Source: Xanthostigma xanthostigma
Taxonomy: Eukaryota > Arthropoda > Insecta > Raphidioptera > Raphidiidae
Assembly (NCBI GenBank): GCA_963575645.1
Contig: OY754464.1
Coordinates: forward strand, 48,598,192 to 48,662,191
DNA: 64,000 nt
Reading direction: 5' to 3'
The stretch's first letter is position 1. Each line of letters opens with the position of its first letter. Position numbers and translations under genes: made by a program. Positions 1 through 64,000 of the stretch are shown in pieces. The notes under the pieces were generated by a model. It saw nothing but the letters and a program-made list of their open reading frames with translations, was not told the origin of the DNA and ran no database searches.

Positions 1-470
1 TTATCAATCGATCAGTTATCCCCGCCAGGCGTCTACATGTGTCACCTCTCACCCAACAAACACCACGGAGTAGAGAGCCGATCTCCTGTCTCTTTCACAC
101 AATAAGCTCAGAAGCAAACGACCTAAAACTGTTTTAGTACCAAATAAGCGGCATCTGTTAGAACTTGCTCAAAGCTATTATAAGTTCACACGCCGGGCCG
201 CAATCGAAATACATTTTGCAGAATTTTATCTATCGCACTCAGGTGAAACCGGGACGGACCGCTATAATATTTTATAAATAGGTAAATTTTGTAAGTTTGG
301 ATATAGATAATAGGAGGCAATCTCCGAAATTACTCATCCGAATTCAAAATTTTTTCACCAATATTTAGAATGGGCCTTCAGAATTCATACAGGATATATA
401 TATTATCGCGTTTAAATAAAAGCGCTTTTAGTGGAGACTAATTTTGCAACGCAAGTCGACGAAAAAACGG
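1..470. other. non-coding, no gene seen
   Basis: AT-rich sequence with no convincing open frame. A short GC-richer phrase near 190-255 (GGTGAAACCGGGACGG) resembles the subterminal part of Helitron-like ends seen elsewhere in the window, but no terminus can be placed. Confidence 0.5.
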
Positions 471-471
471 C

Positions 472-516
472 GACAAGCTACAAATTCGGGCAAAGCCGAA
501 CCGGCCCGCTAGTCTA
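472..516 (+). mobile_element. Helitron-like 3' terminus
   Basis: A small hairpin-forming phrase (CGGGCAAAGCCG) is followed by GGCCCGCTAGT, the usual layout of a Helitron 3' end, namely a hairpin and then CTRR before a T. No 5' end or Rep/helicase frame is visible, so this is a non-autonomous or truncated relic. Confidence 0.45.
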
Positions 517-617
517 TTTTATAAATAAAAGTTGATTTCGCTATTTTGAATGTGTTTTATAAAACCTGAATCAATTTTTATTATTATTTGTCTAATCAGT
601 TACAAGAATTACTTTGG

Positions 618-1196
618 AACGTGAACACCACGTGCAGTAATTGTTCACGTTACCGAAACCCGACTGTAGTAATTTAGATAGATAGATTGTAGACTATACA
701 GTAGGTATACACTGCCAACAAAAGTGATAAATATTTGTTTTCTTCTATGCATATTACTTTAATGCTTTAACTAATATCTTTTCTACACTTGTATATTGTT
801 TTCTTAATTTAGTGAATCTGAAATTCGTTAAGATTTATCGTGAGTTTGTCGTTAACATAAATAATTCACTAACTACAAATTATAGTTACAATGTGATGTC
901 GTTGAGAATTTGCGTACCTACCCATAATATATTATGTAGACGCGTACCTACCTATATAATATTATATTATATATTATATAACGTTGAATCTCCGCACTCG
1001 ACTCTGAGGTTTTGTGTACCCGTGAAAATATATCAGTAGCCCGTATAAGTCCTACCGACACGCAGGCATCGTTGTAGGATGATCACAGAAGTGGATTACA
1101 GACTGAAATAGAATATTTTTTAATCGAATTTTAATTTCATGAGATTCTCGGTAACGTAGACAATGGACATATTACTGAACGTGGTGTTCACGTTTT
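618..1196. mobile_element. MITE-like element with ~50-bp inverted ends
   Basis: The left end reads AACGTGAACACCACGTGCAG and the right end, read on the other strand, AACGTGAACACCACGTTCAG. Both continue to a CGTTACCGA motif. The interior is AT-rich and non-coding. No target duplication could be assigned. CGGTAACGTGAAC also occurs in the pogo-like ends at 4.3 kb, suggesting related families. Confidence 0.4.
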
Positions 1197-1955
1197 CGAG
1201 GAGTTTATGGAACTGAATAGGATGCAAACAATAATAATAATTGATTTACTTTTTAAAAAGGTAGATGACAAAAAACACTTTAAAATGGTTAAGTCAACTT
1301 TTATTCATAAAATAAATTAAAAATTATATAATTTAAAAGAAAAAAAAACAAATAAAAAGGATGGTTTCTAGTGAAATGTTTAATTTTACTATGTAAACAT
1401 AGGTACATACATAAAATACCTGTATAGTCGGCCACGGTATATTTTCATATAAATTTATTAACGTAGTTTCAAGTTTTTAGTCCCTACTTCTAGCGCAAAT
1501 GTCTTCTATCCCGCTCATCCAATAGAAAATAAAATTGTCAACGTTTAACCTCAAAATAACAAATGTTTTTTTCTGATTGGTCTATGAACGTCAGGTAGTG
1601 AAAAGTTGAAAATACATGAGTTCTACTGTATGTAATTTTGAATATAAGCATAGATTCAATTTTTATATTATGTAGTGTACGTTTTAGTGTATGAAAAAAT
1701 CTATACGCTAGTCAAGTATCTATGACGCGCGACCTTTTAGTGCAAGCTCCCATGACAGAAAAAGTTACCCCAAAGAACAATTATAAAGTGAAAATGGCTG
1801 AAAAACATGTCAGAAACATGTTACGCCCGCCAGACTAGTAAAAATTTGTTAATTGTTATTTTTTATGAATTTTTGAATTTAAAAAAAACATGATTTTACT
1901 TTCCAAAACACCTGCTTGAAATTTATACAATTTGTAGTAAATAATGTATCATTTT
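1197..1955. other. non-coding, no gene seen
   Basis: AT-rich sequence with only short chance frames; no RNA gene or repeat boundary recognised. Confidence 0.5.
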
Positions 1956-1964
1956 TGAAAAAAT

Positions 1965-2160
1965 TTGTTTGGCAGACAATTTTTGTAAATAAATTTGTTA
2001 GACTTCATTTGTTATAAATTATTTTTTTTTAAATACATTTCATAACACCTCCTTGAATTTTTTTAAATAAAGTTTAAGATCTCTTCTATCTAATACAACT
2101 TGTCTGGCTGACAATTTTTGTTAATAAATTGGGCAGACTTCATTTGTTATAAATTTTTTT
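1965..2160 (+). repeat. diverged direct repeat, two copies
   Basis: A ~52-bp block containing GACAATTTTTGT and GACTTCATTTGTTATAAATT occurs at about 1,972 and again at about 2,108, so the spacing is about 136 bp. Copies differ at several positions; an older partial copy may lie near 1,830. Confidence 0.5.
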
Positions 2161-2209
2161 TATGAAGTCTGTCATTAGTAAAAAACATTTTTTCGCTGAG
2201 AGACCAATT

Positions 2210-3340
2210 TTTATGCATAAAATAGATGTCAAACCTTCTTTCAGAAAAAAATTAAGGTGATGTTTTGACACGGCCCTTGTAAAAGCTGATTTGTTTATGA
2301 AAGAACGCTGTCACGGCGCATAAAAATTGAATCTGGCATGGTAAAAAACAATATTTTGATAAAAAATGTATTAAAGTATATAAAAGGGATCTACCGTATT
2401 AATTTAGAAAAAAAAAATTTTTAGTTAGCAACGATTAGGTATACCATATTTTTTCATTAAAAAATGTGGTCGCATTTAATGAAAAAATATTATAAGGGAA
2501 TTTATACAGAAAGTTTATGAGTTTGTCAGAAGTAATCTCAGAAACTTCTGAACTGCTTTCAATCACTTTTTCATATTTCGATAGGACACAGACTATAATA
2601 ACATGCCAAACTGGCTTCGCACAGGTGAAAATCTGATAAAATACGCTACACCACAAATTTGATACCTGATTTCTCGAAAAATATTTAGGTCTATAGGATC
2701 AATTTCATCCGTGTGCAAACAGCATTAATTTAAATTCTCTAAATAGCATAAAACAAAATCGCTATCGGCGTCTCTCTATTTGTTTACTTACTTCTTCTTA
2801 CTACAGAATGTATTTTGATTCGGTTTTCACCATCATTTAGGAAGGTTTATATGTATATAACACAATCATATTAAATTCAAAGGTAGTAGAGAAATCTCGA
2901 TGTTTTATAATCAAGTCGAAAAATGACGCTTTTAGGGCACTTACATGGCTTACGCTGACTAAACCATAAGAGATATATCAAAATAAAGTACTACAGAATT
3001 GTAGGTCGAAAAGTCCGCGACAGCATATGTCTACCTTCTAAGAATGACTCTCAGTAACCATTTTTATATTTCAAAAATTTGATCAAAAATAATATGTTAT
3101 TTGTAAAGTCATACGAATATTGTCCGACATGACATTAATCCTTATTCAATTTAATATGTTAATTACTTTAGGCATTTAATTTAGATCAAATTTGACTTTC
3201 AAATCATATCATTTAAATAAATATCTTAGAATATATCACAGATTTAAGAGTTATTTGCACAAAATAATAATTAGGGTTCACTTGCTTGACGAGACTTGCG
3301 AAGCTATTTTGGCCGACATAAAATCCTTATCCATTTAAAT
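2210..3340. other. non-coding, no gene seen
   Basis: AT-rich DNA. The longest frame here, 73 codons on the minus strand near 2.5 kb, has no recognisable domain and no codon bias. Confidence 0.5.
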
Positions 3341-3344
3341 ACGT

Positions 3345-3400
3345 TATCTTTAACAGGCAATTTACAAAACCAGGCGAAGCCGAACGAGCCCGTTAGTGTA
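3345..3400 (+). mobile_element. Helitron-like 3' end relic
   Basis: CTTTAACAGGCAATTTACAA followed by GGCGAAGCCGAACGAGCCCG and TTAGT. The same order of phrases closes the repeat at 10.73-10.76 kb, so both are probably 3' ends of one Helitron-like family. Two more partial phrases follow at 3.42-3.50 kb. Confidence 0.4.
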
Positions 3401-3587
3401 TTAATAAATCATAAATTCGAGCATACGGCCGAAGTGAGTGAGTATATTAATTTATCATAAATTTGAGCAAACGGGCGATGTGCGTTAGTGACGTATAATT
3501 AACTGATTTAACGAACGAACGTAACGGGTGAGATAAAATTAAATCTACACACTGGCAAAGCTAAAGCTATATTATATCTATACTATA

Positions 3588-3632
3588 TTAAATTCTCACT
3601 CGGGCAAAGCCGGGTCGTACCATTAGTTTTAA
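3588..3632 (+). mobile_element. Helitron-like 3' end relic
   Basis: CTCGGGCAAAGCCGGGTCG and then ACCATTAGT, a diverged version of the end at 472-516. Confidence 0.35.
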
Positions 3633-3639
3633 TAAAATA

Positions 3640-4316
3640 TTCAAAAAACTCAAAAATAATCATGTGACCAAAACTTGTGTGACGTCACTGTACATCTCGA
3701 GTATTCACCTCCTCGCAGATGCAATGCTTTCACAGCTCACGTGGATGCTAAATAGCGAATGTCCACGCAAGAACTGTTGACGCATTTCATTGTTTTGCCT
3801 TTTCAATTAGAAACTGGAAACTTTTGTGGGTTGGATAAACGATAGAGGTAATTTGTAGCGTTCGATTCCCTGAATGAAGTGAGATAGAAATCAAATTGTG
3901 ATCGTAACCGCCGAGGTCGGCATATTGAAAAAATGGCTCAAAAACACGGTTTCTTTGAAGTATTTCGCTTCGGGTTCCCCATAGACAAAAAATGTTTGCA
4001 CAAAAATAGAAGATAATTAAATTTTCTACAAAATATGTTTTATACATTTTTTCTCTAAACTGAATAGTTTCTATGCAGCAGCCGTGTATTATTGACAAAA
4101 TTATTATTTTTTTGTGTTGTGCCAATAATTATTCAATCTTGACTTAATTTTATATGCTTATTTGAGACGTATTGATCTAACATTCTAACCATTCTAAAAT
4201 TTTAGTCTTCCAAGTTTAATATTTTCAATTCTAGAACAGTTTACCCCTGGACGCAATGTAAACGTATGAAAATTTTGGAGAAAAACTCATTGAAAACGGA
4301 AAATAATGTAAATAAA
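3640..4316. other. non-coding; unrecognised minus-strand frame
   Basis: A 112-codon open frame runs on the minus strand at 3,787-4,125. It has no recognisable motif, its composition is like its surroundings, and no splice pattern links it to anything, so I do not call it a gene. Confidence 0.4.
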
Positions 4317-4318
4317 TA

Positions 4319-5197
4319 CAGTACAATCTCGGTAACGTGAACACAAAAAATCAGGAGGAGTTCTTAATAGCGGATGTTTATATTATCGAGGTTTGCAAGA
4401 AACATGTACAAAGAACATTAGGGTGTCCGTTATTTCCCAAGTTGTGTTTTGTTTTACGCTCGCCCCCAAATTTTCAGTTTTTGCGCTAAAAAAAGATATC
4501 ACACCAAAAGAAGCGATTACAGTTTTGATATTAAACCATGCCGAAATCATGATGCATTTCCCACTTAAATAACGTGGGATTTTTTCACCTTTTACATTTA
4601 TTTTTTTTTCTCAAAAATAAATGAACGTACATCAATGAGCAATACATATTTTTGTAGGGAATTGAACGCTCTACAAAAAAGGTCTTTATGATTTTTCGAT
4701 AAATTCACTCCGTCGAAAGGTAATCAAGGTTAAATTAAAATTTTTAAGAAAAGACAAAATTAAAATAATCTTTTGACCACGTTTTTGAAATGTGTCACTC
4801 ACCAAATTTTGTCAGAAAATACCTTTCATACTCCTCTATACCCAGGAATTTTTTCGAAGTGGTGGAACAATATGAAAAAAAAAACTTATTTTCTTTCTAT
4901 GGCTTTGCGTTTAAACAAAAAGCCAACGTTTGTTTAAAGAAAAAAAATTAGTTTTTTTTTATATTGTTACACTACTTCGAAAAAATTGAAAAAATTCCTG
5001 AGTATAGACTATAGAGAACTATAAAGGGCGTTTTCTGATAAAAAACAAACAGACTCTAACGAGTTTGCTCTTGTTCATATCATCGAAATTATACGCTGTT
5101 CAATTTCATACTACAGAGTGGTCATTGGAAAAAATATTAAGTTCATATTACTGAGTCGTTCATAAGAGTGCGTATTCATATTATCGCGATTGTACTG
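4319..5197. mobile_element. pogo/Tigger-like MITE
   Basis: An 879-bp element bounded by TA on both sides. The left end is CAGTACAATCTCGGTAACGT; the right end on the minus strand is CAGTACAATCGCGATAATAT. TA duplication and a CAGTA start are typical of the pogo branch of Tc1/mariner. There is no transposase frame, so it is non-autonomous. The middle (about 4,800-5,040) is itself an imperfect palindrome centred near 4,910, with matching phrases such as TTTTTTCGAAGT and ACTTCGAAAAAA. Confidence 0.65.
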
Positions 5198-5438
5198 TAT
5201 TGTAAATAAAACACTTGCTCAAAATTTTTGTATTTAGACCAATACGTATTTTGAACAATTATTATGCAAAATTTTATGAATATTAAATAAATATTTTCGA
5301 CACAGTTAACAATCCATGCGATGAACGTTTCGCTGACACGTGGAAAATACAAGAGAAAACTATTCGACAATTAAAATTTGAAAATATTAAATTTAAAAGG
5401 CTATGGCAATATGTTTCAAATAAGCAAGATCGAATAAT

Positions 5439-5479
5439 TACAAAAAATCATAAGTGTGACAAACTTATGATTTTTTGTA
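5439..5479. repeat. perfect 17-bp hairpin
   Basis: TACAAAAAATCATAAGT and its exact reverse complement are separated by 7 bases (GTGACAA). It stands alone in AT-rich DNA with no gene beside it. Confidence 0.7.
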
Positions 5480-5633
5480 TTTAGATATACTTGAGTTCGC
5501 ACGGCTACTAAACCAAAACTATTTAGTTTAGAGAAAAAATTTATAAGACATATTTATTTGAAAATTAAATTCTATTTTATTTTTATAAGAATAGTTTAGC
5601 CATATGAAGCATCCGAAGCGAGATATTTCAAAG

Positions 5634-5764
5634 AATAGTATATTACACCACAAGGGCCGAAAGTGTGATATTCTGTCATGTGCCAGAGGCGAATAAGGGC
5701 ATCATGGCGCGAAGGGCAAGATATCACACTTTCGGACTTTCGGCTAGTGTGGTGTATACTATTT
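5634..5764. repeat. short foldback, ~40-bp arms
   Basis: The left arm contains TATTACACCACAAGGGCCGA and AAGTGTGATAT; the right arm returns ATATCACACTTTCGG and TAGTGTGGTGTATACTATT. The non-palindromic centre of about 50 bp is richer in G and C. Probably a small non-autonomous transposon. Confidence 0.6.
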
Positions 5765-6032
5765 TTCCTCATACCTCGGTCGTAAACACGCTTATTAAAT
5801 ACATTCATTAATTAGTTACATAAAAACACAGATAAATTCCAAGCAAGAAGCTTTGAGGTTATACGTAAAAAACAAGAATGTCAGCTGTTCGCGGCTATTA
5901 GTTAAAATGTAATAGGGTTGCTATGGAAACGACATTTAAACAACAGTTGATTGGTTGTTTTTGCTTTACTACCGCACGAACGTACGAACTTCCAGTATTG
6001 TAGCGTGTATTCCTAACAAGGAGTAAATGTTA

Positions 6033-6409
6033 AGGTGGCTCCTCACGGTGCGTTTTATCGCAGGCCGCGTCGCGTCGTGCCGATTTGTACGCGCTAGCAT
6101 GCGTTCTCACGGCGTGCGTTGCACCGCGCCGCATCCAGGTCGAAGCACGCATAGACGCAGCGTACTTTAAATACAATAATACAATTAAAACAATCATGAT
6201 TCATGACTAAACATAGTTTAATGCGACGTGTTCACCCGCACTACCACACGTGCGCTCGAGTCGGCACGGATGCACCCGCGCCGCGCCTTTGAAGGGACCG
6301 ACTTTGTCCGGTAAGGAAACGCCAGGTCGTGCTAGCCCGCGTCGACCCGCGCGTAGGCGCGAGCTGGCGTGGCGCGACCTGCGATAAAACGCGCCGTGAG
6401 AAGCCACCT
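6033..6409. mobile_element. GC-rich PIF/Harbinger-like MITE
   Basis: A 377-bp element with ~33-bp inverted ends (AGGTGGCTCCTCACGGTGCG and, from the right, AGGTGGCTTCTCACGGCGCG), flanked by TTA on both sides. A 3-bp TTA duplication is the PIF/Harbinger/ISL2EU pattern. Its CpG-rich sequence contrasts sharply with the AT-rich surroundings. The open frame inside it is a by-product of composition, not a gene. Confidence 0.65.
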
Positions 6410-6419
6410 TTAGACTTTC

Positions 6420-9400
6420 TGCCTTACAATTGGTGCCGAAAGTATGCACTCGAGGTATGAAAAAAACTATTTTTTGCTCCATATTTCTTATATGACGGCC
6501 TCGGCAGTTGCGATCATATTTTGCATTTTTTTACAGTATTCATTCAAGACATAAAAATCTACAAATTTCCATAGTTCAAAACTTCCGCCCTTATTCGAAT
6601 TGGATTCTACCTATCGATTGGGCCATAATATGGTAAGAGCTATATTTAATTAACAGTCAACGTATTAGATTTAACCGTGCGTGTTAAAATATGTTTTTTT
6701 AAATTGTGGTCTGTAAATTTTCTTCTGTGGCGCGAGCGTCCTACCAACACACGTACGTAGATATGGATAAGTATATCTGTAGGTGTGTTTTTGTGTAAGT
6801 CACAAAATGTACAAATGTTATTTACAAAAGGAAGACGCAAACATCCGGGCTATATAACATAGCTCATGACGCATTTTATTGCCTGTCTGTAAATTCGCCA
6901 AACGGCCTGTACAATTGCAAACGTATACACCTACAGCTATCCACCACCCATCTCTACCTCTATACTCCTTGGCATGAATGTATTTTCTATGTGTATGTAC
7001 CTTTACTTTATCTTATAAGATCGCTTATTCGTCGGGAAACGAAGAAAAAACAAAACAATAAAACGTGAAAGAGAAAATTTATTTGTGTTTTCTTTAACAA
7101 TAAGTGTTTATACATCTTCTGTTTATGTGAAGAAAGAGATTCTGTCTATACTCCGTATAGTGGCAAAAATAATGTTTCTTTTCAAATATGTTTGCTTACA
7201 TCGTAGTTGAAAAAATGTGTGACTAACTCCATTGACACTTTCTTATATACTTACTTTATATTTTTTGAAGGAGAGGCTTTTACACCTACCCTCGTATAAA
7301 GAATGTATCACAATAGAAGTTTGTGTATCTTAAACGTATAAATGCAGTTATTATTTGAGAAAGGAACATTATGTTAAAACGAGTCATCATTACGTTCGAG
7401 ACACATACTACATTTTTTTTTCACGTAGGTACCTCCTATAAAATAGCTAATTTTCGAATCATAATAAGTATATTTTTACTATATTTGAAAGCTGTTATAG
7501 GATGTGTACACGAAGCCTACTAGCGCCGCAAGTGGGTAATAGAGAATGATTTAACTCACTTTTCATGGAAATCGCGACATTTTTCTATGGTGATAAGTCA
7601 AAAACTTTAGTTGGACATGATGTGTCAAAAAAATGTAATCAGGAAAACAATAAAGTTCAGATTGTAAACCATTTTATGAATAACATAACATAAAAGGTAC
7701 ATGAGATTTATTTATTTATCAATTATGACGTAGGTACAATATATAAATAATTAATTTGTTTACACTGACAGCGTAACGTCAAATTATGGAGCCAATGATC
7801 TTTATTTTACTTAAATCGCCATCAGCGCAACAGCCCAGAACACAACATAGATCGTCTAGTTTTGCCCATGTTTTCTTTGTAATTAAAAAACTTTATAAAA
7901 TTATGTATTCACGTTTAATAAACATTGCTCACTGACATACGAAAAATTTGAGTTGGAAATTTCCCCTATTGCGCATCACAAACGGTCGCATCGATAAATT
8001 TGTAACTGCGCCTTCCGGCCCATAGCCCATACGTGTATTCATTTGTAATCTATTTGGGTATTTAAGAAAACTACGCCTACTTTGCTGTCTCTGTTCCCTA
8101 TATTATATACTGTTAAATGGTAATTAACAGGCCGCTTTTGAAAATTACTGTTGGATTGGTTAAATGGCATTTGTTTGTTTTAATACACAACATTAGTATT
8201 AATGTGCCATTTTACTTACTAGTGCTTACAGGCCTGAAAAGCTACTATTTTATAGAGAGGCGTACAAAAAATACATTGGCTATTTGTTGCAGACTTTATA
8301 AGAAATTATACATTAATTTCATCAATAGATACATTTTGTTAGCAAATTACTCTTAGGAAACACCCGTCGTTTTACGTAACATTACAATGTAATATTAGAA
8401 AAATTTTATTTCACCGTCGGGTTCACTCATTTTTACGATGACTGGATTATCATATACTCTACAGCAGCGATTCAGATGGGTCGCAAGGAGCCCCCAACTC
8501 ACTTTAAAAAAGGGACAGAATTTAATTTTTCAATGCATTTTTATACCCTAAATATTAGATTAAACAAAATATTTACGGGTTCTTATTACGATATTTTAAA
8601 TTTTAAAACGTCCTAGTAAAGACTTTAAATAATATTTTTAGCCTAGTGTTGCCTTTAAATATTTTTATAAATTTTTAGTGCAATATTTTACAATACAGGT
8701 GAAATATATGGGAAGCAATGTAACCGCTATAGGAACATATGAACATATGTGAAAAACATTTTTTTGCAATTTGGAAAGTGGCGAAATATTTTGACCAGAA
8801 TGTAAGATTACAATGTTAAAACGAAAAATAGACCAGTCTAGATTAGTATTTTTATTGAAGCTTTTTTGCGTGTAACTTTTTTTTTGGGTCAGAGATATAG
8901 GTATAGGCCTTGCTTTATAGAAAAAAGTAGATAATATTTTCTTTAAAATGCTGAGACGAAACATTTTTCAGTTTAAAAACTAATCGAAATATGGCTTCCT
9001 AGATCAAACCCATGAACGGCGCAAACTGAGTTTGTTTCCGATTTAATTAACATGGGAAAAACGACGTTTTAACTCAAAAATGTTATAGGCAAAACAGCAA
9101 AAAAAAAACAAAAATCCAAATTTATTTTCTTCTTTTTTGTTTTAACATAAAAATGTTTAAATTTTTTTTAAATAAATCGTTTTGACGGGAAATTCAATTC
9201 TTTACAAGTTTTATATAAAGTATATCGAAATTTTGCTTCGTTTGCTAGATATATTGAAAAAACTAAAAGGGTGCATTTTCACCCTTATCTTCAATTTCCA
9301 CTCTCTAATTTAGTAGCACTCCACGGTTTTTTCTTCTTAAATAACCCATTGACAGATTCCTGCAAAAAAAAACCCGTGAACGTCCTAGTTCCTTTCCATA

Positions 9401-10080
9401 TGACATAATTAATAGCCTAATAGCACAATTAAAGAAAATGTCTGTAATAGTTATTGACGTTTCGTTTTTTTATGAAATTAGATATTGATTGGTAAGGAAA
9501 AAAATATTTTGTATACATTAGGTAATGAGGGAGAATTAAAATATATAAAAAGGTTTTTTTATGAGACGAGAATATATGTATATATTTACTATTACTTATA
9601 TAAAATTCATCGTATGTAAATATGTAATGATGTATGCATGTTTGAACGGATTTAACTTAAAAACTTATTTACGAATTTTGATTAAACTTTTTTCAAATGT
9701 TTTTTTATGATACCAGAAATTCTGTGTGTATGCTATGTTTTATTTTACTATTTTATCGCAAAATTAGGTATATAATTTAATATCTTTCTTGGCATACTTC
9801 TGTACAAATATATTATAAAATTCGAACGTGGTGCAGTATGTTCACACTAGACTTCTCTCACTACAACTGCAGTCAAGCCAACCAGTATCCCCTTTTCTCC
9901 CGCAACTGCGTTATATGACTATATTCTATAAAACTGTGGCATTTCGCTTGACGTGCAGTGTAATAAGCTCCTAATATGTAGGATAGTTTTAGGATATATC
10001 CCATTATGCTATCAAAAGAGGGGGCTCTTATTCCCGTGCAACGCTGGACAAATACTGTTATAATTCTATTAAAAAAATTC
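6420..10080. other. long AT-rich non-coding stretch
   Basis: No gene, RNA gene or bounded element found. Small features only: poly-A and poly-T runs, an AAGGGTGCATTTTCACCCTT hairpin at about 9,268, and near 7.42-7.50 kb a phrase (CCTATAAAATAGCT) shared with the decayed repeats at 35 kb. Frames of 79 and 99 codons near 8.1 and 8.7 kb show no domain. Confidence 0.5.
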
Positions 10081-10088
10081 TAGCTAAT

Positions 10089-10764
10089 TGCAGGGCGACG
10101 GGGCCATTCCAACTTCAAAATAATGACATTTGATATAGCATAATAATGAAAATAAAATTTCTGATATCGCGTGAGGTGACGCGGGTAATGGCTAGTAATC
10201 AATATAACATTTGCAATTCGTTGCCATGGTTACGTACCTGACAGATCTACAAAACAAAAGAAGATTTGACTTTTTTTATTTTCAAAATATTTCTAAAACT
10301 ATAAAGTTAAAGTTTTTTAAAATATTTTGAACGAAACTTTCTTGAAATAATAAATAGAATAATAAGCCATTACGAAAAGTATACCAATATTATATAAAAA
10401 ACAACGTTATAGCATATATCTCTTCTGCGCATGCACCGATTTTCCCAAAAACAATAGGGCTCTTCATATTTTCATACCAAACATCCTCTCAAAATTTGGT
10501 TTCAATCCGCTCATCCGTTTGACCTGTATCGTGCTAACAGACAAACAGACACACAGAGTTTTTCCATAAATATGTTTTTTGGATTCGGGGGACCTCACAA
10601 CGAAGAAAAATGTAAAATTTTGAAAAGTGATTTCTGACCTAAACTAGTACCTACTATTTCTCCACTTGTGGGTTGGAATTGTAAAAGTCTGCACCAGCAA
10701 AATATGTCTATCTTTAATAGGCAATCTGCAAATCCGGGAGACGCCAGACCGAGCTGCTAGTTTT
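10089..10764 (+). mobile_element. dispersed repeat R1, Helitron-like
   Basis: Begins near GGGCGACGGGGCCATTCCAA and ends in a Helitron-like GACCGAGCTGCTAGT. A second copy lies in the opposite orientation at 26.7-29.65 kb, where it is split by later insertions. The interior includes CGCGTGAGGTGACGCG and a string of CAGACAAACAGACACACAGA. No coding frame remains. Confidence 0.55.
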
Positions 10765-10769
10765 CTATA

Positions 10770-11140
10770 AAACTGTTTAGTTCTCATAAAATCCAGTGCT
10801 TAGACAATCTTCTATGAAGGATCACCGCGCAGCTACAAGGGGTCGAGTGGTGTGATTGTCATCATTATTGTTTGGTGACTGCCTCAGTTTTTTAGCTGCT
10901 AAACTATAAAAGTGCTAAAAGCACAGTCAAATGCAATTTTGTTTAATGGTTTTTTATTTAGGAGTCTTAAAACCTCTGCCAACCTTACATAAATGAGTGG
11001 GCAGTACATGGGCATATATATTTGATGACGATATTGCGTGCTTCAAGTGTTTTATTTATACAGTTATTAGAGTATTTTTTGTACACACTAAAAAAACTAA
11101 TATTTATCAATATTAATTAATCCACCTAAAGTTATGGTAT
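10770..11140. other. non-coding, no gene seen
   Basis: Sequence between the R1 copy and the Foldback element; nothing recognised. Confidence 0.5.
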
Positions 11141-11151
11141 ATTTTTAAAGG

Positions 11152-14100
11152 ATGTCCGTAAAGTTAGCAGAGCAGTTGTAGCAGAACAATTGTTTCTGGC
11201 ACTGATTAATTAAGGCTCATTAAAGGCTATTTAAATGCCCTATTGCGAAATTAAATGCTCCTATACATATTGCAAAAATTCATGTTCTGCTAACTTAACG
11301 AAAAGTTAGCAGAGCACTAATGTTAAAAGTTAATAAAAATGACTATGTCATATATGAGAATTTAAGGCTCATTTAAGGCTATTTAAATGCCCTATTGCGA
11401 AATTCAATGCTCTCATATATATTGCAAAAATTCAAGTTCTGCTAACTTAACGAAAAGTTAGCAGAGCACTAATGTTAAAAGTTAATAAAAATGACTATGT
11501 CATATATGAGAATTTAAGGCTCATTTAAGGCTATTTAAATGCCCTATTGCGAAATTAAATACTCTCATATATATTGCAAAAATTCAAGTTCTGCTACCTT
11601 AACGAACAGTTATCAGAGCACTAATGTTAAAAGTTAATAAAAATGACTATGTCATATATGAGAATTTAAGGCTCATTTAAGGCTATTTAAATGCCCTATT
11701 GCGAAATTCAATGCTCTCATATATATTGCAAAAATTCAAGTTCTGCTAACTTAACGAACAGTTATCAGAGCACTAATGTTAAAAGTTAATAGAAATGAAT
11801 ATATCATATATGAATATTTAAGGCTCATTTAAGGCTATTTTAATGCCCTATTGCGAAATTAAATGCTCCCATACATATTGAAAAAATTCATGTTCTGCTA
11901 ACTTAACGAAAAGTTAGCAGAGCACTAATGTTAAAAGTTAATAAAAATGACTATGTCATATATGAGAATTTAAGGCTCATTTAAGGCTATTTAAATGCCC
12001 TATTGCGAAATTAAATGCTCTCATATATATTGCAAAAATTCAAGTTCTGCTAACTTAACGAACAGTTATCAGAGCACTAATGTTAAAAGTTAATAGAAAT
12101 GAATATATCATATATGAATATTTAAGGCTCATTTAAGGCTATTTAAATGCCCTATTGCGAAATTAAATGCTCCCATACATATTGAAAAAATTCATGTTCT
12201 GCTAACTTAACGAAAAGTTAGCAGAGCACTAATGTTAAAAGTTAATAAAAAATGACTATGTCATATATGAGAATTTAAGGCTCATTGAAGGCTATTTAAA
12301 TGCCCTATTGCGAAATTAAATGCTCTCATATATATTGCAAAAATTCAAGTTCTGCTAACTTAACGAAAAGTTATCAGAGCACTAATGTTAAAAGTTAATA
12401 GAAATGAATATATCATATATGAATATTTAAGGCTCATTTAAGGCTATTTAAATGCCCTATTGCGAAATTAAATGCTCCCATACATATTGCAAAAATTCAT
12501 GTTCTGCTAACTTAACGAAAAGTTATCAGAGCACTAATGTTAAAAGTTAATAGAAATGAATATATCATATATGAATATTTAAGGCTCATTTAAGGCTATT
12601 TAAATGCCCTATTGCGAAATTAAATGCTCCCATACATATTGAAAAAATTCATGTTCTGCTAACTTAACGAAAAGTTAGCAGAGCACTAATGTTAAAAGTT
12701 AATAAAAAATGACTATGTCATATATGAGAATTTAAGGCTCATTTAAGGCTATTTAAATGCCCTATTGCGAAATTAAATGCTCTCATATATATTGCAAAAA
12801 TTCAAGTTCTGCTAACTTAACGAAAAGTTATCAGAGCACTAATGTTAAAAGTTAATAGAAATGAATATATCATATATGAATATTTAAGGCTCATTTAAGG
12901 CTATTTAAATGCCCTATTGCGAAATTAAATGCTTCCATACATATTGCAAAAATTCATGTTCTGCTAACTTAACCAAAAGTTATCAGAGCACTAATGTTAA
13001 AAGTTAATAGAAATGAATATATCATATATGAATATTTAAGGCTCATTTAAGGCTATTTAAATGCCCTATTGCGAAATTAAATGCTCCCATACATATTGAA
13101 AAAATTCATGTTCTGCTAACTTAACGAAAAGTTAGCAGAGCACTAATGTTAAAAGTTAATAGAAATGAATATATCATATATGAATATTTAAGGCTCATTT
13201 AAGGCTATTTAAATGCCCTATTGCGAAATTAAATGCTCCCATACATATTGCAAAAATTCATGTTCTGCTAACTTAACGAAAAGTTATCAGAGCACTAATG
13301 TTAAAAGTTAATAGAAATGAATATATCATATATGAATATTTAAGGCTCATTTAAGGCTATTTAAATGCCCTATTGCGAAATTAAATGCTCCCATACATAT
13401 TGAAAAAATTCATGTTCTGCTAACTTAACGAAAAGTTAGCAGAGCACTAATGTTAAAAGTTAATAAAAAATGACTATGTCATATATGAGAATTTAAGGCT
13501 CATTTAAGGCTATTTAAATGCCCTATTGCGAAATTAAATGCTCTCATATATATTGCAAAAATTCAAGTTCTGCTAACTTAACGAAAAGTTATCAGAGCAC
13601 TAATGTTAAAAGTTAATAGAAATGAATATATCATATATGAATATTTAAGGTTCATTTAAGGCTATTTAAATGCCCTATTGCGAAATTAAATGCTCCCATA
13701 CATATTGCAAAAATTCATGTTCTGCTAACTTAACGAAAAGTTATCAGAGCACTAATGTTAAAAGTTAATAGAAATGAATATATCATATATGAATATTTAA
13801 GGCTCATTTAAGGCTATTTAAATGCCCTATTGCGAAATTAAATGCTCCCATACATATTGAAAAAATTCATGTTCTGCTAACTTAACGAAAAGTTAGCAGA
13901 GCACTAATGTTAAAAGTTAATATAAATGAATATATCATATATGAATATTTAAGGCTCATTTAAGGCTATTTAAATGCCCTATTGCGAAATTAAATGCTCC
14001 CATACATATTGCAAAAATTCAAGTTCTGCTAACTTAACGAAAAGTTAGCAGAGCACTAATGTTAAAAGTTAATAAACATAAATATATCATATATGAGAAT

Positions 14101-14157
14101 TTAAGGCTCGTTACAGGCTATTTAAATGCCCTATTGCGAAATTAAATGCTCCCATAT
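11152..14157 (+). repeat. left satellite arm, ~20 x 152 bp
   Basis: Spacing of the landmark AACGAAAAGTTAGCAGAGCA is 152 bp through most of the array. Each unit carries a small palindrome (GCTAACTTAACGAAAAGTTAGC) and the block TTTAAATGCCCTATTGCGAA. Two main variants are recognised by AAAATGACTATGTCATATATG (A) and GAAATGAATATATCATATATG (B). Confidence 0.85.
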
Positions 14158-14730
14158 TAGGCCAAGCTATAGAGATTTAAAAAAGCGTTCTTGTGACATA
14201 AAGACTAGTAGCAAACCGATTGTGCGATGTTATAAAAGATAATAAGCAGATGAGTAGGTATGTGTTTTTCACTCGAGTTTCCGGTCCATTTGTTAGTTAT
14301 CAAGAGTTTATTGCAAAAAAAACGCGATTTTTGTCTTTTTTGGCTTGTAACTTTGAAACTAATGGAGCAATCGGAATGCCCCAATGAAATGGTTTGTAGA
14401 GAATTGAAATATCTACAGAATGAGAGGTCGAATGTCTTAATCGGATAATTAGGTCCTGAAAAATTTAGGAAAAACCAGAAAATTAGGCGTTTTTTCTAAA
14501 ATTTATAGCTCCGTCATTTTTTGAGCTGGAGCGCTAAAATTTTGAGAGAAAGTAGGGATTATAATGTTCTTTATATGTGCCAAAGGTGGGTGCTGTCGGA
14601 TTATTAGTTTTCGCGAAATCGCGATTGAAAGTTTGCAGTGCGCTTTTTTCTGGCAGGCCTGTATGCGTTACCGTAAGTCCGATAATAATTTCAAAGAAAG
14701 TTTTGAAAAATTGACATCGTGCACTACAAA

Positions 14731-15003
14731 ACGTATATTTCAGTTTTTCGATCAGATGCCTGGAAGCACGCTAAAAACACTCGTAAAGTTCGTGAAAAAC
14801 GGCCGAGCGCGCCCTCTCAGGCGAGTGGTGGGAGAATATAAATAACGTGCGCGCCGCGCGCGCTATTACTATATATACGCTTCTCCGCCGCTGCTCGTTC
14901 CACCACCACTCGACTGCGAGCACGTGCTCGGCCGTTTTTCGTGAACTTTACGAGTGTTTTTAGCATGCTTCCAGGCATCTGATCGAAAAACTGAAATCTA
15001 CGT
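14731..15003. repeat. GC-rich inverted module with convergent TATA boxes
   Basis: Arms of about 78 bp (matching phrases TTTCAGTTTTTCGATCAGAT and CTTTACGAGTGTTTTTAGC) flank a ~115-bp centre. The centre has TATAAATA on the plus strand at 14,837, a TATATATA at 14,870-14,877 followed on the minus strand by G, and a CG-alternating run at about 14,846-14,864. The inverted GAGTGGTGG phrases on each side keep the symmetry. It looks like two core promoters pointing at each other, but transcription cannot be judged from sequence. Confidence 0.5.
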
Positions 15004-15398
15004 TCCCGCGTATGGGAAAAATTAAAAAACACATATTATTATGTATGTACATACATCCATACATACATACTACATATGTACATACATATTTTTTATTTAC
15101 ATAATAGGGTAGAATTTTATTGTTTTCTCATATACATTAATAGTCAGAGTGCCCGTCGACAAAAATTTTACTGACACATACTCTCCCCAAACTTTGTATA
15201 TGGCTTGATTAGGCCTAGTCTGACACCTATTTCCTCTATGACTTTTCTTGATTTTGGGGCGTTTTCCCTCTAAATTTTCCGAAAGATGTCGTTTTGACGA
15301 CATGTAAAAATTTATAGATACTGTTTGTTTTTTTAATTGGATAGCTTAAAAACTTCAACCAAAATGCTAAAATAATGTTCTCTGACAAATAACATGAA

Positions 15399-15463
15399 CC
15401 ATTTAAAATGTCTGACACCTCAAATATGTTCGACATATTCGAGGTGTCAGACATTTTTAATGG
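15399..15463. repeat. short foldback hairpin
   Basis: CCATTTAAAATGTCTGACAC and its inverted partner GTGTCAGACATTTTTAATGG close around a 3-base centre, with arms of about 31 bp and few mismatches. Confidence 0.7.
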
Positions 15464-16000
15464 TGCTGGCGCTGGCTTGGTAAATGTAACAAAAAAGTAT
15501 AGGATTGTGTAGGTCACGTCATAAACGTTGTCGGTCAGGTCTGCGTCATAAAAAATATCATGGCTTACTGCATAAGCATAACTTACTATGAATGAGATAA
15601 AAAAAAAAACAAGTCAAATAATCCTTAAAAAATACTGTGAGAAAATTTAGGTTGTAAATTTTTACTTTGCAAATGTGTATACTAATTGTTTTTCAAAGGC
15701 ATCAATAGTGAAAGTACGACCAAACAGACTGACTAATAAAAATTCACTGCTAATAAGGCGGCTGATAATAAATTCAAATTATTGTAACTGTACAACAAAT
15801 ATTTTTATTGTTAACTCATTTTCAACAATCGGATTTCATTAATCAGTCTGTATTTGTCCGCCCTTAGTTACGCACGTGAAAAACCTTATTTCTTTGATTT
15901 CTTTAATATAAATCAGGATTAGTTGAGTAAAGTCTCTCCTTCAATTTATCCTTTCGATATGATATACCTACTAGTTATTGATATCAACTCTTAATATTGG

Positions 16001-17081
16001 TGCTCTGCTATCTTTTCGTTTAAATAGCAAAACACGAATTTTTGCAATATGTATGGGAGCATTTAATTTCGCAATAGGGCATTTAAATAGCCTTAAATGA
16101 GCCTTAAATTTTCATATATAACATAGTCATTTATATTAACTTGTAACATTAGTGCTCTGCTAACTTTTCGTTAAGTTAGCAGAACTTGAATTTTTGCAAT
16201 ATGTACCTACTGGAGCATTTAATTTCGCACTAAGGCATTTAAATAGCCTTTAATGAGCCTTAAATTCTCATATATGATTTAGTTATTTTTATTAACTTTT
16301 AACATTAGTGCTCTGTTAACTTTTCATTTAGTTAGCAAAACCCGAATTTTTGCAATAAGTATGGGAGCATTTAATTTCGCAATAGGGCATTTAAATAGCC
16401 TTAAATGAGCCTTAAATATTCATATATGATATATTCATTTCTATTAACTTTTAACATTAGTGCTCTGCTAACTTTTCGTTAAGTTAGCAGAACTTGAATT
16501 TTTGCAATATATATGGGAGCATTTAATTTCGCAATAGGGCATTTAAATAGCCTTAAATGAGCCTTAAATTCTCATATATGACATAGTCATTTTTATTAAC
16601 TTTTAACATTAGTGCTCTGCTAACTTTTCGTTAAGTTAGCAGAACTTGAATTTTTGCAATATATATGAGAGCATTTAATTTCGCAATAGGGCATTTAAAT
16701 AGCCTTAAATGAGCCTTAAATTCTCATATATGACATAGTCATTTTTATTAACTTTTAACATTAGTGCTCTGCTAACTTTTCGTTAAGTTAGCAGAACTTG
16801 AATTTTTGCAATATATATGAGAGCATTTAATTTCGCAATAGGGCATTTAAATAGCCTTAAATGAGCCTTAAATTTTCATATATGACATAGTCATTTATAT
16901 TAACTTTTAACATTAGTGCTCTGCTAACTTTTCGTTAAGTTAGCAGAACATGAATTTTTGCAGTATGTATGGGAGCATTTAATTTCACAATAGGGCATTT
17001 AAATAGCCTTAAATGAGCCTTAATTAGTCAGTGCTAGAAACAGTTGTTCTGCTACAACTGCTCTGCTAACTTTACGGACAT
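16001..17081 (-). repeat. right satellite arm, ~7 x 152 bp
   Basis: The same 152-bp unit as the left arm, inverted; landmark on the plus strand GTGCTCTGCTAACTTTTCG. The units next to the core are the most diverged. The arm ends in the terminal sequence that mirrors 11,152 onwards. Confidence 0.85.
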
Positions 17082-17247
17082 TTTTAAAGGTAATAGTTAT
17101 CGGAGCTACTTCCGTATCCGCCTCATCATTTTATGTGGATCTATTGTAGAAAGATTTTAGTTTATAGACTCTTGGAAACTGATGTCATTAGCGTATGTAA
17201 TTTGTTAATTACGTTAAGTAAAATACCTTTTTCGTGTGTGTGCATCT

Positions 17248-17296
17248 TTTAAAAGCATCTAAGATACTTTATGAAGTATCTAAGTTGCTTTTTAAA
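17248..17296. repeat. hairpin, ~22-bp arms
   Basis: TTTTAAAAGCATCTAAGATA and the inverted TATCTAAGTTGCTTTTTAAAA close around a short loop with a few mismatches. Confidence 0.55.
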
Positions 17297-17338
17297 AATA
17301 TTTTAGATATACTTTTGCAAGTTTGTGTTAGAGAAAGT

Positions 17339-17591
17339 CAATTATGACTAATTAATTTAGAATAAGATTAAAATAAAAATTAAGTTATTAACAAAATAAT
17401 TCAATTATAGTAAAAAAGCGTGGGGTGCTTGATATTAAATATTACAATTATTCCATTGGTAGCTCTTTATAAAATTATTGTTATAATGAAATATAGTAAT
17501 TGGCTCCCCACGCTTTTTACTATAATTGAATTATTTTATTAATAACTTAATTTTTATTTTAATCTTAATCCAAATTAATTAGTCATAATTG
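17339..17591. repeat. foldback, 87-bp arms
   Basis: The left arm (17,339-17,425) starts CAATTATGACTAATTAATTT and ends AAAAAGCGTGGGG; the right arm (17,506-17,591) starts CCCCACGCTTTTTACTATAA and mirrors it with few differences. The loop of about 80 bp is AT-rich. Probably a long-TIR MITE inserted just outside the Foldback element. Confidence 0.75.
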
Positions 17592-17599
17592 ATTGTTGG

Positions 17600-18125
17600 A
17601 TTTTCTATTGCTGTAGCACAAACTTCTTATACTTAAAAATATTTTCTACTTTTTAGTTCGGTTTGCTATTAAAGCGTGTTTTTTAGTTTTTTTAAACTAA
17701 ATTTTTTTACGTATCTTCTGCTACTGTGGTATCTAATATTTTAAAGAATATTTAAGGTCGCTGGAGCCCAGCTGATCAACTTAGATTTCAGTTCTACATG
17801 CATTTTTACACAATTTCTACATGCCCCTCTGCACCCGCAGGCACCCGCAAAAGTCTATGTTACGAGCATATAAATGCAAAATGCACTATGGAAGAAGATT
17901 GATTCGTACATTATCGGATAATTTGATTTCACTAATTTTATTGATACGAATATCTGCGAAGAATTTATATCTTTTGTGTTACTATTTCGTTTGCAAACAC
18001 ATTATTGCAGCGGCGTAGGTATAATAATATAATAAATATAACTATTTGGGCGTTCATCTAAGCATATCAAGAGATAAAAAACATGCGAAATAAAAAGTGT
18101 CTCATACATTTTATTACATTTATCT
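17600..18125. other. non-coding, no gene seen
   Basis: AT-rich; a 65-codon plus-strand frame near 17.8 kb is not convincing. Confidence 0.5.
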
Positions 18126-18130
18126 AAATA

Positions 18131-18206
18131 TATAAAAGGAAACCGTGACTGACTGATCTATCAACATCAAACTTGGCGCGAGCGAAGTCGCGGGCAAAAA
18201 CTAGTA
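18131..18206 (+). mobile_element. Helitron-like 3' terminus
   Basis: GACTGACTGATCTATCAACA and a GCGCGAGCGAAGTCGCGGGC hairpin lead to ACTAGT. This is a common Helitron end in moth and butterfly genomes. Only the terminal ~75 bp is recognisable. Confidence 0.55.
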
Positions 18207-18433
18207 TAATATATATCGAAAAATGGTATTAAAAAAGTTGTTTATAATATGATTTTAAGAGAAAATTTAAAGAAATATTCGGTTTCTGAATTAACACAAA
18301 ATTCGAAAAATATCGAAAAAGTTGGTCACAATTACTTTCTGGATCGATAATATGCTAATTTAATGTTAAAATATCTAAGTCAATACATGTTCCAAATATA
18401 TCTACAGACTTTTTTTTATTACTTTTTCTTTTA

Positions 18434-19253
18434 AGAGTTCCGGACCCGAAGGGTGCCAATGGAACACTATTACTAAGCCTCCGCTGTCCGTCCGTCCGTT
18501 TGTCAGCAAGCTGTATCTCATAAACTGTAGTAGGATAGTTGAAATTTTCACAGTGTGTATTTCTATTGGCGCTCTAACAACAAATAAATCAAGATGGCAA
18601 ATTTCGAAATGGCCGCCATAAGCATTAAAAAAACCTCCTATAGTGTCTTTGTGCGTAATCGTTTTTGTGCTATCTCCTTGCATTCGTATTACTTCCCTGC
18701 ACCACGACGGCGAATTTCGAATAGATGTAATTAAATTATACAATTACTTTCCAAATTTTTACATATTGTTATAGCACTTCTCTTGTTTCTTTTACAAAAG
18801 TGTTTTAAAAGTATGTGGAAATATTGGGTTCAAATATCCCTCTTAAGATATCTTATTTTAAAAGTGAAAGTTTTCTTTTCGGATAACATTTGGTAAACGA
18901 ATTATCAATCCTGTAAAAGGATTTATTTTCTTTCTTAGAAGTAAAGGTAATTAGTACTCGAATTACGAGTCATAAAACCTAGGTATAATTTCACCGTAGA
19001 ATAGACCCAAAATATTACAAGAGGTAAAAGGACAACCATTATAAGACAGTTGTTAATAGTTAGTTCTCTCTGATCCGTGACACTATCAAGGAATACTTCC
19101 AATAATAATAATAAATAAAAGACAATCTTCTAATAATTAAACTCTTCAATTATTTAATAAATACACCGTCACCGAATCCATAATCCCAACAAAGTACATA
19201 GTGTTTTATCTTGTACGGTGGTAGGGAGCCCTTCGTGTGCGAGTTCGACTGGT
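18434..19253 (+). mobile_element. dispersed ~815-bp insect repeat
   Basis: Starts AGAGTTCCGGACCCGAAGGG, contains GCTGTCCGTCCGTCCG and CTGTATCTCATAAACTG, and ends GAGCCCTTCGTGTGCGAG. I know this as an abundant non-autonomous family in Lepidoptera. A second copy in the opposite orientation lies at 49,779-50,589 and is of similar length. No coding capacity; a minus-strand 113-codon frame inside it is a chance frame. Confidence 0.6.
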
Positions 19254-19278
19254 TTAATTTTAATTGCAAAGGTAAAAA

Positions 19279-19980
19279 TTGGTTGTCTGTAAAGTCGGTT
19301 TACGGACGATAGTTTTACGTGATAACGTATTCCGCTCGAATATCATATATTATTTAATAATACATTACTGCACTATCGCTTGCACGCACAAGGTCAGGCG
19401 GAACTTTACGGAACGTTACACATTTTCGTGCGTGCAGCTGGTGTTTCATCAATTTATAAGACGTTATCACGTCAAAAACTTAGTCCGCCATCTTTAGAAG
19501 TCCGCCATATTGGATTTAGAGTGACGTCACTTTATTTTTCGAGTTATTTTCAGCAAGCCCTTTCATTTGATACCCATATTGTAGGAAAACATAAAAAACT
19601 TAGTCCGCCATCTTTAGAAGTCCGCCATATTGGTTTTAGACTGATGTCACTTTATTTTTCGAGTTATTCTCAGCAAGTCCTTTTATTTGATACTCATATT
19701 GTAGGAAACCATAATAAAATTAGTCCGCCATCTTAAGAAGTCCGCCATATTGGATTTAGAGTGACGTCACACAGCTAACCATGCATTGTCATTCAAACTA
19801 AACGTGTATACAAATTTTCATCTCAATCGGTTGATGATATCTGCTTCAAAATTACCGAAGGCATTCTAGTCGCTCACTTAGTAACGTTAGGAACGTTACA
19901 CTTTTTCGTGCATGCAGCCGGTGTTTCATCTTTTTATTTTGACGTGATTCATCAATTTATAAGACGTTATCACGTCAAAA
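19279..19980. mobile_element. repeat family R3, copy 1
   Basis: Left end TTGGTTGTCTGTAAAGTCGG; right end, read inward on the minus strand, TTTTTGACGTGATAACGTC. Both ends carry GTGATAACG near the border. Internal blocks include AACGTTACACTTTTTCGTGC. A second copy lies inverted at 47,567-48,208. This copy contains the 120-bp tandem array and a partial internal duplication of the right end (19,441-19,477 and 19,930-19,980). Confidence 0.55.
19479..19770 (+). repeat. 120-bp tandem repeat, ~2.4 units
   Basis: TAGTCCGCCATCTTTAGAAG recurs at 19,481, 19,601 and 19,721, exactly 120 bp apart. Each unit includes a GTGACGTCAC-type palindrome and TTTGATACCCATATTGTAGG. Because 120 is a multiple of three, one frame stays open through the array and reads a 40-residue repeat; I do not consider it a gene. 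Confidence 0.8.
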
Positions 19981-19999
19981 ATATTAAAAATATTACATG

Positions 20000-20217
20000 T
20001 TACCTTCTAATATAAAAGCTATTCAAGCCATACCTGCTTTCAAAAATAGATTAAAAAAATTGTTGATGGACATGTGTCCATATGATTCTCATATACGATT
20101 TTAGTTATATAATTTTAATCACGCATGTTTTTCGAATTTGTAAATTGAAATTATTATATGACGTTATTATATACCTCTTGGATGTCAATAAAGATTATAT
20201 TTTATTCTATTCTATAA
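20000..20217 (+). mobile_element. 5'-truncated LINE, 3' end
   Basis: Codons from 20,000 to the TAG at 20,102-20,104 read LPSNIKAIQAIPAFKNRLKK and then LLMDMCPYDSHIRF. The pattern LP..I....A..FK.RLKK.L is the usual carboxyl end of jockey/CR1-like LINE reverse-transcriptase proteins. A ~110-bp 3' UTR follows, ending in AATAAAGATTATATTTTATT and a short TTCTA tail repeat. The frame is closed just upstream of 20,000, so the copy is truncated at its 5' side, against the end of R3. Confidence 0.65.
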
Positions 20218-20219
20218 TA

Positions 20220-21395
20220 TAATGTTTTTGATCAAAAATGATACGAGCCGCTACTGCACATCACACATTTTACGAAAAACAATTTACTTCCACTGTAAAA
20301 GTTTGTGTTGGTGGTTCCATCTATGAATCATTTTTAGTAAACATAACTCAAAAAACATCAGTTTAGAAAATCTAGAATTTCTATGGAAAATCTTTTTCAA
20401 TCTTTGGTGTTAATGCTTCAAAATAAACTAGAAACATGCACCATTCTTCCCACATGACTTTTAACGAAGTTTTTACAGTTTATTTGACCTAAATAAGCGA
20501 ATAAAAATCGGGTAAAAACGAGAATTTAGCATAACTTTTACACAAATTTTTGTACAGAAAAAAATTAATTTGTTAAAAATTATTGAGCAAGCCAAATTTG
20601 TCAATATTTTTGACACCAATTTGCGAAGAAAAAACTGTAAAATTTTAATTTGCCTTCCCGTAATTTGAAATCTCGTGACATACTGTAAAGAAATATTGAC
20701 GAATATGGCGTTTTTTGATTAAATTTTTAGTGCAAAAAAATGTGTTTTCTTAAATTTTTAAACAGCAAGCCAAATTTTATGAGCTTTAATGCTCTATCAC
20801 AGCTAATAAAAACAGTAGTAAAATGAATTTTGTGGCCACAATTTGAAATTTCCCGAGTGCGTATTTTACAATCTGCGTACACAGTCACCTTAAGTAGACT
20901 ATTACAATAAAACCGGAATATTAAAACAGCCCCATTTCGTCTCGGCATTAACTATTTACAAAATTTATTCTCTGTGCATTTTTTAAAAAGAGGAGAGATT
21001 AAATAATTTCTGTAGAAACATGTATTTCTATTTCAGATGCGCAGAATGCTGACTTTTTTTAAAGACCAGTGAAAGTGTACCATCTCAAACAACGCCACAG
21101 TACTCTGAAAGGTAAATAGCAATTAAACTTCTTTTTCTCGACTTTTCACCGCTTTTGTTTTATCGGTTTTTAGCTCTTCTGCATGCTAGTAGAAACAATT
21201 AGCAATTTTTTTAATATGGCACAGATACACACAGTATTTTATTGAAGTGAAACTTCGTAGCGGCACTTCGAGAACTTAGAAAATAAAATGAATCAAACGA
21301 GAGGCACTGACACAAATGCGCTACACAAACGCGTTCACAAATGAGTGACGTACACTCCGTGAATGCATGTAGTACATGCGTGGTACTGACAGTCG
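20220..21395. other. non-coding, no gene seen
   Basis: AT-rich sequence, no recognisable gene; only short chance frames. Confidence 0.5.
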
Positions 21396-21402
21396 TTTAA
21401 CT

Positions 21403-21511
21403 GGCTACTTAGCTCAGTTGGTTAAAGTATCATACTAATAACTCAAGAATAATTATTCTTGTGCTAATAAATGATTTGCAAAGGTCACGGATTCGATGCC
21501 ACTATGAACCA
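21403..21511 (+). pseudogene. tRNA-Ile(AAU)-like sequence with hairpin insert
   Basis: GGCTACTTAGCTCAGTTGG matches the start and D-arm of tRNA-Ile, with an intact A box. ATCATACTAATAA gives the anticodon arm with anticodon AAT, and GATTCGATGCC resembles a B box. A 29-bp insert (21,442-21,470) interrupts the anticodon loop. It contains the perfect palindrome CAAGAATAATTATTCTTG and ends in a second CTAATAA, so the loop sequence is duplicated around it. The acceptor and T stems pair poorly. Best read as a tRNA pseudogene or a SINE head; a functional intron-bearing tRNA is less likely. Confidence 0.5.
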
Positions 21512-21550
21512 TATAATATTTTGTCTTGTGTTTTTGTTTTATTTTTTACG

Positions 21551-22672
21551 TAAGTAGTTATTAATTCGGTTCATTTGTTCTTCAGGTAGCTATTCCTTCG
21601 AATAAATAGCGATAATTCAATTCATCAAGCATAATTATGTTTACTGCAGGTGTAAATCTGCTCTGTCCAAGTTCTCCAATTAAATAATAATGGCTGTCAC
21701 ATGGAATCTATGTGATAGCCATAGATCATAATACTTAACCTATAATTTGAAGTCTTGCACCTACAGTTTGGTCTTGTGAATTTATTTGTGTTGTTCATTA
21801 ACCTTTTGTGGAGTGTATAGTTGTAAATTTTAAAGTTAGTGGACGTTTTAGGTCCAATTGGGTTAAGATTAAACATCATTATTTTGTGTGTTTTTTTGAC
21901 GTTTATACTAACCCCATCGGTCGGATTTTTGGGTGAACAACAAAATATTCAACATAAAGAATAAGGCATCTAGTGCAGTATAATATATTTATATTACAAG
22001 TAACTATTCTAATGCCTATATTCACCGATCACTATTTAAAGATAGAAGTTACTAATCTTGGAACAAATTTATTCGTTAGAATAATATTTACATTCAATTC
22101 ACCAAGCAAAATATCAGGTAGAAAAGTTAGTTAAGAATAAATATACACTGCATTATACTCTTTTTGTTGAATATTTTGACGTTCACCCAAAAATCTGACC
22201 GATGGCGTTAGTGTAAACGTCAAATAAAAATAAGTAACACAAAATAATAATCTTTTATCCTAACCCAATTGCACACAAAACTTGTAATTTTAATGTTTTA
22301 CAACTTTACACTTCACAAAAGGTTAATAAACAACACATAAATAAATGCACAAGAGCAACTGTAGATATAATACTCCACGTTTATAGGTTAGGTATTATGA
22401 TCTATGTGGCGGCCATTATTATTTTATCAGGCGAATAAATATTTATACCCTGGAAGTAAGACAGAATAAATGTATACATGCAGCAAACATTATTATGGTT
22501 GGTGAATTGAATTATCATTCGAAGAAATAGCTACCTGAAGGACAAACAAACCGAATAAATAACTACGTTCGGTCAATATGGCCATAACAGATATATTTGC
22601 TTGGTGAATTGAAAGTAAATTTTATTCGAAGGAATACATTTGTTCCAAGGTAAGTAACTTATATCTTTAATG
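21551..22672. mobile_element. imperfect foldback complex, ~1.1 kb
   Basis: Outer arms pair AGTAGTTATTAATTCGGTTC with ACCGAATAAATAACTACG. Inner arms pair TTGGGTGAACAACAAAATAT with the inverted form near 22,160 (GTTGAATATTTTGACGTTCA). Phrases such as TAGGTTAAG and AACCTTTTGTG recur inverted throughout. Arms are roughly 75-80% alike by eye. A second, offset inverted pairing (about 22,020-22,130 with 22,580-22,670) implies rearrangement or nested copies. Confidence 0.6.
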
Positions 22673-22726
22673 GGGCCCCATAGCAGGAGAATGGGTCACC
22701 CCCTCCTCCTGATAAAGGGTCACCTG

Positions 22727-22770
22727 AATAATAACCCACCCCCACTAGGTGGTGGGGGTGGGTTATTATT
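22727..22770. repeat. perfect 19-bp GC-rich hairpin
   Basis: AATAATAACCCACCCCCAC pairs exactly with GTGGGGGTGGGTTATTATT around a 6-base loop (TAGGTG). C- and G-rich runs of this sort are rare in this window. A CACCCCCTCCTCC phrase just upstream adds to the strand bias. Confidence 0.8.
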
Positions 22771-22779
22771 ATAAATACT

Positions 22780-23480
22780 TCGGAAAAATGCTCAAACAAA
22801 GGTACTCAAATCCACCAATCTTCATTAGCTTAGTATGAGTCACGGCCCACAATTTCCGAACTGAACTATATATCTAAAACATCTATCACAGCTCGGAAAC
22901 GTACGACCATCCAATGTAAAATACAGAACGCTGTATGAATAGTATTTATCGACAGAATATAAGTTCAAAAGTTTATGTAGAAGTTACGAAAGATAACAAG
23001 ATAGAATTTCAATGAAAACTTTAAAATTATGTAAAGCATATTTCAAACGTATATGTATATATCTCCTATGAGGCGGCAGGATATTTCATATTTTTGTTTT
23101 TCATTGTTTTATTTAATAAAATTAAGATCATATAAATTTTAAATTGTTTTAATGAATAATAAGGAACATCCAACGAAATTGAATATTCTTCTTTGGTATA
23201 GCATATAGTAATTCAAAAAGTTTCAACTCAGGAGGTAATAATTTACGCCCGGAAATTTTCACAATATATTTTATTATCTTGTCTTTTGCGACAAGTGACA
23301 CTCGACGCGCATTGGAGCATTAAAGCAATTACATTTCCGAAAATAATAAATTTTGCCTTCTTTGCACAGATTCGCCATTTTATACAATATGCTGTTTTCC
23401 ATACACTAGATTTCCACTTGTACTGTGTATCTGAATACACAAAATTCTCAAATGTTTCAGATTTGAAACGTAGCCACCAC
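22780..23480. other. non-coding, no gene seen
   Basis: Two overlapping frames on opposite strands at 23.24-23.52 kb (80 and 76 codons) have no recognisable domain and are treated as chance. Confidence 0.45.
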
Positions 23481-23482
23481 CG

Positions 23483-23700
23483 CACTTACAAATTTTATGA
23501 AAACGCTAGTTTATGAATGCAGATTTACTTACTGGTGTAAAAAGTTCAGGTGATAATTATATTGCAATTAAGTAAACAATATTATTTTAGGACATGTATT
23601 AAGGGATAATTTCTTTTTATTTTGTCCAAAAACAAAGTTAAATTCATATTAGCCAATACACTATATTGTCGGCAGGGTTTTGCTTCTACTCGAGTTATTT
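23483..23700 (+). mobile_element. repeat family R4, truncated copy
   Basis: Starts at CTTACAAATTTTATGAAAAC and runs to TTGTCGGCAGGGTTTTGC and TCGAGTTA. It matches only the 3' part of the copies at 28.75-29.27 and 43.9-44.39 kb and is the most diverged of the three. Confidence 0.6.
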
Positions 23701-23704
23701 TTTT

Positions 23705-24410
23705 TTTTATTATTGATGTGTACATTGTACATTGTCAATAAATCAAACATCATCAGTTTAAACATCATCAGATTAAATACCATCAGCCTATCACAGTATA
23801 ACAGTATAGTAAATTTTGATAAAATATTTGAAACTGGAGCGCTTGCTTAGAGATTAAAATAATTAATTGGTAAATAAACTTGAATTATTTCAATACATCT
23901 GAGACATAGTAAGTCTGAAATTTGACTCGTTTCATTAACAAACAGTAATTAATATCCTTGTATATTGCGTGTTATATCTAAATAACCGGTACGCATAAAA
24001 GAAAATCGTGGTAGAAATGTTCAAAAATCATGCCGGGGTAGGACTTGACCTGTAGGACTTCAAAGCTAGATGATATTATCAAATTTCCAAAAAAATCTTC
24101 TCGTAAATCGTCGTTTCTCCATTTATTTCTTGTAATCCCATTTTAGTCCACTTTCAAGCATCCGATCGACTTGACACGCTTACACAACTCTTTTATTAGG
24201 ATTTAATTTGCATCACCAATTCTTCCGTCAAAGAAATTTTCGTAATCATCCCGTTACTTCCACCATAAACGTTACGTTTCTCCCGCCATGCAAAATAATA
24301 TTTAGTCTCCCCAAAAAATGTGTTTTTAACTAGGTTAAGTTTGACGTGGAACTGTCAAAACAGTAGTTATAATACGCAAGCGGAGACGACCATGTATACA
24401 TTCTTTATTT
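23705..24410. other. non-coding, no gene seen
   Basis: AT-rich with short direct repeats (CATCATCAGTTTAAA) near 23.75 kb; nothing else recognised. Confidence 0.5.
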
Positions 24411-24414
24411 TATT

Positions 24415-24775
24415 GTTTGCAATTAAGAGAACGGATAAAAGATAAACAAATCGATTTACAATAATATTTGTTTACAAGCGGGGAATAAGATGTACTGTTC
24501 ATTCTTCGCCTGAGCGTAGGCGGTTTAAACAAAGTTCTTTAAAATATATATTATACATTTTTTAAATTCTTGTTTGCAAATAAGAGAAAGGCTGAAAGAT
24601 AAGACAAATCGGTTTACAATTATTTGTTTGCGAACGTAGAATAATATGTAGGTACTGTCCAAAATTATCAAATTCGGACACATTCTCGCCATTATCACGT
24701 AGGAGGTTTAAATGAAGCTGTTTAAAATGTAGGTATATTATATCGTTGTCTAATTGTAGAATTAGATTGATCATG
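24415..24775 (+). repeat. R6 family, two tandem copies
   Basis: AATTAAGAGAACGGATAAAAG with ATTTGTTTACAAGCG at about 24.42-24.56 kb, then AATAAGAGAAAGGCTGAAAG with ATTTGTTTGCGAACG at about 24.57-24.77 kb. Spacing is about 165 bp. Further copies lie at 25.7, 26.2 and 63.0 kb. Confidence 0.55.
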
Positions 24776-24779
24776 ATGC

Positions 24780-25368
24780 CTGGGCATTTCGTAATAAATG
24801 GCGTCATTTCAAGAAATAACCAACTAATATCCGCTATATCGTTCAGCAATCTCGCATGCACGTAAACAAACCAGAAATCGAGAGACAGCGCCGCTAGCGG
24901 CGTAAAATGCAACTATTTTACGATTTTCTCATGGCCAACCATATTATGATGCAGCGAAAGGTTTAGTTTGTAATATCGACAGACGTATTGCTCTCATCGA
25001 TCCGCTCGACTTTTCATTGGGCACATCTAGTCCAAGAGACGGCTGCAGAAAATGTGTCGTCATAAGGTGGACGAACGAAAAAATTAGAGATGATAGTTAA
25101 GACCATAATAAAGAAAGATCGCTAAGGTTGCCTGCGAAAATCCTGCCGAAACAATGTTTTTTTAATTGGTTTATCAGTTAATAGACCAGTGAAGTTAGCT
25201 TTTCACAAGGACAACATTAATAACAGAAAACAAATGATGAGGAAGGTAAGAAACTGCCGTCAGAAATACAGAAACCAAAAATTCAAATGCGTAAAAGGCC
25301 GGAGGGCTGTGGAGAGTGCATTTTAGGGGTCAAACGCGGTTTTTCGTTATTTCCGGCGAAAGTTGACC
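24780..25368. other. non-coding, no gene seen
   Basis: Moderately AT-rich. A donor-like AAG|GTAAGA at about 25,242 has no convincing exon before it. Confidence 0.45.
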
Positions 25369-25371
25369 TCC

Positions 25372-25719
25372 AATCGAAAAATGTTGTATAGCAATGTTGT
25401 AGGTATTAAAAGGATCTACAACTTTTATAAATACAACTTTTTCACATAACCTTAAAGATTCAAAGAAATATTGAAAAAACCGTGTTTTTCATTTTTAATT
25501 TTTTTTCCTGCAAAAATGATTTTTTTTCATGAAATTTTCTGGAGACTTACCTTTTGTATGACCTAACTAAGCTGTAATTTGCAGGAAAAAAAATTTAAAA
25601 TGAAAACACGGTTTTTTCAATATTTCTTTGTATCTTTAAGGTTATGTGAAAAAGTTATATTCATAAAAGTTGTAGATCCTTTTAATACCTACAACATTGC
25701 CATACAACAGTTTTCGATT
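25372..25719. repeat. foldback, ~140-bp arms
   Basis: The left arm starts AATCGAAAAATGTTGTATAG and the right arm ends CATACAACAGTTTTCGATT. Shared inner phrases include AGGATCTACAACTTTTAT and AAAAACCGTGTTTTTCATTT. The loop of about 67 bp (25,513-25,579) is not palindromic. Arms are near 90% alike by eye. The 67-codon frame over the right arm is incidental. Confidence 0.7.
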
Positions 25720-26335
25720 AAGAGAAAGGATAGAAGGATGAACAAGTTGGTTTACAAATATTTGTTTGCGAGCGAAAAATAGTGTGTATTATTACAAATT
25801 ATTAAATTCTGACATGTGGGATGACCCCATTTTACCGTCCACAACCGCATCCTATCGTCCACGGTGACCAACTCGACCAATAAACAACCTGCACGGCATT
25901 GTTATTTCTGTTGGTTATTGATTAGTGTCTAATTAGAGACCTAAATGCATGTACAATATGCGGTAATATGATTTTAAGTAATAATTGGTGACAGTATAAC
26001 GTTGATAATGAATAGCGGGGTGGGCGTGATTATGTTTTCGTGTAGGTACGGTTGTCAAGTGGCGATAATGTACCCTGTGCGTGCCGCATGTTCGTGGTCG
26101 CGGGACCTTGCTACTAAATTATTGTAAGTAGTCGTAGAACAACTTACAATTACATACATACAATACACGTTATATAGCGCGTGTTCCAAGTTAAATGCGA
26201 CGTGAAGAATGGGGTCGTTCTACATGTCAGAATTTGTTAATTTTGAAAAGAGCACACTATTTCTCAATCGTAAACAAATATTATAAATCAATTTGTGCAT
26301 GCTTTCTTTTATTTAATTGCAAAGAAGAATTAAAA
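25715..26335. mobile_element. R6 copies in inverted pair
   Basis: A plus-oriented R6 block (25,715-25,832) ends CTGACATGTGGGATGACCCC; its inverted partner starts at about 26,205 with AATGGGGTCGTTCTACATG and runs to TTTAATTGC near 26,320. The ~370 bp between them is unrelated. This may be one element with R6 as its ends, so the solo R6 copies elsewhere could be fragments of it. Confidence 0.45.
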
Positions 26336-26339
26336 AAAT

Positions 26340-26730
26340 GTCTATATTTTAAAACAGCTTTGCTTAAGCCGCTACGATGATGCGAGGAATGGTTGATTGA
26401 TAAAAACCTGTAAAATGTAAAAAAATAATCTTATTAAAACTGTTTAAACTGTAATTAAAGTAAAACAATAAAAGACAAGTTTATAAAGACGCTAGAATTT
26501 GAACTTGGGTTTTATAGGTTAGAAACATGCAACACAATACCTTTCTGACTACAGGTCCAGTTTTATTTTATTTGTTTTTTCAATATTCACAGAATTTAAC
26601 AAAACTATGTTTACAACACTAGTGAGGAATATGAAACAGTTGACGGGAATTTGGACAATAAAAAACGAGCAAACAGTCATTGAAAGATATGTATGACGTT
26701 TCGTTTCTTGTATTGTATCTTTTACCGTTC
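26340..26730. other. non-coding, no gene seen
   Basis: AT-rich, nothing recognised. Confidence 0.5.
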
Positions 26731-26960
26731 TAGCCTACAAGTGTGGAATGGTACTAATTTAGGTCAAAAATCACTTTCCAAAATTTTACAATTTTCGTTT
26801 TGAGGTCCCCCGAATCCAAAAATCATATTTTTGGAAAAACTCTGAGCATCTGTTTGTTAGTCCGTAAGCACAGGTCAAATGGATTATTGAATTGAGGACA
26901 AATTTTAAGAAGATGTTTGGTATGCAAAAAAGATAGGTACCTATATTATAACGTCGTTTT

Positions 26961-27300
26961 TAGGCGCGACCCAAGCTTTAGCTGGAAGCGCCTATATGTA
27001 CTCGCTTTGTCTGTGAATCTGTGACTCACGCTTTTTGTATCCAGCGTACAGCCCAAATGCCTTAATCTATTTTAAAAAACTTTTTTTTGTTCGATTCGTC
27101 TCCGAGTAACTTAAATCCTAACGTCGCCCGATTTTTGAATTTTGGTCCCAGAGGGGAGAAAATTATGAAAAAAAAATTTTTTTGCTTATTTCTCGCTCAA
27201 TTTAAATCAGATCGGTTTGAAACCAGTCTCAAACGAAAGAGGAGAGCATTTTACATAGATTTCGGATAACAGAATTTGCCCAAACAGTTTTTTATACAGA
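26961..27300 (+). mobile_element. repeat family R2
   Basis: Begins at the R1 break with GGCGCGACCCAAGCTTTAGC and includes TGAATTTTGGTCCCAGAGGG, CTCGCTCAATTTAAATCAGA and TCAAACGAAAGAGGAGAGCA. The second half recurs on the same strand at 47.69-47.87 kb, and the middle recurs at about 53.34 kb. Non-coding. Confidence 0.55.
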
Positions 27301-27373
27301 TTTATATAGAAATAAATTCAATTTGATTGTTGCACGGTTTAACATGGCAATTTAAAGTCATCATTATTATTAT

Positions 27374-28614
27374 TAGTGTATTTGCCATATATTCAAAGCA
27401 ATGGCACGTCAGTCCGGTGTCGGAGAGGCAACCGGATGGCGAGTGGTAATCTGGGCCTATGAGTGGTACAGAACCCCCTGGTAGCGGCCAAAGTGACCCC
27501 AAATGGACGGGGGCGGCGATATGGGGGTGGGGCAAAATCGAAAAATGTTTGAAAAGGCAACCGGATAAAAATGCGGTTGCATTGAAGGAAATACCCTAAT
27601 TATATAATCAATTTTTTTTGCCATCCGATCCACGCGGGCCGTTTTTGCACTAGCGAATAAAAAAAAAATTAAAAAAAAACTGAAAAGGCAACCGCTTCAA
27701 AATTAGTGAGCATACTTATTGACACCACCAAACGTTGGAAAAAAATTGCCATCCGATCCTGATGGGCAGTTTCGGAGAAACAACCCCTCAAAGTCGCCGA
27801 AAAACCCTTTTTTTCGATTTTTTCAACAATAAGTAAAAAAAACACACTAAAAATTGTTCAAATCGGATGGCATTCGAAATTTATACTGTCCTAAGTACAA
27901 ATAATAGTGTGTATCAATGCCATCCGATTTCGATTAAATTTACCCCTATTTAGCCACCCCCAAAACTCATGAAAATAACAATTTTATGCAGCGTATGGCA
28001 TTATTTTTCTTGTTATTGAGTTTTGGGGGTTGGCTAAATAGGGGTAAATTTAATCAAAATCGGATGGCATTGATACACACTATTATTTGTACTTAGGACA
28101 GTATAAATTTCGAATGCCATCCGATTTGAACAATTTTTAGTGTGTTTTTTTTACTTAATGTTGAAAAAATCGAAAAAAAGGGTTTTTCGGCAACTTTGAG
28201 GGGTTGTTTCTCCGAAACTGCCCATCAGGATCGGATGGCAATTTTTTTCCAACGTTTGGTGGTGTCAATAAGTATGCTCACTAATTTTGAAGCGGTTGCC
28301 TTTTCAGTTTTTTTTTAATTTTTTTTTTATTCGCTAGTGCAAAAACGGCCCGCGTGGATCGGATGGCAAAAAAAATTGATTATATAATTAGGGTATTTCC
28401 TTCAATGCAACCGCATTTTTATCCGGTTGCCTTTTCAAACATTTTTCGATTTTGCCCCACCCCCATATCGCCGCCCCCGTCCATTTGGGGTCACTTTGGC
28501 CGCTACCAGGGGGTTCTGTACCACTCATAGGCCCAGATTACCACTCGCCATCCGGTTGCCTCTCCGACACCGGACTGACGTGCCATTGCTTTGAATAATA
28601 AGGCACTTACACTA
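27374..28614. mobile_element. 1.24-kb near-perfect palindrome with motif array
   Basis: Arms of about 600 bp run from 27,374 to about 27,980 and from about 28,010 to 28,614, with a loop of about 30 bp. In the parts I compared, arms differ at only a few sites, two of them C/T changes at CG. Each arm carries about seven copies, in both orientations, of related motifs: ATCGGATGGCA / TGCCATCCGAT and AAGGCAACCGGAT. The outer arms are G/C-rich (GGGGGCGGCGATATGGGGGT), the inner arms AT-rich. No transposase and no clear target duplication. It could be a long-TIR transposon or a hairpin-RNA locus. The 64-77 codon frames in it are mirror images of each other. Confidence 0.8.
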
Positions 28615-28710
28615 TTGGCGTCGGTCGGATGGCGGGACCTAGGGGTCGGACCAAAATTTCTCGACGTTTCATAACTTTCTAAGAAGTTTGGCACCATTTT
28701 TGGAAAAGTT

Positions 28711-28716
28711 TATATA

Positions 28717-28753
<37 letters not shown>
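28711..28753. repeat. TA microsatellite
   Basis: About 40 bp of TA/TATG repeats at the 5' border of the next R4 copy. The other long R4 copy (43.89 kb) also begins with TATGTATATATGTGTGTG, so the run is probably part of R4. Confidence 0.8.
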
Positions 28754-28754
28754 G

Positions 28755-29272
28755 TGTTAGCACGATAACTCTCGACAGACTTAATCGATTTAAACGAAAT
28801 TTGGTCCACACGTTGGAACCCATCACCGCACGAAGCCTATTTAAAATGGGCCCAATCGGGCCATGTTAAGGGTGGTATTTAGGGGTTGAAAAAAGTTTTC
28901 GGGCCCAAAAATACCGAAAAAATTATCAGAATCGTTTCAAATTTAAAGTTTAACCCTTTAGTAATTATTAAAATGTACTGCTAAAATTTTAAAAAAATCG
29001 GCCCGACAGGACCGGACTTACAAATTTTATGAAAACGCAAGTTTACCGATATGGATTTACATGCTGAAGGGTGTATATAATTTGGTACAGATGTTGAATT
29101 GATATATAGTATTGAAATTAAGTAAAAAAATGTTGTTTTAAGGGGTGTATTAAGGGGTAATTTTCTTTATTTTGTCCAAAAACAAAGTTAAATTCATATA
29201 ATAAAGCCACACTGCCTATAAAAGCAAATACACTATATTGTCGGCAGGGTTTCGCACTGCGACCCGAGTTTT
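28755..29272 (+). mobile_element. repeat family R4, long copy
   Basis: CACGATAACTCTCGACAGAC at the start, GAAATTTGGTCCACACGTTG, GGGCCCAAAAATACCGAAAA, then the shared 3' part ending TGTCGGCAGGGTTTCGC and CTGCGACCCGAG. It matches 43,911-44,393 along its whole length on the same strand. Non-coding; probably a non-autonomous element. Confidence 0.65.
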
Positions 29273-29306
29273 TATTATTATTATTATTATTATTAATAAT
29301 AATAAT
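29273..29306. repeat. ATT/AAT simple repeat
   Basis: Runs of ATT then AAT units between the end of R4 and the resumed R1 copy. Confidence 0.75.
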
Positions 29307-29662
29307 ATTATAATTTTCATAACGGTTTATTATTTTATTTATTTTTCAAGAAAGTTTTGTTAGGAAATTTGTTTTCTAAACTTAATAGTTTCAGAAATAT
29401 TTTGAAAATAAAAAAAATCAGCTGTTCTCTTATTTTGTAGATCTGTCAGAAATAAACTAGTTAAGATTGCTTTGAATAATTTTTACACGACGTGGAACAT
29501 ATTAGGTAGGTAACCATGGCAAATAATAGCAAATATCATATTGAATACTAGCCATTACTCGCGTCACCTCACGCGATATCAGAAATTTTGTTTTCTATAT
29601 ACCTATTATATCAAATGTCAATATTTTTGAAGTTGGAATGGTCCCGTCGCCCAATTGGCTGG

Positions 29663-30313
29663 GTAGTTCAGACGGTAGGGAGATTTCCCTATATGTTAAT
29701 GTGGAAACATAGTCTACCTCGCTGATTTTTTGCATACGATTTTAGGCCTGTCTCAGTATCCCAAATGCACAAAAGTCTACAATTTTTACAATACGGGGGG
29801 GGGGGGGGCTGAACGGTGCAAAATTTGTTTTCTTATTTTCTCGGCTTATATTATAGCTACGACAATGTAGAGGGCGCTCCGAGCATTACAAGTTTGTCTC
29901 TTATGACTTTCGTCGTAACTGCAACGGTTACCGATTTATATTAAACATTTAGAACGATGTTTTCAAAATAACAACATTCAATTTTCCTGCGTAAGTAAAG
30001 AAAAGTAATTTTGACAATATAACATAAGAGACAGAGAAAGAGTACCTTAGAACCATTGCAGTCATGAGAAGCAAAGTAGTGCTCGGAGCGCCCTCTACAT
30101 TGGCATAATTATTTTAGTCGCAGCTATAATACGAGCCGAGAAAATTAGAAAACAAATTTTGCACCTTTTAGGACCTCCCTACCCCCCTCGCCCCGTAATG
30201 CAAAATTTGTAAACTTTTGTGCGTTTGAACACTGCGAGAGGGGCCTACAAGCGTGTGCAAAATTCAGCGAGATAGAGTATGTTTCCAGCTCAAACTCCCT
30301 ACCGCCTGGACTA
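29663..30313. mobile_element. foldback, ~235-bp arms
   Basis: The left arm begins TAGTTCAGACGGTAGGGAG and the right arm ends CTCCCTACCGCCTGGACTA. Shared inner phrases include GAGGGCGCTCCGAGC and its inverted GCTCGGAGCGCCCTC. The left arm carries a run of 14 G at about 29,795, where the right arm has interrupted C runs, so the tract seems to have expanded. The centre, about 180 bp, is AT-rich. Confidence 0.7.
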
Positions 30314-30319
30314 GGAATT

Positions 30320-31195
30320 TTTCAATCAACTCAACATGCCAATCGTATGTCAACATTAAATATGTGTACATGTATGAGGAATAACAATCACGGTTACAAC
30401 AAAAGCAAACTAATAACTTTTTTTAAAATGATTAGTCTACAAGATGAAGTTAATTTCAGAAACCAATATCCACAGTTTTAAAACATTTCAGCATGTAAGT
30501 AATTGAATAATTAATTAACTATTCAATTATTTACGTAAGCTGTCATTGTAAACCGAACTAAGGCCTTGTGTATCAGCAAGTAAATTCACAGCCCTTTTAT
30601 GTAGGTAAGTTTAATAAAAACAATTCAAAATGCAGTTGTATATATTGCGTTTCTCTGGCCACTAATTTGTGTCAGTATTTTTAGTTTCATTCATTTTACT
30701 TTCCAAATCAACGAGGTGCTGTATAAGTCATTTCATTAAAAAAACTAAGAATAAATACCTAAATGAAAGCAAAAATTAATAACTCGATTTAATCGCAGAT
30801 CCGTTGGGACACGCGGTATAAATACCTACACATAGAAATATTGTTATGCTTAGCAGTGGTATTTTATTATCATTCCTGCCGACTAGGGCTGTACGCTAGT
30901 TCTCTGATATGTCTATAAAATGCTGATAGTGAGAAGAGTTTATTTGTTACGTAATATGAAGAAATAAAAAACATAAGTTGATATTAGGCCGAGAAAACTC
31001 AGGAAGAGGATGTTTTTTTTAAGTAACACTTCTTTAGTCTAAGTGATTCAAACGGATGTAGATAAAACAGGTGAAAAATAACAAAAACACCATAGCTGTC
31101 AATTTTTTATTTAAGTTTAATATAAGCCATTCACATTGACATAACATAACATATTTATTGACAATGTGTTTGTACAATATTATCAATCAGAGTAA
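30320..31195. other. non-coding, no gene seen
   Basis: AT-rich sequence without recognisable genes or repeat borders. Confidence 0.5.
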
Positions 31196-31198
31196 AAT

Positions 31199-31567
31199 AA
31201 ATCCCACCAAAAACATTCTGTAAAAAACTAGCCAAGACTCGATGGAGCTGCTTGTTTATCTCTAAAAAGTAATGAAATCTAGACAAAATCGTGCCAAGTC
31301 TAAGGTTCCTTACTGCGATTTCTTTATTATTATAGTAAATGTTGTGTACAAAACCAGGTGCTCCATGACACCATTCCACCAATCTGTCGCCAGAACCGGT
31401 AGAAGAACCGGCCAAGTCACACAACATTTACTATAATAATAAAGAAATCGCAGTAAGGAACCTTAGACTTGGCACGACTTTGTCTAGATTTCATTACTTT
31501 TTAGAGATAAACAAGCTGCTCCATCGAGACTTGGCTAGTTTTTTACAGAATGTTTTTGGTGGGATTT
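31199..31567. mobile_element. foldback, 149-bp arms at ~98% identity
   Basis: Left arm 31,199-31,347 and right arm 31,419-31,567 are exactly equal in length. I count three mismatches (near positions 40, 52 and 89 of the left arm). Arms begin AAATCCCACCAAAAACATTC outside and meet the loop at GTAAATGTTGTGT. The 71-bp loop encodes a LanC-like peptide on the minus strand (separate entry). High arm identity implies a recent origin. Confidence 0.8.
31345..31418 (-). pseudogene. LanC-like protein (LANCL) fragment in foldback loop
   Basis: Read on the minus strand the loop gives GSSTGSGDRLVEWCHGAPGF. WCHGAPG is a signature of the LanC-like family: the cysteine and the histidine after it lie in the conserved core where the bacterial LanC cyclases and human LANCL1-3 have zinc ligands and active-site residues. 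The preceding GDRLVEW also fits animal LANCL proteins. The family normally has about 400 residues; only about 24 codons are here. Homology stops at the palindrome arms: an in-frame stop lies just upstream inside the arm, and the downstream arm reading does not resemble LanC. No good splice sites bracket it. I read it as a gene fragment captured in a foldback, not a working exon. Confidence 0.55.
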
Positions 31568-31569
31568 CA

Positions 31570-31940
31570 CTTCTTTTTGTAGAAACGTGGGCATATTGAT
31601 TTATTTTATTAGATTTTCTTATTTGACACAGTTTTTTTCTTTTTAGGAGTAGTTTTTTTATTATTACAAATCTTTCTTTTCTTTATATGTGTGTAAACCT
31701 TGAAAGTATGCAATTCAGACAGAGAATAGTTCCTTATCTCTATGGTAACTAATGATACAAAACAATGCTGATTTGAGTAAACAAATATCTGGTTTTCTGG
31801 AATTTCTGCCGCACTCTCTCTCTCTCAACTGAGGACATTTTCATAATCTTCGATTATCCTAGTTTTTATAGTTTTCCCTTTATGTGGCCATTAAACCCTA
31901 ACTCTGTACTAAATTTCAGCTCTCTGAGTTTATGGGAAGT
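31570..31940. other. non-coding, no gene seen
   Basis: AT-rich with a short CTCTCTCTCTC run near 31,815; nothing else recognised. Confidence 0.5.
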
Positions 31941-31954
31941 ACTAGTTCTATTTT

Positions 31955-32226
31955 GATGATCATGAGTGAGTGAGTGTATGAATGAGTGTCATAAATGCGA
32001 AACTTTGCTTTCGCTTAACTTCGGAACTAAATGACCTACAGACTTAAAATTTTGGATTTTAAGTATGTGATTATAGCTAACTGGATGACGAAAATATCTG
32101 CGTTCTGGTCTTATCCAGAGGTTCTCAAATAGGGGCCTGAAAATGCGGCGAAATGGTTCCAGTAAAGGATGGTACGGTAGTGTTTGCTTCGCGCTCGACT
32201 TAGCGGGGGCACTGCCGTGCCCCCAG
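31955..32226 (+). repeat. dispersed-repeat fragment ending in a hairpin
   Basis: Starts in GAGTGAGTGAGTGTATGAA, runs through CGCTTAACTTCGGAACTAAA and GTTTGCTTCGCGCTCGAC, and ends in the perfect hairpin GGGGGCACTGCCGTGCCCCC (32,204-32,223). The style is that of non-autonomous insect transposon ends; family uncertain. A minus-strand 81-codon frame over it is incidental. Confidence 0.45.
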
Positions 32227-32229
32227 ATT

Positions 32230-32612
32230 AACAATTTAAAGTATTAATTCGGAGAATTGCAATATTTAACCCTATTGTGCTTCGGAATTACCAATTTATA
32301 TCCATTCCGAGTGGCGTAATTATGAAAATCATCATGTTTGAAAAAAGAAGCAATATTTAGTTTCACATAGATGACCGATTTTAAAATTAGAATACATGCG
32401 CAAAGGTCAGAGTAGCAGAAGTTACAATCTGGAAAGCTCGAAGCAGATGACGTAAGTGAGACTGGCGGCCATGCAAGCTGCCAATATTTGTTTATTTCTA
32501 TGCAGTAAAGAAAGTGTTTTACGAAATTGTAATTAGAATGCCTAAATGTTGTATTGTGCCTTTGTGCTCCTAGAGAATTCAATTAAAAGTATGTATATGT
32601 TACCGGCCAAAC
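32230..32612. other. non-coding; unrecognised frame
   Basis: A 112-codon minus-strand frame (32,244-32,582) shows no known motif and no coding bias. Confidence 0.4.
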
Positions 32613-32617
32613 CCGAT

Positions 32618-32803
32618 TTCAGGACAAAATAGTTTTGCCTAGGCCAAACTATTTCTGCCTATATGCAACAGGATAAACCGGTATAGCCTAGGCCAAACTG
32701 GTTTAGCCTAAGCTCGATAGGACAAACCAGTTTATCCTAGGCTAAACAAGTCTGTCCTAGTATGAATGTGTATACTCCAGGATAAACTGGTATAGCCTAG
32801 CTA
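32618..32803. repeat. array of seven ~21-bp imperfect palindromes
   Basis: Units such as AGGACAAAATAGTTTTGCCTA, AGGATAAACCGGTATAGCCTA, AGGACAAACCAGTTTATCCTA and AGGATAAACTGGTATAGCCTA alternate with GGCCAAAC...GCCTA units. Each is close to self-complementary (AGGNNAAAC - GTTTNNCCT), joined head to tail with short spacers of up to 19 bp. It resembles an operator array or subterminal transposon binding sites. Confidence 0.7.
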
Positions 32804-32809
32804 GTTTGA

Positions 32810-33270
32810 ACTAATTTCAAGGAAAAATAAATATACTGGGAAATAATCATGATTTTTTAAAATAATAATAATAAAGTTTATTGTCATTCGTACAATAATT
32901 AATGTACATGTTGAAAGTAGAAGAATTCTTTTATGCTGTAGAAACAATTTTCTAAAAAAAAATTTCTTTACATTTCTTTTAGTTTCTTAATTCTAAAATT
33001 CTTGTTTCTAGTGGCAATTTATTAAAACAAATTTATACCATAAAAATTTGGTCCGTATGTAGTTTTAGCATATTAACTTTTAATTTTATTTACGACTAAT
33101 TAAATATTTATTATATTTTATTAATTACAGTAATTATTGATTTAAAAGAAATTTAGTACTTTAAAAAAGTATAAATACTGCTTTTTATCGACAAAAACTT
33201 TTGAACGGTATGTAACTCCGATCATCATGAATGTGAGTACTCATGTCCCTTCCTTCCCTATTCGTTTTTT
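32810..33270. other. non-coding, no gene seen
   Basis: AT-rich, nothing recognised. Confidence 0.5.
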
Positions 33271-33275
33271 TGCAC

Positions 33276-33302
33276 CCGGGTGAAACCGGGCGGGACCGTA
33301 TA
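33276..33302 (+). mobile_element. Helitron-like end relic
   Basis: CACCCGGGTGAAACCGGGCG followed by GGACCG, the hairpin-bearing phrase that precedes CTAGT in related ends. The terminal CTAG itself is lost. Confidence 0.35.
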
Positions 33303-33304
33303 TA

Positions 33305-34265
33305 ACAATTTCATCAGTTTCGGTATTATATCGACTTCATTGAAAAGTGATATTATATTAGGTGGGTATTATTATGTAGACATCTTCATTTTTTTTTTAG
33401 TCTTTAGCTCCTAAGCTTACACTTTCTATTCCTGCTCTTTTACAAAATTTAAAAATTAGAAATACCAAATTTCAGTCGTTTCTTCTTGATGTTTACCTTA
33501 TATAATAACAAACAACTATTTATACTCGATGCAGCGGACACATCGATGTATCGATATTTTTTTAAATATCGGTCTTGTGATAGTTAATAAATACCGTCCA
33601 TCCCTACTCCCGACTACATAATATTTTCGCATGCACACAAGTTGCAAATCTACCATGCATGTCTAGCTATTATCATAAATAATATTGCCTACTAGATGAG
33701 ATTTTTCAATTAATTTTAACGGTTATAAATAAAATACAACTAGCAGATAAAAAAATAGTTTATTTTACAAACACTGTGCAGTTAGTATTAACATCTTTTA
33801 GAGCGACAGGTTATATATTAATTTTATTTACCAACAAAAAGTTTGAACCTAAATAGTTTTTTTTATAATTTGAACACCAAAATGCATATAGTATAGATAT
33901 ATTATTATTAACAAATCTCTGTGAAGGGGTGGCAGAACTGGCGAAAACCGGAGACGCCCGGTTTAAGGTTCTGCAACCCAGTATAATTATTACTTCTTAT
34001 ATAATTTCATCACTAAGCAGATGTTCACTCAAATTCTGAACCAACATTAAAATTAAAAACGCCATTGGCAAACGTGAAATGAATGAAAAAATATTAAAAA
34101 TCGTAGTCACAATTATTATTAATTTTATCCATATATTAAAATAAAAAGAAATGGCCCAACTGACTGACTGAATGAACGATTGACTGATTCAACTCTCAAG
34201 TCAAATTGGTAAAGTTATAAACTTAAAATTTGGATCCTGCTCGAAAAAAATTAATCAATCGATAG
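33305..34265. other. non-coding, no gene seen
   Basis: Includes a small TATCGATATTTTTTTAAATATCGGT inverted phrase at about 33,555 and a GC-richer patch (GGCGAAAACCGGAGACGCCC) near 33,940 that may be a repeat fragment. No gene. Confidence 0.45.
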
Positions 34266-34269
34266 AAGT

Positions 34270-34380
34270 GATAATTAATAAAAAAATCGCAGGATTTGGA
34301 CAAAAATTAGGTTTATTAATAATAAATTAATAAATCTAATTTTTGTCCAAATCCTGCGATTTTTTTAATAATTATTATCT
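34270..34380. repeat. foldback, ~50-bp arms
   Basis: AAAAAAATCGCAGGATTTGG with ACAAAAATTAG pairs with CTAATTTTTGTCC and AAATCCTGCGATTTTTTT around a short AT loop; the core is almost perfect. Confidence 0.75.
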
Positions 34381-34499
34381 CGATGGACACGATATCTAAT
34401 ATAGAAGTGATAATAATCTTCTTAAACTGTGTGTACATTTTAGCATCGTTTTTCCACTTCGAAACAAATTTTTTGATAATCCTTTCTGCAACCCACCAT

Positions 34500-36000
34500 A
34501 AGTGGGTATACGTAAATGCGCTGTTATTGTATAAAACTGGTTTCCACGTACACTATTAGACATTAGACACGAACTAATGCATTTCAGCTTCTAATCAGAT
34601 TGCTCGTTCTTTCTAGACATAAATCTGACATTTCGCAAAACAAGCATGTGTTGAAATGAAACGCCTACGCTGCCAGCTGCTATAGCGCAGATCGTCCCTT
34701 TTCCACATATAGATATAAATTCTCCACTCTATGATGAAATCAGCTACTGCGAGGTCAAGGCCATGCAAGTTGGCTGTTCAACGATGTCGGTACTTGTTAG
34801 GTGTTCCGGTCAAAGCTTTCAGTCTCAAGCGCTTCATCCATACTGACTAACGCCCAGAGCCATCTAACGCATATATTTGTATGCTAAGATTTCTCGATTT
34901 TTGGTACGATTTTCAACGATAAATATATTATAATTATTGTAGTTTATGTTTCTATATAGAATGTAATTTAAATTATTGTCGATGAGTACGTGATATTATG
35001 TTGAAACGTGGCTCAACGAGTCTTAATAGTCACACGAGCCAAAATGTCATTACGACCATTATGTACTACAGTTTTTGCACATACTTCCTATAAAATAGCT
35101 GGCTTTTACTTCATTTTTAGTATATTTTAAACATTTTTGACAGCACTATTGTATAAAAAGCTTCAATTCTATTAGATTGCTTCTGAAAATTACTAGTCGC
35201 GTCTGCTGTTGTTTTACATATCCTTCTTATTGTAGCCTTAGGTGGTTTAAAATACTGTTGAAATGGTCAGATCGCTTGTTTTTGTTTTACTTTACGCACT
35301 ACTGTTAAATTAGTCATTATGACCCTTATGCAAGCACGAACAGCAGCGTTTTTATAAGGGGTGTGCAAAATAGTAGTTATTGTGTTTAAATTTTAAATTG
35401 TAATGCATTATTTTATTTTCAAATTGTAACATTATGGAAAAACGAGTGTTTTCCTTTATGTACTAGTGTTAAATGGGTAATTTTATGATCGCTGTGTCAG
35501 GCATTAAAGCAGTTATCTTATAGGGAGGTGTGCAAAAGATACTTTTTAGTACTATGTTATTCTGGAAACCATTGTAAAATTTAGTACTGGATAGTACATA
35601 GTTTATGTATCTCGTTTGGAATGAAAGCTATTATCATGAGTAGTGACATAATGTTTACACCAGTGATTTAGCGAGTGTTAACGGTTACATATTTTTATAA
35701 AATTGCTGATTTTTACTTCATAAGAGTATATTCATATATCTGACAGTTCCGCCATATTTGAAATTCGCTATGTTTACGACGACATAGCACACTATGCTAC
35801 TCTGTTGCTCATATAGATTTAAAGGGCAACTGACCTCTCTATATAGCTGTATTGGAATGGTAAAATCGCATTACTTTCGTTTTACTTTACGCACTAGTGC
35901 GAAAAAGAGTCATTTTACTATCGTTATATAGGCATGAAAAGCAGATATTTTATAAGGAGTCGTGCAAAAAGATTTTCTTTCTTAAATCTACTTTCAAAAT
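34500..36000. repeat. decayed tandem/dispersed repeats
   Basis: Three diverged blocks share TTTACTTTACGCACTA or a decayed form of it, a GTCATT..GACC/TATCGT phrase, GGCATNAAAGCAG and TATAAGGNGNGTGCAAAA: about 35,280-35,375, 35,450-35,545 and 35,870-35,970. An older related phrase (CTATAAAATAGCT) occurs at about 35,090 and at 7.44 kb. Irregular spacing suggests an old tandem array broken by indels. No gene. Confidence 0.5.
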
Positions 36001-36753
36001 CGTTTACCATAAATCGTGAATATGGAATTATAACGTACCTGTCTGTCACAGAAAAACTCTCCAATAGGGATAGATAGAAAGGAAAGTCATATATTTATCG
36101 TTGTTCAAAAGCGAAGAAAATAAGATTGTGTCTGTTCCGGCATTAGAGACACTGAAAGTATAAGATCCCGTGACTTGAATACCTTACATTAAAAAATAAT
36201 TAATCGGTCAGGGTAAACAATACCACGTTCACTCATGGAACCTGGCTCCATCCAGAAGGGTGCATCAATACACAAGACTCGCGACCTTACAACTGCCGTG
36301 CGTAAAGCGTCTACGAAGCTTTACCGTCATCGATTTTCGGGACACGCGTATCGAATTGTGCCGAGATAATTTTCCATTCTCTCTATCTTCTATGACAGCG
36401 TAAACGTGAATCTCAAATTTTCATACTCCGAACTAAAATAAGATCGAAATTGGGTATGTTTTTTATATAAAAATTGATTTAAAAAGTGAAAATTTTAATT
36501 ACAAAATCCCAGACGGACAGACACCGGGACAGGTGAAACTAAATAAAAGCTTGTAAAAAAATGAATATTCTAATTATAAAATCCTATTATTAGGTATATA
36601 TTGAAATATGCATAAATTAACTTATGCAATAAAAGCATCTTAAAATTATATTTGAACTGTTCAGAACACGCCAAAATCGTAAATGAGGTCAAAAGGCTGC
36701 AAGATGTGTAATTCATAACATTCAAGTTGTATCTGTCAATGTTATTCAGTAGT

Positions 36754-37281
36754 AAATGTGAATTTTTAATACGGTATAGTGCGTACTACTATTTAAAAAC
36801 TTTAAAGAATAGCTTCTGTTGCTACATTGTTGAAACACCCATTGTTACATGTCTATATTAGAAAAATTTATTTCTCAAACAATGTCACCATCGGGATACG
36901 AACTCCGAATCTTTCCACTATCGCGGCGGACTGAGTTACATTACTCTACAGTGACACAGTAGGGTCAATTCATCATTCTAATATATAGCCATTTGTAACT
37001 GTATATTTCAACACGTGCGAGAGCAAATTTTTATCATAGATAACGTCAGATATGAACCTTCACAGAAGTGAGAGCTGTGGGTGAATCAACGATGAAATTT
37101 GTTTTCATTTATTAATCTGATTCCTAAATCAAGACAATTTCTATTTCATTAGGAAAGATAACAGCGAAAACTTTTCATGTTCATATAGTTGAACGGCCTT
37201 TTTAATAACAAATGTGAATTTTTAATACGGTGTTTCAACAATGTAGCAACAGAAGCTATTCTTTAAAGTTATTCAGTAGTT
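36754..37281. repeat. rearranged direct and inverted repeats
   Basis: A perfect 40-bp sequence (36,800-36,839, starting CTTTAAAGAATAGCTTCTGT) recurs inverted at 37,229-37,268. A 22-bp block AAATGTGAATTTTTAATACGG+T occurs in direct orientation before each (36,754 and 37,210). TTATTCAGTAGT precedes the first set (about 36,742) but follows the second (37,269). The order is explained by an inversion or template switch, not by simple duplication. Confidence 0.75.
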
Positions 37282-37289
37282 TAGAGTCG

Positions 37290-38168
37290 AATTTCCTTTG
37301 ATAGGTATGTACCGTGTACCTACTTGGCTTTCTTGTTGCTTGTATGTAGATTGCACACAAATGACGTACTAAGTATTCAGTATAACTTTCCTATTTATTG
37401 ATATTAATTTAAAACCGAAAAAAACGGATTTTTACCCGTTTATCAATAATCTGTGAAAATTCAACAATACTCAATTATTTCCACAGTGAATTGGTGACAA
37501 AAATCCTTATGAGAAGTGTGTCACAACAGGCTTCTTATTTTGTCTAGAAAATATTCTTACTATTTCAAGAATCGGGTTTCTGAACAGAGTATTGCATAAG
37601 CACGTACACAGTGATCGTAATCAGCTGTGTTGTTGTGAACAAGACAAATTCTGCACACATGATATCTAAACTACACTGTACATTATTTTAGATTTCTTTT
37701 TGCACTTACATTCTGAGATCGTGACACATACCTTAAATTGTGATCTATGCCGACTCGTCGTATCTAAGGGACTGTTCATAAACTATAAACTACGTCACGC
37801 TATCCTTTTTTTTCTTGTTATTTTAGACCTTTCCCCCCTCTATATCTCAATCTTGTAAAACCATTTCCTAATCTAACGTCACAATATCAAGCATCCCATC
37901 CTCCCAATTTACAATTCACTAGCTGTTCATTATGACCACTTATTCACGAGCATAAATTATAATTAATTGCACATAATGAATACTAATGTTAGAGTTTGCT
38001 TATAATACATATTACGTTATATCGTAATATACAAAATAATAATTTTTTGCGTTCTTTTTGTCGCCATTTATCTGATTAGATATTTTGCGCAAAATTACCA
38101 TTGCTGAGATATGTTTTCAAAGTCACGCGTTAACATAAATAAAAAAAAGATCAATTCTACTAATATTT
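37290..38168. other. non-coding, no gene seen
   Basis: AT-rich; no bounded element or gene. Confidence 0.5.
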
Positions 38169-38173
38169 TTGAC

Positions 38174-38750
38174 TTCCCGCTATAAAAATCAATGGTTTTC
38201 AAAAAAAAAAAAAAAACGGTTGGTTATTGTTTTCACCCCGATTTTCGAAAATCGAGTTTTCGTCAGATCTCGACGTTCTATGAAAGTCCTAAGAAGCTAT
38301 TCGGACTATTTTGGCGATGATATCCGTAGGGCTATGTGTGTGTGTGTGTGTGTGTGTGTAAACCTCTTATTACTTTTGAACTGAAACGCAATTTGCGGCA
38401 TCCAACGTGACTTTGCTGAACTTAGATTTCCTGAAGATTTGGAATGATTCGGCTCAATAGTTTTTGAGAAATCTCAAATATACAACTTTCAAAAATTTTT
38501 AGAAATTTGTTATTTTAGATTATTTTCTAAATAAACCGATAAATTCCAAAATCTTATCAGCTCTTCTCCTCAAAAAACTGCGTCGATTGCCGCACACTGC
38601 ATCAAAATCGGTTCATGTGTTCACGAGATATGGTGAACGAGAAATTCGTAAGTAAGTTTTTTTTTGAGCTCGAAGAGCTAAAAAATAAATTTCTTGCTAT
38701 TGCTATATTTTATATATTTTTGAGCGTTTTGAAGTCGAAAATAGCGGGAA
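38174..38750. mobile_element. element with TTCCCGCTAT inverted ends
   Basis: TTCCCGCTAT at the left and ATAGCGGGAA at the right bound ~577 bp. The interior has typical repeat phrases (GAAATCTCAAATATACAACT, ATCAAAATCGGTTCATGTG) and a GT run (38,333-38,360). No target duplication and no transposase, so it is probably a non-autonomous DNA transposon. Confidence 0.5.
38333..38360. repeat. GT microsatellite
   Basis: About 13 GT units in a row. Confidence 0.9.
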
Positions 38751-38759
38751 TGGCCTGCA

Positions 38760-41460
38760 GGATCAACCAACTTTCTTTTCAATTTTTTCTCTAAAAAACA
38801 AAGGTATAAGATTTACGAAAAACTATTAATATAATAAGCGCACGACAAAATAACCTTGCCAGAAAATAGGTACATTTTTTAAAAGCTAATTTTGGAAATA
38901 GAAAAAGACGAGCTCTGAATAAACAATAATGTATTTGTGGTCTGCAGCAAAAAAGTGTGAAAAAATAAAAAAAAAAAAAAAAAACAAAAAGGTAGGTAGG
39001 TAGTAAAGAGAGAAAATATTAGAATAAACCGACAGCCTTTGTGTATTTCAATGGGTGGTTAAAAACTTCGTTCTTTAAGTAACCAGCTTCAGAAAATAGG
39101 TATTGATTTGTTTTAAAGATACATTTTATTTATTAATAAGTATAATAAATATATAAGATTTCCAAATAAAACAAGTTTTTCTAAAAAAGCTCGCGGAAAT
39201 CACTCGAATTTTTATCTGTCTTGTCAAGGTGATTGTGATTTTAGTTGGCAATTTAGATTAATATACAAATAAGGTGGACGTGTTTTTTTATAAGATAAAA
39301 AAGAGGGTTGTTTTGTTGAGAATTTTTATTCGCTTTATGACAGCTACATGGGAATGGTTATTAGGTGAAATGTAAGGAAGAATGGGACCAAAAGATAACT
39401 TTTTTAAATAAAATATAAGTCGGCATTAAAATAATATACGAATGTTAAGTTTAACATGATCAACAAGTAATGGACTCGTTTTTGACTAATTACTAATACC
39501 ATGTCTTTATCATATTTTGATATAATCTAGCATAATGTACAGAAAATCATCTGTCACTTTTGAACCCATATACGGGACATAAAGTTCCCCTGTTTGGAAT
39601 GAAAATTTCAAATCATATTGTAAAGTAAAAAACTTTCAAAATTTGTTTCCTGCAAAACGTTCTTCTGCACGATCTTCTTCTTCTTATTTTTAACTCGTTT
39701 ACCTTTCTCTTTTTTTTATTTTCTTCTTTCATTGCAAGTGCATCTTTCTCAGCTGTTAAAATAATTGCTCAGCGACGTTTTTAGTGATAATTTTACGACG
39801 ACCCGCTTATTGGATATGGTCTGGTGAAAATACTTCATTGGTGGATATAGAATGTTAATAGTGCTTTTGCGGGAAATTTTACTCCGGCGGGACACTCGCA
39901 GTTTTAGGAATTCGTATTTAAGAATATATCACATTTTACGTAACAATGTTATTGCGAATTAACAACCCATAAAACCCTCTGAAGAAATGTACTCATTTTT
40001 TTTTCTAAAAAGCCACCGATTAATGCAGACACTCGAAAATGAAATCAATAAATATTTTATACTTTTTGCCTCGAAAAAAAAAACTTAGTCGTGTGACGTT
40101 TACAAGTGCCGGAAAGCAGCCGACTGATACTGACACGTAAAATAAATAACAACTGATATTTTAAAGGTTGATCTTTTTACCCGCTGACCATATACCCCTG
40201 GTCTACTCTAGGTATAAAATATCACTGCATTATATTTCGCTTAACAAATTCTAAAAAAATCATTACTTGAGATAACAAAAACTAACCTGACTACAAAATT
40301 CATGAAACAATTTGATACAATTTGTCATTATCTCTGAAGTCTTACAACTTCTCAGGGGAAATGTAAACTTTAAGTAGGTAGGTGGTACATAATATTGAAC
40401 CTGTCAACAACTCCCAAAGGTTTGTCATCAAATAAATATGAAATTCTCATTTACATTCACCACAGATTTGTCAAAGAGACAGACGAAATATTTTTCCATC
40501 AGATTTATAAAAACGTATCTCTTATTTTCTAAGGAAAAAGGTAAAATCAGAATGTTATATATTATACGACATCTATGTATAAAAAAGCAAGAAACAATTT
40601 TACAGCAGAAAAAAAATGAGGTAAATTTTGATTATTTAATGTAGGTATGTGTTTTGTTTGTCCAGTAAAATGGATTTACCTTATATATTCGCTCACATTA
40701 GTTAAGGAACAAAACTTGGAATTTTGTTCACGCCAACTCAAAAACTACTGGACCGAGTCAATATTTTTTTCAAAAACTACAATTAGGTATGTTAAATTTA
40801 AAATCATATTTAATGGTAGAAAACTAGACGTCAGAAAGAATCAAAAAGAAAATATTCAAAATCACATCACTCGTCTGGACAAAATAGCGTGAAAATAGGA
40901 TTACAGATAGGCCGACAGAAGAGTCCATTAACCCAACTTCTGGAGTAGAAGCATATCGACCGCCAAAATAAGCGACGATAAATTGCCATGAGATGATGAG
41001 TTTGTTCATAACAATGCAAATAATTTGATAACTTATCCGCATATTTTTGGTTGAAACTTTCGGAACTGAGCGCATATTTTGCCCCTACTCTTTAGCTCAA
41101 TCTTCTTCTCTATAGATCTGCGTCTTGATCGAAGCGTAAAACGATTCTAGAGTTATTCGAACAATTCAGACTTACCTGTTAGAACCAATCAGAATTGTGG
41201 TTACAGTTGTGTTTTCCTGCAAATGCTTTTTTTTTCAAAAATTAGTCTCAATAATACCATCTGCGTTACTGTCAAAACATAACGTTTTAAATTACTTATT
41301 TACTTGTGGAGGGATGATCAGTTCTGAGGACTATTAATTCAAGACATGGAACTGCTAGAACCAATGCAAACAGCCCAAAGAATCCGGTAAACAAATATAC
41401 TGTTCTAACAGTTCAAGGAGTTCTGTAACACCAAAAAAAAATTTAGGCTGAGCTATATTG
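38760..41460. other. long non-coding stretch
   Basis: AT-rich, with a poly-A run near 38,967, GGTAGGTAGGTAG at 38,992 and scattered short frames (up to 83 codons near 40.4-41.1 kb) that show no domain. A donor-like AACAG|GTAAGT on the minus strand at about 41,172 has a poor matching acceptor. Confidence 0.45.
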
Positions 41461-41541
41461 TGATTTGATGTCGTGGGTGCTATTACACCGAATCGCGGCT
41501 GTTATATTGTGACTGAAAATTATTTTTGTGTCTCCCCGAAT

Positions 41542-41721
41542 AAGAGACGTAAAAGAAAATTATGGGTGCGCCAGTTTAATGAAAAGAGATCTGAAAACGT
41601 GTTTTTTTTTTTTAAACTTGACAACCTTTGCGAAATTATCCGGATAAATTCAAGGTCAATCAACAGCTCTCTAAAAATTTTCCCCGTCATTATGTGCCGT
41701 CAGGATGAGATATCGGACTGG
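41542..41721 (+). pseudogene. PIF/Harbinger-like transposase fragment
   Basis: Inside a 133-codon frame, KRRKRKLWVRQFNEKR resembles the basic start of HARBI1-like nucleases (KRR..WVR....R). After a poly-T-encoded phenylalanine run, LDNLCEIIRINSRSINSSLK and then RQDEISDW fit the family pattern FF.y.RM....F..LL.....I..QDT. About 60 residues are recognisable, versus about 350 in an intact enzyme. The DDE region is absent. Either the decayed start of a Harbinger transposon or a chance resemblance; moderate to low confidence. Confidence 0.35.
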
Positions 41722-42129
41722 AAGCAAACATGTTTGATCGGTGAACTCGTCGATTCATGCTCGGGCGTCATCGTTTATTGTCGTATCGGGCTTCCCCTGC
41801 ATTATAATCTTTATTATTATTTTTCTTTCGATGTCGCACTATATCGAATCGAGAGAAATACGAATCCAATATAGGTGCAGTTAGAATTGATAGAACCAAC
41901 TGCATCAGCAAGCAAAACCACTTAAATTTTTGTGACTCGACTGAAAAGCATTTTTGACGACACAAGTCGACTCGTGTCACTAAATGGTAGGCACCCATAG
42001 AAACGCTTCTACTAAGGTCACGCCTATAAAGTTTTACACCCGTAACTGTTGTAAAAAGAGTAAACTTGTAAGTTTCCGGCACATCCATCATTCTCATTGG
42101 TTTATCTCATTTTCGCATTATTTTAACAG

Positions 42130-42196
42130 GAAAGACTCCGGGCGACAGAAAGAAGAAGGGAACTGCATGAATTAAAAATAACTTCATCAATCAGCA
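42130..42196 (+). CDS. possible isolated internal exon, 67 bp
   Basis: A good acceptor (TTATTTTAACAG) precedes GAAAGACTCCGGGCGACAG, and a strong donor (AGCA|GTAAGTAC) follows at 42,197. Phase-0 reading is open: ERLRATERRRELHELKITSS and then IS. Its base composition is more G/C-rich than the flanks. No partner exon could be found in the window, and I do not recognise the protein; basic, helix-prone sequence is all that can be said. It may belong to a large gene whose other exons lie outside, or be chance. Confidence 0.25.
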
Positions 42197-42199
42197 GTA

Positions 42200-42950
42200 A
42201 GTACTACATACATAGTACGACGACGACAGTCACATTGGTATTTTGAATGTTATAAGGTTGCATCGAGTCTAAAAAGTTCGTGAAAAGTTTTTTTAGAGTT
42301 TCATTTTTTATTCACTCCATTTTTCCCAATTTAAATTTCAACCGATCTATCATAATATAGCCGCATGTATACTGAGAGTGCCACGAAGACAAGGTTATAA
42401 GTTTATGCACTGTCAAAAAGTACGATAAATTACATTACTGTGACTGATATGGACTATTCTTACCAACTATATATTTGTTTTTTTTTTTTTTTTTTAATTT
42501 TCCAAGCAGTTTTAGTTTTATTGAAAACACGATATTTGATAAAATGCATATTATGGTAGGTTGCAAAAAGTTTTTTTATCCGAGGATAGATTTTTATGCT
42601 TCAAATTTGCTAATTATCTTCTATTGAAGCGCTATGAAGCTTAATTTAAAATTTTTGAGTTCGATGGTTTTTCGTCAGCTTAACAAGTTTTTTTTTTAAT
42701 TATTTTTTAAAAGTGCCCTATAGCACACTTCGACACGCCAAAACGGAAGGTGAGAAGAGTGAAACCAGTTAAGGGCTATCTTATACTTTTATGCGTTACA
42801 AGTCGCGCACAGAATAAGTTTTCGTCCTTGTCGATGCAATGGCGTTTTTTTGCGCAGTGAAAAGGGGAGGGCGTTTGGGGGGAGTTCTTTAAAAACAATT
42901 ACGGGTGTATACAAAGTGAGACAGTAACACAGTAATTCTACATCAGTTTT
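42200..42950. other. non-coding, no gene seen
   Basis: AT-rich with poly-T runs; nothing recognised. Confidence 0.5.
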
Positions 42951-42956
42951 GCTGAT

Positions 42957-43001
42957 AGGATATTTTGTCGAAGGATATTTTGTCCCTAGGACATTTTGTC
43001 G
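42957..43001 (+). repeat. three 15-bp repeats, ATTTTGTC type
   Basis: GGATATTTTGTCGAA, GGATATTTTGTCCCT and AGGACATTTTGTCGG follow head to tail. The AGGACA..TTTGTC core recalls the palindromic units at 32.62 kb. Confidence 0.75.
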
Positions 43002-43074
43002 GAGAATAAAAACGCGTGAAATCATGTTATTAAAACGGTTATATAATAATCTACATTTTGTGTATAGTTGAAAG

Positions 43075-43140
43075 GGTGTATTTGGCCAGCAGTGGGAAAG
43101 TCCTCTTAAATATCAAAAATATGATGGAAGAAGTAAGCTT
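43075..43140 (+). mobile_element. possible RTE-like LINE 3' fragment
   Basis: TTTGGCCAGCAGTGGGAAAG is reminiscent of the short region between ORF end and tail in insect RTE LINEs, where GCAGTGGGA is frequent. No frame and no clear tail repeat remain. Confidence 0.25.
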
Positions 43141-43144
43141 TTAA

Positions 43145-43435
43145 ATAGTACCTAACATAATTTTTCAAATCAATCAGTTAAGTAATAATAATAATGCGTT
43201 AACGTCCGTTTCTCGACTTTGTGTTATAACATTTGCCATTCGCACCATTACTATATTGTATTTACCACACTTCCCGTTATTTTCTATAATTTTTTAATTA
43301 ATTAATAGCAATGGACAAATGAAGGAATTTTTTAGGACATAAGGATAAGATAGAGAAATTTTGGGCATAGGAGTTTGACAGGTAATCGGCTATGGCCTTG
43401 GATAAAGAACCATCTCAATATTTATATTTAAGGAA
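43145..43435. other. non-coding, no gene seen
   Basis: AT-rich; nothing recognised. Confidence 0.45.
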
Positions 43436-43439
43436 AACC

Positions 43440-43552
43440 TCAACGAGATGGCCGGTACAGGTATTACCGTTTCTCGGCAAAAGGAAGCCGGAAAAAGTCC
43501 CAGCCACATCTGCCCCCACAGGAATTCGAAACCGGTACCTTCAGAATGCGAG
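43440..43552 (-). mobile_element. tRNA-derived SINE fragment
   Basis: On the minus strand GCTCGCATTCTGAAGGTACC and GGTTTCGAATTCC look like an anticodon arm and a slightly altered B box, followed by a SINE-style body (GGGGGCAGATGTGGCTGGGA, CCGGCTTCCTTTTGCCGAG). The A box is missing because the adjacent foldback begins where the tRNA 5' half should be. Confidence 0.45.
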
Positions 43553-43781
43553 CCTTTCGAAGTTTAAATAAATTTTCTTTAATTTTGAGGTCGGTCCTGG
43601 GGTTATATTATGTCACTATGGAAATATGTTATTATTATCAAGTATTCACAGAAATTGTTCAACAACAGAACAATACACATACTTGATAATAACAACTTAT
43701 TTCCATAGTGACACAATATAACCCCAGGACCGACCTCAAAATTAAAGAAAATTTAATAAAATGTATTTAAACTTCGAAAGG
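43553..43781. repeat. foldback, ~95-bp arms
   Basis: CCTTTCGAAGTTTAAATAAA at the left mirrors ATTTAAACTTCGAAAGG at the right. Inner phrases GAGGTCGGTCCTGGGGTTAT and ATAACCCCAGGACCGACCTC match exactly. Loop of about 35 bp. The element abuts the SINE fragment. Confidence 0.8.
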
Positions 43782-43889
43782 CGTTTCTCTCTTATTTTTG
43801 AGTTTTAATAAAAAAACTATTTGAAATATTTGCTCGTCTATTTGATTTTTACACGCTGTAAAAAAAAGCATCAACTTAAAACTCACCTG

Positions 43890-44393
43890 TGTATGTATAT
43901 ATGTGTGTGACCACGATAACTCTCGACAGACTTAATCAATTTAAAGGAAATTTGGTCCACATATTGGAATCCATCATCGCAAGAAGCCTATTTAAAATGG
44001 GCCCGATCGAGCCATTTGAAGGGGGGTATTTAGGGGTTGAAAAATGTTTTTGGGCCCAAAAATACCGAAAAAAATTTCAGAATCGTTTCAAATTTGAAAT
44101 TTAACCCTTTAGTAATCATTGAAATGTGCTGCTAAAATTTTAATAAAATCGGCCCGACAGGACCGGACTTTCAAATTTTATGAAATCGCAAGTTTACTGA
44201 TATGGATTTACATACTGAAGGGTTGAATTGGTATGTAGTATTGAAATTAAGTAAAAAAATGTTGTTTTAAGTGGTGTATTAAGGGGTAATTTTTTTTATT
44301 TTGTCCAAAAACAAAGTTCATACAATAGAGCCACACTGCTTATAAAAGCAAATACACAATATTGTCGGCAGGGTTTCGCCACTGCGACCCGAG
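43890..44393 (+). mobile_element. repeat family R4, long copy
   Basis: Starts TATGTATATATGTGTGTG, then CACGATAACTCTCGACAGAC and the same order of phrases as the copy at 28.75 kb, ending GGGTTTCGCCACTGCGACCC. It ends about 80 bp beyond the acetyltransferase poly(A) signal. Confidence 0.65.
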
Positions 44394-44474
44394 GTTTTTT
44401 ATAATATAAGTGTTCCTAGATCAAACTTTTTATCACTATGCTGAATGAAATCGCAAATCACAATATTTTAATTG

Positions 44475-44480
44475 TTTATT
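44475..44480 (-). terminator. AATAAA overlapping the stop codon
   Basis: The last coding bases AAATAA plus the next base form AATAAA on the minus strand, with GT-rich sequence (TATTGTGATTTGCG) 10-25 bp beyond. If used, the 3' UTR would be only about 15-30 nt. No other canonical signal lies before R4. Confidence 0.4.
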
Positions 44481-44683
44481 TAATTTCTTTATACATAATT
44501 TTTATTTGTTTTGTAGTTTTCGTTACTCCAGGAAATGCAAACACCGGATTATTCTTTTGAAGCTCGTCGTAATCGATCGCCAGAAGATCCTGAAATCCGG
44601 CGCGTTCAGCAACAATTTGCGATGCTACATTTGTAAACACTGTCACCGTTAATGTCAAACCTATCGCTTGACATAGTTCAGTC
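44476..44683 (-). CDS. AANAT-like exon 4 and stop
   Basis: Acceptor TTTTATTTCAG|G. It encodes residues 175-243 and TAA. ASQIVAERAGFQDLLAIDY is the helix and strand after motif A (motif B region), where family members read S...AEK.GF. The tail TTKQIKIMYKEIK resembles the C-terminal strand of insect AANATs. Confidence 0.85.
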
Positions 44684-47600
44684 CTGAAATAAAACAGGTA
44701 TTTTCATCTAATAAACCAAGAGAAAGATTTTTAATTACTGTATTATTACAATGGAAATAATAATAATAATCATTACGATTAGATTCCAAATACAGCATAT
44801 TTTTTCACTGAATTAGTGAAAGCATAATAATATTAAACGATTATCGTCCTAATATTTTTTTAGAAGGCTTATATATAAGAAAAATTTAAATGTCACTGTC
44901 GGGACTTTTCATAAACACACTAACGTTATACTTTCATCTTTGTCTGTGAATTTCTAAGACCTTAAACACAATTTAAATAATTGCGCAAACCTCGTCTATC
45001 TATCTTACTGCAACGCGCCGATTTTAGTCAGAATTGACGATCACACAGTTAGAGCTGTGGGTTTTCCGGAAAATGTTGAAACAAAAAATGTTTTGGAAAA
45101 TTTTTGGAAACTCTAGTTCACCAGAGGCTACAAGTGAACAAAACTGGAGTATTTTTAACCGACTTCAACAAAAAGGAGGAGGTTCTGTGTTCGTCTGTAT
45201 ATATATATTTTTTTTTTTATGTATGTTCACCGATTTCTCCGTCAATTATGGACCGATTTTCAAATTTTTTTTTTATTCGAAAGAGTGCATTTCCGAGGTG
45301 GTCCCATCGGAACCAAGTCAGGATCTGATGGTGGATCCCGGAGAAATCGAGGGAAACTCGCAAATTTCAAAGGCATGCATAATGTTTTTTTATGTATGTT
45401 CACCGATTTTTAGTGTTAGATTAACACTAAAAAGAGAAAAATAAAATATTTTTAACAAAAAAATTGAACCGACTTCAAAAAAGGCACTAAAAAGTAAAAA
45501 ATAATTGCGTATTGAAATGTTTTGGAGTCGGTGTAGTTCTCGGAATAGATTTCATTTTGGCTGACACCGACTCCAAAACATTTCAATACGCAATTATTTT
45601 TTACTTTTTAGTGCCTTTTTTGAAGTCGGTTCAATTTTTTTGTTAAAAATATTTTATTTTTATCAGCTCTGGATGTGATGCTCTTTTCAGTTTTCCCCGT
45701 CCAACAAAAAACAAAAACCTAGTACCCTTTATAACTGTAGCAGCTAGTACAGTGATATCATCTTCTGGTCTCTGCTACTATCTCATTACTTTGTTTATCA
45801 AATAACAAGAGAAATGTGTGATTTTAGTTTTCTGTGAGTGTTCTTTTATTATGAACTAGAATGAATTGACTTATTATGAGTTGCATATTAAACAATACGA
45901 TAAATCTTAAGTAGAACAAAATCAAACTTAATTTTATTCATGCGGATTACAAAGTTAGAATCATAATCTGAAGTTTTTGTTTAAATGGTACAGAAATTGA
46001 CTAATAAAAAAAAATATGGAAAGTTCAAATATGTCCTATAAACAAATTACTGAAAATTTGCCTTTTTGACATTTAAAATTTTCCAGAAAAACATAGTGGA
46101 AAATGCTCCTCCCCACATCACTACGCACGGTACATTTCGACTTTCGAGAGCATGTAAAGAACGCAGAATTTTACATTTTCATTGTCTCGTGTCGAATAAA
46201 ATTAAAATAAAATGTCTACACTCGGATTCGAACCCATACCTCTCCGCGTGCAAGGCGGACGACTCTTCCGTTACGCCACAGCGGACAGCTGTTCATCAGT
46301 TTGTATTCTTAAAATGATATATCATGACGTACGCTCATTAGGTTTTACATCACATCAATAGGGTTATTGACAAAATTTCAAAAAGTATTTAAAATTAAAG
46401 AATAAAGGTATATGTACCCGTAAAAAATATTTTTTCTCATAAATATAACAGATTTGACTCATTATTAGTTGTTTTTTATTTTAACTTTAAATTCTGCGCC
46501 AAAACGTCAATTGACCTTGACAGCCATGTTTACTGATTCCCTACGTCACAGTAGGCAATCAGTAAACACTAAGCAAGCGGGTACAACGTGACATATAGCA
46601 TTATACCTACATATAATTAGGCCTTGGCCTGTTTGTAGGGTATAAATAAATAAATAAATAACCAACAAAGTGTTGTATTTAATATGATTGACAGAGTACA
46701 ATGAATACACCAGAGAACATACGCTGAACAGAGATAACGAATGCACATGGCAGTCAGTGGCACACAGCTACCGGCCATGTTGACTGATTATTGACGTCAC
46801 GCGCTGTGATTGGTGTTTGAAATCACGTGACACATAGGTTAAAAATCGTGATTTTATTTATTTATTTTAATATATTTAACGCATTTATTTAATAAAAATA
46901 ATAATTCTAAACGATATTTTAGACCATAAACTTTCATTATAACACAGTTTTATATTTAATTTTAATCACTGTCAATAACCCTATTTTCTGAGATTACTCT
47001 CGTTTACAATTTTTTAGGGGTGCGAGTATATAAATTTGCACATAAAAACCATTTTTATTAACAATTTTAACAAGAAACATTCTAAAATTGTTTCCGTATA
47101 AAACGGACTTGACTATAGAGTAATAGATTGTAAAACGTGATTTGAAAATATGAATGAATAATACCGAATAAGATATGGTTAAAATTGAATGTGTTATACA
47201 TTTCAATACCTGGCATTCAATATTTCTTTTCCTAAATTCATTCCTCGATATTCCGGCAAAACCGACAAACCCAGCGCCGTTAAATATTTATCGGTTTTGA
47301 ACTTTTCAAACGGATCGACTAAATGACTCACGTAACTTACACATCCGTAAACTTTCTTCCAAGAGTCACCATCTACCTAAAAACAATATTAAAACATAAC
47401 ATGCTACCTACTTGTTAACATCGATTATTTTAGATATGGGTTTTAGAATGGGGTCGTCCCACATTTTTGCTTCTTTTGAGACTTAGAATCTACATTATAA
47501 TGGTCTATAAAACAATTCTTTGCGTCATTATACGCGACTTAATCGAAGTTGTTTACAATGATTACACTTTTGACGTGATAACGTCTTATAAATTGATGAA

Positions 47601-50600
47601 TCACCAATCTTATAAATTGATAAAACACCGGCTGCATGCACGAAAAAGTGTAACGTTCCTAACGCGTAACGTTCCGCCTGACCCTGTGCGTGCTTTTTGC
47701 TAATTTCTCGCTCAATTTAAATCAGATCGATTTGAAACCAGTCTTAAACGAAAGAGGAGAACATTTTGCATAGATTTCGTATAACAGAATTTGCCTAAAC
47801 AGTTTTTTTATAAAAATTTATATAGAAAAATAGCTGTATAAATGCAATGTTGTCTAATACATGGCGCGACGCGGTCGGTCGTCTTTGTTTGCCGTACATG
47901 GAAATTAGAAAATAACGTATGTCTTGTCTTAACATGAAAACGGCTGCATTTCTAATGTTTAATTCAATTTTTTGACATTAGTATTTTGTGAAATGCAACG
48001 CCTTCTAAGTTAAGTATTGGAATAACTAATTATTATTAGAACATAATACTTTGACAGTTGCAAACGTCACTTTTGACATTTCTTATCATTCCGACACCAA
48101 GGATAAGCGGATTGAAACCAAATTTTGGGAGGTTTAGGTTATGTATTACGGAATACGTTATCACGTAAAACTATCATCCGTAAACCGACTTTACAGACAA
48201 CCAATTTTTAATTCATTTTTCGATTTTTAATATAATGGACCGTATTCATACGGTACGTTGTAGTAAACGAACGTTCGTTTCGAGTAAATTTTCGAGACAG
48301 GATATGTCCCAAACATGACTTCCCAGGCGTGTATCTCGATAATTTTTTAATATAACCCCATCAAAAGCCATAATCGTAAATGGGATGAAACTCTCTACAA
48401 TATGGCGGTATAGGATCGACGATGTCTTTGTATAGGTCAGGAGACAACAGTCAACTATGATCATAGGTATTTTTTTTTACTGCCAAGATGGAGGGTAGCG
48501 TTTTCCGAGTACATGTATGTATGCATGTACATATTAAGCAGGTATATTTATGTATTTCTTTGGCATGCTCTGTAGTCTAAACGGCTTTTTGGATTTTAAT
48601 ATATGTGTCGTTGAATTTGTCTTAAAAGGAAAAAAATAAAAATTAATTATTTAAAAATAACAAGAATTCCAACTGCATAAAAATGAAACTAATATGTAAC
48701 TAAATAGAAGAAAACAAGTCGAAAAACCTCAACATGTAGCTTGTGGAAACTCATTAAAAAACAAATAGGTCCCCACTTGCTGCGTGTTAAGGCTTTCCGA
48801 CTTATTTTCTCCTTTTTAGTTATTAGTTTAATTTTTATGTAATCGGATTTTTTATTTTTTTTTAATAAATAATTTTTTGGCCATTCTGATAGAGCTTTTA
48901 ATTCTATTTTGAACCATGTAATGAAACATCAGTGTTACATTATAAAATTTTCAGTTAACGCTATTTAACTTTGCATACAATAAAATGCAATGATCAAGTA
49001 TCTATACCTACTGTACTTTGAAAATTTTATAATGTAACCAGTGGCGTAACTATACCGTTTGAAGCTTGTGACAATTTTTAAGAAATATTGCAATAGTAAA
49101 TGTTAGGGTCCTCCTGTGCTTACGGCCCTCTCAGGCCGGGGGCCCCTGGTAATTTGCCCGTCCTGCCACCCTATTATTACGCCTCTAAATGTAACGCTGG
49201 TGGGTTAAGTGTTACATTTAAAAAAAGAGTAAAAAGCTCTATCAGAATTGCTAGAAAAAATACTTTTGAATTTATTTCAGAAAGAAAAGTTGACTATTGC
49301 CTCCCTGGTGTATACAGAGATAATCTTCAATGTTTCACCACCATCTTGCAGAGAGTTTCATGCTATTTACAAATATACATGCTTTTATGAGGTTACCTAC
49401 AAAAATAATCGAGATACAGGTCTGAGAAGTCATATTTCGGAAACCAAAATTATAAATACAGAAAGGAATGATTTCTTACATTGGTCCAATCTTCTGCATC
49501 GTCCTTACATGATACAGCTGTCATATTACAGCCTGCAAATTTCTTCTCACCCGAAGGTGTTATTTCAAAACAAGTTATTGTTGCTTTTTGTTGTAAGACT
49601 TCTCTCCAAAAACGTTGACATGCTGTCACTGATTGTTCGTCTTTTATTAACTCTAGAAAAATAAATGCATGCAAAATAAGCGATACGATTTTACCCCACT
49701 GACTTTCTCGCTTGGCTGCATTCATCACATAATTTTTAGCATTAGTAAACTACGGCTATTTTGGGAACAAGTTACAAAAAAACCCGGCCAAGCACATAAA
49801 AAGATTCCGTAGTGCTCGTATGACGTATTTATGGGTTAATTATTAATCACATTCGTTGGTTAACAAATATTATACCCTAACCTAGATATGCGTCGTTGCA
49901 ATATGTTGATACTATTTCGTAAATTATTAATTAAAACAAAGTCGAGTATCCATGAGTGATTATTTGCACTATTAATATCACTAAAACTAGTACCTTATAG
50001 TTATTACAAACATTAACATGTGCACTAGTGACATTGGATGTTTTTTTTTTATTTTGATATAGCCGTGGTTTTTGTCTCCGCTATATAATAGAAATATGAC
50101 ATACATATAAAAAAACGGTAAGGAAAGATCAGTTGAACTTCGTCAACTTGTTAATATAATTTATTCAAAATAATTGCATAAAAAGTATTTATAAAGTGCT
50201 ACTCTCTTGACCTTTTTCAGATTTTTTAATCATATTATTAGCGACTTTAGGAGCTTATATCTCGAAAACTATTCACCTAAGAAATAAAGTCATTTATGAA
50301 CTGTTCAACGATATCCAATCCAATAGGATGCACGAAAATACAAATTTTCATCCCTCAGGTTTATGTACGGAAAACTACTCCTAAATTATTATTTTTTTGT
50401 AATGTCATTAGGTACACAATTGTATGGCGGCTCACATATAATTTATTTATTAAGACACCTGTCTGTAAATTTTCATCCGAATCGGTGGAAAGATGGCGGA
50501 GTTATATGACTGTGATATACGGACAGATAAACAAACAGACGGACGGAGAGTTCCGTTTTCTGCCATTTGACTACGTAACCCTAAAAACGTTCTGAGGAAT

Positions 50601-51066
50601 AATTTAAGAATCCCAACATAAAATAATGTATTTGTCCGATACTGCTGAAGTAAAATCTTCTAATATTTAGAAGGATGAGGTGTGATTTTTTTTAAAGCCC
50701 TGTACACTTTAATTTCAATCCTCGGATAAACAGACAATCCAGGTCATTTAATAAAATTTTAGACGAGAGGGAGTTTGCTGATTCCTTTTAACTCACATGT
50801 AGGTCTAGAGACTACTAGCTCCCGAACGTATTTTTGAATCGAGGACATGTGGAGTACACAAATGGCACTAATTAATTTGTACCTGTAGCTCTGCACAGTG
50901 GCTCATCTCTGGCAAAAGTTTCTGTCATATGTGCAACTAGAAAATCAAAGAGTTCTTCTGGTGAATCCTGTACAATGAATTTATGAATTTTACCATCTTT
51001 CGCCGTCTTTTCGAAACGAGTATATACAGATGGAAATTTGGCTGTTTCTGGACGTGTCCAGACCAT
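44476..51066 (-). CDS. arylalkylamine N-acetyltransferase-like protein, 4 exons
   Basis: GNAT-fold enzyme expected to move the acetyl group of acetyl-CoA to an arylalkylamine such as dopamine, octopamine or serotonin. In insects such enzymes act in cuticle sclerotisation, pigmentation and amine inactivation, in the cytosol. Exons join 50,883-51,066, 49,480-49,652, 47,210-47,376 and 44,476-44,683 (732 nt, 243 residues plus stop), with GT/AG borders and phases 1, 0 and 2. Length fits insect AANATs (about 220-275). DEPLC (54-58) and the GNAT motif A LSVLPEYRGMNLGKEIL (156-172), which binds CoA, are clear; AGCN (101-104) sits where the family has a G.N motif. The substrate cannot be predicted; many insects have several paralogues. 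Introns 1-3 (1.2, 2.1 and 2.5 kb) carry transposon relics. The reading frame is intact, so it is probably functional. Confidence 0.85.
45157..45661 (+). mobile_element. AACCGACTTC family element with inner foldback (intron 3)
   Basis: AACCGACTTCAACAAAAAGG, AGGAGGTTCTGTGTTCGTCT and GATTTCTCCGTCAATTATGG are typical of a family common in Lepidoptera. At 45,455-45,648 lies a foldback with ~83-bp arms (GAACCGACTTCAAAAAAGGC, CATTTCAATACGCAATTATT) around a ~28-bp loop. The same composite occurs inverted at 60,835-61,315. The frames of 64-136 codons over it are not genes. Confidence 0.7.
46185..46285 (-). mobile_element. tRNA-derived SINE (intron 3)
   Basis: On the minus strand TCCGCTGTGGCGTAACGGAA carries an A box, TCCGCCTTGCACGCGGA forms a perfect anticodon stem with anticodon TGC (Ala), and GGTTCGAATCC is a consensus B box. 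The acceptor stem does not pair (TCCGCTG against GTAGACA) and a TTTTATTTTAATTTTATT tail follows, so this is a SINE head, not a tRNA gene. It sits in the same orientation as the host gene. Confidence 0.6.
46357..46985. mobile_element. MITE with AATAGGGTTATTGACA ends (intron 3)
   Basis: AATAGGGTTATTGACA at 46,357 is mirrored exactly by TGTCAATAACCCTATT ending at 46,985. Inside are a smaller hairpin (TGTTTACTGATTCCCTAC with GTAGGCAATCAGTAAACA, about 46,527-46,569) and an AAAT microsatellite. Non-coding. Confidence 0.6.
47210..47376 (-). CDS. AANAT-like exon 3, acetyl-CoA motif
   Basis: Acceptor GTTTTTAG|GTAGAT and donor GCCAG|GTATTG. It encodes residues 120-174 plus two bases, including YLTALGLSVLPEYRGMNLG, the strand and pyrophosphate-binding loop of GNAT motif A. 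The exon is too short and has no ATG, so it is easy to miss by ORF length alone. Confidence 0.85.
47567..48208. mobile_element. R3 copy 2 with R2 insertion (intron 2)
   Basis: An inverted version of the repeat at 19.28-19.98 kb: TTTTGACGTGATAACGTC at the left, CTTTACAGACAACCAATTTT at the right. At about 47,691-47,870 it is interrupted by an R2 block (CTCGCTCAATTTAAATCAGA and AAACGAAAGAGGAGAACA). It lacks the 120-bp tandem array of copy 1. Confidence 0.55.
48881..49249. mobile_element. nested foldback (intron 2)
   Basis: Outer arms pair CCATTCTGATAGAGCTTTTA with AAAAAGCTCTATCAGAATTG. Inside, CAGTGTTACATTATAAAATT is mirrored by AATTTTATAATGTAACCAGTG, and a further inverted copy (AAATGTAACGCTGGTG) lies near 49,190. 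CAGTGGCGTAAC at 49,040 starts a short insert that also occurs in the 55.6-kb foldback. Confidence 0.55.
49480..49652 (-). CDS. AANAT-like exon 2
   Basis: Acceptor TTTATTTTTCTAG|AG and donor CCAAT|GTAAGA. It encodes residues 62-119 (ELIKDEQSVTACQRFWREVL and on), the part before the central sheet, with AGCN near its end. The first base of codon 62 comes from exon 1. Confidence 0.85.
49779..50589 (-). mobile_element. dispersed ~815-bp insect repeat (intron 1)
   Basis: AACCCGGCCAAGCACATAAA at the left and GCCATTTGACTACGTAACCC at the right match the ends of the family at 18.43 kb in reverse; the CAGACGGACGGAGAGTTCCG block sits at the expected place. It lies in reverse orientation within intron 1. 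A 99-codon frame in it is incidental. Confidence 0.6.
50883..51066 (-). CDS. AANAT-like exon 1 (coding)
   Basis: ATG at 51,066 reads MVWTRPETAKFPSVYTRFEK onwards for 61 codons plus one base, ending GCTACAG|GTACAA. A splice acceptor (GTCATTTACAG) ends one base before the ATG, so a 5'-UTR intron is likely and this ATG is the probable start. The exon holds the amino-terminal region with DEPLC, conserved in insect AANATs. Confidence 0.85.
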
Positions 51067-51070
51067 TCTG
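51067..51070 (-). promoter_or_regulatory. splice acceptor before the AANAT-like start
   Basis: TTGTCATTTACAG|A lies directly before the ATG. It decides the start: the coding exon almost certainly begins one base before ATG and the 5' UTR is spliced from an upstream exon. Confidence 0.6.
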
Positions 51071-51366
51071 TAAATGACAATAAAATCATAATTTATACAT
51101 CATATGAAAGTTGTTTCGATAAAGTGTTCGTCTGTTAGTCTGTCTTTCTATTATTTCGGATGTCTGTATCTACCAATCTTGGGGACTACTGAATGCATTT
51201 GAATGCGGTTTCTACCATTTGATAGATTTTTTCTTGCAGAAAAGTTAAGTCTATACTAGTTTTCCAACCCGGATTAGGACGGATGTGAATCATATTAGTA
51301 AGTTTCTATTACACCAACATAAATTTTACTTAAATCGATTCAGTAGTCTTTTTGTATGTATTTCTA

Positions 51367-51888
51367 CAGAGTGGCTACAGAACAATTATTTCAAATTTAC
51401 CTGATTTAGTTTTCCAGGAAATTTATTATACTTTTCCATGATTTTAATATATTATTTATATGATCGAGATATTTAAAGTTTTGATTAAAGTCATTGTTTT
51501 GTACTTTTTTAAATCGAAATTGAGCATCAAAACAATTTTCTTGCATTTTTTCCAGCGTACAAAACTTTATGTCTTAACATTAGTTAGAGATAACGGTGGT
51601 AAAAAACCAAAGGTTACTTTTCACTTAATCGCCGATATCTCAACGATAAATAGTCGCATAGCAAACAAAAAAAATACGAAATTGAGGCTTAAACACCATG
51701 CTCAATACCTAGGATAATTTTTTTTTTTTGAGTTTGAAGGCAGTTTTAAAACAACAAAAAATTTTTAATACTAGATATTTTAAACTCCAGAATGCTATTT
51801 TTCCTTGTTACAGTAAAATTCCCTGATATTTCTAGGTTACATTAAATTCCCTGATAATTCTAGGTATCCCAGATCTGTGGCCACCCTG
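51367..51888. mobile_element. element with CAGNGTGGC inverted ends
   Basis: CAGAGTGGCTACAGAAC at the left; at the right GTGGCCACCCTG, whose inverse is CAGGGTGGCCAC. Near-terminal phrases (TTTCCAGGAAATTTA; ATTCCCTGATAATTC) are also weakly mirrored. The target duplication is unclear, though TA occurs on both flanks. An 85-codon frame inside has no known motif. Confidence 0.45.
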
Positions 51889-51894
51889 TTAAAT

Positions 51895-53225
51895 CTAGTT
51901 TTATGTTTAGTAATCAAATATAAAATGAGAAGTCTGTTAATATTTAATGACGTATAAACTACATAATGCAAATCACTTAAAAAGTTAAAATTCAAAACTT
52001 GAAAAAATGTACTTCCTTCGAAAAAACTGATAAAAAAAATACTGACGTCAATATTATTAAAAAATAGATGATATGAAAAAAGTTTTAGTATTTAAATTGG
52101 CGTCGACCTCATAATTTTATTATTTTCCTCCTTTAATGGCTTTTTTGAAGGAAGTTTAGTTTTTTTAAGTTATTTTAACATGACTAGTTACTTGCTTTCG
52201 TCTTTGTGCAAAATTCATGACGCCAGAGTTTACCGTTGGAGGGGTATCGTGTGACGAACAGATTAGAATTAGACTATTACAATTTTGGCTCAATCTGTCT
52301 AGTTAATAATTATTGTTGATCAGAGTTTAAAAAAGAAATAGGTATAAATACTTGATACTATTTAGATGAGATTGATCATAATATTATTATACTATTTATA
52401 CTATGCATAAACAAAATGAGTTGATAATAAATCTACATGAATATTTGACTTCTTAAATTCGATACACATAAGACAAATTTTAATTAATTATTATTAATGT
52501 TGATAAAGCTTTCGAAACGAAAACCCTACCGACTATATTTAGTGTTACAGAAGTCGAAGTTTAAAATTTAGCTAATGTTGCGATTCTATAACCTTCGTTA
52601 GATTTGTACAGCGCTGTTAAATTTCTGCCGCACTTTAAATTATGTAATGTTAAGTTTGTTAGAAAGTGACAAAGAATTAACAGCACTGTAAAGTCTTACA
52701 CTGACCATATAGAATAGCACCATTAATCTCCCTATATAATATAATATAATCACATTATAGATGAGACCCAATCATTTCTGCACGCTTAGGTTCTGAATTG
52801 TATGTGCATATAGATTCCATGTAGGTACTTCAATGAGATTTGATGAAGCTTATGTAATAGTAGGTTATGTATCTAATACGAGATTACTAATATCTTACGA
52901 GGGCCAGCGAGTCTTAACGGGCACGAGTGAATATAATCACGCACGAAATACACATAGTATTTTTTTAACGGACCCGCTGTAATTATTTTTACCCGACTGC
53001 GGTGAAGCCAAATGGGAGGGTTATGATGGAAATAAGAAGAAATCCTTTCCAAAAAAAAAACATTTATTTATTAAGCGCTTTCGGACATATCAGTCCATCT
53101 TCAAAATAGTTTCCATTTTCTTCAAAAAATCATTATTTCTTCTTATATTCATCTGAAATTTCCAAATTTATGGCGTAATTGAAATATTAAAAAATTGGAA
53201 GGGTTATGAGTTTAGCAGTCTAGTA
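51895..53225. other. non-coding, mostly featureless
   Basis: AT-rich. On the minus strand at 53,060-53,130, a GAAGATGGACTGATATGTCC and GAAAGCGC phrase recalls 3' regions of Penelope-like or other retroelements, but nothing more can be shown. Confidence 0.4.
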
Positions 53226-53229
53226 TGTA

Positions 53230-53420
53230 TGTTTGTATTTACGAATGTTCCACCGTAGCGCCTAAACTATTCATCCGATTTTGATAAATAAGGTGTCAAT
53301 AAATTCGTTATTATAGCCCGGGTAACATAGACTACATATATTTTTGAATTTTGGTCCCAAAGAGAAGCAAATTAAAAACAAATAAAAAATAAGCTCAAAA
53401 AAAATTTAAATAAAAAATAA
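53230..53420 (+). mobile_element. R2-related fragment
   Basis: CCTAAACTATTCATCCGATT and TTTTTGAATTTTGGTCCCA align with R2 near 27.13 kb; the rest is decayed. Confidence 0.4.
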
Positions 53421-53459
53421 GTTAAAAAACTAAATCCCGACTACTGAAAAGTATGAAAC

Positions 53460-53640
53460 AAGAAAATATTCTCATCTGAAGAGAGCCGTGGTCGTATGCC
53501 ATCTCATATATATGAGGCCCCTCTAGATGTATAGCGTGATGCACTTTGCACTAGAGCTTATGACCGCTGTTAAAATGTTTGTTAGGGTAGGTGGCATAAA
53601 TGACCACAGCTGTCCTCAGATGAGAATGTTTTTGTTTGCT
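53460..53640. repeat. small foldback, ~50-bp arms
   Basis: ATTCTCATCTGAAGAGAGCC and GTGGTCGTATGCCATCTC pair with GTGGCATAAATGACCAC and GTCCTCAGATGAGAATG. Loop of about 75 bp. Confidence 0.6.
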
Positions 53641-53644
53641 TCTG

Positions 53645-53990
53645 ACCTGATTGCTCTTCGTCGAGTATCAACTGCCGTAATTTTCGTAACTGATACATAG
53701 TTGAAAGACAAAACTCTGACGCCGGGGTATCGAAGAACTTATTTTTACCGTGAATTGCTTGGGAAGAAGGTCGTTCGTTATAACCGAAGTCCGGTTGTAA
53801 CGGAGCCCGTTGCAATGAGCTTTTACTAAATAATTAGTACTGTAAGAAGGGAGCAGTGAAGATACGGTACACGAGCTGTGGTGATTATTTGTGCCCAAGA
53901 GTGTACTGCGCTTCCCCACGTGATATGCGGATAACCAATGACACGAGGGACGCGTGTAACCGGCCAGCACGAGAAGAACGGAAAGATACA
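53645..53990. other. non-coding; overlapping minus frames
   Basis: Two overlapping minus-strand frames (77 and 120 codons) span 53.58-54.03 kb. The composition is more balanced than average here, but no domain or splice signal supports a gene. Confidence 0.4.
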
Positions 53991-54002
53991 AAGGATATGG
54001 AT

Positions 54003-54659
54003 TAGGGATGAGATTATTAGCTACTTTCAAGTAACAGGTACTTTGGCGACTGCGACTTCCAAATACCTGTGATTTTTAACTGCGACCCGTGATCGCTGGT
54101 AACCTATGCGCATGCAGTGCAGTTAATATATAAGCGACCAGCGTTCGCCGATCACTTGAATGACTATGCACGTGCAGAGCAGAGATGTTAATATATTGAT
54201 TTCAGCGAACAGTGATCACAGGTAAAATATCGCTCGGTGCTAAAACAGCCCATGCACAATATTATTACGTATTAGTATAACATTGCACCTAAAAAATGCA
54301 TGTAATGATGCATTATTGAAAGGTACGACTAAGTTATAAGTATATAAAGTACATATTTTACATTAGTGATCACATTTCTTTATTAAAATGGGTAATACCT
54401 TTAGTTAAAAAAAATTTCCCTGTAAGTTTTATAAATTATACTGGGTCCCTTTCAACAATAAGCAATTCAGTGATAATAAAATATATACATAACGAAATTG
54501 ATATAAATAATTTATTGAAATAAATATAAAATGTGACGATTATTTTTTCGCTATAGCCGCTGGTTGGTAACAGGTAGCTACTCTGAAGTCACTGCAGTGA
54601 ACCGTGAAATCCAAATATTAGCGACTAAGTAACAGGTAGTGAAATATCACTCATCTCTA
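54003..54659. mobile_element. hAT-like MITE with 8-bp target duplication
   Basis: TAGGGATGAG at the left and CTCATCTCTA at the right form short hAT-style ends, flanked by ATATGGAT and ATATGAAT (7 of 8 matching). Subterminal regions are rich in GCGAC, GTGATC and AACAGGTA motifs in both orientations, as expected for hAT transposase sites. 657 bp, no transposase. Confidence 0.65.
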
Positions 54660-54669
54660 ATATGAATGC

Positions 54670-55580
54670 GACTAGACGATGACTAGACAAAGGCCATGTT
54701 GGATGTGAAAATTAAGAAGTGATACAACTCAATAAAATATACGTATGCTACAAACCGATTGATAGTTCATTTCTATTTTGTGTTTTTGCTTGGTAGCTAA
54801 CAGTGCATAATATGTGTTAAGACTTCAGAGTATAATATGCTATCTACAAATGTCCGTTGCACTCTTCATCTCAAATCTTTTCTCTTCACCTAAAAACTAC
54901 TACAGCTCTCCCGATGCTATTTTCAATACTCAAGAGTTCTTGTAAATGCCAAATGAAGGACCAAGAATCACACGACAGATCCTACAGGCGAATTTTTGAA
55001 AAAACGTTTTGGCTACGTGTGAAAGATTACGTAATTAATAATTTTTTTTTTAAATGTGTAACTTTTTCCAGAATTTTTCCATTTTATTTCTAACCTACAG
55101 AATCTTTGTCTGATTTTTTACTCTTCAATTGGCGTTTACCCAAACCTTTTAGCTTTTAAAATATAATGAGGTAAGAATTTGGGATGAAGAATGCAGAACC
55201 TATTTGTAGGTAGGCATATACTTTTCAATTGATTGCTGAATTCATTGGGTATTCCAAGTATGTAATTAAATTAAAAATAAATATCCAAATAAACAGTTCG
55301 GTGAACCTCTGAACTCTAAAAATACAATCTTATTAATTTTAATTAATAAAAATATGTTTGTTCATATTATAAACAAATTAAAAGATTTTATATTATTATA
55401 TAAACGAGATATAAAAGGGAAAAGGGTTCTATAACAATTCAATATCTGGCAGATTATGAGATTATCAAAATTAATTGGGAGTTTGAGAATAACCGAACCA
55501 TACAGGGATGGCATTTCCTTAATTCGTCTATTACAAATTCTCAGTTCATTTATAGAGATAAATTATTGTAAAGAAGAAAA
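54670..55580. other. non-coding, no gene seen
   Basis: AT-rich; a 78-codon plus-strand frame at 54.86 kb has no recognisable motif. Confidence 0.5.
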
Positions 55581-55589
55581 GTTTATATA

Positions 55590-56354
55590 CAGGGTGTCCC
55601 ATTAAGAATGGGACATAGAACAACCGCAGATTCTCCAATTCAAAATAAAACGATTAAGCGAAATATGCTTAGATAAAATGTTACTCGCTCTACCAGTGGC
55701 GTACGGCAGGAGTAAGTAATGCTTGTACCCCTTCTAAATGTTACGCCGCTGTCTAAATTTTAATTTTGACTATAATTTTAATTTTTTTGATATTTTCTAA
55801 GTCAATAATGTACACTTGTTAGTTTGTTGTAAAGTCATTGGTTTTCGAGATATTCGCAGTTAAAGATAGATAGACATGTACTTTTTATTTGTATTATTAT
55901 TAATAATATTCATTTTTACAATTTTGTCTTAAAAAAACTGCGAATATCTCGAAAACCAATGACTTTACAACAAACTAACAAGTGTACATTATTGACTTAG
56001 AAAATATCAAAAAAATTAAAATTATAGTCAAAATTAAAATTTAGACAGCGGCGTAACATTTAGAAGGGGTACAAGCATTACTTACTCCTGCCGTACGCCA
56101 CTGGTAGAGCGTACTGAACTAATTTTTTTATTGTTAGGTGCATTTTATGATATTTAACAAGTGTGCCGATATGAGTAAAATTATACGGTGTATTAAAAAA
56201 ATTATGGACATTAATAATTTTTCAGTTTTCAACTTCAACACCCCGTATTTCGGAAACCAGTAACATTTTATCTAAGCATATTTCGCTTAATCGTTTTATT
56301 TTGTATTGGAGAATCTGCGGTTGTTCTATGTCCCATTCTTAATGGGACACCCTG
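55590..56354. mobile_element. foldback with CAGGGTGTCCC ends, asymmetric arm
   Basis: Flanked by TA (TATA) on both sides. Ends read CAGGGTGTCCCATTAAGAAT, which itself contains a small hairpin. Arms agree closely for about 100 bp, then the right arm has ~155 bp (56,108-56,261) absent from the left, then both agree again through CTACCAGTGGCGTACGGCAG to a shared inner block (ATTGACTTAGAAAATATCAA). A TA duplication suits Tc1/mariner-type MITEs. Confidence 0.7.
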
Positions 56355-56359
56355 TATAT

Positions 56360-57695
56360 GTTATTCAGAAATTACTGAATCGATTTGAAAAACTTTTGCA
56401 CCGCTTTAAAACAAACCTATATTCTTAGGCTTAGAAAAAAGAGGAGTAGCCGTAAGCGAAAACATGTAAAGCTAGCTATACTATAATAGATACAATAAAG
56501 TGATACATGAGAAAGGATGAGGGTCCGTAAGGCGGGTTTTTAACTCCAAGATTAATAAAAAATTCAAATATATAGATTCTACTGAAACGAAATAATTATG
56601 TATTTTCGGTTGTAAGTGCGACGAAAGTAAAGCGTTTAGACCAGCAAATCTAGCTGTATTTTTCACTTTTACAAAAATGCTTTGCTAACTCAAGTGCGAT
56701 TGTGTTCTGCTTTCAATATAAGCGCAGTGAGGCAACACTTTTATTTTATATAATATAAATTATGTCTTTTGATGTCTTCTACAACTCATGTCAAAAATAA
56801 ACTGTTGCGTAATCGTGCTCATATTGTGACATAATATAGTTTTTCAAGAAAAATATTGTAGAATTTAAAATTTTTCTTTCTCGAAAAAGAAATGATCGTT
56901 TGAGGCGATAGTTTTTTAAACTGTGTATATGCTACATTAATACAGACTGTATGTAAAATCAGACCGTATGCAAACAGTCAAGGGTGGATGTAAACGGTCT
57001 ATATGACGCAGACACGCGTATGTTGAAAAACTGGAATTTCATATACGGACTAGACCGTATACATGCGAACCGTCGCGCTTCAGAATAGGTGTTTAAATCT
57101 TAACGCGATGTGTTGTATTTATTTTTATGAAATTTACGAAGTGTAGATATTATTGCTGATGATTTCTGATAACATTGAAAAGTTTTTGTTAATTAAAGTA
57201 ATGGAATTAGTTATAAAAATTCAAAAATATAACAAAACTACAACAGGAGAAGATTTGGAAAACATTGTTATTGTTTGGGTAACACGAAGAAATTTCAAAA
57301 TATTATAGTCGTTTAGAATTCAGTACATGGCCTGTTAACATTGTAATAATAGGGTATTTTGCACCATATAAGAAAAAATATAATAATACATATTTTCGAT
57401 AGATTTTATAAAAATCAAACGAGAAATGTTGATTTCTTTTCATTAAAATGTACAATAAATTTTATAATTCAATTTTAAAAATTGTATTTTTTAATCTTCA
57501 AAAGTCTAAAACGCTGTTCGCCATGTTGAATCCCGGTTTCACGTCACTGTTGGGCTGTGTGTTATTTTGAAGTTCTTTCAAGTTATTATCACGTTTATAG
57601 ATCCCGTATTTCATTGAGTTGGCATCATGGTTCCGTAAAGCAGAAAATACTAATCTACCAAGGACAAATACGTTTAATAAATCAATAAAGTTTTA
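56360..57695. other. non-coding with GACCGTAT motif cluster
   Basis: AT-rich. At about 56,940-57,075 the motifs CAGACCGTATGCAAACAGTC, AAACGGTCTATATG and ACTAGACCGTATACATGCGA recur in both orientations. No gene recognised. Confidence 0.45.
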
Positions 57696-57700
57696 CTAAT

Positions 57701-58454
57701 AGTCCGGTCAAAATAACTAAAAAATAGTGGTAGGTTTACAATAATTCGCATAGAGCTGAAAATTGGTACAGGTTTTAGGTAACAAATGAAATATTAAAAG
57801 TCCCCATTGGGCCTACATCAAAATTTATTGAGAGCCAAAGGTTAAAAATATCGTTTGTTTGCACTTTTTTCGTAAACGGTAAATATTATCTAAAAATAGG
57901 TCAGACAAAAGTTGTAGATCATGAACTTGTCTACGAGAATTGTTTTTATACTTTTTTTCTACGAATAACGATTCTTTTGAAATGGTGATTTCATACATCG
58001 ATATAACATGTATATTAATATTTAACGCTATTTTTGATAAATACGCGTTCAGTACGTACAATATTATCTCAGGAATAGTGATTCGTAGGAAACAAATATA
58101 AGAATAGTTTTTGTAGACAATTGCATGATCTACAATTTTTGTCTGACCTATTTTTAATAACATTTATCGTTTACGAGAAAAGTGCAAAAAAACGATATTT
58201 TTAACCTTTGACCCTGAATAAATTTTTATGTAGGCCCAGTGGGGACTTTTGATATTTCATTTGTTACCTAAAACCTGTACCAATTTTCAGCTCTATGCGA
58301 ATTATTGTTTAACCTTTGACCCTAATTTTTTTTAGCAGATGTGGGATCGGTGGGGACATTCGATATTTTATTTGTAATAGTGTACTTAAGACCTGTATCA
58401 ATTTTAAGTTCTATGCGAATTATAGTAAATTGAAATGTTTATTTTGACTGGACT
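57701..58454. mobile_element. foldback MITE with AGTCCGGTCAAAATA ends
   Basis: AGTCCGGTCAAAATAACTAA at the left and TTTATTTTGACTGGACT at the right. Long arms share AATTCGCATAGAGCTGAAAA, GGTACAGGTTTTAGGTAACA and GTTGTAGATCATG-type phrases. The right side carries a partial duplication of its outer part (about 58,310-58,430). The 112-codon frame in the right half is incidental. Confidence 0.7.
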
Positions 58455-58459
58455 ATAAC

Positions 58460-59590
58460 TTGTATACTTGTATATACTATACTTACACTGTTATGTAATA
58501 ATCATAGTAATCTTAAATATATTTAATTGTACAATGTTTAATTGTACTGGTTACTGCGCACTATCGTTATTATTTACAATCATAGTGACGTCACGAGTCA
58601 TTTTCGCGCAAAAATTCATAATGATAAATTAAAAGTTGTTTTTATGGCACAATTCGGTTATAAAATATTATTATAAAAATTTTAGTGCTTCTTTATCACT
58701 TTAGGATTCATTTAAAGCACTTTTCAAAAAACGGTGTAATAGCCTATTGATGAAGTTCCCAAAGAAATGGAAGTTTTCCTTAGATCGGTGACTACGACTC
58801 AGTCTACCAAACATGCCAAGGTTTTATGAAATGTACCTGGAAAACTAAATGCCAATCAAACTAATGTGCTTGTCGAAAAAAGAATATATTGTGTAATTCT
58901 AAATGCCATAATAGCTTAATATGTATAAATAGAGAAAAAAATAGACGTTCGAACATTATATAAATCCCACATGGCCTAAATGTTAAATTCATATACTATC
59001 TAGGTATAAGTTAGACTGTAGGATAAATTGACAAATTTTTTTATAAACGGACTAATCTGTTTGCAAAATACAAACTTCTTACTCAAACGGATTAAAATCA
59101 TCAGCCTGTGTATATTACAGACTGTTACATACACCTACAATATACATGTATTTAACATTTTTTCCGTGTAATTTCCAATTCTAAACAATATTTTTCTACG
59201 CATTTTGATTACAATTTTGCTTCAAAAGCGATCTTTTTCTATATAAAACAATCATTTACTTTTATGTGAATACGATTTTATTAAATGTTTGTCATGACAG
59301 GGAGTTCACAAAGGCATTAGACTGCATGTATAAAAACTGTAATTATATGATCACAATCTAAGATCATTGTTCAATCAAATTTTTTGACATTGGTTTCTTG
59401 AATTCAGCATAGACGTGACATAAATTCCGCTTAAACTTTCAAAATTGAAAGAACATAATTATTTTGTTAATATGACTTTATTCGAATTTTTTAACATTAT
59501 GGGACTCTCGACATTTGTTGCTTTTGATTATTTCGTTTCCAAATAAAGATCTAATAAGACCAAGGAGCTAGTAATATATAAACGTGTACT
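58460..59590. other. non-coding, no gene seen
   Basis: AT-rich, no bounded element. CAAACGGATTA-like phrases near 59.04-59.10 kb vaguely resemble the motif cluster at 57 kb. Confidence 0.45.
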
Positions 59591-59593
59591 TAC

Positions 59594-59722
59594 ATTGCGA
59601 ACAAAGAGTTGACAACAGATTATTATAGATTCTGAGCTGAACTCATTAGTCGTCAATCGAGTGCGGATAGTCTAATGTGTTACGATGATTGAATGATGAC
59701 TGATGCGAGTGTATATAATATT
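59594..59722 (-). promoter_or_regulatory. possible promoter and 5'-UTR exon for the AANAT-like gene
   Basis: On the minus strand a TATTATATA box (about 59,712-59,720) is followed within about 30 bp by initiator-like TCAGTC and TCATTC. About 100 bp further a perfect donor GCAAT|GTAAGT ends at 59,594. This is what a short leader exon would look like, and the coding exon at 51,067 needs one. The 8.5-kb distance and lack of expression data keep this speculative. Confidence 0.25.
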
Positions 59723-59729
59723 TGATTGT

Positions 59730-60515
59730 TGCGACGTCCGGTAAACAACTAACAACTACTAGTTAACCTAACACGTATTTACAGTGACGGTCCAACTACA
59801 TAATATCAGTGGTACAAGGCGAAATGGCGTACGTCAGTATAAATAGATCAGTCTTATTTAGGCATAGGTATATGTTCGACTTTAGAAGCCGTTTCAACTG
59901 TAAGACCATCAAACAAAAACAACATTATATAGTGCCATTATATAGATATGGAGGAGTAGGCAAGACGGCGAGGAGTTTTGGGTGTATTTTTCGGGCACAG
60001 GCGAGATTATTGTTGGAATCGCTTCATTTTAGGGTGTTATTCAACCCCCTAAGTTTGCTTACAAATTGTTGGTGTGCTTGATTTTATAATTGACAATTAG
60101 TGACGAAAACAGTGCTTTTTTCTCTATTTCCTTTAATATCTCCGTTCCTCTTGACTTTTAGTATAGCATATGCATTGAGAAAGTTGTTCCTTATGAAATT
60201 TCCTAAAAAAATGAGCACTGACAGAGGTCGCTAAGTGCAACTGTTAACTGGCAAATAGCCCCGAAAGTTAAAAAAACACGTTTTTTTCACTATATTTTTA
60301 CTAAAAAATGAGCGCACATAAATAGCTGAAAATTTTCAAAAATGATGTCTATGTTGACCCAAACATGCATGAATAATTTTAGCGTCATCGGTCAATTACT
60401 TCTCGAGTAATTAACGATCACTTTTTTTCGTTTCCTTAATTGCAAATTGCGACATTTTTTTCACAAACGGGTATCGCTGGTCGGACCAAGCCAGAAAAAT
60501 CACAAATTCATTCAA
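59730..60515. other. non-coding; unrecognised plus-strand frame
   Basis: A 90-codon plus-strand frame (59,809-60,081) starts with GTG and reads no known domain. The rest is AT-rich repeat-like sequence (GTATCGCTGGTCGGACC). Confidence 0.4.
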
Positions 60516-60523
60516 CTTTAGTA

Positions 60524-60646
60524 TCCCGTTAGAATTTTTGGAAAAAATTGATTCTAACCGATTTTATAACGTTTGAATATTGGTATCGCTAAAGAAATCG
60601 TTATAAAATCGGTTAGAATTAATTTTTTCCAAAAATTCCAACGGGA
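60524..60646. repeat. foldback, ~48-bp arms
   Basis: CCCGTTAGAATTTTTGGAAA and CTAACCGATTTTATAACG pair with CGTTATAAAATCGGTTAG and TTTCCAAAAATTCCAACGGG around a ~27-bp loop. Confidence 0.75.
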
Positions 60647-60834
60647 ATTAAACTTAATATTTTAAGAAGTAAAGCGATAAAGTCGGTTCAATCATTATTT
60701 CATATACTCGTTTAAGGAGGCTGAGCCGTTTTACGAAGATAATGAAAAAAATCTGAAATAAAGTTTTTTTAATAGATTTTTTTATGACAAAATTTTCTGT
60801 AAAAAATCCAAAATCATTAGGAGATTTATAAAGT

Positions 60835-61315
60835 TAATAAAATATTTTTTATAAAAAAATTGAACCGACTTCACACTAAAAAGTAAAAAATAATTGCGTG
60901 TTGAAATGTTTTGGAGTCGGTGTCAGCCAAAATGAAATCTATTCCGAGAACTACACCGACTCCAAAACATTTCAATACGTAATTATTTTTTACTTTTTAG
61001 TGTGAAGTCGGTTCAATTTTTTTATTAAAAATATTTTATTTTTCTCTTTTTAGTGTTAATCTAACACTAAAAATCGGTGAACATACATAAAAAACATTAT
61101 GCGTTTCTTTAAATTTGAAAGTTTCCCTCGATTTCTCCGGATTCCACCATCAAATCCTGACTTGGTTCCGATGGGACCACCTCTGAGGTGCACTCTTTCG
61201 AATAAAAAAAAAATTGAAAATCGGTTCATAATTGACGGAGAAATCGGTGAATTACATAAAAAAAAAAAAAAATACAGACGAACATAGAACCTCCTCCTTT
61301 TTGTTGAAGTCGGTT
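60835..61315 (-). mobile_element. AACCGACTTC family element, inverted copy
   Basis: The reverse-orientation counterpart of 45,157-45,661, in the same modular order: inner foldback (GAACCGACTTCACACTAAAA and its mirror), TTAGTGTTAATCTAACACTA, GGTTCCGATGGGACCACCTC, and AGAACCTCCTCCTTTTTGTTG followed by AAGTCGGTT at its outer end. Confidence 0.7.
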
Positions 61316-61329
61316 AAAAATTAAAAAAA

Positions 61330-63020
61330 ACTTTTACATGTAGTCTTATGGACAATATGTCAACCTAGCATGCAAACGGTACATTTTAATTTTTTGAAAA
61401 TAACCAAATAATGTCAGCAGTTCCGAAAACTAACTATGTAAAGCATCGATGTCTTACGCATATTTTAATATTTTTTCCAATTTAATTAGGAGACTTTTAA
61501 TCAATAAAAAAATTATTAAACCTTAGCACTTTTTGATTATGGACTTTTATTCTTGACAATTTTAACCGAATTTTTAACTTTTTAATGATTTAATTTCAAT
61601 TTCTATTACTTTTAATTTCTTTTTTTTTATTATTTACTGCAAAAAATATGTAAAATACAGATATTTACATAAATTTATTTTTCTAACCTAACTTTGTACA
61701 AAAAATTCAAAAGTTAGTCCATTAAGTAAAATACTGAAGTAATTAATTCATATTAAAAAATTAGTTATTTATGCCTTTATGACAATAATTTATTGGTATC
61801 ATCGACTTATAACCTTTTGTAAAAATTTATTGTGGAAAAGTTGAGTTCCCATTTAGAATTCAACTTACTTTTGATTGGAACTGTAATGGATCAACCTCCT
61901 TAACGTCAGTTTGGGAAATTTTTATGAAAAACCAAAATTCACTTTTCTTGTTGCATAGCAACGTAACAATATCAGTCATAGGAGAATGGACAAATGAAAT
62001 ATTAAGAAGTAGGTACTGCAAAATTTTATTGAAAGTGAATTAGGGGTTGTAAAAGTTATGCAACATCCAGTTTTTTGTTAGTATTGGTTTATGTAAAGAT
62101 AGAACGTCCATAGGTATATACAACGAAATAGAGCTATAAAAATACTATCCAAAACAATACCTCACAAAATATTTGACATACACCTCATTGCCTTGCCGCC
62201 AAAATTACATACCAATATAGTCAGAATTAAAGATAATAATAATAATAATATTAAATATGCACAGTAGAGTAGAATTTCTATTATCCTGCATTCATTTTAT
62301 TCACGAAGTTGATTTAATAATGCAGGGTAATAAGTTATTAACTGTTAATGTCAATGCAATTAGTCGTACGTGGCACGCTCTATGATCAACACGGGCATTG
62401 CAACACGCATCTTATTCGTCGTTTAAAAAACAAAACTTTAAAAATTTGCATGCTCCTAACTCTTAACTTAGATATTTTCAGATTAATGGCCAAAAAACGA
62501 ATTAAAATTTTAACTTTCAACCTCCATATTTCCAAAACTATCAACTTTTGGATAAGGCAAGTTTGCGCCAATGGTCACCATTTGACGTGTAGTATCTTCA
62601 ACTTTCAAATCCATTGTTAATGAATCATTCTCTGTATGAGCCTATAATAAGTCTCAACCTATTATGGCAATGCAACAATAGATATGTATGGGCTTGTCAC
62701 ACGTTTTTTTTTATTAGAGTTGGAACCTACGCTACAAAATGGATATGAAACAATTATTTTAAATTTTTCTGCAGAAAATATTTCCAAAAGTGTGCATCTT
62801 TTTCAAGGTAATTCTAAACATAGAATAATCCTGCTACGGAGGTACGTCATTGCTAGACAGTTTCGACTGATTGACTGTAGCCTGTAGCTGAATCACACCC
62901 ACTGGTTTTGTAGGCATAGATAACTGGTATACACATCTTTTTCCATAGACATACCTTTCAGGTCCTGCTTAAACGTAATCAGAATATGGGGCCTATGCTT
63001 AGCCGTTTGGAGTGAACACA
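61330..63020. other. long non-coding stretch
   Basis: AT-rich, with an ATA microsatellite near 62,230-62,250. Opposed frames at 62.35-62.62 kb and a 67-codon frame at 62.7 kb have no recognisable domain. Confidence 0.45.
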
Positions 63021-63029
63021 ATCCTTAAA

Positions 63030-63240
63030 TTCTTGTTGGCAATTAAGACGAAGGATAAAAAAAGGGAATAATTGATTTTCATTAAAAGGAATAATGTGCA
63101 TTGTTTAAAATTTTCAAATTTTGATAGGCCAGACGACTCTATTGATGCTAGCAAATAATCATAGCAGCTATGGTGTCATTAAAAAATCTTCATTAACGCG
63201 AGCGTAGCCGCAGTTATAATGACCACTACTGGGTAAAATA
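63030..63240 (+). repeat. R6 family copy
   Basis: TTGGCAATTAAGACGAAGGA, AATAATGTGCATTG and CGCGAGCGTAGCCGCAGTT correspond in order to the R6 copies at 24.4-24.8 kb (there CTGAGCGTAGGCGG). Confidence 0.45.
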
Positions 63241-63244
63241 GTTA

Positions 63245-64000
63245 AGAAAATCCAGATTTTAAATTTGAATTGATTTTCTATTCAATTTGCGTTTTAATAG
63301 AATGTACATTAATGACACTCAACAGCTGAGGTCATCAGCGTCTAATTTGCATTTCATTGAAACTCACATTCACCATTTCCATATTGTCTGTGTTTCGGTT
63401 CCATTTATGTCAAATAATCGAGACTATACCATACTTTTAACACACGTGACATGTATGTTATCATTCTAAATATGTTTTATGTAAGTTTATGTGTATATAC
63501 ATTATAGCAAGCTATTTTTGACCTTCGAAACAAGCCCTTAACCCTTAAAAAAGGACCGGATTGAGATTCCGTTTTTATAAAAAATTCTTATATAAAATTT
63601 TGATTTTGTTAACTTTTGGCTCACCCTGTATATGTAGCTCGACATTCCGCAAGGTCAAGCGAGCTCTGATTAAAACATGTCCGAGTTTTGTGAACGAAAT
63701 TGAATGATTTTTGATAAAAGTAAAGATTTTTTATCAATGAGTGCGAGAGAGACGGCATGTTTTTGAAACGCAATAGAAAGGGACAGACAGTTAGAGTTGG
63801 CAAGAAAAAGCCGTGGAATTTTGAAAAATGATGGGTCGGTATTGTTCGTAGCGAGAGTACAGACTGGAGAGAAAGGTCCGGAAGAAAAATTTTGAAATGG
63901 AGTGATTTGCTGAGCCTCCACTGAGAATTTGAAGAATTTGATCGTATTATCGTCTCGTTTCGACTTTCGTGTATCGAAAAAATATCGATTTTAACGTTTT
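63245..64000. other. non-coding, no gene proven
   Basis: Two overlapping minus-strand frames (60 and 83 codons, 63.62-63.92 kb) are unrecognised. A TTGGCTCACCCTGTATATG phrase near 63,618 looks like the border of a MITE. The last 300 bp are less AT-rich and could belong to a feature that continues beyond the window. Confidence 0.4.

Follow-up and report, generated by a model that had tools for sequence, protein, structure and literature searches.

Positions 27390-28597 of the window (the whole stretch of 64,000 nucleotides that was analyzed) are occupied by a palindromic element of 1208 bp, which is very probably a non-autonomous DNA transposon of the foldback type with long terminal inverted repeats (TIRs), moved in trans by the transposase of an as yet unfound partner. 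It is a mobile unit whose ends are fixed and whose target-site duplications, mostly NTA or TAN, are exactly 3 bp long; the genome holds roughly 500 copies, movement has been very recent, and each arm contains an array of one degenerate motif. The two arms, complementary at 571 of 576 positions, surround a 56-nt centre, and the copy in the window is laid out as follows.

27387..27389, no strand: left 3-bp target-site duplication, ATA
27390..28597, no strand: whole element, 1208 bp, TATTCAAAGCAATGG...CCATTGCTTTGAATA; homology among independent copies begins and ends here
27390..27965, plus strand: left arm, 576 nt
27427..27440, plus strand: outermost 14-bp dyad GGCAACCGGATGGC, a GGCAACCG overlapping an inverted GCCATCCG, head to head; mirrored at 28547-28560
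27534..27772, plus strand: two imperfect modules spaced by ~130 bp, 27534-27644 and 27665-27772, each with one GGCAACCG and one GCCATCCG
27556..27563, plus strand: motif GGCAACCG of module 1; mirrored at 28424-28431
27620..27627, plus strand: motif GCCATCCG of module 1; mirrored at 28360-28367
27687..27694, plus strand: motif GGCAACCG of module 2; mirrored at 28293-28300
27748..27755, plus strand: motif GCCATCCG of module 2; mirrored at 28232-28239
27864..27871, minus strand: motif GCCATCCG; mirrored at 28116-28123
27919..27926, plus strand: motif GCCATCCG; mirrored at 28061-28068
27966..28021, no strand: centre, 56 nt, partly self-complementary, with an asymmetric loop
28022..28597, minus strand: right arm, 576 nt, complementary to the left arm at 571 of 576 positions
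28598..28600, no strand: right 3-bp target-site duplication, ATA

The initial annotation had described a near-perfect palindrome with few differences between its arms and had placed it at 27374-28614. The palindrome is real, with five arm-versus-arm mismatches in 576 nt (arm positions 406, 440, 542, 568, and 573), but those limits overshoot the element by ~16-17 bp at either end. The surplus is host target DNA that by chance forms a short inverted repeat round the insertion point, since an empty paralogue of the site in a stretch fetched from elsewhere in the genome (L011, 89% identity over 82 nt) carries similar bases although the element is missing there. A shift in base composition from a G/C-rich outside to an AT-rich inside had also been reported, and the G+C content indeed falls from 0.60 in the outer 145 bp to 0.35 further in and 0.29 in the centre, with flanks at 0.31-0.32. 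As the centre is partly self-complementary, the truly unpaired loop is short. The two arms fill 1152 of the 1208 bp and no stop-to-stop open frame of 150 aa was listed anywhere in the 64-kb window, so no transposase gene lies inside the element.

When the arm and the motifs were searched for across the genome assembly (623 Mb in 28 contigs), hundreds of copies were recovered. The 17-nt terminus, with at most one mismatch, was found at 1073 places (529 + 544), compared to five (3 + 2) for the reversed control. With two termini per copy, this corresponds to a family of roughly 500 copies, truncated copies being ignored in the estimate. The outermost dyad GGCAACCGGATGGC gave 492 + 510 exact matches against none for its reversed control, and the arm query returned 82 scored matches from the 40 scored of 799 first-look candidates. 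Among the first 100 termini listed, all of them exact and on contig C1, which they span up to 48.6 Mb, 37 inward-facing pairs were present, 33 of which were spaced by 1150-1230 bp; the other four were 686, 821, 866, and 4592 bp apart, the last being a copy interrupted by a LINE. The 26 unpaired termini of this list include that of the window copy, whose partner lies beyond the list. Two dyads 3.1 kb apart were also seen at C1:43657201-43660335. Exact pattern matches in the viral and prokaryote collections numbered 0, 0, and 1, and the sole match, in a Gemmatimonadota contig, was judged to be due to chance.

To describe the insertions, 39 stretches were fetched; the one-armed L023 was dropped, L038 held two copies, and the window copy was added, giving 40 elements, of which 38 copies with distinct flanks remained once the duplicate flanks in L036 and L039 had been removed. 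Each of the 38 is bounded by a perfect direct repeat of 3 bp, and the match is longer in only two of them, at 4 and 7 bp within A/T-rich flanks. Among the pairs of the terminus list that had not been fetched, the first ten likewise showed 3-bp repeats in 10 of 10 cases: TTA four times, ATA three times, then TAT, GTA, and CTA. All of these list-order duplications are NTA or TAN, trinucleotides that make up 20% of those in the window (p about 1e-7). NTA or TAN also accounted for 31 of the 38 fetched copies, a set whose base preference is biased towards ATA because the arm query carried the window's own ATA flank; the rest were TTT (3), ATT (2), and AAA (2). TTA/TAA was found in 4/10 list-order and 12/38 fetched copies, and ATA/TAT in 4/10 and 16/38, respectively. 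An orientation bias of the duplication among the 38 copies (ATA 16, TAT 0) was set aside as a likely selection effect of the same ATA flank in the query; the list-order ten contain both ATA and TAT.

For 9 of the 40 elements, the window copy included, the joined flanks could be aligned across the junction to an uninterrupted paralogue. Besides the L011 site of the window copy described above, clean empty sites were obtained for L015 against window positions 15136-15402 (95.9% over 267 nt) and for L034 against L020 (98.3% over 297). Weaker ones came from L020/L074 (a gapped alignment at 69%), L021/L040 (a gap at the junction itself), and L022 (low-complexity, with a gap nearby). The fixed length of the 3-bp duplication, together with the empty sites and the fixed ends, identifies the element as a TIR DNA transposon.

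The same insertions bear on the concern that the palindrome might be false, produced in assembly by a hairpin or chimeric read. One copy, L074, runs into exactly 200 N (2422-2621), possibly a gap that the palindrome produced in scaffolding, though N may also be masking, and an assembly gap there would suit such an artefact. Tens of copies with the same ends and 3-bp duplications lie at unrelated places, however, some of them with empty paralogues, and these dozens of independent insertions (38 of 38 and 10 of 10 with 3-bp duplications) reduce the chance of an artefact to practically nil.

L009, L010, and L011 (on C1 and C8) do not differ from the window copy in either 580-nt arm, although the flanks of the four are unrelated; their transposition is therefore recent. 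Over the 38 copies, which were drawn from the best-scoring candidates and hence lean to young copies, the mean distance was 0.016 between left arms, 0.019 between right arms, and 0.020 between the left and right arms of one copy. The initial annotation had called the element recent because its arms are hardly diverged, which is right for the window copy; the identity of arm to arm reflects no special homogenisation, as left arms are closer to one another (0.016) than to their own partners (0.020). Gene conversion as the main force homogenising the arms was thus rejected: the own partner was closest or joint-closest for only 2 of 76 arms, and private changes were found 48 times on one arm compared to 4 times on both, which argues against conversion.

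A different role for the palindrome, as a hairpin-RNA locus (an endo-siRNA or piRNA trigger) kept because its transcript folds into dsRNA that silences related sequence, would agree with the folding potential of the element. Arms complementary at 571 of 576 positions would form a long hairpin if transcribed, and a folding energy of -69 kcal/mol was obtained for the central 128 nt by themselves. We consider this role very unlikely, because ~500 dispersed copies, target-site duplications, and a recent spread need no such function, and transposition alone explains the palindrome structure.

The evidence thus agrees with the foldback transposon family that the initial annotation had put forward, given the many copies, the exact 3-bp duplications, the empty sites, and the identical copies. 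Its description as uncharacterised holds for the literature that was searched. Four sequence words from the arm were not found in the literature, and among the papers listed no title or abstract start describes the family. It appears to be a further, new family within a kind of element already known, without superfamily assignment, Repbase and Dfam being outside the comparison.

The motif array reported by the initial annotation, with two related motifs, was also recovered. When up to one mismatch is allowed, the motif GCCATCCGAT is present at 11 places in the window compared to 1.23 expected, and 10 of the 11 occurrences are inside the element; GGCAACCG occurs six times compared to 0.51 expected, all six inside. 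The two motifs GGCAACCG and GCCATCCG are versions of a single degenerate 8-mer, GSCAWCCG, with 8 exact sites per arm and 16 in the element against 1 in the remaining ~62.8 kb of the window. In 2000 dinucleotide shuffles of the left arm, the mean number of sites was 0.085 and the maximum 2, and two further near sites with one mismatch are present at arm positions 185 and 480. The two modules of the arm align to each other with a local score of 30.5, compared to 25.0 for the best of 1000 shuffles. Over 76 arms, 6 of 62 motif columns were variable compared to 91 of the 508 other columns (one-sided Fisher test, p = 0.07 for all columns and 0.049 for G/C columns only), which is suggestive, not proof, of a stronger conservation of the motif columns than of the rest of the arm.

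From these features, we infer a mechanism in which the element, encoding nothing itself, would rely on a DDE-type transposase supplied in trans by the unfound autonomous partner. This enzyme would cut at TATTCAAAG/CTTTGAATA and insert both ends into the target with a stagger of 3 bp. The ends would be recognised through several putative GSCAWCCG sites bound in each arm, with several transposase molecules docking on the array, and their repetition may be what gives such short sites their specificity. As to the origin of the palindrome, we can only speculate that one end of a parent element was duplicated head to head, perhaps during aborted gap repair.

Several known elements resemble this one in part. 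Foldback (FB) of Drosophila and Tetris of D. virilis have foldback arms with internal repeats and are mostly non-coding, and FB target duplications are 9 bp; unlike theirs, the arms here are mostly unique sequence plus two modules and not long tandem arrays. P/Galileo elements duplicate 7-8 bp of target, and Galileo itself 7 bp. The 3-bp duplication of our element does not fit this superfamily, and no THAP transposase was linked to the element. The likeness to Galileo (P superfamily, Drosophila) is in the arms: its long inverted repeats are described as foldback-like, repetitive inside, and equipped with multiple binding sites for the transposase, the sites here being putative. The Galileo THAP domain is reported to bind several sites in the long repetitive arms, and the repetition of short sites is proposed to give binding specificity (PMC3688188). 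By analogy, the transposase that moves our element probably docks on the motif array.

A narrower form of the transposon explanation would place the family in one of the named superfamilies with 3-bp duplications, namely PIF/Harbinger, Chapaev3, Tc4, Zator, AcademX, or CACTA, its ends or target preference having drifted. We hold this assignment to be tentative, at a little less than an even chance. The length of the duplication fits Harbinger, Chapaev3, Tc4, Zator, AcademX, and CACTA alike, and candidate transposases are abundant in the genome, with 151 matches to PF13359 (Harbinger-type) and 150 to PF03184 (pogo/Tc4-type); one PF13359 element, L097, even has 531-nt inverted repeats.

The target duplication of Harbinger is TWA and that of CACTA is 3 bp long. 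In the CACTA element En/Spm, a 3-bp duplication is combined with mixed-orientation subterminal motifs that are bound by an element-encoded protein, and the original Tc4 is gene-less and almost perfectly palindromic. Our element shares with En/Spm the 3-bp duplication and the repeated motifs in mixed orientation; unlike En/Spm, it lacks the CACTA ends, and only two PF02992 matches were found in the genome search. With Tc4, a member of the Tc1/mariner group described from nematodes, arthropods, and tardigrades, it shares the fold-back structure and the 3-bp duplication, but Tc4 is reported to insert at C|TNA|G (PMC11071193), whereas the insertions here are at NTA/TAN without the flanking C and G. 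Chapaev3 is described as duplicating TWA and Chapaev as ending in CAC...GTG (PMC4079192), Zator as duplicating 3 bp (PMC10045372), and AcademX, whose Academ transposase includes a nuclease, as duplicating 3-4 bp; the 3-bp duplication found here is that of Zator and is within the range of AcademX. The Repbase rule for non-autonomous elements is described as a comparison of their first 11 bases and of the length of the duplication.

Target preference speaks against the canonical TWA of Harbinger and Chapaev3, which was found in only 4/10 list-order and 12/38 fetched copies, and against the C|TNA|G of Tc4, whose TNA was found in the same 4/10 and 12/38. Similarly, the ends speak against Chapaev and CACTA, as the TATTC...GAATA here differs from the CAC...GTG of Chapaev. 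Of the 151 PF13359 loci, 20 were fetched; none carried the exact terminal 10-mer or the motif array, and one carried a single GCCATCCG.

Candidate transposase genes were also compared with the positions of the family. L097 was rejected as the partner, its ends, AAAGGGTATAG, being unrelated. It is a 3.8-kb element (1047-4855) with 98% identical inverted repeats of 531 nt and an intact DDE_Tnp_4 frame of 723 aa, and no 3-bp duplication was evident at its ends; frames of 723 aa were present at seven places among the PF13359 matches listed, L097 included. For PF03184, 11 of the 150 matches are on C1 and five in the stretch with listed termini, none of the five being within 10 kb of a terminus as judged by eye. 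The PF02992 profile had two matches in the genome, one of them above the cut-off at 37 bits, and no arms were found in two 701-nt slices beside the match on C4. The PF07592 (Zator-like, for an ISAzo13-like transposase) and PF04236 (for a Tc4-type DDD transposase) profiles gave no match, and their controls were silent too. A large, uncounted share of the listed PF13359 and PF03184 matches, with many long frames, falls in a stretch of ~8 Mb on contig C10 (about 8-16 Mb).

The unpaired termini were then used to look for an autonomous copy. Excluding that of the window, 20 of the 25 on C1 were sampled by 301-nt slices inside the element, and 12 of the 20 slices matched the family. Longer stretches were read for six of the eight non-matching termini (L069-L074) and for two of the 12 matching ones (L075 and L076). 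In these eight stretches, inspection by eye of the open frames of 90 aa or more showed no family transposase. The remaining two non-matching termini, judged by eye from the slice only, resembled a gene of the mariner type and a fragment of a reverse transcriptase.

Five of the eight stretches contain one-armed copies ending within ~35 bp of the palindrome centre, a proportion favoured by the placement of the slices near that centre. The breakpoints are at about 569 in L069, which also has an internal deletion, 693 in L072, 671 in L073, 2219 in L075, where long retrotransposon-like frames adjoin the arm (by eye), and 713 in L076. These copies look as if cleavage of the hairpin, or slippage at it, had removed the second arm. 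L071 breaks off at arm position 405.

Two further candidates for an autonomous element were rejected. The 4.6-kb copy L048 is a palindrome into whose left arm a LINE has inserted (about 285-3660), and this non-LTR retrotransposon carries endonuclease and reverse transcriptase domains. L070 keeps only 56 terminal bp, and its interior belongs to another inverted-repeat family, which interrupts the arm at 2378-2721. This second family gave 79 matches from the 40 scored of 364 candidates, many of them forming inverted pairs a few hundred bp apart.

A more far-reaching form of the explanation, which we regard as unlikely, is that the family is mobilised by an undescribed transposase lineage characterized by TATTC...GAATA ends, an NTA-preferring 3-bp stagger, and multimeric binding to eight GSCAWCCG sites per end, and that its autonomous copy is rare or lost while the gene-less palindrome stands at ~500 copies. 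The family would be more important if the partner transposase belonged to such a new lineage, and would otherwise be an ordinary addition to the repeat library. With its defined end, target preference, and motif array, this clean, very young palindromic family of high copy number is useful for testing why foldback transposons have long repeat arms. It could serve equally to test the survival and decay of palindromes of more than 1 kb, as some copies stop near the centre without a second arm.

The window also holds a second, larger inverted structure at 11145-17088, in which 152-bp tandem units in opposite orientation (19.4 copies at 11203-14156 and 6.8 copies at 15982-17023) surround a core of ~1.8 kb. 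Its outer ends are similar, TTTTTAAAGGATGTCCGTAAAG / CTTTACGGACATTTTTAAAG, and the structure resembles a Foldback-type element whose arms are made of satellite repeats.
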